Source of the DNA: Bacteroidota bacterium
GTDB taxonomy: Bacteria > Bacteroidota > Bacteroidia > Bacteroidales > GCA-2711565
Direction of reading: 5' to 3'
DNA length: 64,000 nucleotides
Assembly (NCBI GenBank): GCA_018816945.1
Contig: JAHIVC010000024.1
Span: 1 to 64,000 of the forward strand
Part shown: piece after piece, positions 1-64,000 of the stretch
Layout of the letters: every line of letters starts with the position of its first letter
How positions within the stretch are numbered: the stretch's first letter is position 1
Position numbers and translations under genes: made by a program
Notes under the pieces: model-generated
Databases searched by the model: none
The model's input: only the letters and a program-made list of their open reading frames with translations
Told to the model about the DNA's origin: nothing

Positions 1-1
1 A

Positions 2-295
2 TTGTTCAGTATCTATCAAAAATTGATCTTGTTGCGAAGTTCAATACCGGCTTTATTTACAGGACAATTGCAGTTCGGAATTGAGGGTAAACAAGGTCTG
101 TTAAGCTATTACCGGATTAAAGAAGAAGAACAAGTTTATATTATCATGAATTTTAGAAATCATAAGATTTCTGCTAATCTATTGCCGAACGAGCATTGGG
201 TCCTACTGTTTTCAACTCATGATAGATCAGATTTGAGGTTTATTGATCAAATAAAGCTTTCCCCATTCGAAGCATTAATCCTTAAGAAGGATTAA
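2..295 (+). CDS. GH13 alpha-glucosidase/alpha-amylase family, C-terminal fragment
   Basis: This is the last ~97 residues of a gene that begins before the window; the frame is open from the first base and no true start is visible. The first ~25 residues (YQKLILLRSSIPALFTGQ) match the 'YkrLIaLRkenPaL..G' helix that ends the catalytic barrel of GH13 alpha-glucosidases and related enzymes. The rest (LLSYYRI, VYIIMNF) fits the small all-beta C domain that follows, where a 'VvlNfs' strand is typical. The intact enzyme would probably hydrolyse or transfer alpha-glucosidic bonds. The exact specificity (oligo-1,6-glucosidase, trehalose synthase, sucrose phosphorylase and so on) depends on the missing catalytic part. 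Confidence 0.65.
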   Translation: MFSIYQKLILLRSSIPALFTGQLQFGIEGKQGLLSYYRIKEEEQVYIIMNFRNHKISANLLPNEHWVLLFSTHDRSDLRFIDQIKLSPFEALILKKD

Positions 296-484
296 CCTAT
301 CATTCATTTGTATTTCTTTTATTTAAAAATTCGATTCAAAGTTTGGGGAGTAAAACTCAAATGTAAGAAAATTATGGTTACTCTCTGGATGTGTTTTGAA
401 TTTTATTGTTGGTTTAGGCAATTGTGCTGGGCCTTTCGAGGCATATAGAGAACTCGCTAAAAATACAATAGTGCCAGCTGGTTT

Positions 485-1213
485 TTATTCTTTATTTTTC
501 GCCGTCAAAGGCCCGGCAATGATTCGCTGCAGGTCTTTATTAAACTGATCAAAATCATTCTCAGGATAATCGGAGCAATGTATAACAGGGTGATAAAAGA
601 GTTCAACATGACCGCTTTTTACATTTTGATGTAACTCCATACACTTAAAACTGCCACTGATGGTAACGGGCAATACATCGGCTTTTTCGTTAAACAGAAG
701 TTTGAGGCTGCCGGGTTTGAATGGTCCCATTTGCGGTCCTTTGCTTCGGGTACCTTCAGGAAAAATAAAAATGGGGTTCTTATCTTTTTGGCGAATCCGT
801 TCATTGATTTTCATGGAAGATTCCTTCAATTTTTTCCGGTTAATGAAAATACAATCTAGCGCGATCATCCGTACATTGATGATAGGCAATTTTTTCAATT
901 CGTGCTTGGCGATAAACCCAACCGAAAACGGAAGGCATGAAATATAAATTGGAATGTCGAAACTTCCCTGATGATTTGAAATTACAACCAAACCCGAGCG
1001 GGTTTTGGGAATGTTTTCTTTACCATAAGCGGTATAACTTACCCCATTCACAACCAAAATAAAACGTGCCCAAGCGCTGCTTAATATGTAAATAAAACGT
1101 TTTAATGCACTTTTGCTTCCTGTAAGTTTAAGAGCGTAATAGGGTATAAAAAAGAGGATGCTGAAAATCAGGATCAGCCAGAATGTGAAGTAGAAAAATG
1201 CAGTTTTTAACAT
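485..1213 (-). CDS. plsC: 1-acyl-sn-glycerol-3-phosphate acyltransferase (PlsC family)
   Basis: This 242-residue enzyme likely adds the second acyl chain to lysophosphatidic acid to make phosphatidic acid at the inner membrane. The acyltransferase motif I HX4D is present as NHQGSFD (residues 80-86), and the glycerophosphate-binding motif is FPEGTRS (151-157). An N-terminal hydrophobic segment (about residues 5-30) would anchor it. The ATG at 1213 (MLKTAFF) is preferred over an in-frame GTG at 1270, because the extra 19 residues are polar and precede the membrane segment. It faces away from the ribosomal operon and has no obvious operon partner. The family is clear, but its acyl donor and exact lysolipid substrate cannot be read from the sequence. 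Confidence 0.85.
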   Translation of the reverse strand: MLKTAFFYFTFWLILIFSILFFIPYYALKLTGSKSALKRFIYILSSAWARFILVVNGVSYTAYGKENIPKTRSGLVVISNHQGSFDIPIYISCLPFSVGFIAKHELKKLPIINVRMIALDCIFINRKKLKESSMKINERIRQKDKNPIFIFPEGTRSKGPQMGPFKPGSLKLLFNEKADVLPVTISGSFKCMELHQNVKSGHVELFYHPVIHCSDYPENDFDQFNKDLQRIIAGPLTAKNKE

Positions 1214-1627
1214 GTTTAAAGCATTATGATTAGTATATAAGCTGTAAAGATGCCCCTGAAAAAAAAGCACCTTAAACCACTTCGAAGGTACTATTTTTTA
1301 ATAATTTTTGCCTACACGAAAATACTTTTACCAAACATTTTTGTAGAATACATTAGTTCTTATGATAATCCAGTGACATACTGAGAACGTTCGACTGTCC
1401 TCGAAATCCGTTTATCTCTTTTTGCTTTAGTCGGAAAGGTAAGAGTCAGAAATGAAAGTTATCCCAGCAATACTAATTTACAGTTTATCCAATTTACTAA
1501 TAACTCCTAAGCCAAAACACATTAACACTTAAACACGTTAACTCCCTAACCTCTTTTGTTGAAATTCATAATATTAACAAACAATTGTTGACAACATATT
1601 ATTTATTGCATATTTTTTTAAAATCGC
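1214..1627. other. intergenic region, no gene seen
   Basis: This stretch separates plsC from the promoters of the ribosomal operon. Reading both strands shows no convincing coding frame and no tRNA cloverleaf. The only patterned part is the short word array at 1512-1551. The sequence is AT-rich and may contain the plsC promoter, which I could not identify. Confidence 0.5.
1512..1551. repeat. degenerate word array (ACATTAACAC/AACACGTTAAC type)
   Basis: About 40 bases consist of imperfect repeats built from AACAC, ATTAACAC and CGTTAAC. The complementary words (GTTAACG, GTGTTTAAGTG) reappear in the gap upstream of moxR (53701-53760). No coding or RNA function is apparent. Confidence 0.45.
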
Positions 1628-1629
1628 TA

Positions 1630-1659
1630 TTGTTTTTTAAAAATGTTTTGTTACCTTTG
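1630..1659 (+). promoter_or_regulatory. Bacteroidota-type promoter P1 for the ribosomal superoperon
   Basis: TTG at 1630-1632 is followed after 19 bases by TACCTTTG at 1652-1659. This matches the primary sigma factor consensus of the phylum (TTTG near -33, TAnnTTTG near -7). Transcription would begin roughly around 1665 and leave a leader of about 290 bases before rpsL. Both boxes and their spacing fit well. Confidence 0.65.
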
Positions 1660-1898
1660 CAGCCCCAAATTAGGGGATGTTAATAGTAAAATACTGAAAA
1701 AGAGTAAGGAAACCTGACAATTAAGACAACTATAGGTTTTCGGCAGTGGTTAAAACAAAATTACCTGTTCTAACATATAATAACCACTGGCAAAAGTCTA
1801 GGTCGTAAAATCTCACCTTTCGATTTTTCAGAAAAAAGTTATTGTATAAAAGCGTAAAAATTAAATCAGTAATGTGGTTCATTATAAGGAATTATTTT
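1660..1898 (+). promoter_or_regulatory. structured 5' leader of the rpsL operon
   Basis: The transcript from P1 would carry several inverted repeats: CCCC/GGGG at 1663-1666 and 1673-1676, AAACCT/AGGTTT at 1710-1715 and 1734-1739, and a perfect 9-base pair CAGTGGTTA/TAACCACTG at 1744-1752 and 1781-1789. The last pair can extend through TTTT/AAAA with a small internal loop. There is no open frame. Ribosomal operon leaders often bind one of the encoded proteins to control translation or attenuation; that role is an inference here. A separate small RNA is the alternative. Confidence 0.4.
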
Positions 1899-1906
1899 TA
1901 CCTTTG
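1899..1906 (+). promoter_or_regulatory. second promoter (P2) -7 box upstream of rpsL
   Basis: TACCTTTG is identical to the P1 -7 box and lies 49 bases before the rpsL start. The expected -33 position has no clear TTG, so P2 may be weaker or may need an activator. Two tandem promoters would separate leader-containing from leaderless transcripts. Confidence 0.5.
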
Positions 1907-1955
1907 CACACCCAAAAAAATAAGGTGGAACAAATAATAAACAAAATAGCGTAGT

Positions 1956-2333
1956 ATGCCAACAATACAACAGTTAGTTCGCAAGGGACGTCAAAAATTA
2001 ACCGATAAGAGTAAATCTCCTGCTCTGGATTCGTGTCCGCAACGTAGGGGAGTTTGTGTTAGGGTTTATACCACAACACCTAAAAAACCTAACTCAGCTA
2101 TGAGAAAGGTTGCAAGAGTTCGACTAACTAACGGAAAAGAGGTGAATGCCTATATTCCGGGTGAAGGACATAATTTGCAGGAGCACTCAATTGTAATGAT
2201 ACGTGGGGGCAGGGTGAAAGATCTTCCGGGTGTAAGATACCATATCATCAGAGGTGCATTGGATACTTCAGGTGTTGAGGGACGTACTCAAAGAAGATCA
2301 AAATACGGTACAAAACGACCAAAACAGAAATAA
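1956..2333 (+). CDS. rpsL: 30S ribosomal protein S12 (uS12)
   Basis: This 125-residue protein sits at the decoding centre of the small subunit and helps monitor codon-anticodon pairing. The conserved loops [10 protein letters not shown] and [12 protein letters not shown] are intact. Lysines 43-44 and 88 keep the wild-type residues at positions where substitutions give streptomycin resistance, so no such resistance is expected from this gene. It is the first gene of the superoperon, 25 bases ahead of rpsG. The upstream region lacks a Shine-Dalgarno sequence, as is usual in this phylum. Confidence 0.97.
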
Positions 2334-2358
2334 AAATATTTAACTCAAGGATAAAACA

Positions 2359-2826
2359 ATGAGGAAATCTAGACCAAAAAAACGAGTTATTCTTCCTGAT
2401 CCAAAATTCAATGAGGTTTTGGTGACAAAATTTGTTAACAATTTGATGTACCAAGGAAAGAAAAACCTGGCTTTTAAAGTTTTTTACGAAGCAATAGAAA
2501 TTGTAACTGAAAAAATGCAGGAAGACGGATTGGAAGTTTGGAAAAAAGCTTTGGCTAATGTAACTCCAGCGGTAGAGGTTAGAAGTAGGAGAATCGGAGG
2601 GGCAACTTTTCAGATTCCTTCTGAAATCAGGGCAGGCAGAAAAATGTCGATTGGTATGAAAAACCTGATTGGCTATTCTCGTAAACGTCATGAAAAATCA
2701 ATGGGTCAGAAATTGGCCGGTGAAATCATGGCAGGGTATAAAGAAGAAGGTTCTGCTTTTAAGAAAAAAGAAGACACACATAGAATGGCAGAAGCTAATA
2801 AAGCTTTCTCGCATTTTAGATTTTAA
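2359..2826 (+). CDS. rpsG: 30S ribosomal protein S7 (uS7)
   Basis: S7 (155 residues) nucleates assembly of the 16S rRNA 3' domain (the head) and lies near the exit-site tRNA. The start RKSRPKKR, the [12 protein letters not shown] helix and the conserved [15 protein letters not shown] beta-hairpin are all present, and the length matches the bacterial family. It lies between rpsL and fusA in the classical str-operon order. Confidence 0.97.
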
Positions 2827-2854
2827 TCAGCATATAATAAGGTATAATACAGAA

Positions 2855-4960
2855 ATGTCGGAAAGACTAACATATACAAGAAACATAGGCATTATGGCTC
2901 ATATCGATGCGGGTAAAACCACAACGACTGAGCGTATCTTGTATTATACCGGTATTAATCATAAAATTGGTGAAGTTCATGATGGTACTGCTACCATGGA
3001 TTGGATGATTCAGGAACAGGAGCGTGGTATTACCATTACCTCTGCTGCTACAACTGTATTTTGGGACTTCAACAATAATCAATACAAAATTAATATCATT
3101 GATACCCCCGGCCATGTCGACTTTACTGTTGAGGTTGAACGATCACTCAGGGTTTTGGATGGAGCAGTTGCTTTATTCTGTGCTGTTGGTGGTGTTGAAC
3201 CGCAATCGGAAACTGTTTGGAGACAAGCCAATAAATATCATGTACCGCGCATCAGTTTTGTAAACAAAATGGATCGTGCCGGTGCTGACTTTTTTAAGGT
3301 TATTACTGAAATTAATGAAAAACTAGGAGCACAAGCAATTCCATTGCAAATCCCGATTGGTGCCGAAGACGATTTTACAGGTATTGTTGATTTAATTACC
3401 AACAAAGCCTATGAGTGGGATAATGATACACTTGGTGCCAAGTATTTTGAAGTTCCAATTCCTGAAGAATTAAAAGAAGAAGTTGAACTTTATCGTTCAA
3501 AACTTATTGAGGGTGTTGCAGAAGAAAGCGATGAACTGTTTACTAAATTTCTTGAAAATCCTGAATCGATTACCCAGGAGGAAATCTATGCAGCCATTCG
3601 TAAAGCTACCATAGAGTTGAGAATTACTCCTGTACTTTGCGGATCTTCTTTCAAAAATAAAGGTGTCCAGTTTCTGTTAAATGCCATTACTTCATTTTTA
3701 CCTTCTCCAATTGATATCACCGCCGTGAAGGGAATTAATCCATTCACAAATAAAGAAGAAAGCAGAAGTGCCAGCGTTGATGAGCCTTTTACAGCATTAG
3801 CTTTTAAAATCGCGACCGATCCTTTTGTAGGGCGGATTGCTTTTTTTAGGGTTTATTCAGGTGCTTTGGAAGCAGGTGAAACTGTTTTGAATTCAAATAC
3901 AAATAAGAAAGATCGAATAGGCCGGATTTTACAAATGCATGCCAACAAGCAAAATCCATTGAAAAGGATCGAAGCGGGAGATATTGGTGCTGCGGTTGGC
4001 TTTAAAGAAATCCGTACCGGCGATACTTTAACAGATATTAAACACCCCTTAGTTTTAGAAAGTATCGAATTTCCAGAACCGGTTATCAGCATGGCTGTTG
4101 AACCAAAAGTTCAGGAAGATGTTGATAAATTGGCTATTTCCTTACAAAAGCTTGCAGAAGAAGATCCAACTTTTACCGTTCGGGTAGATGGAGATTCAGG
4201 CCAAACTTTAATTAATGGAATGGGCGAATTGCATCTTGATATTTTGATTGATCGATTGAAACGAGAATTCAATATCGCTGTTAATCGTGGAACTCCTCAG
4301 GTTGCATACAAAGAAGCGATTACCAAGACCATTTTACATCGTGAAGTTTATAAAAAACAGACTGGTGGCAGGGGTAGATTTGCCGAAATTTATATTGAAA
4401 TCGGTCCTGCTTCGGATGAGGTAAAAGGGTTGGAATTTATAAATGAAACCAGGGATGGTAGCATCCCAAAACAATATATCCCTGCAATTGAAAAGGGATT
4501 CAGAATGGCAATGCAAAATGGATCGTTGATTGGTTTTCCGATGAATAACCTCAAGGTTCGTTTAATTGATGGATCATACCACAGTGTTGATTCGGATGCT
4601 TTGTCGTTTGAAGTTGCCGCAGCACAAGCGTTCAGAAATGCGACCAAACTTGCAAATCCGGCTATTTTAGAGCCGATGATGAAGCTCGAAATTAGCACTC
4701 CCGACGATTATGTTGGCGACTTGAGCAGTGATATTAACAAACGCCGTGGTCACCTTTCAAATGTTGAATCAAAATTAGGTGTACAGGTTATTAAAGCAGT
4801 AGTGCCAATGGCCGAAATGTTCGGATATGTAACAACATTGAGAACAATTTCATCCGGTCGTGCAATTTCAAATCTTGAATTTTCACATTATCAGGTTACG
4901 CCAAAGGACATACAAGAAGAAGTATTATATAAAATAAGAGGATACGTATTAAATTCTTAA
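2855..4960 (+). CDS. fusA: elongation factor G
   Basis: EF-G (701 residues) is the GTPase that moves tRNAs and mRNA through the ribosome and, with RRF, helps recycle ribosomes. All GTP motifs are visible: AHIDAGKTT (G1, from residue 15), RGITIT (G2), DTPGHVDF (G3), NKMDRAGAD (G4) and GSSFKNKG (G5 region). Domains II to V follow, including the domain IV/V part [14 protein letters not shown]. The ATG at 2855 ([13 protein letters not shown]) is chosen because it matches family N-termini; the open frame extends upstream into rpsG but gives unrelated residues. It stands 28 bases after rpsG and 23 before rpsJ. Confidence 0.97.
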
Positions 4961-4983
4961 TTGAGTAATAAAAATTAACGAAC

Positions 4984-5289
4984 GTGAGTCAAAGGATTAG
5001 AATCAAATTGAAATCATACGATCATAACCTGGTTGATAAATCAGCGGAAAAGATTGTTAAAACTGTTAAATCAACTGGAGCAGTTGTTAACGGACCAATT
5101 CCCTTGCCAACAAACAAAAAGATTTTTACAGTTAACAAAGCGACCTTTGTGAACAAGAAAGCAAGGGAACAGTTTCAGCTTTGCTCATACAAGAGGCTTC
5201 TTGATATATACAGTACCACATCTAAAACAATAGATGCATTAATGAAGCTCGAGCTGCCAAGTGGCGTTGAAGTAGAAATCAAAGTTTAA
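4984..5289 (+). CDS. rpsJ: 30S ribosomal protein S10 (uS10, NusE)
   Basis: S10 (101 residues) is a head protein of the small subunit and also the NusE partner of NusB/NusG in transcription antitermination and transcription-translation coupling. The start [14 protein letters not shown] and the PLPTNK segment are typical. The start codon is GTG at 4984, the only clear non-ATG start in the ribosomal block; the next in-frame ATG would remove most of the protein. It begins the S10-type block directly after fusA. Confidence 0.96.
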
Positions 5290-5342
5290 GTTTAAGAGTT
5301 GAAGTTTAGTTAGCAGGATTTAAGAGCTTAAAAGAAAGAAAA

Positions 5343-5972
5343 ATGTCAGGATTAATAGGAAAAAAAATAGGTATGACCAGCATATACGATGCAAACGGCA
5401 AAAATGTGCCATGCACCGTTATTGAAGCTGGCCCTTGTACTGTAACCCAGGTCCGTTCAATGGAAATTGACGGATATGAAGCAATACAACTTGCGTTTGA
5501 CGATAAAAAAGAAAAACATACCTCAAATGCAATGAAAGGTCATTTTGCGAAAGCAGGTATTTCTCCAAAACGAATAGTTCGCGAGTTGACCCGTTTCGAA
5601 AAGGGCCATCAGAAAAAATTTGGTGATGTAATAGGCGTTGAAATTTTTGTCGAGGGTGAATTTATCGATGTTGTTGGAACATCCAAAGGAAAAGGATTTC
5701 AAGGGGTAGTTAAACGTCATAACTTTAGAGGTGTTAATGATGCAACTCACGGACAGCACAATCGATTAAGAGCTCCGGGTTCTATTGGTGCATCTTCTTG
5801 GCCCTCAAGAGTATTTAAAGGTATGAGAATGGCTGGAAGAACCGGTGGTGATCGCGTTAAATTGATCAATCTCCAAATCTTAAAAATTATTCCTGAGAAA
5901 AACCTTCTTATTGTTAAAGGTGCAGTTCCTGGTGCAAAAAATTCATATTTAATTATTGAAAGATGGAGTTAG
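5343..5972 (+). CDS. rplC: 50S ribosomal protein L3 (uL3)
   Basis: L3 (209 residues) binds 23S rRNA early in assembly and reaches toward the peptidyl-transferase centre. The N-terminal [14 protein letters not shown] and the central loop [11 protein letters not shown]...[12 protein letters not shown]...MAGRTG are diagnostic. That loop has ASSWPS where enterobacteria have QNQTPG, so the methylated glutamine known from E. coli is absent. Its last 10 bases overlap the rplD start, which suggests translational coupling. Confidence 0.96.
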
Positions 5973-6586
5973 TAGTACATAATATTAGCGGAAAAGAGAC
6001 ATCGAAGAAAGTCAACCTGAATGATGAAATATTCGGGATTGAACCTAACGATCATGCGATCTATCTTGATACCAAACAATATTTGGCAAATCAACGACAA
6101 GGAACCCACAGCTCAAAAGGCAAAAGTGAATTATCTGGAAGTACTCGCAAGATTAAACGTCAAAAAGGAACCGGTACTGCCCGTGCAGGTAGTATTAAAT
6201 CCGGTCTCTTTAGAGGTGGAGCCCGTATGTTTGGCCCACAACCAAGAGACTATCGTTTTAAGTTGAACAAAAAACTTAAACGTTTAGCACGTAAGTCAGC
6301 ACTTTCATATAAAGCAATAGATAAAAACATTATGGTTGTTGAAGATTTCGAAATGGAACCAAAAACCAAGAGTTTTATTGAAATGCTTAATAATTTCAGC
6401 TTAAGCGAGAAGAAAACATTATTTATATTGGGCGAAAGCAAAGAGAATATTTATCTCGCGGCCAGAAACCTGAAAAAAATTAAAGTTGTTCATGCTTCTG
6501 CACTCAATACTTACGATATTTTAAATGCAAATAATTTATTGATTTCTGAGAATTCTCTTGCTGAGATTGAGAAAATGTTTGTTTAA
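5963..6586 (+). CDS. rplD: 50S ribosomal protein L4 (uL4)
   Basis: L4 (207 residues) lines the nascent-peptide tunnel through an extended loop, visible here as [18 protein letters not shown] and GPQPRDY. In gammaproteobacteria L4 also represses the S10 operon; nothing in this sequence shows whether that control exists here. The ATG lies inside the end of rplC (10-base overlap). Confidence 0.96.
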
Positions 6587-6611
6587 ATAAAAAATATTAA
6601 AATTCATAAAA

Positions 6612-6902
6612 ATGGATATCATTAAAAAGCCTGTAATTACAGAAAAAATGACCGCGATGGGAGAAAAACTCAACCGTTATGGTTTTATAGTGGATAAACG
6701 GGCCAATAAGCTTCAAATTAAGGAAGCGATAAAGGAAATTTACGGAGTTGAGGTTACAGCAGTAAATACCATGAGTTACTCCGGTAAATCCAAATCCAGA
6801 TTTACAAAAGCCGGATTTATTAGCGGCAAAACAAGTTCATTTAAGAAGGCTATTATTACATTAGCCGAAGGCGAAACAATTGATTTTTATAGCAATATTT
6901 AA
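6612..6902 (+). CDS. rplW: 50S ribosomal protein L23 (uL23)
   Basis: L23 (96 residues) sits at the tunnel exit and forms part of the docking site for trigger factor and signal recognition particle. The N-terminal [11 protein letters not shown] and the [16 protein letters not shown] strand-loop match the family. It is flanked by rplD and rplB in the standard order, with 25- and 5-base gaps. Confidence 0.95.
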
Positions 6903-6907
6903 TTAGG

Positions 6908-7732
6908 ATGGCTTTAAAAAAATTTAAACCCACAACACCAGGTCAACGCTTTAAGATAATAAGCGCATTTGACGACATCACGGCAGATAAACCAGAAAAG
7001 AGCTTGCTTGTAACACAAAAGCGCTCAGGAGGAAGGAACGGTGATGGAAAGATGACCATGAGATATATGGGTGGTGGTCATAAGAAACAGTATAGAATCA
7101 TTGATTTCAAAAGAGATAAAGATGGTATTCCTGCAACGGTTAATTCTATTGAATATGATCCAAACAGGACTGCACGTATAGCTTTACTTTTTTATGCCGA
7201 TGGTGAAAAGAGGTATATTATTGCTCCTAACGGATTAAAAGTTGGGCAGCAAATTAATTCAGGAAAAGGTGTAAGCCCTGATGTTGGAAATACATTATTC
7301 CTGAGCGAAGTACCTTTCGGAACAGTAGTTCATAATATTGAATTGCGTCCGGGTCAAGGTGGAAAGATGGCACGAAGTGCAGGATCTCACGCCCAATTAA
7401 TGACCCGAGATGGTAAATTCGCAATTCTGAAATTGCCTTCAGGTGAAACCCGAATGATTTTACAAACATGTAAAGCTACAGTTGGTACAGTATCAAATAG
7501 CGATCATAGTTTGGAAAGATCCGGAAAAGCAGGACGTACCCGTTGGTTGGGTCGTCGTCCAAGAGTTCGTCCGGTTGTAATGAATCCGGTTGATCACCCG
7601 ATGGGTGGTGGAGAAGGAAGAGCTACCGGTGGTCACCCACGATCACGTAAAGGCACTCCTGCAAAAGGTTACATTACTCGTTCAAAGAAAAAAGCATCGA
7701 GCAAGTATATCATTGAAAGAAGAAAGAAATAA
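6908..7732 (+). CDS. rplB: 50S ribosomal protein L2 (uL2)
   Basis: L2 (274 residues) is needed for subunit association and peptidyl-transferase activity. The C-terminal signature [13 protein letters not shown], including the highly conserved histidine, and the basic tail are intact. The N-terminal RNA-binding half contains [16 protein letters not shown] and GGGHKKQYR. Length is normal for bacteria. Confidence 0.97.
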
Positions 7733-7757
7733 AATAGATAATTAAATCATAAGAATA

Positions 7758-8036
7758 ATGAGTCGTTCTCTTAAAAAAGGTCCTTATATTCATTTCAAAC
7801 TGGAGAAAAAGGTTTTTGCGAATATTGAATCCAGCAAAAAAACGGTTATTAAAACCTGGTCAAGGGCATCAATGATTTCCCCAGACTTTGTTGGACAAAC
7901 CATTGCTGTTCATAATGGAAATAAATTCATTCCGGTTTATGTTACTGAAAACATGGTTGGACATAAATTAGGTGAATTTGCCCCAACCCGAATTTTCAGA
8001 GGACACGCAGGAAATAAAGATAAAGGCAAACGATAA
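7758..8036 (+). CDS. rpsS: 30S ribosomal protein S19 (uS19)
   Basis: S19 (92 residues) forms a complex with S13 at the top of the head and contributes to an intersubunit bridge. The sequence [13 protein letters not shown], the core [16 protein letters not shown] and the ending [11 protein letters not shown] match the family. It lies between rplB and rplV. Confidence 0.96.
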
Positions 8037-8059
8037 AAGGCAATAAATAAGTACATACA

Positions 8060-8485
8060 ATGGGAGCAAGAAAACATAATTCGGCAGAACAATTAAAGGA
8101 AGCAAAGAAAACAACATACTTTGCCAAATTGAATAATTGTCCTACTTCGCCCAGAAAAATGAGATTAGTAGCTGGCTTGATCAGAGGAGGAAATATTGAA
8201 AATGCATTGCATATTTTACAACATTCTCCAAAAGAAGCTTCAATCCGAATGCACAAACTATTGCGTTCAGCTATCGCAAACTGGGAAGCTAAAAATGAAG
8301 GTCAGCGTATTGAAGACAGCCACCTTTATGTTAAAGAAGTTTTAGTGGATAGTGGCAGAGTATTAAAACGTATTCAACCTGCACCTCAAGGCCGTGCACA
8401 CCGAATAAAAAAACGTTCAAATCATGTCACTGTTATACTTGATAGCAGAACAGTAGTAGAAGAAGTTAAAAATCAAAATCAATAA
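8060..8485 (+). CDS. rplV: 50S ribosomal protein L22 (uL22)
   Basis: L22 (141 residues) reaches into the exit tunnel with a long beta-hairpin, recognisable here as [20 protein letters not shown]. It is about 30 residues longer than the E. coli protein, mostly through the N-terminal and final segments, which is common in this phylum. It is followed 17 bases later by rpsC. Confidence 0.95.
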
Positions 8486-8502
8486 TCTATAAGATACATT
8501 TA

Positions 8503-9240
8503 ATGGGACAAAAAACAAATCCAATAGGTCTTAGATTAGGAATCATTAAGGGATGGGATTCAAATTGGTACGGTGGAAATAAATTTGCCGATAAACTGAT
8601 AGAAGACGATAAAATCAGAAAATATCTGAATGCCCGGCTGGCAAAAGCTGGAATATCAAAGATAATTATTGAGCGTACCTTAAAACTCGTAACTGTAACC
8701 ATATTTACTGCTCGTCCGGGTATTATTATCGGAAAAGGTGGTTCTGAAGTTGACAAACTAAAAGAAGAGTTGAAAAAAGTTACCGGTAAGGAAATCCAAA
8801 TCAATATCTCGGAAATTAAAAGGCCGGAATTAGATGCGGTAATCGTTTCCAGTTCAATCGCTCGTCAAATCGAAGGTAGAATCTCATTCAGAAGAGCCAT
8901 TAAAACTGCTATTGCTTCAACAATGCGAATTGGTGCCGAAGGAATTAAAGTTCAGATTTCTGGTAGAATCGGTGGTGCTGAAATGGCAAGAAGTGAATCG
9001 TACAAAGAAGGACGTGTTCCATTGCATACTTTACGTGCAGATATTGATTATGCGCTCAGTGAAGCTCATACCACTTATGGACGTATCGGAATTAAAGTTT
9101 GGATTTGTAAAGGTGAAATTTACGGGAAACCTGAATTAGTTCCTACAACAGGAATTGGAGCCAAAACCCAACAAGGGGGAGGAGGCGCACCGGCACCAGG
9201 CGGACCACGCGGAAGAGGCCCACGAAATAAGAGAAGATAA
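8503..9240 (+). CDS. rpsC: 30S ribosomal protein S3 (uS3)
   Basis: S3 (245 residues) lies at the mRNA entry channel and contributes to helicase activity. The start [13 protein letters not shown], the KH-type domain with [11 protein letters not shown]-like [14 protein letters not shown] and the C-terminal half [22 protein letters not shown] are present. It ends with a Gly/Pro/Arg-rich tail ([10 protein letters not shown]...RNKRR) that is probably disordered. Confidence 0.96.
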
Positions 9241-9271
9241 ACAGGACTTATAATTTATAATATTATATCAG

Positions 9272-9691
9272 ATGTTACAGCCGAAAAAGACAAAATTCAG
9301 GAAAATGCAAAAAGGGAAAATGAAAGGAAATTCCTTTCGTGGCAACCAAATTGCATTTGGATCTTTTGGAATAAAAGCTCTAGAAGAAACCTGGATCACC
9401 GGAAGACAAATAGAAGCTGCTCGTCAAGCAGTTACTCGTTATATGAAGCGTGAAGGACAGATTTGGATTAGAATTTTCCCCGATAAGCCAATAACCAAAA
9501 AACCTGCTGAGGTACGTATGGGTAAAGGTAAAGGAGCTCCAGAATATTTCGTAGCAAGGGTAACTCCAGGCAGAATCCTTTTCGAGGCAGAAGGTGTGCC
9601 ATTGGAAATTGCCAAGGAAGCATTGCGCTTGGCATCCCAAAAGCTTCCAATTAAAATGAAATTTGTAGTAAGAAGAGATTACGTAGAATAA
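9272..9691 (+). CDS. rplP: 50S ribosomal protein L16 (uL16)
   Basis: L16 (139 residues) helps position tRNA in the aminoacyl and peptidyl sites. The start [15 protein letters not shown] and the conserved [16 protein letters not shown] segment identify it. Length is normal. It follows rpsC by 31 bases. Confidence 0.96.
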
Positions 9692-9705
9692 TCAATATTT
9701 AGAAA

Positions 9706-9936
9706 ATGGAACAAGCAGTTATCAAAGAACTTTCTACAGATGATTTGGTAGATCGATTAGAGGAAGAAACAAAACAATTGACAAAATTGAAACTGAATCA
9801 TGCGGTTTCTCCTCTTGAAAATCCAAATAAAATCAAGGCCTATAGGAAAACCATAGCCCGGATTCAGACCGAATTAAGGAAACGTGGAATTGAAAAAGCC
9901 TTGGCTGGTACTAATGACCAGGAAACTGATAAGTAA
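9706..9936 (+). CDS. rpmC: 50S ribosomal protein L29 (uL29)
   Basis: L29 (76 residues) is a two-helix protein near the tunnel exit that, with L23, contacts chaperones. The pattern [18 protein letters not shown] followed by [20 protein letters not shown] fits the helical hairpin. The last ten residues are acidic and not conserved. The gene is 8 bases ahead of rpsQ. Confidence 0.93.
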
Positions 9937-9944
9937 GAATTGCT

Positions 9945-10199
9945 ATGGAAAGAAATTTAAGAAAAGAAAGAGTAGGATTGGTTGTAAGTAACAAAATGGA
10001 AAAATCCATTGTTGTCTTGATCGAACGTAAAGTTAAACATCCTATATATGGAAAGTTTGGGATCAAAACTTCCAAATTAACTGCTCACGACGAAAACAAC
10101 GATTGTAACATTGGTGATACAGTAAAGATTATGGAAACCCGTCCGTTGAGCAAAAGTAAATGCTGGAGATTAATTGAAATTATTGAAAGAGCTAAATAG
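9945..10199 (+). CDS. rpsQ: 30S ribosomal protein S17 (uS17)
   Basis: S17 (84 residues) binds the 16S 5' domain early in assembly through an OB fold. The segments [30 protein letters not shown] and [19 protein letters not shown] are diagnostic. It is followed 2 bases later by rplN. Confidence 0.95.
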
Positions 10200-10201
10200 T
10201 T

Positions 10202-10570
10202 ATGATACAACAAGAATCAAGATTAGCTGTAGCTGACAATAGTGGTGCAAAGGAAGTGCTTTGTATCAGGGTGTTGGGCGGTACCGGAAAAAGATACGCC
10301 CGAATTGGTGATAAAATTATTGTCTCGGTAAAAAGTGCCATTCCTTCAGGGAACATTAAAAAAGGTACCGTTGCCACAGCAGTCGTAGTGCGCACCAAAA
10401 AAGAAACACGAAGAAATGATGGTTCTTATATTCGCTTCGACGATAATGCCGTGGTGATTTTGAACGCAGCTGGAGAAATGTCGGGTACCCGTATTTTTGG
10501 CCCAGTAGCCAGAGAACTTCGCGACAAGCAATTTATGAAAATCGTTTCATTAGCACCCGAAGTGCTTTAA
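10202..10570 (+). CDS. rplN: 50S ribosomal protein L14 (uL14)
   Basis: L14 (122 residues) contacts 16S rRNA in an intersubunit bridge. The start [18 protein letters not shown], the [12 protein letters not shown] strand and the [13 protein letters not shown] signature are intact. The stop is 15 bases before rplX. Confidence 0.97.
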
Positions 10571-10585
10571 AATAAGAAATAGATT

Positions 10586-10909
10586 ATGCAAAAAAAATTA
10601 CATATAAAAAAGGGTGATACCGTCATGGTTATCAGTGGTGAATCGAAAGGTCAGCAGGGTCGTGTACTTAAGCTTATGCCTGAGGCAAATCGCGGTATCG
10701 TAGAAGGTGTGAACATGGTTTCAAAAAATGCCAAACCCAATGCTAAAAATCCTAAAGGTGGGATTATCAAGCAAGAATCACCAATTCACCTATCAAACTT
10801 GAAAGTTGTTGATGGTGCCGGTAATCCTACTCGCGTTGGTAAAAGAATGGATGAGAAAGATAATAAGAGTGTTCGATATTCAAAAAAAACAGGGGAGGTA
10901 ATTAAGTAA
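10586..10909 (+). CDS. rplX: 50S ribosomal protein L24 (uL24)
   Basis: L24 (107 residues) is an assembly initiator of the large subunit. Its KOW motif is seen in [20 protein letters not shown], and the sequence [12 protein letters not shown] follows as in other bacteria. The final A of its stop codon is the first base of the rplE ATG, so the two genes are probably translationally coupled. Confidence 0.95.
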
Positions 10910-11463
10910 TGGAATATACACCTAGATTAAGGGAAAAATATTTCGCAGAAATAATTCCCGCACTCACCAAAGAATTTAGCTACAAAACCATCATGCAGGT
11001 TCCAAGGCTGAAAAAAATATCAGTAAATCAGGGCTTGGGAAAAGCCATCACTGATAAAAAAATTATCGACACCGGTGTTGATGAAATGACCAAAATTACA
11101 GGACAGAAAGCTGTAATTACCAAATCAAAACGCGATATTTCTAACTTTAAACTTCGTAAAGGAATGCCTGTAGGTGTTCGAGTTACTCTTCGTGGCGACA
11201 AAATGTACGAATTTTTGGATAGACTTGTTTCAGTTGCAATGCCTCGAGTTAGAGATTTTAAGGGAGTAAATGATAAAGGTTTCGACGGAAGAGGAAATTA
11301 CACCTTTGGTGTTACCGAGCAAATCATTTTTCCTGAAATAGATATTGATAAAATTAATAGCATTAATGGAATGGATATCACATTTGTTACTTCGGCCAAT
11401 ACTGATAAAGAAGCAATGTCTCTATTAAAAGAATTTGGTATTCCATTTAAAAATCAAAAATAA
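10909..11463 (+). CDS. rplE: 50S ribosomal protein L5 (uL5)
   Basis: L5 (184 residues) binds 5S rRNA and forms part of the central protuberance. The segments [33 protein letters not shown] and [18 protein letters not shown] match the family. It overlaps the rplX stop by one base and precedes rpsN by 9 bases. Confidence 0.96.
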
Positions 11464-11472
11464 GATAAGCAT

Positions 11473-11742
11473 ATGGCTAAAGAATCAATGAAAGCGAGAG
11501 AAGTTAAACGACAAAAACTCGTTGACAAATACGCTGCCAAAAGGGCTGGATTAAAAGCAGCAGGTGATTATGAAGGTTTGCAAAAACTTCCAAAAAACGC
11601 CTCACCGATACGTTTGCACAACAGGTGTAAATTAACGGGTCGCCCAAAAGGTTATATGCGTCAATTTGGTGTTTCACGTATCAACTTTAGGGAAATGGCT
11701 CTGAACGGCTTGATTCCCGGTATCAGAAAAGCCAGTTGGTAA
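11473..11742 (+). CDS. rpsN: 30S ribosomal protein S14 (uS14), zinc-free form
   Basis: S14 (89 residues) is a head protein required for late assembly. This is the longer form without the paired CxxC zinc motif: only one cysteine is present, in [23 protein letters not shown]. The gene is in its usual place between rplE and rpsH, but an 88-base array-like spacer follows it. Confidence 0.95.
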
Positions 11743-11830
11743 TTAAAAATGATTATTGATTATTGAAAAATGTAAAAATAATCGATAAAAAATAATCAAT
11801 AAAAAATAAACAATAAACAATAAGATAGAG
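11743..11830. repeat. inverted word array between rpsN and rpsH
   Basis: The 88-base spacer is the longest gap within the S10/spc block. Its left part contains GATTATTGATTATTG, and its right part contains the complementary word form AATAATCGATAAA, AATAATCAATAAA and two AATAAACAAT-like units. The two halves are therefore inverted relative to each other. No gene or terminator is present; operon continuity is likely maintained. Confidence 0.55.
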
Positions 11831-12229
11831 ATGCTTACTGATCCAATTGCAGATTATTTAACAAGAATTCGAAATGCAGTGAAAGCTAGCCATAGAGTGG
11901 TTGAAATTCCTGCTTCAAATTTGAAAAAAGCGATAACAAAAATACTGTTTGAAAAAGGTTATATCTTGAATTATAAATTCGAAGATGATGACAAACAGGG
12001 AATCATCAAGATCGCCCTGAAATTTCATCCGGTCACCAAGTTGCCTGCTATTTCCAAACTTCAAAGAGTAAGTCGTCCAGGCTTAAGAAAGTATTCTGAC
12101 GCTAATAGCCTCCCACGTGTATTAAACGGATTGGGTATCGCTATTTTGTCAACATCAATGGGCGTAATTACCGACAAAGAAGCAAGAAAATTAAATGTCG
12201 GTGGCGAAGTATTATGTTACATTAGTTAA
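11831..12229 (+). CDS. rpsH: 30S ribosomal protein S8 (uS8)
   Basis: S8 (132 residues) binds the central domain of 16S rRNA. The start [14 protein letters not shown] and the C-terminal [19 protein letters not shown] with GGEVLCYIS are diagnostic. In E. coli S8 also represses the spc operon, a role that cannot be judged here. A Shine-Dalgarno-like AAGGAG follows its stop and serves rplF. Confidence 0.96.
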
Positions 12230-12230
12230 T

Positions 12231-12236
12231 AAGGAG
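12231..12236 (+). promoter_or_regulatory. Shine-Dalgarno-like site AAGGAG of rplF
   Basis: AAGGAG lies 9 bases before the rplF ATG, an ideal spacing. It is the only textbook Shine-Dalgarno sequence I noticed in the ribosomal block, in a phylum where most start sites lack one. Confidence 0.6.
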
Positions 12237-12245
12237 ATTTAATCA

Positions 12246-12800
12246 ATGTCAAGAATAGGAAAATTACCCATCAACATTCCTGTAGGAGTTCAGGTTACCG
12301 TCAGCGACGAAAATGTGGTTACGGTAAAAGGCAAGCTTGGAGAACTCAAGCAGGCCGTTAACCCAGCCATCAATGTAAAAATTGAGGACGGTTCAATTAA
12401 AGTAGGTAGGGCTTCTGATAGTATCCCAGATCGTTCAAAACACGGTTTATACCGATCTTTAATTTCAAATATGATTCATGGAGTGTCTGAAGGTTATAAA
12501 ATCGTACAAGAATTAGTTGGAGTTGGTTATAAAGCTACTGCAACTGGTCAAATACTTGAAATATCAGTAGGTTATTCGCACAATATTGTGATGGAATTAC
12601 CTCCCGAAGTGAAAGTTGAAACTCTAGTTGAAAGAGGAAAAAGCCCACAAATCATTTTATTCTCTCATGATAAACAGTTGATCGGTCAGGTTGCAGCTAA
12701 AATACGTTCACTTCGTAAACCTGAACCATATAAAGGAAAAGGTATTCGTTACCAAGGTGAGGAAATTAGACGTAAAGCTGGTAAAGCAGCTACTTCATAA
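12246..12800 (+). CDS. rplF: 50S ribosomal protein L6 (uL6)
   Basis: L6 (184 residues) lies at the base of the factor-binding stalk region. The start MSRIGKLPINIPVGV, the internal duplication and the signature EPYKGKGIRYQGEEIRRKAGK identify it. It is the only gene in the block with a strong Shine-Dalgarno sequence. Confidence 0.96.
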   Translation: MSRIGKLPINIPVGVQVTVSDENVVTVKGKLGELKQAVNPAINVKIEDGSIKVGRASDSIPDRSKHGLYRSLISNMIHGVSEGYKIVQELVGVGYKATATGQILEISVGYSHNIVMELPPEVKVETLVERGKSPQIILFSHDKQLIGQVAAKIRSLRKPEPYKGKGIRYQGEEIRRKAGKAATS

Positions 12801-12831
12801 TTAAAAACAAGAATTTTAAATTCTTAATAGA

Positions 12832-13194
12832 ATGGCAATAAAAGATAAAAGAAAATTCAGAAGATTGAGGATAAAACTTGGAGTTAGAAGATCCATTGTT
12901 GGAACTCTTGAAAGACCAAGACTTACTATTTTTAGAAGTAATAAGGGAATTTACGCCCAATTGATTAACGATTCTGATGGAGTTACTTTAGCCGCTGCAT
13001 CATCAACCAGCAAAGGCATTGCAGAAGCAAAGATTACCAAAATCGAACAAGCCAAATTGGTTGGTAGCCTTCTTGCAGAAAAAGCAAAAGAAGTTGGAGT
13101 TGAGTCAGTTGTTTTTGACAGAAACGGTTATTTGTATCATGGTAGAGTTAAATCTTTAGCTGACGGTGCTAGAGAAGGAGGTCTTAAATTTTAA
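12832..13194 (+). CDS. rplR: 50S ribosomal protein L18 (uL18)
   Basis: L18 (120 residues) binds 5S rRNA and helps join it to 23S rRNA. The segments [18 protein letters not shown] and [28 protein letters not shown] are family hallmarks. It is 5 bases ahead of rpsE. Confidence 0.96.
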
Positions 13195-13199
13195 AAGTT

Positions 13200-13718
13200 A
13201 TGGCAAATTTAAACGAAAATAGAGTAAAGACTAGCGAAATTGAATACAAAGACAGACTGGTTAGTATTCAAAGGGTTACTAAAGTTACCAAAGGTGGTCG
13301 TACATTCAGTTTCTCGGCAATTGTTGTTGTTGGAAATGAAAACGGTGTAGTAGGCTATGGTTTGGGAAAAGCAAAAGAGGTAACTGCTGCCATTGCAAAA
13401 GGAATAGATGATGCCAAGAAAAATTTAGTTAAAGTTCCGATTTTAAAAGGTACTTTACCTCACGAACAATATGGTAAATATAGTGGTGCTTATGTATTCT
13501 TGAAACCAGCTGCTCCCGGAGCCGGTGTTATCGCAGGTGGTGCTATGCGTGCTGTTCTGGAAAGTGTCGGAGTAACCGATGTTTTAGCAAAATCAAAAGG
13601 ATCGTCAAACCCACACAGTGTTGTTAAGGCTACCATTGACGCTTTGGTTAAACTGAGGGACCCTAAAACAGTTGCACAAATGAGAGGTGTTAGTTTAAGT
13701 ACAGTTTTCAACGGATAA
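13200..13718 (+). CDS. rpsE: 30S ribosomal protein S5 (uS5)
   Basis: S5 (172 residues) sits near the mRNA entry and affects decoding accuracy. The double-stranded RNA-binding fold is seen in [18 protein letters not shown], followed by [13 protein letters not shown] and the C-terminal domain with [16 protein letters not shown] and [12 protein letters not shown]. It is followed 9 bases later by rpmD. Confidence 0.96.
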
Positions 13719-13727
13719 AAACCTGTA

Positions 13728-13910
13728 ATGATGAAAAAATTAAGAATAGAACAAGTTAAAAGCGGCATTGGACGGACAGAACGCCAAAAGCTTACGCTCC
13801 AGGCATTAGGCTTGAAAAGAATGCATCATACAATTGAAGTAGTTGGAACCCCGCAAATTCTGGGAATGATTGCAAAAGTTGATCATCTGGTTAAAGTGGA
13901 AGAAGTTTAA
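13728..13910 (+). CDS. rpmD: 50S ribosomal protein L30 (uL30)
   Basis: L30 (60 residues) is a small beta-alpha-beta protein of the large subunit. KLRIEQVKSGIGRTERQ, TLQALGLKRM and the ending KVDHLVKVEEV match. Two ATG codons are adjacent (13728 and 13731) and either could serve as the start. It lies between rpsE and rplO in the usual order. Confidence 0.93.
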   Translation: MMKKLRIEQVKSGIGRTERQKLTLQALGLKRMHHTIEVVGTPQILGMIAKVDHLVKVEEV

Positions 13911-13936
13911 TTTTAGAAAAAATAATTTGATATACG

Positions 13937-14383
13937 ATGGATTTAAGTAATTTAAAACCGGCAGAAGGTTCGACCAAGAACAGGAAAAGAATCGGAAGAG
14001 GGCAAGGATCAGGCAGAGGCGGAACAGCTACAAGAGGTCATAAAGGTGCCCAATCAAGATCTGGCTATAGCCGTAAATTTGGTTTTGAAGGCGGTCAAAT
14101 GCCTTTGTATCGACGAGTTCCTAAATCTGGATTTAAGAACGTTAACCGGAAGGAATACCACGGTGTCAATATCGATACTTTACAACAATTAGCCGAGACA
14201 AAAAATATTAAAATTATTGATTTAAATGTTTTAATTGAAAATGGATTGGCTTCAAAAAACGAGCTGATTAAGATTTTAGGTCGTGGCGAATTAAAAGCCA
14301 AATTAGAAGTTAGAGTTCATGCATTTTCGGAATCAGCTATTAAAGCGATCGAAGCTCAAGGTGGTGTTGCAACAAAAATTTAA
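13937..14383 (+). CDS. rplO: 50S ribosomal protein L15 (uL15)
   Basis: L15 (148 residues) is a late-assembly protein with a long basic N-terminal extension: [19 protein letters not shown], then [12 protein letters not shown] and [18 protein letters not shown]. The globular C-terminal part ends in [12 protein letters not shown]. It is 6 bases upstream of secY, so ribosomal and translocon production are coupled. Confidence 0.95.
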
Positions 14384-14389
14384 GATTAA

Positions 14390-15748
14390 ATGAAAAGATT
14401 AATCCAGACAATTAGAAATATTTATAAGATTGAAGATCTTAGAAAACGAATTTTATATACCCTCGGAATATTATTGATATACCGTTTAGGTTCTAAAGTC
14501 GTTATTCCCGGTGTCGATCCTGATATGTTGGCGAATCTGCAAAACCAAACTGAAGGTGGAATCTTAGGATTACTGAATATGTTTTCAGGGGGTGCCTTTT
14601 CTAATGCGTCAATCTTTGCTTTAGGAATCATGCCTTATATTTCCGCATCGATTGTTATTCAATTGTTGGGAATGGCAATTCCTTATTTTCAAAAACTTCA
14701 AAAAGAAGGTGAGAGTGGAAGAAGAAAGATTAATCAGATTACTCGATATTTAACTGTGTTAATAACTGGTTTTCAGGCTCCTGCGTATATCGCAAACATG
14801 ATATCAAACTTGCCGCCTGAAGCGATTTCACCATTCAATCCAAACATCACATCACCCACTACCTTTTTCTGGATTTCGACCGTAGTGATACTGATATCAG
14901 GTACTATGTTCGTAATGTGGCTTGGTGAAAAAATTACAGATAAAGGAATCGGAAACGGTATTTCATTAATTATTATGATCGGAATTATAGCCAGATTGCC
15001 ATTTGCATTAGCTGGTGAATTCTTTTCAAAAATGGAAGAAAAAGGTGGAGGCCTTGTATTCTTTGTTGTTGAAATAGCAGTGCTTGTTTTCGTAATATTA
15101 TTAACCATTTTATTGGTGCAGGGAACCCGGAAAATTCCGGTGCAATATGCAAAACGGATAGTTGGAAATAAACAATACGGTGGAGTTCGTCAGTATATCC
15201 CTTTAAAGGTAAATGCTGCGGGTGTTATGCCTATCATTTTTGCACAGGCTATTATGTTTTTGCCTTTAACACTGGCCGGATTTGCAAATTCGGATTCGCT
15301 TAGTGGTTTTGCTCAGGCTTTTACAAATGTGAATGGGTTCTGGTATAATTTGGTACAGTTTATAATGATCATGCTTTTTACATATTTCTATACTGCTATT
15401 ACTGTTAATCCAAATCAAATGGCAGAGGATATGAAGAAAAACGGTGGATTTATCCCCGGAGTAAAACCAGGAAGAAAAACTGCTGAGTTTATTGATAATG
15501 TGATGTCGAGAATTACCTTACCCGGTTCTATATTTTTAGCCATGGTAACTTTATTGCCTACCTTGGTAGGATTGATGGGAGTAAGCCAGGCATTTGCAAT
15601 GTTTTATGGTGGTACTTCACTATTAATTTTAGTAGGTGTTGTATTGGATACATTACAGCAAGTTGAAAGCCATTTATTAATGCGTCATTACGATGGTTTG
15701 ACCAAATCAGGCAGGATTAAAGGCAGAACCGCAGGCATTATGGGCTAA
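14390..15748 (+). CDS. secY: protein translocase subunit SecY
   Basis: SecY (452 residues) is the channel of the Sec translocon, carrying unfolded proteins across, or membrane segments into, the inner membrane. About ten hydrophobic spans can be seen. Characteristic segments are YRLGSKVVIPGVD, FALGIMPYISASIVIQLL, GEKITDKGIGNGISLIIM, PVQYAKR and GIKPGRKT-like GVKPGRKTAEF. Adenylate kinase, which lies between secY and map in many bacteria, is absent here. Confidence 0.97.
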   Translation: MKRLIQTIRNIYKIEDLRKRILYTLGILLIYRLGSKVVIPGVDPDMLANLQNQTEGGILGLLNMFSGGAFSNASIFALGIMPYISASIVIQLLGMAIPYFQKLQKEGESGRRKINQITRYLTVLITGFQAPAYIANMISNLPPEAISPFNPNITSPTTFFWISTVVILISGTMFVMWLGEKITDKGIGNGISLIIMIGIIARLPFALAGEFFSKMEEKGGGLVFFVVEIAVLVFVILLTILLVQGTRKIPVQYAKRIVGNKQYGGVRQYIPLKVNAAGVMPIIFAQAIMFLPLTLAGFANSDSLSGFAQAFTNVNGFWYNLVQFIMIMLFTYFYTAITVNPNQMAEDMKKNGGFIPGVKPGRKTAEFIDNVMSRITLPGSIFLAMVTLLPTLVGLMGVSQAFAMFYGGTSLLILVGVVLDTLQQVESHLLMRHYDGLTKSGRIKGRTAGIMG

Positions 15749-15758
15749 GAAATATTGT

Positions 15759-16535
15759 ATGATACAATATAAGAATAACGAAGAAATTGAATTAATAAGA
15801 GAAAGTTCTTTACTTGTTGGAAAAACTTTAGCAGAGGTTGCCAGGCACATCAAGCCCGGAATCGAAACCCGAAAGCTGGACAAAATTGCCGAAGAATTTA
15901 TTCGCGATCATGGTGCATTACCAGGATTCAAAGGATACGGTGGATTTCCCAATACCTTGTGTATATCAGTGAATGAAAATGTAGTTCATGGTATCCCGGG
16001 GAAAAGGAAACTTAAGGATGGAGATATCGTATCAATTGACTGCGGAACAATTTTAAATGGATTTTATGGTGATTCGGCCTACACTTTCGAGGTAGGAGAA
16101 GTAAAAGAAGAAATCAAACTTTTGCTTAAACGAACCAAAGAATCACTTTATAAAGGAATTGAAGTTGCAATAGTTGGTAAACGAATTGGGGATATTGGAT
16201 TTGAAATCCAAAATTATACTGAACAATTCGGATATTCAGTGGTAAGAGATCTGGTTGGACATGGTTTAGGACGAAATTTGCATGAAAAACCTGAAGTTCC
16301 CAATTACGGGAAAAAAGGGGTGGGGATAAAACTTAAAGAAGGAATGGTATTAGCAATCGAGCCCATGATTAATCTCGGCGTAAAGGATGTAGTTCAGGAA
16401 AAAGATGGTTGGACGATCAGAACGTTAGATCGGATGCCTTCAGCTCATTTTGAGCATGATGTTGCCATTAGAAAGGGAAAAGCTGAAATCCTTTCTACAT
16501 TTGAATTTATAGAAGAAGTTTTAAATATTAAATAG
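15759..16535 (+). CDS. map: methionine aminopeptidase, type I
   Basis: This 258-residue metalloenzyme removes the initiator methionine from nascent proteins. The five metal ligands of the pita-bread fold are recognisable: the two Asp in [19 protein letters not shown], the His in [10 protein letters not shown], the Glu in [10 protein letters not shown] and the Glu in [10 protein letters not shown]. It follows secY by 10 bases and precedes infA by 4, so it is expressed with the translation machinery. Confidence 0.96.
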
Positions 16536-16539
16536 AATT

Positions 16540-16758
16540 ATGGCGAAACAAACATCTATTGAACAAGATGGTACTGTAATAGAGTCCTTAGGCAATGCAA
16601 TGTTTAGGGTTGAACTCGAAAACGGGCACATCATCACAGCTCATATCTCTGGTAAAATGCGGATGCATTATATTAAAATATTACCGGGCGATAAGGTTAA
16701 GCTTGAAATGTCACCGTACGATTTAACCAAAGGAAGAATTACATTTAGATATAAATAA
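16540..16758 (+). CDS. infA: translation initiation factor IF-1
   Basis: IF-1 (72 residues) occupies the aminoacyl site of the small subunit during initiation. The OB-fold sequence [20 protein letters not shown], the [18 protein letters not shown] segment and the ending [12 protein letters not shown] are near the bacterial consensus. It is followed by rpmJ after 54 bases. Confidence 0.97.
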
Positions 16759-16812
16759 TATAACAAGAGAAATAAAGCATATTGGATTAATAAAACATTT
16801 AATTGAAATAAA

Positions 16813-16929
16813 ATGAAAGTTCGAGCATCGATTAAGAAGAGATCTCCCGAATGTAAAATCGTTCGTAGAAAAGGAAGATTATATGTGATTAACAAAAAAA
16901 ATCCAAAGTATAAACAACGTCAAGGATAA
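16813..16929 (+). CDS. rpmJ: 50S ribosomal protein L36 (bL36)
   Basis: This 38-residue protein reads [17 protein letters not shown] at its start and ends [10 protein letters not shown]. The usual zinc site uses three Cys and one His; here only one Cys remains (residue 14), and the His position is Tyr (KYKQRQG). It is therefore the zinc-free type. The position between infA and rpsM is standard. Confidence 0.93.
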
Positions 16930-16969
16930 TAAAGACATTAAATTTAAATTAATTACAATTATTTGATAT

Positions 16970-17350
16970 ATGGCTAGAATAGCGGGTATCGATTTACCAA
17001 AAAACAAAAGAGGCGAAATAGGTTTAACCTATATCTTTGGCATAGGTAGAAGCCTTGCACAACACATACTTACCGAAGCAGGAATTGACTGGAGTAAAAA
17101 AGTTGAAGATTGGACAGATGATGAACAAAACAGCATCCGTACCATCATAGGCGAAAGGTATAAAGTTGAAGGCGGTCTTCGCTCTGAAATTCAAACCAAT
17201 ATTAAGCGGCTCAGGGACATTGGTTCGTACCGTGGAATCAGGCATCGTTTAGGTTTGCCATTGCGTGGACAAGGCACCAAAAACAATGCGCGAACTCGTA
17301 AAGGAAGGAAAAAAACTGTTGCAAACAAGAAAAAGGCAGTTAAAGGTTAA
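16970..17350 (+). CDS. rpsM: 30S ribosomal protein S13 (uS13)
   Basis: S13 (126 residues) sits in the head, contacts the peptidyl-site tRNA with its tail and forms bridges to the large subunit. [21 protein letters not shown], the [16 protein letters not shown] signature and the basic ending TNNARTRKG-like [19 protein letters not shown] identify it. It starts the alpha-type block. Confidence 0.96.
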
Positions 17351-17392
17351 TAGCTAGTTTTTTGACAAGAAAGATCGAAACATTATAACATT

Positions 17393-17782
17393 ATGGCAAA
17401 AAGTACCAGAAATACTAAAAAAAGGGTCGTTAAAGTTGAGCCAATCGGAAAAGCTTTCATTCAGGCATCTTTTAATAATATTATTATTTCTCTAACCAAC
17501 AATTCAGGACAAGTAATTTCCTGGGCTTCTTCAGGCAAGATGGGGTTTAGAGGTTCGAAGAAAAATACACCTTACGCAGCCCAAATGGCAGCTGAAGATT
17601 GCGCTAAAGTTGCGTTTGACCAAGGCCTCAGAAAAGTAAAAGTGTATGTAAAAGGTCCTGGTGCAGGTCGTGAATCTGCAATCCGAACATTACATGGACA
17701 GGGAATTGAAGTAACTGAAATTATGGACGTAACCCCATTGCCACATAATGGCTGTCGACCCCCTAAAAGACGTAGGGTATAA
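17393..17782 (+). CDS. rpsK: 30S ribosomal protein S11 (uS11)
   Basis: S11 (129 residues) is part of the platform that holds the mRNA at the exit site. The segments [33 protein letters not shown] and the C-terminal [17 protein letters not shown] are conserved. It lies between rpsM and rpsD. Confidence 0.97.
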
Positions 17783-17837
17783 TTTTAGGTTTATTTCAAC
17801 AGAAGATTTTTATAACACAAAAGTAAATTTGTAAAAC

Positions 17838-18443
17838 ATGGCAAGATATACAGGCCCAAAATCAAGAATTGCACGTAAATTCAAAGATCCAATATACGGA
17901 CCAGATAGAGCATTCGAGAAGAAAAACTATCCTCCTGGACAACACGGTAACTCAAAACGCCGTAAAAAACAATCCGAGTATGGAATTCAGCTTCAGGAAA
18001 AACAAAAAGCTAAATATACATACGGTATTATGGAGCGTCAATTCCGCAATACTTTTGAAAAAGCCAGCAGCAAAGCAGGTATTACTGGTGAAGTTTTACT
18101 TCAATTAATCGAATCAAGATTAGACAATGTTGTATATCGCTTGGGCGTTGCTCCAACCAGGAGTGGTGCGCGTCAATTGGTATCTCATCGTCATATCACA
18201 GTGAATGGGGCAATTGTTAATATTCCTTCATACTTGGTGAAAGAAGGTGATTTGATAGGTGTTCGTGAGAGATCTAAAACACTTGAAGCAATTACCAATT
18301 CATTAACCGGCCGCTCTAATCCTTATTCATGGTTAGAATGGGACGATGCAAAAATGACCGGGAAATTTATGAATTATCCGGCTCGTGAAGATATTCCTGA
18401 GAATATCAAAGAACAACTAATCGTGGAGTTATACTCTAAATAA
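17838..18443 (+). CDS. rpsD: 30S ribosomal protein S4 (uS4), zinc-free form
   Basis: S4 (201 residues) is a primary 16S-binding assembly initiator and affects decoding accuracy. The N-terminus [15 protein letters not shown] has no cysteine cluster, so the zinc site found in some S4 proteins is missing. The S4 RNA-binding domain appears as [20 protein letters not shown] through [17 protein letters not shown]. Length is typical. Confidence 0.97.
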
Positions 18444-18487
18444 TAGCTTGATTTTATTAATTATTTGACAACAAATAAAACAAAAAT

Positions 18488-19480
18488 ATGTCGATTCTAG
18501 CATTTCAAAAACCTGATAAGGTAATCATGATCGAAGCTGATGAATTCAAAGGAATCTTTGAATTCCGTCCTCTGGAACCGGGCTTCGGTATAACAATTGG
18601 TAATGCATTAAGAAGGATATTGCTGTCTTCCCTTGAAGGTTATGCAATCACTTCTATCAAAATTGAAGGCGTTGTTCAGGAATTTTCAACGGTGAAAGGT
18701 GTTGTGGAAGATGTTTCTGAAATCATCCTCAATTTAAAAAAAATACGTTTTAAACGCCAAATCGAAACTGAAACCTCCGAAGAGGTTCATGTTGTTATCG
18801 GTGATCAGGACTCGTTTAAAGCTGGTGACATTAACAAATTTTTATCTGTTTTTCAGGTATTAAACCCTGAAGTAGAAATTTGCCATATGGATCCTTCTAT
18901 TAAAGTTTCAATTAATTTAACAATTGAAAAAGGACGTGGTTATATTCCTGCCGACGAAAACAAAAAGGTGAACACACCAATCGATACTATTTTTATTGAT
19001 TCGATTCACACACCAATTGTTAACGTAAATTACAGAGTTGAAGATTTTAGGGTTGAACAGAAAACCGACTATGAAAAGCTTATTTTGGAGCTTACCACAG
19101 ATGGATCAATTCATCCTAAAGAAGCATTAAAAGAAGCTGCCAAAATACTTATTCATCATTTCATGTTATTCTCCGATGAGAAAATCACTTTAGATACAGA
19201 AGAGAAAACAGTAACTGAAGAATTTGATGAAAATTCATTGCATATCCGTCAGTTATTAAAAACCAAACTTGTTGATTTAGATCTATCAGTTCGCGCACTG
19301 AATTGTTTGAAAGCTGCCGACGTTGATACCTTGGGCGATTTGGTTTCATTTAACAAAAATGACCTCTTAAAATTCAGGAATTTTGGCAAAAAATCTTTGA
19401 CTGAGCTTGAAGAACTTGTAAAAGTTAAAAATCTCGAATTTGGGATGAATACAGCAAAATATAAATTAGATAAGGAATAA
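18488..19480 (+). CDS. rpoA: DNA-directed RNA polymerase subunit alpha
   Basis: This 330-residue subunit dimerises to start RNA polymerase assembly. The N-terminal domain contains [20 protein letters not shown] and the C-terminal domain (about residues 250-330) contains [20 protein letters not shown] and [16 protein letters not shown], the helix-hairpin-helix part that touches UP elements and activators. It is 5 bases upstream of rplQ. Confidence 0.97.
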
Positions 19481-19485
19481 TAGAA

Positions 19486-20088
19486 ATGAGACACGGAAAG
19501 AAATTCAACCACTTAAGCAGAAAGAGTGCGCATAGAAAAGCAATGTTGGCCAATATGGCTGCTTCTTTAATCATGCACAAACGAATCAGGACAACTCTGG
19601 CAAAGGCTAAGGCACTTAGGGGTTATGTTGAACCTTTAATCACAAAATCAAAGGACGATTCAACTCATTCTAGAAGAACTGTATTTAGCTATTTACAAAG
19701 TAAAGAAGCGGTAACTGAATTGTTCAGGGAAGTTGCAGTAAAAATTGCTGATCGACCGGGCGGATATACCCGAATTCTTAAAACAGGCAACCGACTTGGT
19801 GATAATGCAGAAATGTGCTACATCGAATTAGTTGACTATAATGAAAACTTGTTAGTTGAAAAAGCTCCAAAAGCTAAAGCTTCAACAAGAAGAAGAGGTG
19901 GAAAGAAATCAGCAACTCCAAGTTTAGCGGCAGCTAATGTTGTTGAAGCAGAAGTTGTAGATACTGTTAAAGAGGTTAAGGAAGAAGTTTCAGTTTCTCA
20001 AGAAATTGCAGAAACACCGGCCGAGGATACCATTGAAGAACCTAAGGCTGAAGAAGCTGAGGAATCAGCAGAAGAAGAGCAAAAATAA
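19486..20088 (+). CDS. rplQ: 50S ribosomal protein L17 (bL17) with acidic C-terminal tail
   Basis: Residues 1 to about 120 are a normal L17: [20 protein letters not shown], then [20 protein letters not shown] and [18 protein letters not shown]. After that comes an unusual ~75-residue tail, first basic ([10 protein letters not shown]) and then strongly acidic and Ala/Glu/Val-rich, probably disordered. E. coli L17 is about 127 residues, against 200 here. It ends the superoperon just before a strong terminator. Confidence 0.95.
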
Positions 20089-20108
20089 TTACGATTTTAG
20101 ATAATATT

Positions 20109-21483
<1,375 letters not shown>

Positions 21484-21505
21484 TTAAAGCCGTAAACTTA
21501 ATTAA

Positions 21506-21545
21506 AAGAGCACGATTCGAAAAGTGAATCGTGCTCTTATTTTTA
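21506..21545. terminator. terminator after eno, possibly bidirectional
   Basis: A 13-base perfect stem (AAGAGCACGATTC at 21506-21518, GAATCGTGCTCTT at 21526-21538) closes a 7-base loop. T-rich sequence follows on the plus strand, and the mirrored A-rich side gives a short T tract on the minus strand. It separates convergent eno and the GH2 gene. Confidence 0.8.
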
Positions 21546-21585
21546 AATCAATCTAAACTTATTAGCGTTATATTTTGTGGAAAAT

Positions 21586-23676
<2,091 letters not shown>

Positions 23677-24068
23677 TTATTTTTAAAATTAAACTACACC
23701 TATCAATTTCATGTGAAAAAAACCTTCAGTGCAGATCACTATAAAAGCTGTTTTATCTTAAACGTTCAAAATTACTATTTATCGCCCAACCACTGAAATT
23801 TAAATAAACCAATTCTAGGAACTCTTATTTACTGAAATTATAATATTTATGATATAAATAATTTTTAACTCAACAATATCGACTTATATAATCTGATAAC
23901 TCAAGTTTTTATTTCCCTATATTGAATAAAAATAAGCTAATTTAATAACAGTTTAAGGGTAGTATATTTTAAATATGAACTATTAAATGTGGATTATTTA
24001 TCCAAAAATAAAACTCAATCATGCTATTAAATATGATTGCGTTTTATAATTTTTTTTTGAAATAAGCT
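23677..24068. other. intergenic region, no gene seen
   Basis: This is AT-rich sequence between two minus-strand genes, with no coding frame or stable hairpin of note. A minus-strand TAATTTTG at 23774-23767 could be the -7 box of the GH2 gene (about 90 bases before its start), but its -33 partner is not at the right distance. Confidence 0.4.
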
Positions 24069-25493
24069 TTATTTGGGACGATAAAGTATGCGGTTTCCAT
24101 TTTGATAAATGGCAACGAATGCATCAGCGAGTCCATTTCCCTTTAGTTGCTTGCTATAAGCCACAGCATCGTCGTATAGTTCAAAATAACCAGCCGAATA
24201 ACGATAAACTCCATTTTGAGTTGAAACAAAAATTTGTTTACTTATATAATACTTCACGCGTAAATCTGGAATATTGGTAGCAGGCTTTTGTGAAGCCATG
24301 ATTTGCACTGTATAAAAAATACCGGTTTGTGGAATTTGAATTATTTCAGTACTCAGCGTATTTGAATTAACATTTTCAGCTACAATACCTTGATTCACGC
24401 CACCCGCCATTAGATTCGGTTTTTTAACACCTGTTATAAAATGTTTACCTTCATCGATGGTAATAATTTCGCTTGGAGGAGGAACTTCTTCTCTAATGTT
24501 TGAATTTATATCCTTAGCATTAGTGGTTTTTTGATCCCTAAAACTATTTTGGGGGTCATATTCAGCAACTTTTGGTAAGTTGGCGGATACACTTCTTCTT
24601 CCCCAGCCTTTTTTATTAGAATCAATTTGTTTTTTTCGAGCTTGATCTGCTTCTTCCCTTTGCTGTCTATTTTGTTCTTTATCAATAACTCTTTGTTGAT
24701 ACTTACGTTGTTTCTCTAAATCCTTTTCAAAATTGCTGGCATTAGATGAGGATCCTGAAGAAAAATTACGATTTGATCCGAAAAGTTTAAATGACAATCC
24801 TAATGAAGTATATAAAAAAGGATCATTTGCACCATTACCTTCAGTATAGGCATCTAAGTTATCTGAATTTGTTATGTGATAAACCGATTCTAGATTTAGG
24901 CCAATATTAGGGCTTAAGGTAATGTTAACGCCCAATCCAACAGGAAATACAGTTGAAGGTGTCCATGCATTACCTCCGTCTGGAGATACCCCATATTGTT
25001 CAATCACACTATCGTCTGTAGTATTTCTTAAAGTAGTCATCCAGTTTGTAATTCCAAAGCCAGCTAATGCATAGACGTTTATTGCACGATCGGGTCTAAA
25101 CCCGAATAAAGCATTACTGAAATTAAAAGTTGTATATAGATTAAATTCTGTAAGATCAGCATCAAATTTGAGATTTGCAGGATCTCCATTAGGCCAATTA
25201 ATAACTGTTCCATGAATCTTTGTGCTTAAAAATTGAAGCCCTACACTGAAAATTGGAGAAAACTGTTTCCTGAAACCAAGTCCAAATCCCATCTTCCAAT
25301 CTTCTTGGAAAGGAGACTTCGAATGAACATCGCCATAGAATAGAGTTGGTCCGACGTTCACATTCAGATTTAGATTATTAAAAAAATGATTATTGTCTTC
25401 AATATAAGACTGTCCTTTTGTAGAAACAGGGCAAAGGAAGATACTAATGAATAATCCACTCAGAAATAATATTTTAATCAATCTTTTTTCCAT
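24069..25493 (-). CDS. outer-membrane beta-barrel protein with C-terminal SPOR-like domain
   Basis: This 474-residue protein has a signal peptide (to about residue 28) and then an OmpA-like barrel of alternating strands (about 35-240; NVNVGPTLFYGDV, GFGLGFRKQF, INVYALAGFGITNW, LYTSLGLSFKLFG). A Ser-rich hinge leads to a charged Gln/Arg/Lys helix (about 255-295) and a disordered stretch. The last ~80 residues (FYTVQIMASQKPA, YRYSAGYFELYDDAVAYSKQ) have the SPOR pattern, a fold that in other proteins binds denuded peptidoglycan glycans. It probably links the outer membrane to the wall. The gene lies 5 bases downstream of the TPR gene, in one operon. The exact role is unknown. Confidence 0.7.
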   Translation of the reverse strand: MEKRLIKILFLSGLFISIFLCPVSTKGQSYIEDNNHFFNNLNLNVNVGPTLFYGDVHSKSPFQEDWKMGFGLGFRKQFSPIFSVGLQFLSTKIHGTVINWPNGDPANLKFDADLTEFNLYTTFNFSNALFGFRPDRAINVYALAGFGITNWMTTLRNTTDDSVIEQYGVSPDGGNAWTPSTVFPVGLGVNITLSPNIGLNLESVYHITNSDNLDAYTEGNGANDPFLYTSLGLSFKLFGSNRNFSSGSSSNASNFEKDLEKQRKYQQRVIDKEQNRQQREEADQARKKQIDSNKKGWGRRSVSANLPKVAEYDPQNSFRDQKTTNAKDINSNIREEVPPPSEIITIDEGKHFITGVKKPNLMAGGVNQGIVAENVNSNTLSTEIIQIPQTGIFYTVQIMASQKPATNIPDLRVKYYISKQIFVSTQNGVYRYSAGYFELYDDAVAYSKQLKGNGLADAFVAIYQNGNRILYRPK

Positions 25494-25498
25494 AATAA

Positions 25499-26662
25499 TT
25501 ATTTACAATATTTCCCAAGACTTTCAAGAGCGGCTCCAAATCCTAAATCGAAAGCTTTTTCCCAATCAGTACATGCTCCGGTTAAATCATTAATATAAAA
25601 CCGAGCTACTCCTCGATTATAATAATTTTTAACCCAATTTGAATAGTGCATTATATTTGTTGGTTGTAAATCGATGGCTTTATCAAAGTCTTCAATCGCG
25701 CTTCCAAAATCACCTAATTTTGTTTTAGCTATTCCCCGATACGAATAAATCATCGAAAAGGCAGTGTCAGACTCTGATTCAATAGCTTTGTCGAAATCTA
25801 CAATGGCTTCATCATAATTACCTGCCTGATATTTTAAAAACCCCCAACTATAAAAACTATTATAATCTTTAGCATTGGTAGTTTTTGTTTCGATATTATA
25901 AACTTCAGAATCTCTTATAAATTGCTTAAACTGGTAATACTTCGCTTCATAATAGGATACATCAAACAAATTCGGAGCATTATTTGGATCAAGATACCAT
26001 GCATTAAGTGATTGTTTTGAGAAAGATCTGATTATTTTAAAATGCACAACTTCTTTTCCCTTTTCCTGGATAGGTTTTACGGCAAAAATAAGATTTGCCG
26101 CATTATAACTTGTTTGATTTTGAGTAGCTTGTATTCTGGCAACAATTCTGTTATCAAGAATGTCAGGATCGTAATCATGGATCCTATCTGCACAAAAAAC
26201 TCCCATGTCTACAGCGTAAGCATTATTAAATGGAACATCTCGTGGTAATACTTTAATCAGGTTTTCAGCTTTAAAAACGAAAAACTCAACTGACTTGAAT
26301 GAGCGCCATCCTTCTTGAAGGATCGGAAATTCATAATCTCCATCATCGTATATCAGTATGAGTACATTATATTGTTTTTTGTCGATCAATACTTTTTTTA
26401 ATTGTATCTGCTCAAAGTTTTCACTTCCTAATTTTTCTCTTGGTGTAGGTCTTTTATTGGTTTTGAAATCAGCATAAGGGATTTTGTTTTTTAAACTGGT
26501 CCATTTGCCATTGTCTTGCAATGACCATCCAATAACGTTATCAAGGATTGATTGAACGCCGCTGATTACGGAAAAATTAATTTCAGTACCAGCCGCAGGC
26601 TGTGATATTAGCGAAGCAAAAGGAAATATGATGATGAAAAGAATGATCAGTGTTTTCTTCAT
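25499..26662 (-). CDS. secreted TPR protein with unknown N-terminal domain
   Basis: This 387-residue protein has a signal peptide (MKKTLIILFIIIFPFASLIS). Residues ~25-260 form a domain I do not recognise, with hydrophobic strands such as YNVLILIYDDGDYEFPI. Residues ~270-387 are tetratricopeptide repeats (YQAGNYDEAIVDFDKAIE, TKLGDFGSAIEDFDKAID, YINDLTGACTDWEKAFDLG), likely a periplasmic binding scaffold. It is 5 bases upstream of the barrel/SPOR gene, which suggests the two products act together at the envelope. Confidence 0.65.
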   Translation of the reverse strand: MKKTLIILFIIIFPFASLISQPAAGTEINFSVISGVQSILDNVIGWSLQDNGKWTSLKNKIPYADFKTNKRPTPREKLGSENFEQIQLKKVLIDKKQYNVLILIYDDGDYEFPILQEGWRSFKSVEFFVFKAENLIKVLPRDVPFNNAYAVDMGVFCADRIHDYDPDILDNRIVARIQATQNQTSYNAANLIFAVKPIQEKGKEVVHFKIIRSFSKQSLNAWYLDPNNAPNLFDVSYYEAKYYQFKQFIRDSEVYNIETKTTNAKDYNSFYSWGFLKYQAGNYDEAIVDFDKAIESESDTAFSMIYSYRGIAKTKLGDFGSAIEDFDKAIDLQPTNIMHYSNWVKNYYNRGVARFYINDLTGACTDWEKAFDLGFGAALESLGKYCK

Positions 26663-26857
26663 TTGATTCGTTTTTGACGTTTAATGAGATGACAATAATC
26701 TATGAGAGAAATTATTGTTATGTACAAGTAAATTTATAAAAAAAAAAGTCTAAACCTATATCTTTATTGCAATATAATGCAAATTTTATCAACATAAATA
26801 GTTAACAGAGTGAACACTAAAAGAATTGATACAAGAAATGACTTCCTATATAATTGG

Positions 26858-29470
26858 TTATAAGAGAGATGTTATTTTAGCTAGTGCTTTGTCAATCCCA
26901 TTTATATCAGAACCCCCCGCAGTAGCCAGATGAGACTGTCCACCTCCACCACCTTTAATTTCCTTAGCAATTTCCCTAATCATTTTTGAGGCGTCAAGTC
27001 CTTTCTCTGTGATAAGTTTTTCCGAGATCATCAAACTAAGGTTTGCTTTCCCATTATTTTCACTTGCTAATAATAATACCATTCTGTCGATTTCTTTATT
27101 CAATGAAAAAGACAGATCCCGAATGCTTTCCATATCAAGATCAACCTTCTTTGAGATAAGATTTATTCCGGATATTTCAATTGCCCCTTTTTTGAGTTCT
27201 TCTAATATTAAAGCCGCTTTGCCTTTATTAAAACTTTCAACCTGTTTCAATAATTGTTGATTCTGTTCAATTAGTTTCTGGATGGCCTTGAACAGATCCT
27301 TAGGATGCTTGAGTAATGCACTGATGTTATCGAGTGTTTTTTCTTTTTCCTGATAGTAGGCTAAGGCCACATTTGCTGTTATTGCTTCAATTCTTCTGAC
27401 ACCTGCGGCAATTGCCCCTTCTGATATTATTTTAAACAAACCAATTTGACCGGTATTGGCTACGTGAATTCCTCCACATAATTCGGTTGAGAAATTTTTA
27501 TCAAAGCGGATTACGCGGACATTGTCGCCATATTTTTCGCCAAATAATGCCATGGCACCCATTGTTTTTGCTTCGGCAATAGGTAAGTCATTAAAAATTT
27601 CAATCGGAATATTTTCTCTTATTTTTGCATTAACAATCTCTTCTATCCCTGATAATTCTTCCTCGCTTAATTTTGAGAAATGGGAGAAGTCAAATCTTAA
27701 TCTTTGAGGTTCAACTAAAGATCCTTTTTGTTCAACATGTGTTCCCAAAACATGACGAAGTGCTGCATGCATTAAATGAGTGGCACTATGATTGTTTGCC
27801 GTTAGTTGACGATCGGCTTTAACAACAGCCGCTTTTACAATTGTATCATCCGGAATTAAGAATTCATTTGTTAGATGTATGGTGAGGTTATTGTCCTTTT
27901 TGGTATCAAAGACTTCAACATTTTTGTCATTAAAATAAAATTGCCCTTTATCACCTACCTGCCCTCCTGATTCAGCATAAAATGGAGTTCTGTTTAATAC
28001 TACTTCAAAATATTTTTTATTCTTTGCCTCAACCTTTCGATATTTTATGATTCTCGCATCGGCAGTAAGTTCGGTATAACCTAAAAATTCTGTTTCGTTC
28101 TCTTGTTCATTTAATATTATCCAGTCATCAGTATTTACGGCTGCAGCTTTTCTTGAACGGTCTTTCTGTTCAAGAAGCCTTTCTTCAAATCCGATCATAT
28201 CAACTTTCCATCCTTCCTCGGTGGCCATGAGTTGGGTTAAATCAATGGGGAATCCAAATGTGTCAAAGAGTTCAAAAGCGAAATTGCCATCAATGGTTTT
28301 ATTCTCATGGTTTAGTAAATATTGTTCAAATCTCTTCACTCCCTGAGCCAGTGTTCTTAAAAATGAAAGTTCTTCTTCTGCAATAACTTTTCTTACTAAT
28401 TCCTGCTGAGCCTCAAGATTTGGAAATACATGTCCCATTTGTTTTACCAGGATTGGAACCAGATCATTAATAAATGGTTCATCAAATCCTAAAAAGGTAT
28501 ATCCATACCTGATTCCTCTTCTGAGAATTCTTCGAATTACATATCCTGCGCCAGTATTCGATGGCAATTGTCCATCTGAAATAGCAAAACTTACCGCTCT
28601 TAAATGATCGGCTATAACCCTCATAGCTATATCAACTTCTTGATTTGCCCCATATTTTTTATTTGATAAATGGGCGATTTCTTGAATAATGGGTTGAAAT
28701 ATATCCGTGTCATAATTTGATTGAACTCCCTGTAAAACCATACTCAATCTTTCAAATCCCATTCCTGTATCAACATGTTTGGCAGGTAATGAAACCAGCT
28801 CTCCATTAGCTTTACGGTTGAATTCGATAAATACCAAATTCCAAATTTCTATCACCAAGGGATGGTCTTTATTAACTAATTGATCGCCGGATATTTTTTC
28901 TTTTTCTGACTTGTTGCGTATGTCAATATGGATTTCAGAGCAAGGTCCGCAAGGTCCGGAGTCGCCCATTTCCCAGAAATTATCTTTTTTTGATCCAAAT
29001 AATATGCGATTCTCAGGAACAATTTCCTTCCAAAAATTTAGGGCTTCATCGTCTTGCGTAAGTTTATCTTTATCGTCTCCTCCAAAAACCGTAATATAAA
29101 GATTTTCAGCAGGTATTTTATATACTTCTGTCAGTAGTTCCCAGGCCCAGGCAATAGCTTCTTTTTTGAAATAATCTCCAAACGACCAATTACCCAACAT
29201 CTCAAACATAGTATGATGATAGGTGTCGCGTCCAACTTCTTCCAGATCATTGTGTTTTCCGGAAACACGCAGACATTTTTGGGTATCCGCAATACGTTTA
29301 TTTATTATGGCTGAATGTCCTAGAAAAATATCCTTGAATTGGTTCATCCCTGCATTGGTAAACATTAATGTAGGATCATTTTTAATCACCATCGGTGCTG
29401 ATTCAACGATCTGATGACTTTTTTGCTCAAAAAAATCTAAAAATGCCTGTCTAACCTGATTTGAGTTCAT
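26858..29470 (-). CDS. alaS: alanyl-tRNA synthetase
   Basis: AlaRS (870 residues) charges tRNA-Ala and edits mischarged Ser/Gly. The class II catalytic core is seen in the first ~250 residues (PTLMFTNAGMNQFKDIFLG, TYHHTMFEMLGNWSFGDYF). The editing domain has its zinc-binding HSATHLMH motif and FSTELCGGIHVANTGQIG. The C-terminal domain ends in GGGGGQSHLATAGG. Length is standard. It is transcribed divergently from the M23 peptidase gene. Confidence 0.97.
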   Translation of the reverse strand: MNSNQVRQAFLDFFEQKSHQIVESAPMVIKNDPTLMFTNAGMNQFKDIFLGHSAIINKRIADTQKCLRVSGKHNDLEEVGRDTYHHTMFEMLGNWSFGDYFKKEAIAWAWELLTEVYKIPAENLYITVFGGDDKDKLTQDDEALNFWKEIVPENRILFGSKKDNFWEMGDSGPCGPCSEIHIDIRNKSEKEKISGDQLVNKDHPLVIEIWNLVFIEFNRKANGELVSLPAKHVDTGMGFERLSMVLQGVQSNYDTDIFQPIIQEIAHLSNKKYGANQEVDIAMRVIADHLRAVSFAISDGQLPSNTGAGYVIRRILRRGIRYGYTFLGFDEPFINDLVPILVKQMGHVFPNLEAQQELVRKVIAEEELSFLRTLAQGVKRFEQYLLNHENKTIDGNFAFELFDTFGFPIDLTQLMATEEGWKVDMIGFEERLLEQKDRSRKAAAVNTDDWIILNEQENETEFLGYTELTADARIIKYRKVEAKNKKYFEVVLNRTPFYAESGGQVGDKGQFYFNDKNVEVFDTKKDNNLTIHLTNEFLIPDDTIVKAAVVKADRQLTANNHSATHLMHAALRHVLGTHVEQKGSLVEPQRLRFDFSHFSKLSEEELSGIEEIVNAKIRENIPIEIFNDLPIAEAKTMGAMALFGEKYGDNVRVIRFDKNFSTELCGGIHVANTGQIGLFKIISEGAIAAGVRRIEAITANVALAYYQEKEKTLDNISALLKHPKDLFKAIQKLIEQNQQLLKQVESFNKGKAALILEELKKGAIEISGINLISKKVDLDMESIRDLSFSLNKEIDRMVLLLASENNGKANLSLMISEKLITEKGLDASKMIREIAKEIKGGGGGQSHLATAGGSDINGIDKALAKITSLL

Positions 29471-29522
29471 CCTATTATAACATTTTTTAACATTTGCTTG
29501 TTAACTATTATCTTTTAACAGA

Positions 29523-29552
29523 TTGCAAATTTAGTTTATTTAATTAATTTTG
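29523..29552 (+). promoter_or_regulatory. promoter of the M23 peptidase gene
   Basis: TTG at 29523-29525, 19 bases, then TAATTTTG at 29545-29552: the same geometry as rpsL P1. It overlaps a minus-strand TAAATTTG (29533-29526) that could serve alaS, so the divergent genes may share a promoter region. The expected start near 29558 supports the ATG at 29607. Confidence 0.6.
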
Positions 29553-29606
29553 CACAGTTGCCTGTTTTATTCTAACAAAATAAGAGATTGCTCGTTAAAC
29601 AGAAAA

Positions 29607-30572
29607 ATGTTCAAAGCCAAATATAAATACAATCCGAAAACCTTGTCGTACGAAAGGGTAAAACTTACACCTAAAGGTATGGCGACTAAGTTGTTATCTT
29701 ATATGGCCACAGGTGGTTTATTTGCAGTAATTGTAATTGTTCTGGCATATAATTTCTTTGAATCCCCAAAAGAAAGAGCTCAGAGTAGAGAAATAGAGCA
29801 ATTTAAGTTACAGTATAAAATTCTGGATGATCGTATTGCACAAATGACAGACGTGATAGAAGATATGCAAGATCGAGATGATAATATTTATAGGGTAATA
29901 TTAGAGGCTGAACCTATTCCGAATTCAGTTCGAAAGGCGGGATTTGGCGGTGTTGACAGATATGCAAAGCTTGACGGATATCGGAATTCAAGCACTATAA
30001 TTGAAACGACAAAGAAATTAGATCGTCTTACAAGTCAGATATATGTGCAGTCAAAATCATTCGATGAATTATTCGATCTTGCAAAAAACAAAGAAGAAAT
30101 GATGTTGCACATTCCGGCGATTCAACCAATAAATAAGAATAAGGGTCAGATTATTTCCGGATTTGGGATGAGGTTTCACCCAATCCTTAAATTTCGAAGA
30201 ATGCACACCGGGATCGATATTTCGGCACCCAGAGGTACTCCTATCTATGCAACAGCTGATGGTGAAGTTAATTTTACCGGTAGACAAGGAAGTTATGGTA
30301 ACACTGTAATTATTGATCATGGATATGGTTATCAGACCTTATTTGGCCACATGTATGAATTTGCGGTTAAACGCAAGGATAAAGTAAAACGTGGTCAAAT
30401 TATAGGTTATGTGGGAAGTACCGGTTTATCGCAAGCACCCCATGTGCATTATGAAGTGATAAAAGACGGAATAAAAATTAATCCGGTTAACTTCTTCTAT
30501 AATGATTTTACTCCTGAAGAATTTGAAAGAATACTTGAACTTGCCTCACGTGATAATCAAGTATTATCTTAA
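29607..30572 (+). CDS. M23 family metallopeptidase (membrane-anchored endopeptidase)
   Basis: This 321-residue protein has one membrane span (about residues 37-50), a coiled region (55-165) and a LytM-type domain (175-295). The zinc site is complete: H200 and D204 in HTGIDISAPRGTPI, and H279 and H281 in APHVHYEV. Such enzymes usually cut peptide cross-links in peptidoglycan during growth or division. The start at 29607 (MFKAKYKYNP) is chosen because the promoter places the transcript start downstream of the earlier in-frame start. It is 29 bases upstream of the MerR gene, so likely co-transcribed with it. Confidence 0.88.
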   Translation: MFKAKYKYNPKTLSYERVKLTPKGMATKLLSYMATGGLFAVIVIVLAYNFFESPKERAQSREIEQFKLQYKILDDRIAQMTDVIEDMQDRDDNIYRVILEAEPIPNSVRKAGFGGVDRYAKLDGYRNSSTIIETTKKLDRLTSQIYVQSKSFDELFDLAKNKEEMMLHIPAIQPINKNKGQIISGFGMRFHPILKFRRMHTGIDISAPRGTPIYATADGEVNFTGRQGSYGNTVIIDHGYGYQTLFGHMYEFAVKRKDKVKRGQIIGYVGSTGLSQAPHVHYEVIKDGIKINPVNFFYNDFTPEEFERILELASRDNQVLS

Positions 30573-30601
30573 ACATAGATTGTTAATTTTTCAAACTAGA
30601 A

Positions 30602-30958
30602 ATGTTGCCTGCTAAATATCAAAAAGTTGAAAAGCTTTACTATACCATTGGCGAAGTGGCCAAGATGTTTAATGTCAATGTTTCTTTAATAAGATTCTGG
30701 GAAAAAGAATTCGAGATTATCAAGCCAAAGAAAAATAAAAAGGGAAACCGTTTATTTACCCCAACCGATGTCGATAATTTTCATGTAATTTATCATTTGG
30801 TTAAGGAAAGAGGATTTACGCTTCAGGGAGCTAAAGATAAATTGAAAGAAAATCCGGAAGATACTGCAAAGAATGTTGAAGTGGTTAAATCTTTAGAAAA
30901 AATAAAAGGGTATCTCTTGGATTTGAAGGGAAAACTTAATTCAGATAAACCAATTTAG
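30602..30958 (+). CDS. MerR family transcriptional regulator
   Basis: This 118-residue protein has an N-terminal winged helix-turn-helix (YYTIGEVAKMFNVNVSLIRFWEKEF, shown in part) followed by the wing NKKGNRLFTPTDVDNF. The rest is a short helical tail (VKERGFTLQGAKDKL and after) with no metal or drug-binding domain. It may regulate the adjacent M23 gene or unknown targets. Its last 4 bases overlap the end of convergent hldD. Confidence 0.88.
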   Translation: MLPAKYQKVEKLYYTIGEVAKMFNVNVSLIRFWEKEFEIIKPKKNKKGNRLFTPTDVDNFHVIYHLVKERGFTLQGAKDKLKENPEDTAKNVEVVKSLEKIKGYLLDLKGKLNSDKPI

Positions 30959-31920
30959 TAATAGCTGTTTCGCGCAAGATAACCTTGAACATATTCTGTG
31001 ATTCCGGCTTCTAAGGTATAGAAAGATTGATTAAATCCGGAAGCACGCAATTTTTTGATATTGGCTTGTGTAAAATATTGGTATTTATCTCTGATGTCTA
31101 TTGGTGTATCAATAAAACTAATGTCGGGCTCGAGATTTAATGCTTTGAAAGTTGCGGTCGCCAAATCAAAAAACGACCGGGCCATACCGGTTCCTAAATT
31201 ATAAATTCCTGAACCTTTTTGTTCTTTCATCGAAAAGCATAAGACATTGAGCACATCTTTTATGTAAACAAAATCACGCAATTGCATCCCATCTTTATAT
31301 CCAGGATTGTGCGACCTGAATAATTTTACTTTTTTATTTTCCTTAATTTGACGATAAGCATGAAGAATAACCGAGGCCATGCGATCCTTATGATATTCGT
31401 TTGGCCCGTAAACATTAAAAAATTTAAACCCGGCCCAGAAAGGAGGGGTGTTCTCCTGTTGTAAAACCCATTTGTCGAATTCATTTTTTGATTTGCCGTA
31501 TGGATTTAAAGGTTTCAGCTTTTTTATCATTTCATGATCATCAATATAGCCAAATTCACCCATTCCGTATGTAGCAGCCGATGATGCATAGGTTAAAGGA
31601 ATCTGATACTCAGTGCAAGCATTCCAAATATCTTTACTGTAATTCAGGTTTAATTTGTTAAAAATTTCCACATTGAATTCTGTTGTATCCGTACGTGCAC
31701 CGATATGGAAAATATGATCAACCGAACTGTGATTATCTTTTAACCACATAATAAATTTATCACGGTGAACTTGTTGGCGATAAGGTTTTGATTTTAGGTT
31801 TAGGTTTTTCTGAGGATCAGAAAAATCATCGACAATAGTGATATTGCCAAATCCTTTTGTGTTCATTTTGCCGACAAGACAACTTCCAATAAAACCTGCT
31901 GCACCAGTAACGACAATCAT
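30955..31920 (-). CDS. hldD: ADP-L-glycero-D-manno-heptose-6-epimerase
   Basis: This 321-residue short-chain dehydrogenase-type epimerase makes the L,D-heptose nucleotide used in the LPS inner core. The NAD(P)-binding GAAGFIGS is near the N-terminus, and YASSAATYGMGEFGY and the catalytic YGKSK follow. FKFFNVYGPNEYHKDRMASV and GIYNLGTGMARSF are typical of HldD. The ATG at 31920 (MIVVTGAAGF) is used, as a longer frame adds only nine unconserved residues that fall in the gap after the phosphatase gene. The gene is 13 bases downstream of that phosphatase gene. Confidence 0.9.
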   Translation of the reverse strand: MIVVTGAAGFIGSCLVGKMNTKGFGNITIVDDFSDPQKNLNLKSKPYRQQVHRDKFIMWLKDNHSSVDHIFHIGARTDTTEFNVEIFNKLNLNYSKDIWNACTEYQIPLTYASSAATYGMGEFGYIDDHEMIKKLKPLNPYGKSKNEFDKWVLQQENTPPFWAGFKFFNVYGPNEYHKDRMASVILHAYRQIKENKKVKLFRSHNPGYKDGMQLRDFVYIKDVLNVLCFSMKEQKGSGIYNLGTGMARSFFDLATATFKALNLEPDISFIDTPIDIRDKYQYFTQANIKKLRASGFNQSFYTLEAGITEYVQGYLARNSYY

Positions 31921-31933
31921 CTTTTTGAGTTTA

Positions 31934-33046
31934 TTAATTAAGTACAAATTTAAATGCCCGGGCTATTTTTTTGAAAATATCGGTATTATCCATAATTCCG
32001 GTGAATGCCTCAGCTCCAGGGCCGTAAGCAAACACAGGAACCATTACTCCTGTATGATCATCATGAGTAAAAGCGCCTTTTACAATTCCTTCTTTGATAT
32101 CCCCATCCATAATTGCATAACCGCCGGTTTCATGATCTGCAGTAATTATTACCAAAGTTTCACCGTCAATATCGGCAAAATCGAGCATGGCATTAATCGT
32201 TCGATCAAAATCCAATACTTCGCTAACCATCGTATCATTTTGATTGTCATGGGCAGCCCAATCAATTTGAGAACCTTCTATCATCATAAAAAATCCGTTC
32301 TTATTTTTTTTCAGAACCTCTATCGCTTTCAAACTGCCGATTCTTAATAAATCGCCCCGCCCGTTATCAAATTTAGGTGGATGCTTATCATAAAGAAGGC
32401 ATGCAATCTTATCGCCGGAGGCAGAATTTATTGAATCCGGTGAATAAATTACCTGATAATTTCTAGCCAGAAGGCTGTCAACAAGATTTAAACTGTCTTT
32501 CCGATTAATAAAACGATCTAAGCCACCACCAATAAATACATCGATATCTGTTTTAAGATAATCAAGTGCAATTTCTTCATAATTATATCTGAGTAGATTA
32601 TTTGCAATAAATGCTGCTGGAGTGGCATGGGTCACGTCACAGGCAACTACCATTCCGGTGGCAAGGTTATTTTGTTCGGCATATTTTAAAATTGATGTTC
32701 GAGGCAGACTATCGGGTGTCATCCCAATCATCATAAGATTTGTTTTGAACCCTGTTGCAATAGCAGTTCCGGCAGCACCCGAATCAGTGATCAATGCATC
32801 AGCACAATGGGTGAGAGCGAATCCTGAATAATTACATCGTTCAACACTTAAATGCCCTTTATTTGCAATATATGCAGAATAAAGTTGAGTAGTTCCCATG
32901 CCATCACCAATCATCAAAATAATGTTTTTTGGAGATTTAATAGGAGGTTCAAAACTACATGATGTTAGGATTATTACTGAAATTGATAGGTAAACTGTCC
33001 AACGAAAACCGGAATTGAATTTTATTGTTTTGTATGCTGAAGCCAT
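31934..33046 (-). CDS. alkaline phosphatase, lipoprotein
   Basis: This 370-residue protein belongs to the PhoA superfamily. A hydrophobic start ends in ILTSC (Cys30), a lipoprotein signal. Metal and catalytic features are present: MIGDGMG, the nucleophile Ser89 in TDSGAAGTAIATG, the Asp/His site GSQIDWAAHDN, and TADHETGGY with the downstream His in HDDHTG. It would release phosphate from organic phosphates at the periplasm or cell surface. It is upstream of hldD in the same unit; a shared function is not obvious. No Pho box could be identified. Confidence 0.9.
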   Translation of the reverse strand: MASAYKTIKFNSGFRWTVYLSISVIILTSCSFEPPIKSPKNIILMIGDGMGTTQLYSAYIANKGHLSVERCNYSGFALTHCADALITDSGAAGTAIATGFKTNLMMIGMTPDSLPRTSILKYAEQNNLATGMVVACDVTHATPAAFIANNLLRYNYEEIALDYLKTDIDVFIGGGLDRFINRKDSLNLVDSLLARNYQVIYSPDSINSASGDKIACLLYDKHPPKFDNGRGDLLRIGSLKAIEVLKKNKNGFFMMIEGSQIDWAAHDNQNDTMVSEVLDFDRTINAMLDFADIDGETLVIITADHETGGYAIMDGDIKEGIVKGAFTHDDHTGVMVPVFAYGPGAEAFTGIMDNTDIFKKIARAFKFVLN

Positions 33047-33346
33047 GGGAGTAAAATAGATTTATAGTTAATAATTTAAAAACTTATTGCTATCATAAAA
33101 CAATCATTCAAAAAAGTTGATAAACCAATTTTTCTTATACTCATCCATTTGGCTTTAACTGAACTTCTTAGGATTTTTTGTTTAACTCATGAACAATAAC
33201 TTTTCTTTGATGATCTTCAAATATACGATTTTATCTCTGAATTTAGAATGCACAGAACAAACTATTCCAATACTTTTTTTATGACTGATTGCTTAAGAAT
33301 ATTATCTTTGTTTACTAATAAAAATCTGTTTAAGCTCTTTTCTATT

Positions 33347-35227
33347 ATGCAAAGATTTTCTCTTCTCACAATAATTTTCTTGATATTTATTCAGCTTAAT
33401 TCTTTTGGCCAGATAAGCAGGAAAGGAAATCCACCAAGCTTTTTCCATAATAATTTATCTACTCAAGTTCCATTAATTGAGTTGAAAAAATCAGATAAAC
33501 CTGCAATTGCAAATGATAACAATTATAATAAAGCAGATGCAACTCCATTAGAAATCGGGTATACAATTAATACTGAGATAAATATGGACAATTCGGGTGT
33601 ATGGTCTGACTTGCCTAATGGTGACAAAATATGGAGACTCAGCTTGAATTCAAAAGGTGCAGAAGCATTGAATGTTTATTTTACTAATTTTTATCTGCCT
33701 CATCGTTGTGAATTATATATTTACAATGAAGACAAATCGATGGTATTAGGTGCTTATACTTCCGATAATAATTCTGAAACAGGTATTTTTTCAACAGAAT
33801 TAGTAAAAGGAGATCAAATTACAATTGAATTTATTCAATCAAAAAGGGTAAAAGAAAAGGCCGGTTTTACGATTGGTGAGATTGGTCATGTTTATCAATA
33901 TTCAGGATTTAACGATAATAAACTAAAAGATTTTGGCGATTCCGACCCTTGCGAAGTAAATATAAACTGTGTGGAAGGTGATAATTGGCGAAAACAAAAG
34001 CAAGGAGTTGCACGAGTTATGGTGAAAGTTAGAAATTCAATGAGCTGGTGCACCGGTACTTTGTTGAATAATGTCAGAAGAGATTATACACCCTATTTTT
34101 ATACTGCAGAACATTGTGGTCCGGGTGCTAACGAAGCTGACTATCATAATTGGATTTTTTATTTTAATTATGAGGCGGCAAATTGTGAAAACTCCTCTCA
34201 GGAACCCGAATCCAATACCATCAATGGAGGACGGTTACTAGCTAAAGTTGCCTTAAGCCAAGGCTCGGATTTTAAATTACTGAAATTAGATCAGGAAGTA
34301 CCTCTTTCATTTAATCCATATTTTAATGGATGGAGCAATATCGATCAATCAAGTCCTTCGGGAGTATCTATCCATCAGCCATGGGGAGACGTTAAGAAAA
34401 TATCTACTTATACCCAACAGTTGGTATCGACTACTTATGAAGGAGATGCAGCAGATTTAAGCGGTTCATTTTGGCAAGTAAAATGGGTTCAAACAACGAA
34501 TGGACATGGTGTTACCGAAGGGGGATCGTCCGGAGCTCCGTTATTTAATGCCCAAGGTTTGGTTATCGGAGCATTGACAGGTGGAGGGGCAAGTTGCTCA
34601 AATCTGACTGCACCTGATTATTTCGGAAAGTTTGCTCATAGTTGGGATCATTTTGCCACCGATTCAACCAATCAGTTAAAATCATGGCTTGATCCGGATG
34701 AGACCGGGATAAGCAGTATTAGTGGATTGGATTATAATCAGGAGTTTTTTATTCCCTTATTTCGAGCCGATACGATAGCCGTTCCTGTGGGTCAATCTCT
34801 TAATTTCACGGATCTTTCGATAGGGAATATCAGTGAGTGGAATTGGTCATTTGAAGGGGCAGTTCCATCGACTTCGAATGAGCAACATCCTCAAAATATA
34901 GTTTATCCGAATATCGGCACATACGATGTTAAACTTGTAATTAGAAATAATTCACAGGTCGATAGTTTGACAAAAGCTATAAAAGTAGTTCCCATTGTAT
35001 CGCCGGTACCTGCAAGTTATCAAATTAATGTTTATTTAGGAACATCTCCGGTTGCACAAGTTGAATTTACGCTCTATGATGAATCAGGCAGGGAAGTAGA
35101 AACATATTATTCTGAAAATGCGATTAAAAGAACAGTTTTGGACATCTCACGGTTTCGCGCAGGATTTTACTTTTTAAAAATTCAGACCAAGGATTTTAGT
35201 AAGATGCAAAAGATTGCCATTTTTTAA
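33347..35227 (+). CDS. secreted trypsin-like serine protease with PKD domain and T9SS-type tail
   Basis: This 626-residue protein starts with a signal peptide (about 1-21), then a ~180-residue pro-region. The protease domain carries the triad His256 (YTAEHCG), Asp308 (SDFKLLKLD) and Ser395 (EGGSSGAPLF), with the lysyl-endopeptidase style of disulfide-rich core (ENSS, CSNL). A PKD domain spans about 473-547 (ISEWNWSFEG, NIGTYDVKLVI). The last ~70 residues (FTLYDESGREVE, FRAGFYFLKIQT) resemble the type IX secretion sorting domain. The ATG at 33347 precedes the signal peptide directly; an upstream start would add a non-signal stretch. A lone TATCTTTG (33303-33310) could be its -7 box. Confidence 0.87.
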   Translation: MQRFSLLTIIFLIFIQLNSFGQISRKGNPPSFFHNNLSTQVPLIELKKSDKPAIANDNNYNKADATPLEIGYTINTEINMDNSGVWSDLPNGDKIWRLSLNSKGAEALNVYFTNFYLPHRCELYIYNEDKSMVLGAYTSDNNSETGIFSTELVKGDQITIEFIQSKRVKEKAGFTIGEIGHVYQYSGFNDNKLKDFGDSDPCEVNINCVEGDNWRKQKQGVARVMVKVRNSMSWCTGTLLNNVRRDYTPYFYTAEHCGPGANEADYHNWIFYFNYEAANCENSSQEPESNTINGGRLLAKVALSQGSDFKLLKLDQEVPLSFNPYFNGWSNIDQSSPSGVSIHQPWGDVKKISTYTQQLVSTTYEGDAADLSGSFWQVKWVQTTNGHGVTEGGSSGAPLFNAQGLVIGALTGGGASCSNLTAPDYFGKFAHSWDHFATDSTNQLKSWLDPDETGISSISGLDYNQEFFIPLFRADTIAVPVGQSLNFTDLSIGNISEWNWSFEGAVPSTSNEQHPQNIVYPNIGTYDVKLVIRNNSQVDSLTKAIKVVPIVSPVPASYQINVYLGTSPVAQVEFTLYDESGREVETYYSENAIKRTVLDISRFRAGFYFLKIQTKDFSKMQKIAIF

Positions 35228-35273
35228 TCCGGCTATGCTATTCGCTTCGGCGGACAAGAAGGGTGTAGTTTAG

Positions 35274-35356
35274 TTCCTCGTGGCTTGAACCAGAATTAGG
35301 ATTCAGAACTTGCTCCAGGATTTAATCAAACAATTCCTCGTGGCTTGCCGCGAGGA
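35274..35356. repeat. direct repeat TTCCTCGTGGCTTG with a hairpin
   Basis: TTCCTCGTGGCTTG occurs at 35274-35287 and again at 35334-35347, exactly 60 bases apart. The second copy is followed by CCGCGAGG and forms a stem (CCTCGTGG with CCGCGAGG, one wobble pair) around a CTTG loop. The intervening sequence is not coding. It belongs to the palindrome group discussed under findings. Confidence 0.6.
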
Positions 35357-35392
35357 TAGTCAACTTTAAGAATTTTCTTTATTTACCATTTT

Positions 35393-36436
35393 TTATTCCA
35401 TTTCAGTCATTCCCTGATTAGCATACTGTTCCCACTTTGATATTGCTAGTTGCATATCTTCGGGTAATTCTGAATCAAATTCAATGAACTTATGAGTTGT
35501 TGGATGAATAAAACCAAGGTATTTGGCATGTAATGCCTGTCGTGGTAATATTTTGAAACAATTTTGAATAAACTGTTTGTATTTCGTAAACGTTGTTCCT
35601 TTCAAAATGAGGTCGCCGCCATAGGTTGCATCATTAAATAATGGATGGCCGATGTATTTGAAATGTGCCCTAATCTGGTGCGTACGACCTGTTTCAAGCT
35701 GACACTCAACCAAGCTTACATAGCCAAAACTCTTGAGTGTTTTATAATGAGTAGTTGCATCTTTCCCATAATCCCCATCAGGGAAAATAGTCATGACTAA
35801 TCTGTTTTTCAAGCTTCTTCCAATATGGCCCGTGATGGTTCCTGATTCTTCTTTTGGAGTACCCCAAATTAATGCCTGATACTTTCGTTGGATGGTGTGA
35901 TCAAAAAAGCCTTTTGCAATCTTTGTTTGTGCTATTTCATTTTTGGCAACAAGTAAGATCCCACTCGTGTTTTTATCTATCCTATGCACAAGGTAGGGGT
36001 GGGCTTCAGGATTTTTTGTTGGAGATAATTCGCGCAAATAATAGGTTAAAGCATTGACCAATGTTCCGTCATAATTTCCGTGACCCGGGTGAACAACCAT
36101 CCCTGCCTGTTTGTTAATCAGCAATAGGTCATCATCTTCATAAATAATGTCCAACGGGATATTTTGAGGGATAATTTCAACATCACGTGGCGGAAAGGCC
36201 ATTACAATTGAAATTTCATCTTCAGGTTTTGTTTTGTAATTTGGTTTGATCTCTACCCCGTTTACAAGAATATTACCGGCTCTTGCAGCATTCTGGATTT
36301 TATTCCTTGATGCATTCATGAGCCTGTCCATCAGAAATTTGTCGATGCGTATTGGCGTTTGCCCTTTGTCAACCTTTATATGATGGTGTTCATAAAGGTC
36401 ACCTGATTCTTCTTGTAAATCCTGATCTTCTAGCAT
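35393..36436 (-). CDS. rluD: 23S rRNA pseudouridine synthase, RluD type
   Basis: This 347-residue enzyme isomerises uridines to pseudouridine, in RluD at the helix-69 loop of 23S rRNA. It has an N-terminal S4 RNA-binding domain (about 30-80, RIDKFLMDRLMNASRNKIQ) and the catalytic Asp154 in HRIDKNTSGILLVAK. YEDDDLLLINKQAGMVVHPG and LETGRTHQIRAHF are also diagnostic. The specific target position is inferred from the family. It is 9 bases downstream of the PASTA gene. Confidence 0.9.
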   Translation of the reverse strand: MLEDQDLQEESGDLYEHHHIKVDKGQTPIRIDKFLMDRLMNASRNKIQNAARAGNILVNGVEIKPNYKTKPEDEISIVMAFPPRDVEIIPQNIPLDIIYEDDDLLLINKQAGMVVHPGHGNYDGTLVNALTYYLRELSPTKNPEAHPYLVHRIDKNTSGILLVAKNEIAQTKIAKGFFDHTIQRKYQALIWGTPKEESGTITGHIGRSLKNRLVMTIFPDGDYGKDATTHYKTLKSFGYVSLVECQLETGRTHQIRAHFKYIGHPLFNDATYGGDLILKGTTFTKYKQFIQNCFKILPRQALHAKYLGFIHPTTHKFIEFDSELPEDMQLAISKWEQYANQGMTEME

Positions 36437-36445
36437 AAAATAATT

Positions 36446-37300
36446 TTAATAAATAGTATCAACAAGGGGATCTATCAAAACCGAATCGATAGCCAAAGTA
36501 TCAATAGTTAAGTACTCGATATAATTTTTAAAATCAAATTTAACAGTGGATCGATACCAAAGATTTATAAAATCACCATGGTTCAATAATTCATTCGTGT
36601 TCCAGGTTGGCGCTTGTGAATAGACCCTCATCGTAGCCGGATCCTCATCTTCCAGATAGGTTTCTTCTCCTAAGTTGAATGAAGCTTCAAAAATTTTCTT
36701 TTCGGCTTCAGCTTTTGTTAATCCGATCAGAAAGGGAACGAGTAGCTTTCTCGGATAATATCCTTTTCCAAGCACAAGATCAATTTTCGAATTTATTTGA
36801 ATTAGTGAGTCAGCATAAATCGTATCTCCATTATACATTTGAGCTAGGACAGCATCCTGAGCAAAATCAGGAATATAATGAAGATAATTAATATTAAGTC
36901 CGGCCATTTCAATTCTTACCAAAGCCTGTCGTAAAGATAAATCAACCAAATTCGGCATGCGGACCATTTCTGCTGTTTTAGCAACAACCGTAACATAGAT
37001 TTTACGGTTCCGTTTTACTTTGGATTGAGCCAAAGGATTTTGTGCGATAACCGTTCCACTTTCTCTATCGGGTTCGAATACAGAATCGGTAACAATAAAT
37101 GTAAAATTATTTAGGTCGTTAATACCATCGAGCTTATCGATGCTATAACCTGTGAAGTCAGGAACTGTAATAGCTTCCCCATAATAAGAATAGCTTTTCA
37201 GAAACTGAAATACAAGCAGTAGGAGCAAAAAAGTTGAGATTATTGCAATGCCCAGATGTACATAAAATTTCTTTTGCGTCAAGAAATAAAAGAATTTCAT
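36446..37300 (-). CDS. PASTA domain membrane protein
   Basis: This 284-residue protein has one membrane span (about residues 15-35) followed by three PASTA domains (about 42-108, 112-178 and 186-250; note VPDFTGYSIDKL, MPNLVDLSLRQALV and VPFLIGLTKAEAE). PASTA domains elsewhere bind muropeptides on kinases and penicillin-binding proteins. No kinase or enzyme domain is attached here, so it may sense or scaffold the cell wall. It is co-transcribed with rluD and divergent from ddl. Confidence 0.85.
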   Translation of the reverse strand: MKFFYFLTQKKFYVHLGIAIISTFLLLLLVFQFLKSYSYYGEAITVPDFTGYSIDKLDGINDLNNFTFIVTDSVFEPDRESGTVIAQNPLAQSKVKRNRKIYVTVVAKTAEMVRMPNLVDLSLRQALVRIEMAGLNINYLHYIPDFAQDAVLAQMYNGDTIYADSLIQINSKIDLVLGKGYYPRKLLVPFLIGLTKAEAEKKIFEASFNLGEETYLEDEDPATMRVYSQAPTWNTNELLNHGDFINLWYRSTVKFDFKNYIEYLTIDTLAIDSVLIDPLVDTIY

Positions 37301-37395
37301 TTTTCGTATATTTAATATTCACTAAGTGATTATTTTTGCAATGCACTTTTTAGATTACTATTAATCCATTAGCACAAAAGAATATTGCATTTATG

Positions 37396-37424
37396 CAAAG
37401 ATAAAAAAACAATCGCTAATCAAA
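37396..37424 (-). promoter_or_regulatory. candidate promoter of the PASTA-rluD operon
   Basis: Read on the minus strand, TTTG (37424-37421) is followed after 17 bases by TATCTTTG (37403-37396). The spacing is a little short of the usual 19-21. Transcription would start about 90 bases before the PASTA gene. Confidence 0.45.
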
Positions 37425-37449
37425 CGTACATCGCAAAACAAGATATCAG

Positions 37450-38433
37450 ATGATAAAGAAAAATGTAGCCATTATCGCAGGAGGTGATTCAGGAGAGTAT
37501 GAAGTTTCGATAAACAGCGCCAATGTGGTGTATAAACACCTCAGTAAGCAAAAGTTTAATCCGTATTTGATCATTATTACCGGTCAGCACTGGTATTATC
37601 TGGATGAAGAAAGTGTATCAATTGATATTGATAAATCCGATTTTAGTTTATTGTTAGATGAGGTCAAGATTAGTTTTGATGTGGTTTTTAATATGATTCA
37701 TGGTACTCCCGGAGAAAATGGGATCATTCAAGGTTATTTCGATTTGTTGAATATTCCTTATACCTCATGTGGACTTGCAGTATCGGCACTTACATTTAAT
37801 AAGGCATACTGCAACCGGGTTGTTGCTTCATATGGCACTAATGTTGCCAAATCAATTCACCTGATCAAGAGCCAACCTTTCAATTTAAAAGCTGTAAGCA
37901 CTGAAGTTTCATTTCCCGTATTTGTAAAACCGGCCAATGGAGGATCGAGTGTTGCCACCTCAAAAGTGAGTGATGTTTCAGGATTGGAAACTGCCGTTGA
38001 TTTAGCTTTTACCGCGGATGATGAAGTTTTAATTGAGGAATTTATCCGTGGAAGGGAAATTTGCTGCGGAGCATTTAAATACAAGGGTCAAATGATGATT
38101 TTCCCATTAACAGAAATCATTAGTAAGAAGGAGTTTTTTGATTACGAAGCCAAATATACCAAAGGAATGTCGGATGAAATTACCCCTGCACAGATTCCTG
38201 TTGAGGTTGAAATTGAATGTAAGGCCTTGTCTTCAGAATTATACCAGAAACTAAATTGTAGAGGAGTTGTAAGATTTGATTATATTTTTAACGACGAGGC
38301 AATCTTTTTTCTAGAAGTAAATACAGTTCCCGGGATGTCGGAAGCAAGTATCGTTCCTCAGCAAGCCAAAGAAATGGGAATTTCATTGAAGCGCCTATTT
38401 GAAATGTTGATTGAGGATGCATTGGTGAATTGA
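37450..38433 (+). CDS. ddl: D-alanine--D-alanine ligase
   Basis: Ddl (327 residues) is an ATP-grasp ligase that makes the D-Ala-D-Ala end of peptidoglycan precursors. The segments IIAGGDSGEYEVSINSA, MIHGTPGENGIIQGYFDL, FVKPANGGSSVATSK and FLEVNTVPGMSEASIVPQQA are characteristic. Length is slightly above the usual ~305. Its neighbour on the other strand is the PASTA wall protein, consistent with an envelope theme. Confidence 0.93.
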   Translation: MIKKNVAIIAGGDSGEYEVSINSANVVYKHLSKQKFNPYLIIITGQHWYYLDEESVSIDIDKSDFSLLLDEVKISFDVVFNMIHGTPGENGIIQGYFDLLNIPYTSCGLAVSALTFNKAYCNRVVASYGTNVAKSIHLIKSQPFNLKAVSTEVSFPVFVKPANGGSSVATSKVSDVSGLETAVDLAFTADDEVLIEEFIRGREICCGAFKYKGQMMIFPLTEIISKKEFFDYEAKYTKGMSDEITPAQIPVEVEIECKALSSELYQKLNCRGVVRFDYIFNDEAIFFLEVNTVPGMSEASIVPQQAKEMGISLKRLFEMLIEDALVN

Positions 38434-38460
38434 ACTAAATCAAGCAATTGTTTAATAAAA

Positions 38461-39039
38461 TTAAACTTTGAATAAGAATTCGGAAAGTTTTTGAGTAGCC
38501 CTCGCTCGATGGCTGACGGTGTTTTTTTCTTTTGCAGACAATTCAGCAAAACTTTTTTTATATCCGTGCGGAATAAAAACCGGATCGTATCCAAAACCTT
38601 CGTGGCCTCTTTTTTCGCTGATTATTTCACCTTCGACAATTCCTTCAAAAAAATACTCACTACCATTCAATATAAGTGAAATAACCGTTCTGAATTTTGC
38701 TTTTCTGTTTGTCGCGGAACTTAATTCATGCAATAGCTTTGCAATATTTTTATTAGCATCATTCTCGATTCCGGCATAACGCGCTGAATAAACCCCGGGC
38801 CGACCATTCAGTACCTCCACCTCCAGGCCGGTATCATCAGCAAAACAATCGATCCCAAATTTTTCGTAAACCGTCCTTGATTTTAATGAAGCATTGCCTT
38901 CGAGTGTTGAAGCTGTTTCCGGAATATCTTCATTGTAACCTATATCTCGCAAACAAATAATTTCAAATTGTGACCCAATAATGTTCCTTACTTCGGACAG
39001 TTTATGCAGATTATTGGTTGCAAATACGAGTTTTCTCAT
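38461..39039 (-). CDS. rdgB: XTP/dITP diphosphatase (RdgB/HAM1 family)
   Basis: This 192-residue enzyme hydrolyses non-canonical purine triphosphates (dITP, XTP) and keeps them out of DNA and [24 protein letters not shown], the Mg-binding [29 protein letters not shown] and the ending VSHRARA are all conserved. It is convergent with ddl, with only a 27-base gap. Confidence 0.93.
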
Positions 39040-39072
39040 GCAAATCTTTAGTTTAAAATCTAGGTTGATTTA

Positions 39073-39744
39073 TTAGTTAAATATTTTTAATTTATTCAAT
39101 TGATCAAGAACAAATGGCTTGTCAGCAAAATTTGAATTTTGGATAATTTGATAGTGTTCGCGGGCCGTATCAAATTCTTCCAACACCCATAAAACCTGAA
39201 TAAGATTTAGGTGTAAAAAGCCATAGTTGTAATCGGGATGCTCATTTATTATTTCTAACATCGTTATCTTACTCGATTTATAATCTTTCTTTGCGAACTG
39301 CTCGAAAGCGAGGTCAATATTTTTATTCATTTCAGCATCAAGGATGATCCCCTTGATGGTAAAGCAATTTTCACTGCAAACTTCTACAATATCAATGTAT
39401 CTCAAATTCGCTGTTGGCTTTGGAAAGAACAGTATAAAACTTAATTTTTCGCCTACCCATTTGAAATCATAGACTTCCGGGCAAACCGGAATATTTTCAC
39501 TATACGATAATTGGAGTTTTGTATTTGTTAAAGCATCCTTTATGTAAATATTTTTATCAACGCAGAAATTTCCGCCACTTATCTGATTTTCAATGGTCAG
39601 TTTGATAATCATCTGATTTGGCGTAAAACTAATTTCATCCACAACCATCGGATGACTGGCAAAAGCAAAATTGGGTTTGCTTATTCCCTGAGCTTGAATA
39701 AGAGAGCAGGATAGAAAAAATAGTAAGGAAAAGAAATTTCTCAT
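39073..39744 (-). CDS. secreted protein of unknown function
   Basis: I do not recognise this 223-residue protein. It has a signal peptide (to about residue 20), a beta-rich central part with four scattered cysteines (NFCVDK, IPVCPEV, EVCSENCF), and a helical end (QFAKKDYKSSKITMLEII, YNYGFLHLNLIQVLWVLEEF) that looks like TPR-type helices. The gene is 33 bases upstream of rdgB on the same strand. Confidence 0.6.
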   Translation of the reverse strand: MRNFFSLLFFLSCSLIQAQGISKPNFAFASHPMVVDEISFTPNQMIIKLTIENQISGGNFCVDKNIYIKDALTNTKLQLSYSENIPVCPEVYDFKWVGEKLSFILFFPKPTANLRYIDIVEVCSENCFTIKGIILDAEMNKNIDLAFEQFAKKDYKSSKITMLEIINEHPDYNYGFLHLNLIQVLWVLEEFDTAREHYQIIQNSNFADKPFVLDQLNKLKIFN

Positions 39745-39813
39745 ATCTAAATGTTTAGTGTGGAGGATGTAAAATTAATCAATTCAAATTTAGTCAAACA
39801 TTGATTGAATCAG

Positions 39814-39845
39814 AAAAAAAAACCGCAAAGTAAAACAATGCGGTC
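39814..39845 (-). terminator. terminator of the FadL-type porin gene
   Basis: Read on the minus strand, a 6-base stem (ACCGCA/TGCGGT, at 39844-39839 and 39827-39822) is followed by nine Ts. It lies about 20 bases downstream of the porin gene. Confidence 0.65.
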
Positions 39846-39866
39846 TTTTCATCATGTTAGTTGTGT

Positions 39867-41501
39867 TTATTTGAAAACCGAGAAATCAATTCCAAGGGCG
39901 ATAGTTAAATTATCACGGCTATAGCTTTCTTTATAAGAAACATTTGTACCACTCAAATTGTAAGTTTTATCGTATGTTGCTGTAACATATTTTGTATAAG
40001 CAATGCCGAAATTAATTCTTAAGGCTTCGCTCACATTGTAAGCACCACCAATACTACCTGAATTACTGGACATTGTGTGAGTGATATCAGACATATAAAG
40101 TGCGTTAGCTCCGGTTGTAGTTCTTAAATAACCACCGCTAATAAGTAGTTTGTCGGAAATTTTATACTCCAAACCTGCAGCAAATTCAATAGAATTTTTA
40201 TCTATTTTGGAAGAATTTCCTGTTCCTGCCCATCCGGCTTTTCCATCAAAGTAAGTATGATATCCGGCAGCGAATTTCAAAGGATCGCTTAGCTTATATT
40301 CAAACCCAATCGACAATAAAGCTGGCATATCAGCATTTGTTACGCCCCCATCAGGGAACATTTCTATTTTGGTACCGGTTTCGGTTAAGCCAATAGTAAA
40401 TCCTTTTCCTGCAGCGGTTTCGTTTGTTACTTCAATATTGGTCTGAAATTCATATTTAATACCAATATTTAAATCATTTTCCATAAAACTCAGATTGGCT
40501 CCTAAAATTGGTGTAACCCCGGTTCCGGTTTGTTTTACATCTGCAACCTGATCGGCCATTAATACTGCACTGGCAGTAAGTTGAGCAGCTTGTCCTGTTA
40601 GTGCTGTAGCTGCACTATAGAAACTTCCTTGTGCTTGTGCCAAAGTCATAGCAGCAATTTGCTGACTTGTAAATCCGAATGCTAACAATGCACCTTGCAA
40701 TTGTTGGCTTGTTGATGCAGGTAATCCAACAGCTACAGCCTGTGCAAAAGTCAAGCTACTAGGAATTCCAAGTGCGAAAATACCATTCATATTATTTCCT
40801 GCGCCGGTTGCTTGTGCAGCACCAGCTGTTGCTTGAGCAGCTACTCCGTTCATGAAATCATCAGCTCGAACTGAACCTGCAGCAGTGGTCACTTTAACAT
40901 CTCTTACAAAGCCTTCATAGGTAGTTGAAGCCATCACATAGCGTAAACCCCCGAAAACAGAGACATTTTCATTTATTTCATAACTAACCCCTGCTTGAAA
41001 GCCAAAATTAACCGAATAACCTTTGAACATCATATTCGCCGAATATCCTGTTACACCAAGTGTGCCTAATTTAGGTACCAAAGTTGAAAAAGGTATTTCC
41101 ATGGTTGGAAGTCCGCTATTATAAGTAGCTGTTCCACCACCGCCAACAGGGTTAAATCCGAAAGAGAATGCGAATTTCCCTTTTTTGTAAGCTGTGTAGA
41201 ATGAAGGGAAAATAGGAACTTTAGCTTCACCTTCGAAATCTGCTCCATTCAGATAGGGGAATGTACTGTTTACGGTACGTGTTTGAGTTAAATTCTGACC
41301 GGAGAATGAAAAATGCCATCCATCGCGTAGTTTGGTTAATCCTGCCGGATTGTAAAATACAGCATCGATTTCGGTAGTTGCATCTCTGGCAAACATACGT
41401 ATGTATGCTGCACTTTGATTGTAGTTTGTTACTATTCCGCCTGAGAAAGCAAATGAGGTTGCTAAGATTAGGCAAGAAATCATCAATATACGCTTCTTCA
41501 T
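39867..41501 (-). CDS. FadL/OmpP1-family outer-membrane transporter with Ala/Gln-rich insertion
   Basis: This 544-residue protein has a signal peptide (about 1-20), then the hallmark FadL hatch sequence (NPAGLTKLRDGWHFSFSG, about 51-68) and many amphipathic strands to a C-terminal aromatic strand (NLTIALGIDFSVFK). FadL proteins carry hydrophobic compounds such as long-chain fatty acids through the outer membrane. Residues ~205-325 form an Ala/Gln/Thr-rich helical insertion (AAQATAGAAQATGAG, SQQIAAMTLAQAQG) that is not part of the usual barrel. Substrate is unknown. Confidence 0.8.
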   Translation of the reverse strand: MKKRILMISCLILATSFAFSGGIVTNYNQSAAYIRMFARDATTEIDAVFYNPAGLTKLRDGWHFSFSGQNLTQTRTVNSTFPYLNGADFEGEAKVPIFPSFYTAYKKGKFAFSFGFNPVGGGGTATYNSGLPTMEIPFSTLVPKLGTLGVTGYSANMMFKGYSVNFGFQAGVSYEINENVSVFGGLRYVMASTTYEGFVRDVKVTTAAGSVRADDFMNGVAAQATAGAAQATGAGNNMNGIFALGIPSSLTFAQAVAVGLPASTSQQLQGALLAFGFTSQQIAAMTLAQAQGSFYSAATALTGQAAQLTASAVLMADQVADVKQTGTGVTPILGANLSFMENDLNIGIKYEFQTNIEVTNETAAGKGFTIGLTETGTKIEMFPDGGVTNADMPALLSIGFEYKLSDPLKFAAGYHTYFDGKAGWAGTGNSSKIDKNSIEFAAGLEYKISDKLLISGGYLRTTTGANALYMSDITHTMSSNSGSIGGAYNVSEALRINFGIAYTKYVTATYDKTYNLSGTNVSYKESYSRDNLTIALGIDFSVFK

Positions 41502-41591
41502 AAATTGGGTTTTTTAAATTTAGGCGTGCAATATAGTAAAATTTATTTTTTATTCAATTTTAAATAAAATTTGCGAGGTGGTAAGATTTCT

Positions 41592-42224
41592 TTATCGACA
41601 GAAAAAAAACTTCAATATATGTGCGGAAATTGTAAATAGGTAATTAATTAGATGAAGGATACTCACCCAAATTATAATGCAGACAAAGAATATTAAAATT
41701 ACTTCAATAAATGAATCTGTTTGGTAAAATGAGTAAATATCAATGTGACCAAATACAGAATTAATCGGAGTGTAAATTAAAAGGCTGCTTAGTGTCAAGA
41801 GAAAAAGACCGGGTATCGCAAAAATAATTCGCCAAAAAAACTTCATTGAAAAATAACCGATCCTTATCCATGTTCTTTTGTTTCCCATGTAACCTATAAA
41901 CTTATGGTAGGAAGATCTATTGCTTGGTATGAAAGGAGAAATTTTTGGCAATAAAATTCCGGAATACTTTTCAAATGTCTTTTCTTCAAATTTTGATAAA
42001 ACCCAGATTATGCGAAAGTGTGTATTCAAAAATGGTACTCCAACCCAAATTGGAAGAAGGGCAAATCCAACTAACAAACCACCAACTACAAAAACAAAAT
42101 ACAGGGCAGCAATGGGAATAGAAATTATAGAATAAATAAGGCCATAATAAACTCTTTTCTTGATCAGGAGATCAAAGAATTGTGCTTCTTTGCCATCTTC
42201 ATTTTGCATTGAGAATATCGACAT
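41592..42224 (-). CDS. membrane protein with putative sensor-type domain
   Basis: This 210-residue protein has about four hydrophobic spans. The first pair (IYSIISIPIAALYFVFVVGG and GFALLPIWVGVPFL) strongly resembles the 'Sensor' membrane domain (Pfam PF13796) that sits in front of histidine kinases. Here it stands alone with no kinase attached. It may therefore be an orphan sensor or have another role. It is 24 bases downstream of ung on the same strand. Confidence 0.5.
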   Translation of the reverse strand: MSIFSMQNEDGKEAQFFDLLIKKRVYYGLIYSIISIPIAALYFVFVVGGLLVGFALLPIWVGVPFLNTHFRIIWVLSKFEEKTFEKYSGILLPKISPFIPSNRSSYHKFIGYMGNKRTWIRIGYFSMKFFWRIIFAIPGLFLLTLSSLLIYTPINSVFGHIDIYSFYQTDSFIEVILIFFVCIIIWVSILHLINYLFTISAHILKFFFCR

Positions 42225-42248
42225 CCCTTTTTTTATTAAGTGTGAATC

Positions 42249-42929
42249 TTAAATTATTTGCCAATTAATTGGTTTGTTTCCACAATTTTTAAGTATCTCG
42301 TTTGCCCCTGAAAAGTGTTTACATCCGAAAAACCCGCGATAGACAGAAAATGGTGAAGGATGCGGGGCAGTTAAAATATGGTGTTTGCCAATATCGATCA
42401 GTGCTTTTTTTGCAATGGCAAAATTTCCCCAAAGCAAAAAAATCAGGTTTTCTTTATCTTCCGAAAGTTTCTTGATCACAGCATCTGTGAATATTTCCCA
42501 GCCCTTATTTTGATGCGATCCTGCCTGACCATCCCTTACGGTCAGAGTGGCATTCAATAATAAAACACCTTGGGTGGCCCAACTTTCAAGATTTCCATGT
42601 TCCGGAATTTCAAATCCCAAATCATCACGAATTTCTTTAAAAATATTAACAAGAGATGGTGGCTTCTTTATTCCTCTCGCCACCGAAAAACACAAGCCAT
42701 GTGCCTGTCCTTTTCCATGGTAAGGATCCTGACCTATAATTACCACTTTAACTTGATCGAACGGAGTCAAATTGAAAGCGGTGAATATTTGATTTCCGGG
42801 TGGGTAAATAGCATATTGCTTTTTTTCCTCAAGTAAGAACTGCTTCAGGTCATAAAAATATGTAGCGTTAAATTCTTCATTTAACTTAATTTGCCAGCTA
42901 CTTTCTATTTGAGGTTGGATTTTTTCCAT
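42249..42929 (-). CDS. ung: uracil-DNA glycosylase
   Basis: Ung (226 residues) removes uracil from DNA and starts base excision repair. The water-activating motif GQDPYHGKGQAHGLCFSV has Asp68, LLLNATLTV is the uracil pocket region and HPSPFSVYRGFFGCKHF is the catalytic His loop. All family motifs are intact. It is followed by the sensor-type membrane gene. Confidence 0.95.
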   Translation of the reverse strand: MEKIQPQIESSWQIKLNEEFNATYFYDLKQFLLEEKKQYAIYPPGNQIFTAFNLTPFDQVKVVIIGQDPYHGKGQAHGLCFSVARGIKKPPSLVNIFKEIRDDLGFEIPEHGNLESWATQGVLLLNATLTVRDGQAGSHQNKGWEIFTDAVIKKLSEDKENLIFLLWGNFAIAKKALIDIGKHHILTAPHPSPFSVYRGFFGCKHFSGANEILKNCGNKPINWQII

Positions 42930-43114
42930 TAAACAATAAACTTAGTAAAATTTAAACAATAAATTTACGAATGCTTTGTTATTAATTGTAAATTTAGTTT
43001 CTAATTTTATGATTAATTCTGTACAAAGTAAACCAAACTAAACTTTATTCAAAAAAATTCGTATTGAACTGTTCGAGATCATTGAAGAGCTTTTTTACCC
43101 AAAATCACCGACTC

Positions 43115-43240
43115 ATGAAGAAAAATATAATAATAATCCTGCTCTTGGTTTTTACCTCTATTTGCTTTTCGTCGTGTAAAACTGCTCAAAAATGCCCTGC
43201 TTATGGCGATTACTCTCAATACAAGACTCTTAAGCGCTAA
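43115..43240 (+). CDS. small lipoprotein (41 residues)
   Basis: This short gene lies in the gap between ung and the peptidase. It encodes a hydrophobic signal (MKKNIIIILLLVFTSICFSSC) whose FSSC cysteine (residue 21) fits a lipoprotein cleavage site, then ~20 residues (KTAQKCPAYGDYSQ and after). The 'CPAYG' pattern resembles small lipoproteins I have seen in this phylum, but I cannot name a function. Its frame ends cleanly at TAA. Confidence 0.55.
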   Translation: MKKNIIIILLLVFTSICFSSCKTAQKCPAYGDYSQYKTLKR

Positions 43241-43339
43241 AGTGTTTTGTTATCTTCCCTTAATATTTGTGTTTCATCGTTTATAATCAGCTATTCGTAG
43301 AAATCCCTTATGTGCTTAAATTTTTCTATTCAAAGTTCT

Positions 43340-43347
43340 TATATTTG
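43340..43347 (+). promoter_or_regulatory. candidate promoter -7 box of the C1 peptidase gene
   Basis: TATATTTG matches TAnnTTTG and lies 40 bases before the start codon. No clear -33 TTG is found 19 bases upstream, so support is from one box only. Confidence 0.3.
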
Positions 43348-43387
43348 TTAGGAATATTTAGTTCAATTTTAAATCAACCATAAAACT

Positions 43388-44554
43388 ATGAAAATCCAAA
43401 AAGTATTTATCCTACTTACATTATCATTGGTAATGAGCATTCCGCTTAGTGCTCAAAGTAAGGATCAGAAAAAAGAATCTACAAATTTGATTAAGTTCGA
43501 AAACCTTATTCAGCTTAAAGCAACAAAAGTAAAGAGTCAGGACAGGACAGGTACCTGTTGGAATTTTGCTACAACCTCATTCCTTGAATCCGAATTACTA
43601 AGAATGGGCAAAGGCGATTTTGATCTTTCAGAAATGTACATAGTGCGCCACACTTACCCCCGAAAAGCAAAAACTTACTTAAGATACCACGGTTTGAATA
43701 ACCTGGCTCAAGGCGGACAGGCACATGATGTTATAGATACCTGGCGCGAATTTGGCATTGTACCCGATGAGGTTTATCCCGGCTTCCAATTGGGATATAA
43801 TACACATAACCATGGCGAATTGGATGCTTTAGTAAAAGCTTTTACAGATGTAGTAATGGCTCGAAAAACAGGTACCATTACTCCTGTTTGGGAAAAAGCT
43901 TTGGGTGGAATATTAGACGCTTATTTAGGCGATGATCCTACTTCGTTCGATTACAAAGGGAAAACATATACTCCAAAATCTTTTGCAGCGGAGCTGGGGA
44001 TTAATCCTGATGATTATATTGAATTTACTTCCTATAGCGTATATCCAATGTGGGAAAAAGTAAATGTTGAAATTCCTGATAACTGGTCGAATGGGTTATA
44101 TTATAATGTACCACTCGATGATTTTATGAATATCATGTATAATTCTTTGGAAAAAGGCTATACTGTTGCATGGGACGGTGATGTAAGCGATAAATATTGT
44201 TCAACTACTGCCGGAGCTGCCATTGTTCCAACTGATGAACACAGCGAAGCAAATGGACCCATTCTTGATTTTCTAAAGCAATTACACAAACAAAGGCCAA
44301 TAGATCAAAAAGAAAGAGATCAGGCATTTTATGTGTATCAAACAACGGATGATCACTTAATGCACTTGACTGGTGTAGCTAAAGATCAAAATGGTGCCAA
44401 ATATTTTCTAACAAAAAATTCGCATGGTACTGCTCGTGGATTTGATGGATATTTATACATGTCTGATTCTTTCGTAAGACTTAGAACAGTTGCTTTTATG
44501 GTGCATAAAGATGCAGTTCCAACAGCAATTAAAACCAAACTTGGAATAAAATGA
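43388..44554 (+). CDS. secreted C1-family cysteine peptidase (bleomycin hydrolase/PepC-like)
   Basis: This 388-residue protein has a signal peptide (about 1-23). Papain-type catalytic residues align: Gln51 and Cys57 in QDRTGTCWNFA, His324 in DDHLMHLTGVA, and Asn345 in TKNSHG. The long spacing between Cys and His, and its TTSFLESELL helix, match the bleomycin hydrolase/aminopeptidase C family. Unlike the usual cytoplasmic PepC, this one is exported, so it probably trims peptides in the periplasm or outside. Confidence 0.87.
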   Translation: MKIQKVFILLTLSLVMSIPLSAQSKDQKKESTNLIKFENLIQLKATKVKSQDRTGTCWNFATTSFLESELLRMGKGDFDLSEMYIVRHTYPRKAKTYLRYHGLNNLAQGGQAHDVIDTWREFGIVPDEVYPGFQLGYNTHNHGELDALVKAFTDVVMARKTGTITPVWEKALGGILDAYLGDDPTSFDYKGKTYTPKSFAAELGINPDDYIEFTSYSVYPMWEKVNVEIPDNWSNGLYYNVPLDDFMNIMYNSLEKGYTVAWDGDVSDKYCSTTAGAAIVPTDEHSEANGPILDFLKQLHKQRPIDQKERDQAFYVYQTTDDHLMHLTGVAKDQNGAKYFLTKNSHGTARGFDGYLYMSDSFVRLRTVAFMVHKDAVPTAIKTKLGIK

Positions 44555-44556
44555 AC

Positions 44557-44737
44557 TACCTCGCAGCAAGCTGTCGAGGTATCAATTTGGAAATTCTTTT
44601 TATTGACGATGCAAGCATCGGAGTACCTGCCTGCGCAGGCAGGTTAAACTCATTTATCCCGATACGCTGCGCTATCGGGATTCGTTCATCTTACAGATTT
44701 CAATTCACTACGTTTTTGAAATCTGAGTTTCACGAAT
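44557..44737. repeat. cluster of five palindromes
   Basis: The convergent gap holds five hairpin-forming units. (1) TACCTCGCAGC/GCTGtCGAGGTA around AA (44557-44581). (2) CGATGC-AA-GCATCG (44607-44620). (3) CCTGCCTGCGCAGGCAGG (44626-44643). (4) CCCGATA/TATCGGG with an 8-base middle (44658-44679). (5) CAGATTTCAA/TTGAAATCTG (44694-44703 and 44716-44725) flanked by ATTCGT/ACGAAT. A small open frame across it is an artefact of these units. They might act as terminators, but no T tract follows. Confidence 0.65.
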
Positions 44738-44758
44738 AAATTTGAAACAGGTTGGTTG

Positions 44759-45517
44759 CTAAATAATTTGTGTAGATGATTTTGGCAACCAACCTACACT
44801 TCCGTTTGCAATTCTGATTTCGTACCAGCTGTCCAGTTCATCAGAAATATAAATTTTGGTTCCTTCATGTATCACAAATAAATCAACACTGTTTTTATTA
44901 GGCGAACTTTTAACAGTTACCGTTTGTTGAAATATGATCGCCTCTTTTTGAGCTACAGAGTAGTGATATTTTTGATAAGAAAGTGCAAAAGAAAATAGTG
45001 TTATAAACAGGCTTATCGCGCCAATAGTAAAAAATAATTTCTTAATAAAACGGATACCTGAAAGAAAATAAATGGTGCTGAAAAATAAAAAGATTATGAA
45101 TAAACCAATACTTATTCTGGCCCATCCATTTGCCGAAAACATATTGTAAAAATTATTCCACCATGTTTTTAGAAAAATCTCAGGAACGTTCTCAATATTA
45201 TCTATAATTCTACTATTTGCTACATTTAAATTGTATTGAATATCCTCATCGTTGGGCTTGAGCTTTTTCGCCTTTTCGTAGAACAGAATGGCTGATGGTA
45301 GATCATTTAATTTGAAGTACGAATTTCCTTTATTGTAATAAATTTCAGCCGATTCAAAACCGGTTTCCAGAATTAAGTTGTAGCTGATGATGGCTTCGTG
45401 ATATAATCCTTCATTATATTGTTGTTCGGCCTTAATAAGTAAAGCATCATTATCGGTTTGGGAGAACCCAATCAGGGTAAATCCAAAAATAAATAATATG
45501 ACCAGCAATCGTTTCAT
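44759..45517 (-). CDS. batE: BatE: TPR and SH3-type membrane protein of the aerotolerance cluster
   Basis: This 252-residue protein has a signal sequence, TPR repeats (about 25-95: EQQYNEGLYHEAIISYNLIL, SYFKLNDLPSAILFYEKA), two membrane spans (about 130-180) and a C-terminal bacterial SH3-like domain (VTVKSSPNKNSVDLFVIHEG, WYEIRIANGSVGWLP). This architecture and the last place in the operon fit BatE. The Bat system was linked to aerotolerance in Bacteroides; its molecular role is not settled. Confidence 0.8.
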   Translation of the reverse strand: MKRLLVILFIFGFTLIGFSQTDNDALLIKAEQQYNEGLYHEAIISYNLILETGFESAEIYYNKGNSYFKLNDLPSAILFYEKAKKLKPNDEDIQYNLNVANSRIIDNIENVPEIFLKTWWNNFYNMFSANGWARISIGLFIIFLFFSTIYFLSGIRFIKKLFFTIGAISLFITLFSFALSYQKYHYSVAQKEAIIFQQTVTVKSSPNKNSVDLFVIHEGTKIYISDELDSWYEIRIANGSVGWLPKSSTQII

Positions 45518-45523
45518 ATTCGT

Positions 45524-47371
45524 CTATTTTAATTCTCCTTCAATTTTACTTATTATTTCTAAGGCTTCATTGTAGATTTTTTCCATTGTTGAAGCCGGAT
45601 CACCTGGCGCAAATCGAGCAAAATCGCAATTGTCCAATGTTTCAATAAATTGTTTGGTTGTTTTTTCTTTCACTTTTCTTGTTTGAAATTTTTCTTCAAC
45701 CGTATCTTTTGAAAGTTCGGATTTTGGGATGCTGAACTTATCACTTATATAACCCCATAATGCTTGCGAAATCTCATTGTAGAATTCTCCTATATTATTT
45801 GTACCCAAGTAGGCTTGTGCATTTTTTAAGCTTCTGCGCGCAACTTTTGTTGCACGTTTATGCCGCATAAGCGACTGGTTACTGAATTTTTTCGATTGCT
45901 TTTTCCAGATCAGGATAAAAGCCAAAAATAAAACAAATGGAATAATGAGCCAAAGTACAAAAGCAAAAGTGCTGAAAAAATAATAATTGATTTTGCTCAG
46001 TAAAAACTTTCCTGTTTTGATATGTAGGATATCTGTTCCGATGTATTTAATGGCCTCTTGACTCAACCCACTGGCAACCACACCCGATTTATAATCGGCT
46101 CCCTTTTCAACCTTTATATTGAAGGTAGGGGTTTGTAGAACCTGATAAGCTTGTTTTTGAACATCAAAATAAGATAATGTTACCGGTTCGATGACAAAAT
46201 CTCCCGGATTTCTGGGGATCAGCAGATATTCAAAAGTACGCGAACCCGAAACACCATCGGTTAAACTTGTGTTTAGATTGTTTGTTATCTTGGGTTCGTA
46301 TACTTCAAAATCGGAAGGGTATTTAACGTTTAAGCGGTCGATTAATTCAATATTGCCTTTCCCTGAAATGGTTAATTTAAATGTAATTGCATCATTGGTT
46401 TTAACCTGATTGCTATTTATATTTCCACTCAAAGAAAATGATCCAACTGCACCGGAGAAATCAATAGGTTTATTAGTAGCCGGAAGTTGTTTTACTTCCA
46501 TGTTTATTGGATTTGATAAAAGAATCTTTTTAATATTTTGGGTACCTCCAAAGAATGGGTCATCAAAAAAACTGTCCAATAATGAATTTGCACTTCTTCT
46601 TTTATTTGCCTGCCTGATTTGTGCAATGCATTCCAATTCCATTGCATCAATGGTCAGGTTTCCTGATTTTTGAGGAAACAAAGCAAACTTCCGTAGTTCG
46701 GCAGTAACATATTCAACGCCATTTATGGTTTCGTTTGCTTGCCTGAATTCTTCTTGTGGATTCAAAAGATTTTTCGACCAGAACCCTTGAAAACTCGATA
46801 ATTTATTAATTCCTATTTGGGCAATGGGAACCTTCGTATAAATTTTATAAGTCAGGATGACCTGTTCACCCAAGTAAGGGTTTTTCTTATCAACCGTAGC
46901 CCTAATAAACAAATCATTTTCATTTATTTGAGAAAGTCCTTCTTGCTCATCAGAACCTTGATTTTTCGGAGCACCTGTATTGTTTTGTGCGGGTTGTTTA
47001 CTAACGTGTACCGTTAATTCTTTGGTCTCATAATCTTTGCCATCAATCGTGATTTTTGCAGGCGGAATGGTAAAATCCCCTTCCTTATCTGCCCTTAAGT
47101 AGTAAGTATATATGATAGACATCGATTGAGACATCTTACCATTAATGTTTGAATATGATGAATTTGTTGAGATATTGGGTCCGGATAATACGCTTAGTCC
47201 TTTAAAATAGGGTCCAATGAAATTTGTCCCTTGCTGATTTGCGATAAACCGAATCATAAACTGTTCACCAACGGCAACATTGGTTTGCCCACTTGCCTCA
47301 AAAGTAACCTGAGAATAGCTTCCCAGATTCATCATTAAAACAAATAAAATAAGTGACAGTCTTCTTTTCAT
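45524..47371 (-). CDS. batD: BatD: aerotolerance protein
   Basis: This 615-residue protein has a signal peptide (to about 20), then beta-sandwich domains with the BatD pattern (VAVGEQFMIRFIANQQG, SLSGNINSNQVKTNDAITFKL) and a membrane span near 470. The ~120-residue C-terminal part is cytoplasmic and helical (VARRSLKNAQAYLGT, FYNEISQALWGYISDKF). The length and topology fit the family (Pfam BatD). It is 6 bases upstream of batE. Confidence 0.87.
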   Translation of the reverse strand: MKRRLSLILFVLMMNLGSYSQVTFEASGQTNVAVGEQFMIRFIANQQGTNFIGPYFKGLSVLSGPNISTNSSYSNINGKMSQSMSIIYTYYLRADKEGDFTIPPAKITIDGKDYETKELTVHVSKQPAQNNTGAPKNQGSDEQEGLSQINENDLFIRATVDKKNPYLGEQVILTYKIYTKVPIAQIGINKLSSFQGFWSKNLLNPQEEFRQANETINGVEYVTAELRKFALFPQKSGNLTIDAMELECIAQIRQANKRRSANSLLDSFFDDPFFGGTQNIKKILLSNPINMEVKQLPATNKPIDFSGAVGSFSLSGNINSNQVKTNDAITFKLTISGKGNIELIDRLNVKYPSDFEVYEPKITNNLNTSLTDGVSGSRTFEYLLIPRNPGDFVIEPVTLSYFDVQKQAYQVLQTPTFNIKVEKGADYKSGVVASGLSQEAIKYIGTDILHIKTGKFLLSKINYYFFSTFAFVLWLIIPFVLFLAFILIWKKQSKKFSNQSLMRHKRATKVARRSLKNAQAYLGTNNIGEFYNEISQALWGYISDKFSIPKSELSKDTVEEKFQTRKVKEKTTKQFIETLDNCDFARFAPGDPASTMEKIYNEALEIISKIEGELK

Positions 47372-47409
47372 CGTGCTTTTTATCTTTGCAAAATTAAGAA
47401 TTTATATTA

Positions 47410-48138
47410 CTACCAATCCTTTTCAATTTTTATCGCCTTAGAATTTTTTGCCTGTTCTTTTTTAAGCTTTTCTAAGGTTTTCTTTTCCTTATCTTTCAAA
47501 GCTTCCAACATACGCTCTGCATCTTTTTTTGAGATCTGTTTTGATTGAGGTTGCTGATTATTTTCATCTTTTTGATCTTGTTTCTGATCTTGTTGGTCCT
47601 GCTTGTCTTTTTGATCCTGATCCTGTTTTTGATCTTCTTTCGGTTGATCCTTATCTTTATTCTTGTCCTGGTCCTTGTTATCTTGCTGATCTTGTTTCTT
47701 CTCTTCTTCCTCCTTTAGTTTTTGTTTGGCATATTCCAAATTATATTTGGTGTCCATGTCATTCGGGTTATTTCTTAATGCATGTTTATAGGCCTCAATA
47801 CTTTCTTTGTATTTGTCCGATTCTAATAACGAATTCCCAAGGTTATGGTAAACTTCAGATTTTTGGCCATTATCAGTTATCTTCTCTCTGATACGGTCAA
47901 ATACCTGGGCCGATTCATCGTAATTTTTTTGTGAATAAAGTGCATCACCCAAATTAAACTCTCCTTTGAAGGAATTATTATTTATTTCCAAAGATTTTCT
48001 GTAATTGATTTCTGCCTCTTTAAAATCGCCTTTTTTAAATTGACTGTTTCCCTTTCGAATGAGCTTGACTTCATTTTGAGAAAAGCCTGCTAGTGTCGAA
48101 CATATTAAAAAGATTATGATAGTAAATTGTTTCATCAT
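47410..48138 (-). CDS. batC: BatC: TPR protein with Lys/Asp/Gln-rich tail
   Basis: This 242-residue protein has a signal peptide (about 1-20) and three TPR units (about 22-140: FKKGDFKEAEINYRKSLEI, YSQKNYDESAQVFDRI, ESDKYKESIEAYKHAL). The tail from about residue 145 is almost only Lys, Asp, Gln and Glu, then a short helix. That tail is encoded by slippery GATCAA-like repeats (about 47540-47710). It is 38 bases upstream of batD; its own upstream gap to batB contains a word array. Confidence 0.8.
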   Translation of the reverse strand: MMKQFTIIIFLICSTLAGFSQNEVKLIRKGNSQFKKGDFKEAEINYRKSLEINNNSFKGEFNLGDALYSQKNYDESAQVFDRIREKITDNGQKSEVYHNLGNSLLESDKYKESIEAYKHALRNNPNDMDTKYNLEYAKQKLKEEEEKKQDQQDNKDQDKNKDKDQPKEDQKQDQDQKDKQDQQDQKQDQKDENNQQPQSKQISKKDAERMLEALKDKEKKTLEKLKKEQAKNSKAIKIEKDW

Positions 48139-48153
48139 TTATTATTTTAAAAT

Positions 48154-48239
48154 TTTGAATGTAGTATGTTCAATTTAAAATTTAAAAGTCTTTTATTTTT
48201 TCTGCATTCTACATTGGAAAATCTACATTTTACATTTTT
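48154..48239. repeat. inverted word array between batC and batB
   Basis: The left part contains GAATGTAGTATGTTC (48157-48171). The right part (48202-48239) contains GCATTCTACATT, ATCTACATT and TTACATT, the complementary words in inverted orientation. There is no cargo gene. It interrupts the otherwise tightly packed bat operon. Confidence 0.5.
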
Positions 48240-48248
48240 GTCTTAATT

Positions 48249-49274
48249 TTACTCAAATAGTTTAATTCGATCTGCCCATTTGCTTTTTCTTTCAACAATG
48301 ATGAATTCAAAAACTAATAAGAATAATGTTATTACGATAAAATATTGAAAGCGATCTTCGTAATCCGAAAATGATTGTGTTTCAAATTCCGATTTTTCAA
48401 GCTTGTCAATTTCTTCAAATATTTTATCAAGTCCGGCTTGTGAATTATTTGCCCGAACATAATAACCATGTCCGGCTGCAGCAATTTGTTGCAACATTGT
48501 TTCATTAAGCCTTGTGGTAATTATATTATCCTCATTGTCTTTTTTGTATCCGGAGATTTCACCATTGGTATAATTCGGAATCGGGCCTCCTTCAGGTAAT
48601 CCCATACCAATGGTGTAAACAGTAATTCCTGCCTCCACCGCATTTTTCGTTTCGTCCAAAGCATCTCCTTCATGATTTTCTCCATCCGAGATAATCACAA
48701 TGGCTTTATTATGATTATTTTCTGAAAATGATTTGATTGCCAGTGCCACGGCTTCACCGATTGCTGTACCTTGAACGGGCATAATATCAGGACTTATTGA
48801 CGAAAGGAACATTTTAGCTGCTGCATAGTCGGATGTAATTGGAAGTTGCGTGTACGCATGACCGGCAAACACAATAATACCAATTCGGTCGCCTTTTAGT
48901 TTGTCGATTAAATTTGAAATGGCCTGCTTTGATGCCTGTAAACGATTTGGTTTGATATCTTGTGCCAACATACTGTTTGAAACATCCAGCGCAATCATGA
49001 TATCAATCCCTTTACGTTCGGCTTTTTCAACCTTGGAACCAATTTGCGGATTGGCTATGGCAATCACCAATGATCCTAAAGCGAATAAAATGAATAAAAA
49101 TTTAATGAGTGGTCGGCTTGCCGACCGCTGGGGCATCAGCTTTGCAATAAGATTTACATCACCCATGCGGGCAATGGCTTTTCTTTTCCAATAACTCATC
49201 ATCATGTATAAAATGATAAATATCGGAATCATCAAAAATGCATATAAAAATGTTATATTTTCAAACCTGATCAT
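48249..49274 (-). CDS. batB: BatB: von Willebrand factor A domain membrane protein
   Basis: This 341-residue protein has membrane spans near residues 8-28 and 55-75 and at the C-terminus (about 310-330). The VWA domain begins with the metal-site DVSNSMLAQD (about 95-105), a DxSxS MIDAS motif. The segment QRSASRPLIK (about 49-58) is encoded by a perfect palindrome (49111-49126). It partners batA 9 bases upstream. Confidence 0.87.
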   Translation of the reverse strand: MIRFENITFLYAFLMIPIFIILYMMMSYWKRKAIARMGDVNLIAKLMPQRSASRPLIKFLFILFALGSLVIAIANPQIGSKVEKAERKGIDIMIALDVSNSMLAQDIKPNRLQASKQAISNLIDKLKGDRIGIIVFAGHAYTQLPITSDYAAAKMFLSSISPDIMPVQGTAIGEAVALAIKSFSENNHNKAIVIISDGENHEGDALDETKNAVEAGITVYTIGMGLPEGGPIPNYTNGEISGYKKDNEDNIITTRLNETMLQQIAAAGHGYYVRANNSQAGLDKIFEEIDKLEKSEFETQSFSDYEDRFQYFIVITLFLLVFEFIIVERKSKWADRIKLFE

Positions 49275-49283
49275 TTTTCTATC

Positions 49284-50279
49284 TTATGGTATTGTTCTAA
49301 AAACAGTTTTCTTTAATAAAATTTCAAGCGAGAACAGTAAAAACGCAATTAGGGCCAAGGGAAAAAACTCTTCCGTTTTCCTTCTAAACTCGGTGACATC
49401 AATTTTTGATTTTTCCAATTGATCTATTTCAGCATAAATCGCTACAAGTTTTTCGTTACTAGTTGCCCTGAAATACTTACCATCAGTCAAGGCAGTAACC
49501 TTTTGTAACAGCTCCTCGTCAATCTTAACTTCTACATCCTGATATTGTATCCCGTAAGGAGTTTGGACCGGATAAGGAGCCATACCAATCGTTCCCACGC
49601 CAATAGTGTAAATCCTGATCCCATATAGTTTTGCAATCTCTGCAGCCGAGAGTGGATCAACAGACCCGGCATTGTTTACTCCATCAGTTAACAAAATGAT
49701 AACTTTACTGATTGCTTCACTTTCCTTCAATCGATTTACTGCGGTTGCCAAGCCATCACCTATGGCAGTTCCGTCTTCAATCATTCCGCTTTTAATGTCT
49801 TTAAAAAGATTTTTAATTACTGAATGATCTGTTGTAAGCGGACATTGAGTAAAAGTTTCACCGCTGAAAATTACCAATCCGATTCGGTCATCCGGTCGCC
49901 CATCAAAAAAATCAGAAGCAACCTTTTTTGCAGCTTCCAGTCGATCGGGTTTCAAATCTTGTGCCAACATACTTCCTGAAACGTCCAATGCCATCACCAT
50001 GTCAATACCTTCTATTGAAACATTTTGGCTGCTGCTGCTTGATTGTGGTCGTGCCAATGCAATAATTAAAAATGCAATTGCCAATATCCTTAAAACCGGT
50101 AAGCTGTAAAACAAATAGTTTTTAAGACTCTTTCGGTGTGTTTCAAATATTGAAGTTGATGGAAATTGCAAATCGGCATGCGATTTTTTTTGATTGAACC
50201 AGAACCAAACCACTAGTAAAGGAACTACCAGCAGCAGATAAAAGTATTCAGGATTTGCAAATTCAATATTTCTCAACAT
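49284..50279 (-). CDS. batA: BatA: von Willebrand factor A domain membrane protein
   Basis: This 331-residue protein is a paralogue of BatB: membrane spans at about 12-30 and 55-75, a VWA domain with MALDVSGSMLAQD (MIDAS) from about 95, and a last span near 305-325. Conserved stretches such as DRIGLVIFSGETFTQCPLT match BatB closely, consistent with an ancient tandem duplication. It is 2 bases downstream of the BatD-like gene. Confidence 0.87.
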   Translation of the reverse strand: MLRNIEFANPEYFYLLLVVPLLVVWFWFNQKKSHADLQFPSTSIFETHRKSLKNYLFYSLPVLRILAIAFLIIALARPQSSSSSQNVSIEGIDMVMALDVSGSMLAQDLKPDRLEAAKKVASDFFDGRPDDRIGLVIFSGETFTQCPLTTDHSVIKNLFKDIKSGMIEDGTAIGDGLATAVNRLKESEAISKVIILLTDGVNNAGSVDPLSAAEIAKLYGIRIYTIGVGTIGMAPYPVQTPYGIQYQDVEVKIDEELLQKVTALTDGKYFRATSNEKLVAIYAEIDQLEKSKIDVTEFRRKTEEFFPLALIAFLLFSLEILLKKTVFRTIP

Positions 50280-50281
50280 TT

Positions 50282-51298
50282 TTATAAGCTATTTTCGTTT
50301 TTATTTTTCTCCTTCAATAAAACAATTTCTTCCCTTTCTTTCTCAGCATTTAATTCAACGGTGATCGGTTGTATTTTTGAGGTTTGATCGACAAAAGCCT
50401 TTAAGTTTTCAAGGTTGCTATCGTTGATCCCGGCGTAAGGCTTTTCTTTCGCAAACTTTACCAAATCAGAAATGCTAAGTGCATCAGCCAGTTTTTTCTT
50501 AAGATCTTTATCAATCAGTTTTTCTTTGGCAACGATCTGATTAATTTCCTCTGAAGTCATTTCCATAGCCTCGATCCCAAATTGGTCTTCAAGATAGACC
50601 CGAATAATATCGATCAGTTCAGTATAATATTGTTTGAATTTTCCTTCCTGCCATAATTTTTTTGTCTTCAGTTGTTCAAGCTCGTTCAATGCAATAATGT
50701 GAGCGGGAATTTTAGGCTTCGGCTTTATTTTAAAAACAGGTTCTTTTTTACCTTTTCGTTTGAAATAGTAGATCAAAAATATGACCATCCCGATAATTAT
50801 AATGCCTAAAATCAACCAGGGAGCAATTTCACGCCAGGTAATCGGTGCGCCAATTGGCCCTTTAATAGGCATGATGGCTTTAGTGGTATCAACAGCCAAT
50901 GTCACAACATACAAATCCAAGCTGTTGCTTAAACTTTTCAAAAAGGCTTCATCACCGGGATTTTGATAAGTGAACTCCATTCCCGGAATTTGATAATATC
51001 CGGTATCAAAAGAAGTAATCGTAAGGTTTTGTTCGAGTTTTAATTCATTTTCGTTATTCCATAAACTATCGATGTTCGAACGATTCAGAATTTCAACCTT
51101 TGGCATTAAAAATTCTTCAAACCGTGGCCATGCGACTTTAGTATTAGGATCGATCGAAACCTGTATTTTTAAATTAATCTGATCTCCAATCAAGATAGAA
51201 TCTCTTTCGGTTGAAATGATCGGGCGCAATTCCTGAGCCCCTAATCTGAGAACAGAAAGGCTGAATAAAAATAAAAATAGTGCTATTCTTTTTTGCAT
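50282..51298 (-). CDS. short BatD-like membrane protein
   Basis: This 338-residue protein starts with a signal peptide (about 1-20) and a beta-rich domain (RPIISTERDSILIGDQINLK) resembling a truncated BatD sandwich. One membrane span lies near 158-180, followed by a cytoplasmic helical segment (ELIDIIRVYLEDQFGIEAME) like the BatD C-terminus. It is probably a partner of the DUF58 and VWA proteins. It starts 2 bases after the DUF58 gene's stop. Confidence 0.6.
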   Translation of the reverse strand: MQKRIALFLFLFSLSVLRLGAQELRPIISTERDSILIGDQINLKIQVSIDPNTKVAWPRFEEFLMPKVEILNRSNIDSLWNNENELKLEQNLTITSFDTGYYQIPGMEFTYQNPGDEAFLKSLSNSLDLYVVTLAVDTTKAIMPIKGPIGAPITWREIAPWLILGIIIIGMVIFLIYYFKRKGKKEPVFKIKPKPKIPAHIIALNELEQLKTKKLWQEGKFKQYYTELIDIIRVYLEDQFGIEAMEMTSEEINQIVAKEKLIDKDLKKKLADALSISDLVKFAKEKPYAGINDSNLENLKAFVDQTSKIQPITVELNAEKEREEIVLLKEKNKNENSL

Positions 51299-51300
51299 CT

Positions 51301-52176
51301 TTATCTTCTTGCTCCTCTTTTTTTAAATAAAGCCGTAAGGGGCCTTACATAATCTTCACCTGTTTTAATTTTTGCGACATCAACCCCACACTTTTTAAAA
51401 ATTTCATCCTGCAGTAATTCATTCTTTCTTACTGTTTTGCTATAAGCGTCTCTTAATGCTGCAAACGAAGTATCCACCCAGGTCATTCTTCCGGTTTCGG
51501 CATTCTTAATCTTGACCATCCCTACGTTGGGCAAATCATATTCTCTTCTGTCGGAAATTTTTAAAGCGATTAAATCATGTTTACGATTGGCAATTTTCAA
51601 TGCATCTTCAAATCCGGTATCAATAAAATCGGAAATTAAAAAAGCGGTACATCGTTTTTTAATCACATTTGTGAAATAACCTAAAGCAACTGCTATATCG
51701 GTTTCACGGTTTTCAGGTTTGAAATCAATTAATTCGCGAATAATGCGCAATATATGTGAAGTTCCTTTTTTTGGTGGAATGAATTTTTCAATCTTATTAC
51801 TGAAAAATATAACCCCAACCTTGTCGTTATTCTGAATGGCCGAAAATGCCAAAACAGCAGCAATTTCAGTAATCTGATCTTCTTTTAAATTCTGATTGGT
51901 GCCAAATTCATTCGAACCGCTGACATCAATAAGCAGCATTACCGTAAGCTCACGTTCCTCGTCAAATACTTTTACATAAGGATGATCGAAACGAGCGGTT
52001 ACGTTCCAGTCGATGCTCCGGATATCATCCCCATACTGGTACTCCCTGACTTCACTAAAAGCCATACCCCGACCCTTGAAAACACTGTGGTACTGTCCGG
52101 AAAATATCTGGTTCGACAAGCCACGTGTCTTGATCTCTATCTTACGTACTTTTTTAAAAATTTCAGTCGTCTCCAA
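51301..52176 (-). CDS. DUF58 domain protein
   Basis: This 291-residue protein contains the DUF58 signature: IEIKTRGLSNQIFSGQYHS, FKGRGMAFSEVREYQYGDD and RSIDWNVTAR. A VWA-like region follows, with LLIDVSGSNEFG. In these operons DUF58 proteins act with MoxR ATPases. The start codon is TTG at 52176 (METTEIFKKVRK): an in-frame stop two codons upstream excludes earlier starts, and later ATGs would remove the conserved N-terminus. The stop-rich upstream sequence is the edge of the inserted cassette. Confidence 0.82.
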   Translation of the reverse strand: METTEIFKKVRKIEIKTRGLSNQIFSGQYHSVFKGRGMAFSEVREYQYGDDIRSIDWNVTARFDHPYVKVFDEERELTVMLLIDVSGSNEFGTNQNLKEDQITEIAAVLAFSAIQNNDKVGVIFFSNKIEKFIPPKKGTSHILRIIRELIDFKPENRETDIAVALGYFTNVIKKRCTAFLISDFIDTGFEDALKIANRKHDLIALKISDRREYDLPNVGMVKIKNAETGRMTWVDTSFAALRDAYSKTVRKNELLQDEIFKKCGVDVAKIKTGEDYVRPLTALFKKRGARR

Positions 52177-52616
52177 GTCTTATTTAGTTATGAGTTATGA
52201 ATTATGAGTTATTAGTTATAAATTATAAGTTATAGGTTTGCTTTTGTTGTCATTATCGCACTTCTAATCATTTTTAGTAATGCGCTTGCATTTGTGTTTA
52301 TTTCATCAAATTCGTTTGTGCCAATAAATCCTGTTTCTTTAAGTAATTCCAACCAATAGATAGATTCGTCACATTCTTTTTGAGCTATGGCTAGTTTATG
52401 AATAAAATCGGCTTTGCTTTCAGCATTTTGAGCTTCCCTGGCTAAGGCGCCAACCGCAGTTCCACTTCTCAGTAATTGCTTACTCATCACAAATTCTTTT
52501 TTATCATTAATCAATGATTTATAAAGATTAATAATGGTGATTGCGAATTCGAAACTTTGTTTAATTATTGCGCCTTTCTTTTCACTCATAACTCATCACT
52601 TATAACTCATCACTCT
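52177..52616 (-). mobile_element. four-helix-bundle cassette flanked by inverted word arrays
   Basis: The gene 52230-52589 is bounded on each side by repeats of a ~10-base word. On the minus strand the start side has GTGATGAGTTAT twice and ATGAGTTATGAG. The stop side has ATAACTTATAA, ATAACTAATAA and ATAACTCATAA. ATGAGTTAT and ATAACTCAT are exact reverse complements. The arrays abut the moxR stop (2-3 bases away) and the DUF58 start. This has the look of a precise insertion of a gene with inverted ends; no transposase is present. Confidence 0.5.
52230..52589 (-). CDS. four helix bundle protein (23S rRNA intervening-sequence family)
   Basis: This 119-residue helical protein (FEFAITIINLYKSLINDKKE, VMSKQLLRSGTAVGALAREA, CDESIYWLELLKETGFIG) belongs to the 23S intervening-sequence/four-helix-bundle family. 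That family also includes the Avd accessory protein of diversity-generating retroelements. Its ATG (52589) is part of an upstream repeat word and its TAA (52230-52232) lies in the downstream array. No reverse transcriptase or template repeat is nearby. Its function here is unknown. Confidence 0.8.
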   Translation of the reverse strand: MSEKKGAIIKQSFEFAITIINLYKSLINDKKEFVMSKQLLRSGTAVGALAREAQNAESKADFIHKLAIAQKECDESIYWLELLKETGFIGTNEFDEINTNASALLKMIRSAIMTTKANL

Positions 52617-53609
52617 CTATGGTACTTCAATCGTATTTAAAATCTCATTGATGATTTCTTCGGTTGTGATGTTTTCTGCTTCGGCCTCGTAGGTCAAACC
52701 GATTCGGTGACGTAATACATCATGTGCTATCGCCCTGACATCTTCAGGTAAAACATATCCTCGTCTTTTAAGGAAAGCATATGCTTTTGATGCCAAGGCA
52801 AGGTTTATACTTGCACGTGGAGATGCGCCGTATGAAATCAAATTCTCAAACTTTTTTAAATTATGTTCAGCAGGATAACGGGTTGCAAACACGATGTCGG
52901 TAATGTATGTTTCAATTTTATCATCCAAATAAACTTGCCTCACTACATCTCTGGCATTTTTAATATCGACTGATTTAAGGATTTTATTCGTCGTCCGAAA
53001 AACATTTGTAATGTTTTGACGCAGAATAGTTTTCTCCTCTTCTTTTGTAGGATAATTAATCACCACTTTGAGCATAAAACGGTCGACCTGTGCCTCGGGA
53101 AGTGGATAGGTTCCTTCCTGCTCAATCGGGTTTTGAGTGGCCATTACCAAAAAGGGTTCTTCGAGTTTAAACGTGTGATCACCAATGGTAACCTGACGTT
53201 CCTGCATCGCTTCCAAAAGTGCACTTTGAACTTTCGCGGGCGATCGGTTGATTTCATCGGCAAGGATAAAGTTTGCAAATATGGGCCCTTTTCGAACTAC
53301 AAATTCTTCCTTTTTCTGACTATAAATCATGGTTCCTAAAAGGTCGGCAGGCAGCAAATCAGGAGTGAATTGAATCCTGCTGAATTTTGCATCGATCACA
53401 TTTGCCAATGAATTTATGGCCAAAGTTTTTGCCAATCCGGGAACTCCTTCAAGTAAAATATGACCATTGGCCAAAAGACCAATCATCAGGCGTTCTACCA
53501 TGTTTTTTTGCCCAACAATCACTTTGTGCATTTCAAGATTGATTAAATCAACAAAAGCACTTTCCTTCTGTATCTTTTCGTTTAATTCTCTGATATCGGT
53601 TTCCATCAT
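52617..53609 (-). CDS. MoxR-type AAA+ ATPase
   Basis: This 330-residue ATPase has the Walker A motif GVPGLAKT (about 55-62), Walker B LADEINRSPAK and the MATQNPIEQEGTYPLPEAQ sensor region, with the C-terminal lid (ASINLALASKAYAFLKRRGY). MoxR proteins act as chaperone-like partners of VWA and DUF58 proteins. It is the first gene of the bat-type operon. Two ATGs (53609 and 53606) are adjacent. A minus-strand TATATTTG at 53643-53636 may be its -7 box. Confidence 0.9.
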   Translation of the reverse strand: MMETDIRELNEKIQKESAFVDLINLEMHKVIVGQKNMVERLMIGLLANGHILLEGVPGLAKTLAINSLANVIDAKFSRIQFTPDLLPADLLGTMIYSQKKEEFVVRKGPIFANFILADEINRSPAKVQSALLEAMQERQVTIGDHTFKLEEPFLVMATQNPIEQEGTYPLPEAQVDRFMLKVVINYPTKEEEKTILRQNITNVFRTTNKILKSVDIKNARDVVRQVYLDDKIETYITDIVFATRYPAEHNLKKFENLISYGASPRASINLALASKAYAFLKRRGYVLPEDVRAIAHDVLRHRIGLTYEAEAENITTEEIINEILNTIEVP

Positions 53610-54118
53610 TTTTATGTTAATTATTTATGACCTTGCAAATATATTAAACATGAATTTGGTTTGGATGTTAAAAATTGTTAAAGCAAGTTAGGGAAAAGTT
53701 AAATGTGTTAACGTATTAACGTGTTTGCGTGTTTGCGTGTTTAAGTGTTTAGGTATTAACACTCCCGCCCAGCAGGGGAAGTTAACTTTAAAAAATTTTA
53801 TGCGTCTTTGAAAAGCCGGGCAGGTCTATAGTTGCGCAAAAAATAATTGACTGAATATTAAAGTGCTTACAGACATGTCAGGCAGTATTATGTCTGATAA
53901 ATTTCAGTTATTTATTCAAAGTCCAAAAAAATTCACTTTCAAAATAACTTGCGGTCTGTTAAAAAGCAAAAATATTTTTGTATTTTAAAATTTAACGCGG
54001 TCTATTGTTTTGTGCAAGATTGCTTTTCGTTGGGTAAATTCCGTAAAAACCGCTTCTATCTTTGGCGTTTGCCGCAAAACATTACCGGTATACAAATTTT
54101 TCACGCCGCTTAAAATAA
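53610..54118. other. intergenic region, no gene seen
   Basis: This stretch holds a possible moxR -7 box (minus strand, 53643-53636), the word array at 53701-53760 and otherwise unpatterned sequence. Short open frames occur but show no protein-like features. Confidence 0.4.
53701..53760. repeat. degenerate word array (TTAACG/GTGTTT type)
   Basis: Sixty bases made of related words: GTGTTAACGTATTAACGTG, then GTTTGCGTGTTTGCGTGTTT and AAGTGTTTAGGTATTAAC. The words are the reverse complement of those at 1512-1551. Confidence 0.5.
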
Positions 54119-54787
54119 TTAATCTCTTATACAGCGTACCGATAAACCACGATTTTTACCAGTGCTACTCCTGTAAACAAATGTATTGCTAAAACTCAAC
54201 ATTCGGAACCATGCGTTGCTGCCGTTTTCTGTGGCGCTCCACCAATAACCGCCCTCTCCTTCATTTACAAAAGAACCGTCGGATGAACGCCTTCCTCCCG
54301 GCATACCTGTAAAACCACTTTCATTAGTATTCATATCATTTCTTTTCCAACCGCTTGTGCTTTTCATTTTTGTACCTGCAACCTGAGCACCGCCAAGAAA
54401 ATTTTCAAGCGCTGTCCATTCAGCATCGCTTGGTATATGCCATCCATCGGGAGCTAAACCCCTTGAATCATTTACCGCGTACCAATTATATAACTTACCG
54501 TATTTTTGATCATTATCCGATTCATTTTGATAATAACACCAAGCAGGTTTACCTTCTTCACCTGCTTTAAGCCATTCTTCGTTTGTTCTTGCTTCGCCTA
54601 TTAGATCTCCATTTCGAAATCTTGTTCGGCTTAAGTTATATTGCATCCACCAATTTTCACCTATTTTTATTTGAGTTTCTTTTGGAACAGGTTCGCCATA
54701 AAATGCTGCCTCCAACACCTTTTTACAACTTAAAAAAGGCATTGAAATAATAATTAATGCAAACAAAATTAAATTTAATTTTTTCAT
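54119..54787 (-). CDS. FISUMP-domain lipoprotein
   Basis: This 222-residue protein starts with a lipoprotein signal ending in PFLSC (Cys about 21), and an AAGGAAAA site sits just before the ATG at 54787. The remainder contains the FISUMP domain (Fibrobacter succinogenes major paralogous domain): YGKLYNWYAVNDSRGLAPDG, WHIPSDAEWTALENFLGG, GYWWSATENGSNAWF and the ending GLSVRCIRD. FISUMP proteins are surface or extracellular; their function is not well established. A longer frame adds nine residues but is not favoured. Confidence 0.8.
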   Translation of the reverse strand: MKKLNLILFALIIISMPFLSCKKVLEAAFYGEPVPKETQIKIGENWWMQYNLSRTRFRNGDLIGEARTNEEWLKAGEEGKPAWCYYQNESDNDQKYGKLYNWYAVNDSRGLAPDGWHIPSDAEWTALENFLGGAQVAGTKMKSTSGWKRNDMNTNESGFTGMPGGRRSSDGSFVNEGEGGYWWSATENGSNAWFRMLSFSNTFVYRSSTGKNRGLSVRCIRD

Positions 54788-55002
54788 AAGATTTTCCTTT
54801 AAGAGCGATTTCATGTAAAGCTAAGAAATTTTCATTAATCGAACAATGGTTTACGGCATAGCTTTTCCTATAAATTTTTGCGTTGCGCGTATAATATGTT
54901 GACAGTTTTTAGTTTACTATTCCCCCCGCTATGCGGCAGTCAGGAATGACGCTTGGCTTCTTATTTTTATATTTTATCCATGATCCACTGGACTGGGACT
55001 TA

Positions 55003-55040
55003 CAATGGTAATACATTGTAATACAATAGCAATACGGTTG
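55003..55040. repeat. word array (GTAATACA type)
   Basis: The array repeats variants of GTAATACA and GCAATACG three times in about 38 bases. The next array follows after a ~13-base gap. Confidence 0.45.
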
Positions 55041-55053
55041 TAGTTTTTAGCAT

Positions 55054-55108
55054 TTAACAATGAAACAATCGAACAATGAAAACAATGAAACAATAAAACA
55101 ATGAAACA
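55054..55108. repeat. word array (AACAATGAAACAAT type)
   Basis: AACAATGAAACAAT-like units occur about four times with small changes (CAATGAAACAATCG, AACAATGAAAACAATG, AACAATAAAACAATG). It ends 10 bases before the stop of the DUF3352 gene. Confidence 0.5.
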
Positions 55109-55117
55109 CGCTAACAA

Positions 55118-57913
55118 CTATCTAATAAGGAAATTATATAAAATATGATCATCACCGACAAGCAAATTAATGGATACATTATTCAAAAGGTCGCCAATTG
55201 AAAACACAGGACCATCATTGTTTCTTTGGTTTGATTCGATGAGCCCGTCTTTATCGAAAAGGTAAACCTTATTTTCTGTATTTGAAAATACACACAGAAC
55301 AATGGTTCCATCCGAAGCTTTATAAATGGTTGGTGGTATAGAAATTTCGCCAGAAAATTCGTAGCTGAAGATCTCTTTTTTCAGACGATCAAAAACGCTA
55401 AGTTTATCTTTGTCAATATAAATAAAGTCATTGTTTTCGTCTTGATCAAAATCCTCGTAAAGGAAAAAGTGATTTTCGGAAAAACTGCCAAAATCAACAG
55501 ATGAAATATTACCTTTTGAACTGATATAAATAAGCTTTCCGGTTCTATCGGTTGTCACAAACAAGCCTTTGTTATTTGTTGAGTTAACATAGTATTCCGA
55601 GTTTTCAGCTTTACTAAACTGACTCTTCAGTATAATCCGATCACTGCCCTGCCTGTTAAGTATCCGGGTGTTGCCGTTCAAATCTGCCAATAAAATATAA
55701 TCCCTATTATTGGCAACCAAATGCTGAATCCTGCCCTGAACCTCCCTGTCTGTTTCTGCACGGTTCCATCCATCTACTTCCTTTCCATCAAGGGTGTAAT
55801 TGTAAATATTCTGATCCGTACCAGCATAAATGATCCGGTAATCACGATTATTGGAATAATCAAAAACGGAAATTCCATTTTCTGCTCTGACTTTTAATTT
55901 GATCGGGTATGAACCCACTTTATTTCCTAAAATATCCAACAAATGGATACTGGTTTTTGTGTTAAATAAATATTGAAGTTTCCCGTCTTTAAAAAAATCA
56001 ACTACATGTACTTCGCCCATTATCTGACCATCAATTTTATGTTTCCATAAAATATTTCCTTCATGATCAACCAGATAAATCTGATTACCGGCATCTGCTA
56101 CTAAAGTGTACAAATATTGATCCTGATGGTTTCTGAGCAAAAAAGGTCTTTCAACAATATTGTCGTCGAGTTTGGTTTGCCATGCCCAATCATTTTGTAT
56201 CGGTACGTTAGCATCATAATTAAGATATAAATTGGTGAAAAGTCCGTTTTCCTGCGACGAATACTGCAATCCTAATGCCTGATAGTTTTTAAATGTTGAA
56301 ATATTTTGAATGATGAAATCGTATAGATTTTTATTTATGAAACGCTCCAGTAGGTTTAACCCTTTTTTAATATTGAAATAGAAATAAAAATTAGATTTTT
56401 CAGCCATATTATCCGCAAATGAAATATAAGCCGGATCTAAACTAAGGGGATGTCCGCTCATGTATAAATTAATGTACTTTTCAAGTGCTGAGGTAGAATT
56501 TGCAATAATCAGATAATCTTCTATAAATGTGTAATGAAATGCCTGAATACTGCTGAACGGTTCTCCAAAAACCAGTGGGACGAATCCTTCTATATTGAGA
56601 TGATAAAGATTGTGATCACGATATTTTTTTACTAAACCGCTACCATCTTTGTTTTTTGAGATCTGTTCTAAGTATAATTGAGCTGCCACAGCATTCTTCA
56701 TTTTGATAATTGCATAGCAATTTTCTTCATAATTTAAATTACGGGTTGCAACAGAGACAAATGCAAAAGTTGGGCCCACATGTGGAACAAATGCGTTTTG
56801 AAGATTCGTTTTCAACGATATGTTCAGCCGATAAACCATTTGATTGAAAAGATCAACACGTTCATTTTTGGCCAATAAATTCTGATAATCGGTAAAATAT
56901 TTTTCGAAATTCCCAATCCCAAAATGCTGAAAAACAGTTGCCGTTCTTGGAATAATTTCTGCCATTTCAAATGGCTGTTCGTTTTGATTTTTGTATAGAT
57001 TAATATAATCCGATGAGGAGTCGTTAGTGCTTGTATAACCACTCAAGAAAAATTCATCCTTTTTTATCATCAAATCAAGCTCCGACCAACCGGCCATATT
57101 TGAAAGCAAATTTAAACCGACAAAATCCTTTGGTGCGTTACTGCTTTCCGTTGAATTTGGGTTTATGGTATCTGTCGGTGAAGTTATGCCGTATCGTTCA
57201 TTTGCTATTTGACCAAGAAGGGAGGGAAGTTGTTTGTAATTTACGAAGATGTTGGCTTCGACCCTTTTACCAGCCGTTTTTTCTACTTCCAAAAATGTTG
57301 AATTATGCCCGAAACTTTGATCAGATTGTAAATTTTCTAATGATTCAAGTACCAGATTTGCATTCGGGCTTCCGATAAACAAGCCACCTTCAATTGCATA
57401 AGTAAACGATCCTGTATATTGGTTAAAAACAAGTTTATTAAGCTGGTGCCCATTTACATTACTTATAAGCGTGGTGTAATTTTCACCATATATTCGTTCA
57501 AAAATCGTTCTGAGCGTTTTTCTACTTAAAGTGCCATCTAATTTAGACACGAGTAAAAGGTCAATATTATTGTTGTTCGAATGAATGGAAATGATGGCAT
57601 TTTGCACCTCAGTTGAGCTTTTGCTCTCTGTTTTCAGGTGCAATAGAGAATCAAATTTTATAATTTGTTCTTTGAATTCACTGAAACCCGGAAGGGTAAG
57701 TATATTGCACCAGATGTTATTTTCGTTAATGCTGTGATATAATTGATCAAATGTGCCGAATCGGATGAATATGGATGAGGATTCCGGAACGGCATCCAAT
57801 ACATCGTATTTCTCTTCATTTATTTTTTCATAGAAGAAAAATAAAAGTCCGGTGATTGTGATGATTAAAGCAATCATCAGGATGTTCGCCAGACTTTTTT
57901 TTTGAATTAACAT
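55118..57913 (-). CDS. DUF3352-like membrane protein with C-terminal beta-propeller region
   Basis: This 931-residue protein has an N-terminal membrane span (about 10-30), then a ~550-residue region with the look of DUF3352 (ILDAVPESSSIFIRF-like VLDAVPESSSIFIRF, SFTYAIEGGLFIGSPNANLV). From about residue 600 come repeats of the type YLVDHEGNILWKHKIDGQIM, HLLDILGNKVGSYPIKL and LTDLNGNTRILNRQG-like LADLNGNTRILNRQG, which suggest a beta-propeller. The ATG at 57913 is preferred over a GTG four codons upstream. No enzymatic motif is visible. Confidence 0.6.
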   Translation of the reverse strand: MLIQKKSLANILMIALIITITGLLFFFYEKINEEKYDVLDAVPESSSIFIRFGTFDQLYHSINENNIWCNILTLPGFSEFKEQIIKFDSLLHLKTESKSSTEVQNAIISIHSNNNNIDLLLVSKLDGTLSRKTLRTIFERIYGENYTTLISNVNGHQLNKLVFNQYTGSFTYAIEGGLFIGSPNANLVLESLENLQSDQSFGHNSTFLEVEKTAGKRVEANIFVNYKQLPSLLGQIANERYGITSPTDTINPNSTESSNAPKDFVGLNLLSNMAGWSELDLMIKKDEFFLSGYTSTNDSSSDYINLYKNQNEQPFEMAEIIPRTATVFQHFGIGNFEKYFTDYQNLLAKNERVDLFNQMVYRLNISLKTNLQNAFVPHVGPTFAFVSVATRNLNYEENCYAIIKMKNAVAAQLYLEQISKNKDGSGLVKKYRDHNLYHLNIEGFVPLVFGEPFSSIQAFHYTFIEDYLIIANSTSALEKYINLYMSGHPLSLDPAYISFADNMAEKSNFYFYFNIKKGLNLLERFINKNLYDFIIQNISTFKNYQALGLQYSSQENGLFTNLYLNYDANVPIQNDWAWQTKLDDNIVERPFLLRNHQDQYLYTLVADAGNQIYLVDHEGNILWKHKIDGQIMGEVHVVDFFKDGKLQYLFNTKTSIHLLDILGNKVGSYPIKLKVRAENGISVFDYSNNRDYRIIYAGTDQNIYNYTLDGKEVDGWNRAETDREVQGRIQHLVANNRDYILLADLNGNTRILNRQGSDRIILKSQFSKAENSEYYVNSTNNKGLFVTTDRTGKLIYISSKGNISSVDFGSFSENHFFLYEDFDQDENNDFIYIDKDKLSVFDRLKKEIFSYEFSGEISIPPTIYKASDGTIVLCVFSNTENKVYLFDKDGLIESNQRNNDGPVFSIGDLLNNVSINLLVGDDHILYNFLIR

Positions 57914-58002
57914 AATGAATTTCACGGATTCATTTCAAAATTAATATTAAATACATAACTCTGCATTTAGCGTATTTATTATAATCAACAAAAGGATGTT
58001 AA

Positions 58003-58599
58003 TTAAAAATCCAAAGAAAGCGGATCAAAAAGTTTAAAGCTTTTTCGGTGATGTTGACAAATGCCATATTCCTGAATGGCTGCACGATGAGCTTTTGTTG
58101 GATATGCCTTGTTCTGTTCCCAAAGGTACTGAGGAAATTTTAAAGACAATACCTTCATATAATCATCACGGTAAGTCTTGGCAAGAATTGAGGCTGCAGC
58201 TATTGAAGCGTATTTCCCATCTCCCTTGATGATGCAGACATGTTCAATGCTTTTGTAAGTTTTAAAACGATTTCCATCAATCAATAAAAGTTCGGGTATT
58301 TGATTCAACTGATCTATGGCCCTATGCATCGCCAGAAAGGATGCATTCAAAATGTTAATCCGATCTATTTCTTCATTATCAACAATCCCAACGGCCCAGG
58401 CTATTGCTTCAGTTTCAATTATTTTTCGAAGCAAATAACGATCTTTCTCTTTAATTTGTTTGGAATCGTTTAACTGGTCATTGACAAAAGTTTCAGGTAG
58501 AATTACCGCTGCCGCAAATACAGGTCCGGCCAGGCATCCTCTTCCGGCTTCATCGCAACCGGCTTCCAGTTTATTATCTGAATATCTAAGCTTTAGCAT
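58003..58599 (-). CDS. rnhB: ribonuclease HII
   Basis: This 198-residue enzyme nicks RNA in RNA-DNA hybrids, including single ribonucleotides in DNA. The DEAGRG motif (residues 16-21) carries the first two catalytic carboxylates, and [20 protein letters not shown] and the ending [11 protein letters not shown] are typical. The ATG at 58599 is used; the preceding codon is GTG. Its start overlaps the end of the membrane gene upstream by a few bases. Confidence 0.92.
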
Positions 58600-58601
58600 C
58601 A

Positions 58602-59576
58602 CTAAACCTGAAAATGCATGTAAATGATGAAGAATACGGTTAAAGAAAAAATAAGGTCGGTCCAGAATAATTTTCGGAGATCAGAAAAAAAGATGGATAA
58701 GAAAATAGCAACCGGTATATAAATTGTTCCCGAATCACTGATAATGCCATTGTTAACAAACAAAATTATGATTCCCATAAAAAACAGATTGAACATGATA
58801 CTGATCTTTTTTCGAATCACAATTTTCTTATCATTTATCCTACCCATAATTCTTAATAATGAGAGGGCCATAAAAAAGGCAAGTATGGTTATGACAATAC
58901 TTTCATCTCTTCCTGCACTCTCAAATTTCAATTTCATATTAGTAAAATAGTTTTGATAATGAAGCAGGTATTCTAAGGCATTATCATTCCAAAAATAGTA
59001 AGTGAATAGAAAGAGGTAAGGAGTTAGTATTCCAATAATAGGGATAAACCAAGTCCTCCAATTTGGGATACGGTATATAAATAAAACTGTCCAAATAAAT
59101 ACTAAAAGAACTGCTGAAGGGAAATAAAACAAAGATGCCAATCCAATATTGAACCCGGCCTTAAAACTTAAACGATAAAATTCTGCCTTCAATTCAATAT
59201 CTAACAGGGCATCAAAAGCTATCAATATGAAAATACTGGCGATCAGTGAAGGGTAAAGGTGCTGCAATGCCAGCGAATGACTCATCAACACGATATATAC
59301 AAAGGCCGTGAGAAAAGTATTTCTGTTGATTAATTCATGTTTAATCAATATCTGATTCAGATAAATAGCTTGGATAAAAAGGATGAGAAAGGAAACTATA
59401 ATTAGAATTAAATGATTTCCTGTAATGGTAACTGCTAAATTATAAAATGGACTCGTGAAAGAAGTTTCAGCAATGGGGGGAGGATTCATAAATACAGCCT
59501 TCCATAGTCCGGTTCCTAGGATTAATAATCCCAGAAACTGAATAAATGAATTATTTTTGAAAAACCGGATAAGCAT
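58602..59576 (-). CDS. polytopic membrane protein of unknown function
   Basis: This 324-residue protein has about nine hydrophobic spans and few charged residues outside them ([56 protein letters not shown]). Its start ([18 protein letters not shown]) and the motif [15 protein letters not shown] recall a Bacteroidota-specific uncharacterised family that I believe is labelled DUF6427; I could not confirm this. It abuts rnhB and lies 12 bases after purD. Confidence 0.6.
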
Positions 59577-59588
59577 AAAATAGCCGTA

Positions 59589-60881
59589 TTATTTTTTAAT
59601 AAATTTAAGTAAATCTTTTCCTAAATCCTTCCTGTAATAATTGCCTTTGAATTTAATTTTTTCAGCATTTTTATAAGATAAAGCTAAAGCTTCTTCCATC
59701 GACTTCCCGAAAGAGGTAATTGCCAACACGCGACCTCCATTTGTTAATACAGCCTTGTGATCATCAAATCTGGTTCCCGCATGAAAAATGAGGCTATCTG
59801 TAACGGTTTCAAGTCCGGTAATCTCATCACCTTTGGGATACGATTCGGGGTAGCCTGCGGCTACCTGCATGATGGCAGCCGCATGTTTTTCTACAATTTC
59901 AAAGGTTTTTTCTTCCAGGTTTTCATCAGCTATGCCAATAAAAAGTTCCAACAAATCACTCTTGATCCTGGGAATTACTGATTCTGCTTCAGGATCGCCC
60001 ATCCTGACATTGTATTCGATAACCACAGGTTCTTCATTAACCTTGATCAAACCAAAGAAAATAAAACCAGAGTATTTGAGCCCGTCGCTGATTAACCCGT
60101 TTACGGTTGGTTTAATAATTCGTTCTTCAATTTTACGCATGAAAGCATCATCAGCAAACGGTACGGGTGAAATAGAACCCATTCCACCTGTATTTAATCC
60201 CGTATCTCCTTCCCCAATTCTTTTATAATCTTTGGCTTCGGGTAAAATTTTATAGGATTTCCCATCAGTTAAAACAAAAACAGAAAGTTCAATCCCATCT
60301 AAAAATTCTTCAATTACAACCTGTGCCGAAGCTTCTCCAAATTTTGCATCATTCAACATGGCTGTAAGTTCGGTTTTAGCCTCTTCCAAATTGCTCGAAA
60401 TAATTACTCCTTTGCCGGCTGCAAGTCCGTCTGCTTTTAAAACATAGGGAGGCTTCAGGGTTTCCAGGAATTTTATTCCTTGTGCTAATTCATATCGCCC
60501 GAAGGTTTGGTAAGCTGCAGTTGGAATATTGTGTTTGTACATAAAGCTTTTGGCAAAATCTTTACTTCCTTCAAGAAGTGCAGCACTTTTTTTGGGGCCT
60601 ATCACTGCTATGTTTTTCAATAAAGGGTCATTCGAAAAATAATCAGCAATGCCTGCAACCAAAGGGACCTCAGGTCCTACAACTACCATACTTATTTGTT
60701 GTTCAAGAACGTATTTTTTTAAAGAATCAAAGTCATTAACATCTATTGGGACATTGGTACCGAGTGATGCTGTTCCGGCATTTCCCGGGGCAATAAATAA
60801 TTTTGTGAGTTTGGGACTCTGCTTAATTTTCCATGCAAATGCATGTTCACGGCCTCCTGATCCTAAAATTAGTACTTTCAT
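59589..60881 (-). CDS. purD: phosphoribosylamine--glycine ligase
   Basis: PurD (430 residues) makes glycinamide ribonucleotide in purine synthesis, using ATP. The N-terminal MKVLILGSGGREHAFAW, the ATP-grasp region KADGLAAGKGVIIS, the loop GDTGLNTGGMGSISP and the Mg-site EYNVRMGDPEAE are conserved. The ATG at 60881 is chosen because it begins the Rossmann-like VLILGSGGREHA strand; nine upstream residues are not conserved. Confidence 0.94.
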   Translation of the reverse strand: MKVLILGSGGREHAFAWKIKQSPKLTKLFIAPGNAGTASLGTNVPIDVNDFDSLKKYVLEQQISMVVVGPEVPLVAGIADYFSNDPLLKNIAVIGPKKSAALLEGSKDFAKSFMYKHNIPTAAYQTFGRYELAQGIKFLETLKPPYVLKADGLAAGKGVIISSNLEEAKTELTAMLNDAKFGEASAQVVIEEFLDGIELSVFVLTDGKSYKILPEAKDYKRIGEGDTGLNTGGMGSISPVPFADDAFMRKIEERIIKPTVNGLISDGLKYSGFIFFGLIKVNEEPVVIEYNVRMGDPEAESVIPRIKSDLLELFIGIADENLEEKTFEIVEKHAAAIMQVAAGYPESYPKGDEITGLETVTDSLIFHAGTRFDDHKAVLTNGGRVLAITSFGKSMEEALALSYKNAEKIKFKGNYYRKDLGKDLLKFIKK

Positions 60882-60997
60882 TTGTTCGAGTTTAGATCCA
60901 AGACTCAACTATCAAGACACAAGAAAATTAGAATAATCCTAAACGGCTTGCCTTGGATATTTAACTATGTCTGACTTTAATCTTGCACAATTATATT

Positions 60998-62125
60998 TTA
61001 AGTATTCACTGTTTTTTCAATGCCGTCCCACATTAAATCTGCTGTTTTTTGCCAGCTGAATTTTCGACGTTGAATTTGGGCATTCTTAATCAATTTGTCT
61101 CTCAGTAAAATATCTCTATCCATTTCAATCATCGCCTTGGCAACAGATTCAATGGATTCTGGATTTACCAATAAAGCTCCATCACCAGCAATCTCCGGCA
61201 TTGAGGTCACATTTGAAGTTATTACAGGAACATCGCAAAAATAGGCTTCCAGAATGGGAATTCCAAAACCTTCTAATTTTGATATTAACATTAATGCTTT
61301 TGCCGAAGCAGTGACTTTGGCTAAATCGTTGCTGTCCAGTCTTCCCGTAAAATGAATATCCTGCTTGTATGCTGAGCTTTTATAGGCATCCCTGAGTTCG
61401 GATGAATTCCATTTTAGGGCTCCGACAAATAACAATTTATCTTTGGAGGATGTTTTTTCCTTATATAAATCGAATGCTTTTATTAAAACCGATAAATTTT
61501 TTCTGGGCTGGATTGACCCAACATAAATAAAAAAATCATTCCCTTCACTGAAAATTTGTTTTACTTCTTCTTTTTCGGCTGGTTTAATTGGTTGAAAAAT
61601 AGGTCGGGCAGCACAATAAACCACATCAATTTTTTCTTTTTTGATATGATATTTTTCGATGATGTCATTTTTTGAATATTCTGAAACTGTTGCAATCCTG
61701 TTAGCTTTTTTAGCAAATCTCGGGAAGAAAAATCGGTAGTATTTTCTTTCCAGATAAGGATAATCCTGAGGGTGATGTTCAAAGTTCAGATCATGAAAAA
61801 TTGCAATTGAGGGTATTTTTGATCGTAAAGATAAATAACCGTCAGGCGAAAGAAACAGATCAATTTTTAATCTATTTAGCAGTGAAGGAATTGATAATTC
61901 AAACCAAATGAAATACAAAAACGGGTGCCTTGCCTGAGGCCCGATAATGATAGGGGTTACGTTATCGCTAAAAATAAAATCTTCATCGAAATCGCGATCA
62001 AAAAAGAAATAGAATTCATGTTCCGGATGATTGCGGGTAATAATTTGCAAGCTCTCAAAAATAAAATATCCAATTCCGTCAAGCTTATTTCTTACTAATA
62101 ATCTGGTATTTACCGCAATTTTCAA
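60998..62125 (-). CDS. glycosyltransferase family 4 protein
   Basis: This 375-residue GT-B enzyme transfers a sugar from a nucleotide donor. It starts MKIAVNTRLLVRNKLDGIGY; the C-terminal donor domain has VGSIQPRKNLSVLIKAFD and the EX7E motif within SKLEGFGIPILEAYFCDVPV, then TSNVTSMPEIAGDGALLVNP. Sugar and acceptor are unknown. It is divergent from the flippase gene and probably belongs to the same surface-polysaccharide locus. Confidence 0.88.
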   Translation of the reverse strand: MKIAVNTRLLVRNKLDGIGYFIFESLQIITRNHPEHEFYFFFDRDFDEDFIFSDNVTPIIIGPQARHPFLYFIWFELSIPSLLNRLKIDLFLSPDGYLSLRSKIPSIAIFHDLNFEHHPQDYPYLERKYYRFFFPRFAKKANRIATVSEYSKNDIIEKYHIKKEKIDVVYCAARPIFQPIKPAEKEEVKQIFSEGNDFFIYVGSIQPRKNLSVLIKAFDLYKEKTSSKDKLLFVGALKWNSSELRDAYKSSAYKQDIHFTGRLDSNDLAKVTASAKALMLISKLEGFGIPILEAYFCDVPVITSNVTSMPEIAGDGALLVNPESIESVAKAMIEMDRDILLRDKLIKNAQIQRRKFSWQKTADLMWDGIEKTVNT

Positions 62126-62279
62126 TTTGGATTTTATTGGCTGTTAGTAATATTTAAATCGGTTGAATGTGATATTTTACTACCTTAGTTTGTATTACAA
62201 AAATATGGTTTTTTCAGATTAATATTTGAATAAAAATCAAAGTGGCGTAAAGGTCTTTTACCCAATATAATCAACATAG

Positions 62280-63770
62280 ATGCAGCGTAAATTTGTGACA
62301 AATATTATTTTTTTATTAGCTCTTAATTTTCTGATTAAGCCTTTTTGGTTACTGGGAATTGATAGAAGTATACAGAATATTGTTGGCTCGGAGAGCTATG
62401 GTTTTTATTTCGCCGTTTTTAATTTTTCGCTGCTTTTTAATATCATTCTAGATTTCGGGATTACGAGTTTTAATAACCGTAATATTGCCCAAAATAAACA
62501 ACTTTTAAAGAAACATTTTTCAGGAATTATTGTTCTGAAGGTATTACTGATATCGCTTTATGGGATCGTGGTTTTATTGGCGGGTATATTTATCGGTTAT
62601 GATTCAAAACAGCTTTATTTTTTATTGTGGGTTGGGATTAACCAGGCTTTATTGTCTTTCATTTTGTATCTCCGTTCGAATATTTCAGGACTTTTATTGT
62701 TTAAAACAGACAGTATTATTTCAGTTCTTGATCGTTTCTTAATGATTCTTATCTGTAGTCTTTTGATCTGGGGAAATATCCTCAATTCTCCTTTTCAAAT
62801 TGAATGGCTGATCTATTCTCAGACAATTGCTTATCTCATTACGCTTGTTGTGGCCTTAATAATTGTTATCCGGAAATCTGGGTTTCAGAAACCAAACTGG
62901 AATGGATTGTTTTTGATCATGGTTATAAAAAAGAGCCTGCCATTTGCGTTAATGTTATTTCTGATGGGAATTTATAACCGGGTTGATTCGGTGATGTTGG
63001 AACGTATTTTATCAGGTACAAAAGGCGAATTTCAATCCGGAGTTTTCGCCCAGGCCTATCGCTTATTTGATGCGGGAAATAATATCGCACTGCTTTTTGG
63101 TGTGATTTTACTTCCCATTTTTGCGCGCATGATCAAGAAAAAAGAGTCGGTCGAAAAGTTGGTCAAATTATCTTTTACCATCATTTTTACGTTTGCAATA
63201 ATTTTGGCGATGAGTTCTTACTTCTATCGCGACGAAATCATGAAATTGCTTTATTCGCAGCATGGGGATGAAATGCTGGGCGATTTCAATCAAAGGATCT
63301 TACAATCAGGTAGCATTTTTGGAATCTTAATGTTTAGTTTTGTGGCGGTGTGTTCCAGTTATATCTTTGGAACTTTATTGACCGCCTTGGGCGATTTACG
63401 TTTCATGATAAAAGTTGCGTTGGTGGGAGTCTTGATAAATCTTGCTACAAATATCTTGCTTATCCCTTCGCTCGAAGCCGTTGGTGCAGCTTACGCCAGT
63501 TTGGGTGCTCAAACAATAACCGCCTTTGCAATGATAATCGGTGTTCAAAAGCGGTTTGCATTTAGAATTAACTATCGTTATCTAAGTCAGTTGTTTAGCT
63601 TTATTTTACTTGTGTGGCTGCTGAATTTTGTTTCGAAAATTTCTCCTATGAATTCATTGATCAACTATTCATGCGTGATGCTGATTTCTTTGTTGTTTGC
63701 ATATTTACTTAGATTGCTAAATGTTAGTTCGTTTATCGCCATTCTGAAAACCGACCCTCGAGTGAAATAA
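62280..63770 (+). CDS. polysaccharide/lipid-linked oligosaccharide flippase (Wzx/MATE type)
   Basis: This 496-residue protein has about 12-14 membrane spans, beginning FVTNIIFLLALNFLIKPF. The N-terminal YGFYFAVFNFSLLFNIILD, the R-rich loop DFGITSFNNRNIAQNK and the mid-protein FALMLFLMGIYNRVDSVMLE are typical of Wzx-like oligosaccharide flippases. It would move lipid-linked repeat units across the inner membrane. The gene after it (Wzz-like) supports this. Confidence 0.85.
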   Translation: MQRKFVTNIIFLLALNFLIKPFWLLGIDRSIQNIVGSESYGFYFAVFNFSLLFNIILDFGITSFNNRNIAQNKQLLKKHFSGIIVLKVLLISLYGIVVLLAGIFIGYDSKQLYFLLWVGINQALLSFILYLRSNISGLLLFKTDSIISVLDRFLMILICSLLIWGNILNSPFQIEWLIYSQTIAYLITLVVALIIVIRKSGFQKPNWNGLFLIMVIKKSLPFALMLFLMGIYNRVDSVMLERILSGTKGEFQSGVFAQAYRLFDAGNNIALLFGVILLPIFARMIKKKESVEKLVKLSFTIIFTFAIILAMSSYFYRDEIMKLLYSQHGDEMLGDFNQRILQSGSIFGILMFSFVAVCSSYIFGTLLTALGDLRFMIKVALVGVLINLATNILLIPSLEAVGAAYASLGAQTITAFAMIIGVQKRFAFRINYRYLSQLFSFILLVWLLNFVSKISPMNSLINYSCVMLISLLFAYLLRLLNVSSFIAILKTDPRVK

Positions 63771-63845
63771 TGTTTAACTTAACTCATCAGGTATGTGATT
63801 TGAATAAGCCTGTAAACTTCATACAATATACTGATTGAATTTTCA

Positions 63846-63853
63846 TAAATTTG
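63846..63853 (+). promoter_or_regulatory. candidate promoter -7 box of the Wzz-like gene
   Basis: TAAATTTG matches TAnnTTTG and lies 23 bases before the ATG at 63877, but no -33 TTG is at the right spacing. Confidence 0.3.
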
Positions 63854-63876
63854 AGAAGAATAAAAAAAACTAAAAG

Positions 63877-64000
63877 ATGAATCAAACAAATTCAAACGAG
63901 CCACTGCTTAATTCAACCGAAATATTAATTCGTTTGTATCAAAAAAGAAAGCTCCTAATCATTATTTTTATTTTGGCGATCGTAAGCTCCATTTTCTTTA
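63877..64000 (+). CDS. chain-length determinant (Wzz/GumC-like) protein, N-terminal part
   Basis: Only the first 41 codons are inside the window. A polar start (MNQTNSNEPLLNSTEILIRL) is followed by YQKRKLLIIIFILAIVSSIFF, the first membrane helix that opens Wzz-type proteins controlling polysaccharide chain length. Its place after a flippase fits. The frame continues past the window end. Confidence 0.55.
   Translation, partial: MNQTNSNEPLLNSTEILIRLYQKRKLLIIIFILAIVSSIFF

What the first reader, a model, noticed from the sequence alone, without database searches (positions are those of the whole stretch)
52177..52616. Four-helix-bundle gene inserted exactly between moxR and DUF58, with start and stop codons inside inverted word arrays
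The moxR-DUF58 pair is normally adjacent. Here a foreign-looking small gene separates them. Its start codon lies in a GTGATGAGTTAT-type array that begins 2-3 bases after the moxR stop. Its stop codon lies in an ATAACTCATAA-type array that ends next to the DUF58 start, which has become TTG. ATGAGTTAT and ATAACTCAT are reverse complements, so the ends are inverted. This looks like a self-contained mobile cassette without a transposase, and the arrays supply start and stop signals. Observation: sequence. Mobility: inference.
Basis: partly seen in the sequence, partly recalled or inferred. Interest (0 to 1): 0.72.

Follow-up and report, generated by a model that had tools for sequence, protein, structure and literature searches.

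The report
Heptamer-armed mobile four-helix-bundle gene cassette
A small gene of the family known from insertions in ribosomal RNA genes is bounded by mirror-image arrays of seven-letter DNA words, lies between two partner genes, and the same gene-plus-arms unit recurs at other sites and in about a dozen bacterial phyla, which points to a little-noticed class of mobile DNA.

Summary
Window 52230-52589(-) is a PF05635/TIGR02436 gene (23S rRNA intervening-sequence protein, "four helix bundle protein"). Its two flanks are inverted arrays of 7-bp words (0 of 2000 shuffles match as well). It separates moxR from DUF58, which are nearly adjacent in several relatives.

It is not an isolated oddity. 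The genome holds about 25 such genes, most with inverted arms whose word differs from copy to copy but agrees within a copy (0 of 20,000 permutations; 14/21 against 6/326 ordinary genes). The same holds for 32 of 43 copies from about a dozen other phyla.

Mobility is well supported. The nearest relative carries the same arms but sits after purD in a congener. That purD site is empty in five congeners, including this window (59577-59588). Sister genomes show loss, replacement and one apparent inversion of a cassette between its arms.

Arm mismatches show no G-U excess, so the arms act or are maintained at the DNA level, not as an RNA stem. Its claim that the DUF58 start "became" TTG is not. The enzyme that moves the cassette is unknown.

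Closest known: 23S rRNA intervening sequences. I rate it a new variant of that kind.

The parts
52230..52589 (-). four-helix-bundle / 23S rRNA IVP-family gene, 119 aa
   Evidence: PF05635 E 7.5e-24, TIGR02436 E 2.6e-27; nearest PDB chain 2rld E 6e-34
52582..52615 (-). upstream arm: heptamer array (ATGAGTT/GTGATGAGTTAT words) containing the start codon
   Evidence: TRF period 7/14; inverted match to the other arm, 0/2000 shuffles
52184..52233 (-). downstream arm: inverted heptamer array (ATAACTC words) containing the stop codon
   Evidence: TRF period 7/21, score 61-75
52617..53609 (-). moxR (AAA_3 ATPase), upstream neighbour
   Evidence: PF07726 E 1.8e-66
51301..52176 (-). DUF58/VWA gene, downstream neighbour, TTG start
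   Evidence: PF01882 E 2.8e-78; junctions in 29 relatives
59577..59588 (-). EMPTY site: spacer between purD and the next gene, where congener G002 carries the sister copy of this cassette

Best explanation
The feature is one copy of a small mobile DNA cassette: one IVP/four-helix-bundle gene bounded by two inverted arrays of about 7-bp words. The word is free to vary between copies, within a loose purine-rich grammar, but must agree between the two arms of a copy. Cassettes settle in short spacers between co-directional genes of operons, usually in the same direction, and spread as a unit. The arms act as DNA (inverted repeats or hairpin/cruciform ends), not as a maintained RNA stem. The gene product, a pentamer-type four-helix bundle related to the Avd accessory protein of diversity-generating retroelements, most likely binds the arms and recruits an enzyme supplied in trans. 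SHOWN by sequence: the inverted copy-specific arms, the shared word grammar, arm co-variation at fixed sites, the same unit at different sites, empty sites, purifying selection on the gene, and the lack of a G-U signature. INFERRED: that movement is cassette-encoded, that the protein binds the arms, and that an outside enzyme does the cutting and joining.
For: Arms match within a copy and not between copies: 21 own-genome copies 21.3 vs 11.2, 0/20,000 permutations; 30 copies from other Bacteroidota, 0/20,000; 123 elements, strict score >=12 in 56% vs 2.6% cross-copy. Ordinary genes of the same genome: 6/326 vs 14/21. Other phyla: 32/43 vs 2.9%, plus cyanobacterial and Azospirillum plasmids. 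Period 7 with harmonics 14 and 21 only; shared word grammar 2.48 bits vs null maximum 2.16. Movement as a unit: L115 in congener G002 has the same arms and a 72-76% identical gene at purD, empty in five congeners; arm similarity rises with protein identity for copies at different sites, 26% vs 1.9%; L006/L007 are two copies 16 kb apart sharing words. Turnover between sister genomes: gene absent at L013 and L007, replaced at L012/L138, apparently inverted at L017/L146. Same site, different element: moxR-DUF58 (L049, L030), cysD-cysN (L012, L138, L071). Arms of same-site orthologues co-vary (0/20,000 combined). dN/dS 0.06-0.24. G-U-type 135 vs A-C-type 157 mismatches.
Against: No transposition event was observed and no target duplication or enzyme was found. 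Y1_Tnp is not required: G127 is complete with 9 copies and no Y1_Tnp. Many genes stay at one site in relatives (thiolase, nuoC-nuoD and other sites), so movement is rare. Some copies have direct arrays (L002, L009, L111, L285) or no clear arms (about 40% in Bacteroidota). Gene-less heptamer arrays also occur in this genome. All near relatives are draft genomes, so the inversion could be an assembly error at inverted repeats.
Confidence: 0.72

Rival explanations
1. RNA-level element like the 23S rRNA intervening sequence: the arms pair in the operon transcript, RNase III cuts the stem and releases the gene's RNA, so insertion in an operon is tolerated.
For: Same gene family and same anatomy as the Coxiella IVS (28-bp terminal inverted repeats around an S23p ORF, RNase III excision; PMC4990558). 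The window folds with the arms as the outer stem. In-operon, co-directional placement 97/121. Arms co-vary at fixed sites.
Against: Mismatches between arms show no excess of G-U over A-C (135 vs 157; 97 vs 130), whereas selection on sense-strand RNA pairs should give a clear excess. About 10% of in-operon copies are antisense. Fold z-score only -1.9. No Rfam family, rRNA included, matched in 40 loci from other phyla.
Confidence: 0.15
2. Passive mutational arrays: intergenic heptamer microsatellites grow by slippage and are kept inverted by template switching or arm-to-arm correction; the gene is caught inside and moves by ordinary recombination.
For: Gene-less heptamer arrays exist in this genome and at the moxR-DUF58 junction of relatives (L027, L032, L043). 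Heptamer arrays are known without any gene link (PMC4679880). The inversion and the lack of an RNA signature fit DNA-level copying.
Against: Inverted arms mark 14/21 of these genes and only 6/326 other genes and recur in about a dozen phyla. The word travels with the gene to new sites.
Confidence: 0.2
3. Ordinary, vertically inherited accessory gene of the moxR-DUF58 operon with AT-rich spacers.
For: G004 has the orthologue at the same site (68% identical). Purifying selection.
Against: Absent from the closest genome and most relatives at this site. The G004 copy has an in-frame stop. Sister copy at purD.
Confidence: 0.03

Closest known systems
23S rRNA intervening sequences (IVS) with S23p/IVP ORF (e.g. 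Coxiella, PMC4990558)
   Same: Same protein family (PF05635), single small ORF between terminal inverted repeats, no encoded transposase, long suspected to be mobile
   Different: Sits in mRNA operon spacers, not in helix 25/45 of 23S rRNA; arms are arrays of 7-bp words with copy-specific words; many copies per genome; no sign of selection on RNA pairing
Heptamer repeat arrays: TAACTGA arrays of Beggiatoaceae, cyanobacteria and Bacteroidetes (PMC4679880); cyanobacterial STRR heptamers (from memory)
   Same: 7-bp intergenic arrays, often next to start or stop codons; TAACTGA, as reverse complement ATCAGTT, fits the word grammar found here
   Different: Described as direct arrays without an associated gene or inverted partner; here they come as an inverted pair around an IVP gene
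Avd accessory protein of diversity-generating retroelements
   Same: Homologous four-helix bundle (PMC10053308)
   Different: No reverse transcriptase or variable-repeat pair seen beside the window gene; arms are not TR/VR repeats
REP/REPIN-RAYT and IS200/IS605 elements
   Same: Hairpin or inverted ends, short, non-autonomous copies possible
   Different: No conserved end sequence (the word is free) and no Y1 transposase needed genome-wide

Membership tests
PF05635 / TIGR02436 IVP four-helix-bundle protein | Profile match over the curated cut-off, full length | tested here: met
   84.4 bits vs 33.8; 95.2 vs 24
23S rRNA intervening sequence | Inserted in a 23S rRNA gene | tested here: not met
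   Lies between moxR and DUF58
23S rRNA intervening sequence | Terminal inverted repeats around an S23p-type ORF | tested here: met
   31-nt inverted arm alignment, 0/2000 shuffles
23S rRNA intervening sequence | RNA stem cut by RNase III | not testable with these tools
   Indirect: no G-U excess in arm mismatches, so no sign of selected RNA pairing
Insertion sequence / classical transposon | Encoded transposase | tested here: not met
   One ORF only between the arms, no transposase domain
Insertion sequence / classical transposon | Target-site duplication | tested here: inconclusive
   Empty sites are too diverged to define the duplicated bases
IS200/IS605 or RAYT-mobilised element | Y1_Tnp partner in the genome | tested here: not met
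   Y1_Tnp present in G000 (4 copies), but G127 (complete) has 9 IVP genes and none
Diversity-generating retroelement accessory (Avd) | Neighbouring reverse transcriptase and template repeat | tested here: inconclusive
   Flanking genes are MoxR and DUF58; the rest of the genome was not searched for reverse transcriptases
Heptamer repeat arrays (STRR / TAACTGA type) | Tandem 7-bp units in intergenic DNA | tested here: met
   TRF and autocorrelation at lags 7, 14, 21

The most novel reading that the evidence does not exclude
IVP/four-helix-bundle genes define a pan-bacterial class of mobile elements whose ends are not a fixed sequence but any heptamer word repeated in inverted arrays. The encoded pentamer recognises the 7-bp period or a generic A-R core rather than a sequence, with the rRNA intervening sequences, the Avd proteins and the long-known orphan heptamer arrays as offshoots or remnants.
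Probability: 0.4. Interest if true: 0.93.

Novelty: new variant of a known kind. Interest (0 to 1): 0.8.

Why it matters
IVP genes are common (116 of 148 sampled Bacteroidota genomes, up to 25 copies in one) and have had no accepted function for decades. Linking them to inverted heptamer arrays in about a dozen phyla makes the old suspicion that they are mobile directly testable. It offers an origin for orphan heptamer arrays, and describes ends that agree with each other without a fixed sequence, unlike known transposons.

Tried and rejected
RNA-stem model: tested with G-U vs A-C mismatches, no support. Y1 transposase as required partner: contradicted by a complete genome with 9 copies and none. 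Insertion into rRNA: no Rfam hits in 40 loci from other phyla. Change of the DUF58 start codon: contradicted. Target duplications: alignments too diverged. Lenient arm scoring gave a high background for AT-rich intergenic controls; strict scoring was used for the final figures. Literature searches found no paper that links IVP genes outside rRNA to heptamer arrays; the library is open-access only.

Full report
WHAT IS THERE. On the minus strand, moxR (52617-53609) is followed by a 119-aa gene (52589-52230) and then DUF58 (52176-51301). The small gene belongs to PF05635/TIGR02436, the 23S rRNA intervening-sequence protein or four helix bundle protein. The nearest solved structure is 2rld, deposited with five chains. 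It is bounded by two arrays of about 7-bp words that are inverted relative to each other. Over 31 nt the arms match at all but six positions; no dinucleotide shuffle of 2000 reaches the score. The start codon lies in one array and the stop codon opens the other. The observation therefore stands, apart from the claim that the DUF58 start changed to TTG: TTG, GTG and ATG all occur at junctions without the gene.

NOT A SINGLE CASE. The genome holds 25 PF05635 matches. Reading their flanks showed arrays around most of them, each copy with its own word, e.g. GTTTCATTGTT, CAGTCTTG, AGAGTGCCT, AGTTGAGTGG. The left flank against the reverse complement of the right flank scores 21.3 within a copy and 11.2 between copies, with none of 20,000 permutations as good. 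With stricter scoring, 14 of 21 of these genes have inverted arms against 6 of 326 ordinary genes of the same genome. In 123 elements from the phylum the figures are 56% within a copy against 2.6% between copies. Of 43 copies from other phyla (Cyanobacteriota, Chloroflexota, Planctomycetota, Acidobacteriota, Pseudomonadota, SAR324, Nitrospirota, Patescibacteria and others), 32 have inverted arms against 2.9% of cross-pairs. Examples are GGGAGTC, GGCAGTC, GTGGACG and AGGATCA; single scores of 12-14 are weak on their own. Cyanobacterial plasmids and an Azospirillum plasmid show the same, in one case (direct arrays) with the gene between cas6 and cas4.

WORDS. Autocorrelation of the flanks is clearly positive at lags 7, 14 and 21 and at no other comparable lag. 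Fitting one 7-position profile to 68 non-redundant arms gives 2.48 bits against a maximum of 2.16 in 40 phase-permuted controls. Position 4 is A in 77%, position 5 is A or G in 98%, and C is nearly absent at positions 1, 2, 4, 5 and 6 on the gene strand upstream. The known heptamer TAACTGA, read as ATCAGTT, fits. I take this as a hint that orphan heptamer arrays described earlier are relatives; that step is inference.

MOBILITY. At moxR-DUF58, several relatives have 10-22 bp spacers (empty). G004 has the orthologue with an in-frame stop, G094 an unrelated member with other words, and G088 a decayed member with a third word. The sister genome G001 (DUF58 98% identical) has no gene but a gene-less inverted array. 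The nearest relatives of the window gene lie at other sites, with inverted arms in most copies. The clearest case is G002, same genus: the gene with the same arms (TTATGAGTGATGAATTATGAGTTATGAGTG / CTCATAACTCAT) sits at the end of purD. That purD spacer is empty in G001, G003, G004, G005 and in this very window at 59577-59588. In G002 the arm now encodes the last purD residues and its stop codon. For copies at different sites, word similarity rises with protein identity: 26% share words at 60% identity or more, 1.9% below 40%. Relatedness of host genomes contributes to that trend. Between G000 and G001 (about 91% DNA identity) one cassette is replaced by another with other words (cysD-cysN, L012/L138), two genes are missing (L013, L007), and one gene with its inner arms is reversed between colinear flanks (L017/L146). 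These are draft genomes, so the inversion needs checking.

DNA OR RNA. At fixed sites, arms of orthologues differ in word but still match within each copy (0 of 20,000). RNA pairing could cause this. RNA selection should then leave G-U pairs in excess over A-C mismatches, but the counts are 135 and 157 (first set 97 and 130; cross-copy control 669 and 665). So the arms are kept alike at the DNA level, by youth of the unit, recombination between arms, or recognition as DNA ends. Neighbour genes are both co-directional with the cassette in 97 of 121 cases and both antisense in 12, which could reflect insertion preference or tolerance.

GENE. dN/dS is 0.06-0.24 for orthologue pairs, so the protein is maintained; copies with stops also occur. 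Its relatives are the S23p proteins of 23S rRNA intervening sequences, which also lie between inverted repeats (PMC4990558), and Avd of diversity-generating retroelements (PMC10053308).

BEST READING. A mobile DNA cassette with inverted heptamer-array ends and one conserved gene, moved by a means not yet identified. The membership claim "23S rRNA IVS" fails on location; the resemblance in anatomy holds. Inferred and not shown: the movement mechanism, arm binding by the protein, and the partner enzyme. The Y1 transposase was excluded as a general requirement.

LIMITS. Draft genomes, one genome per species, an incomplete view of the sister genome, no target duplication, and an open-access library only.

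Noticed in passing
window 53720-53750, 55056-55108, 11773-11823: Gene-less arrays of 7-8 bp words (CGTGTTTG, AACAATGA, TAAACAA). The first two words are like those flanking four-helix-bundle genes elsewhere in the genome (L010, L014); possible solo arms.
   Followed up: partly
L017 (G000) vs L146 (G001): Cassette apparently inverted between its arms while both flanks stay colinear.
   Followed up: partly
L012, L138, L071: Three different four-helix-bundle genes with different words occupy the same cysD-cysN spacer in three genomes; G000 and G001 are sister species there.
   Followed up: partly
L285 (Pseudanabaena galeata plasmid pPg_01): Four-helix-bundle gene with long direct AAAAGCT arrays between cas6 and cas4.
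   Followed up: no
L016 vs L142: The gene is far more diverged (dS about 1.1) than its flanks (about 90% identity) at a shared site, as if exchanged with a homologue.
   Followed up: partly
L004 vs L237 and L200 (G001): The two flanks of this copy map inside two different contigs of the sister genome: a rearrangement breakpoint at the cassette or an assembly difference.
   Followed up: no
L006 and L007 (G000:C73, 16 kb apart): Two 74-76% identical four-helix-bundle genes with shared arm words; in the sister genome the gene is absent at the L007 site and no gene is seen by the matching L006 flank.
   Followed up: partly
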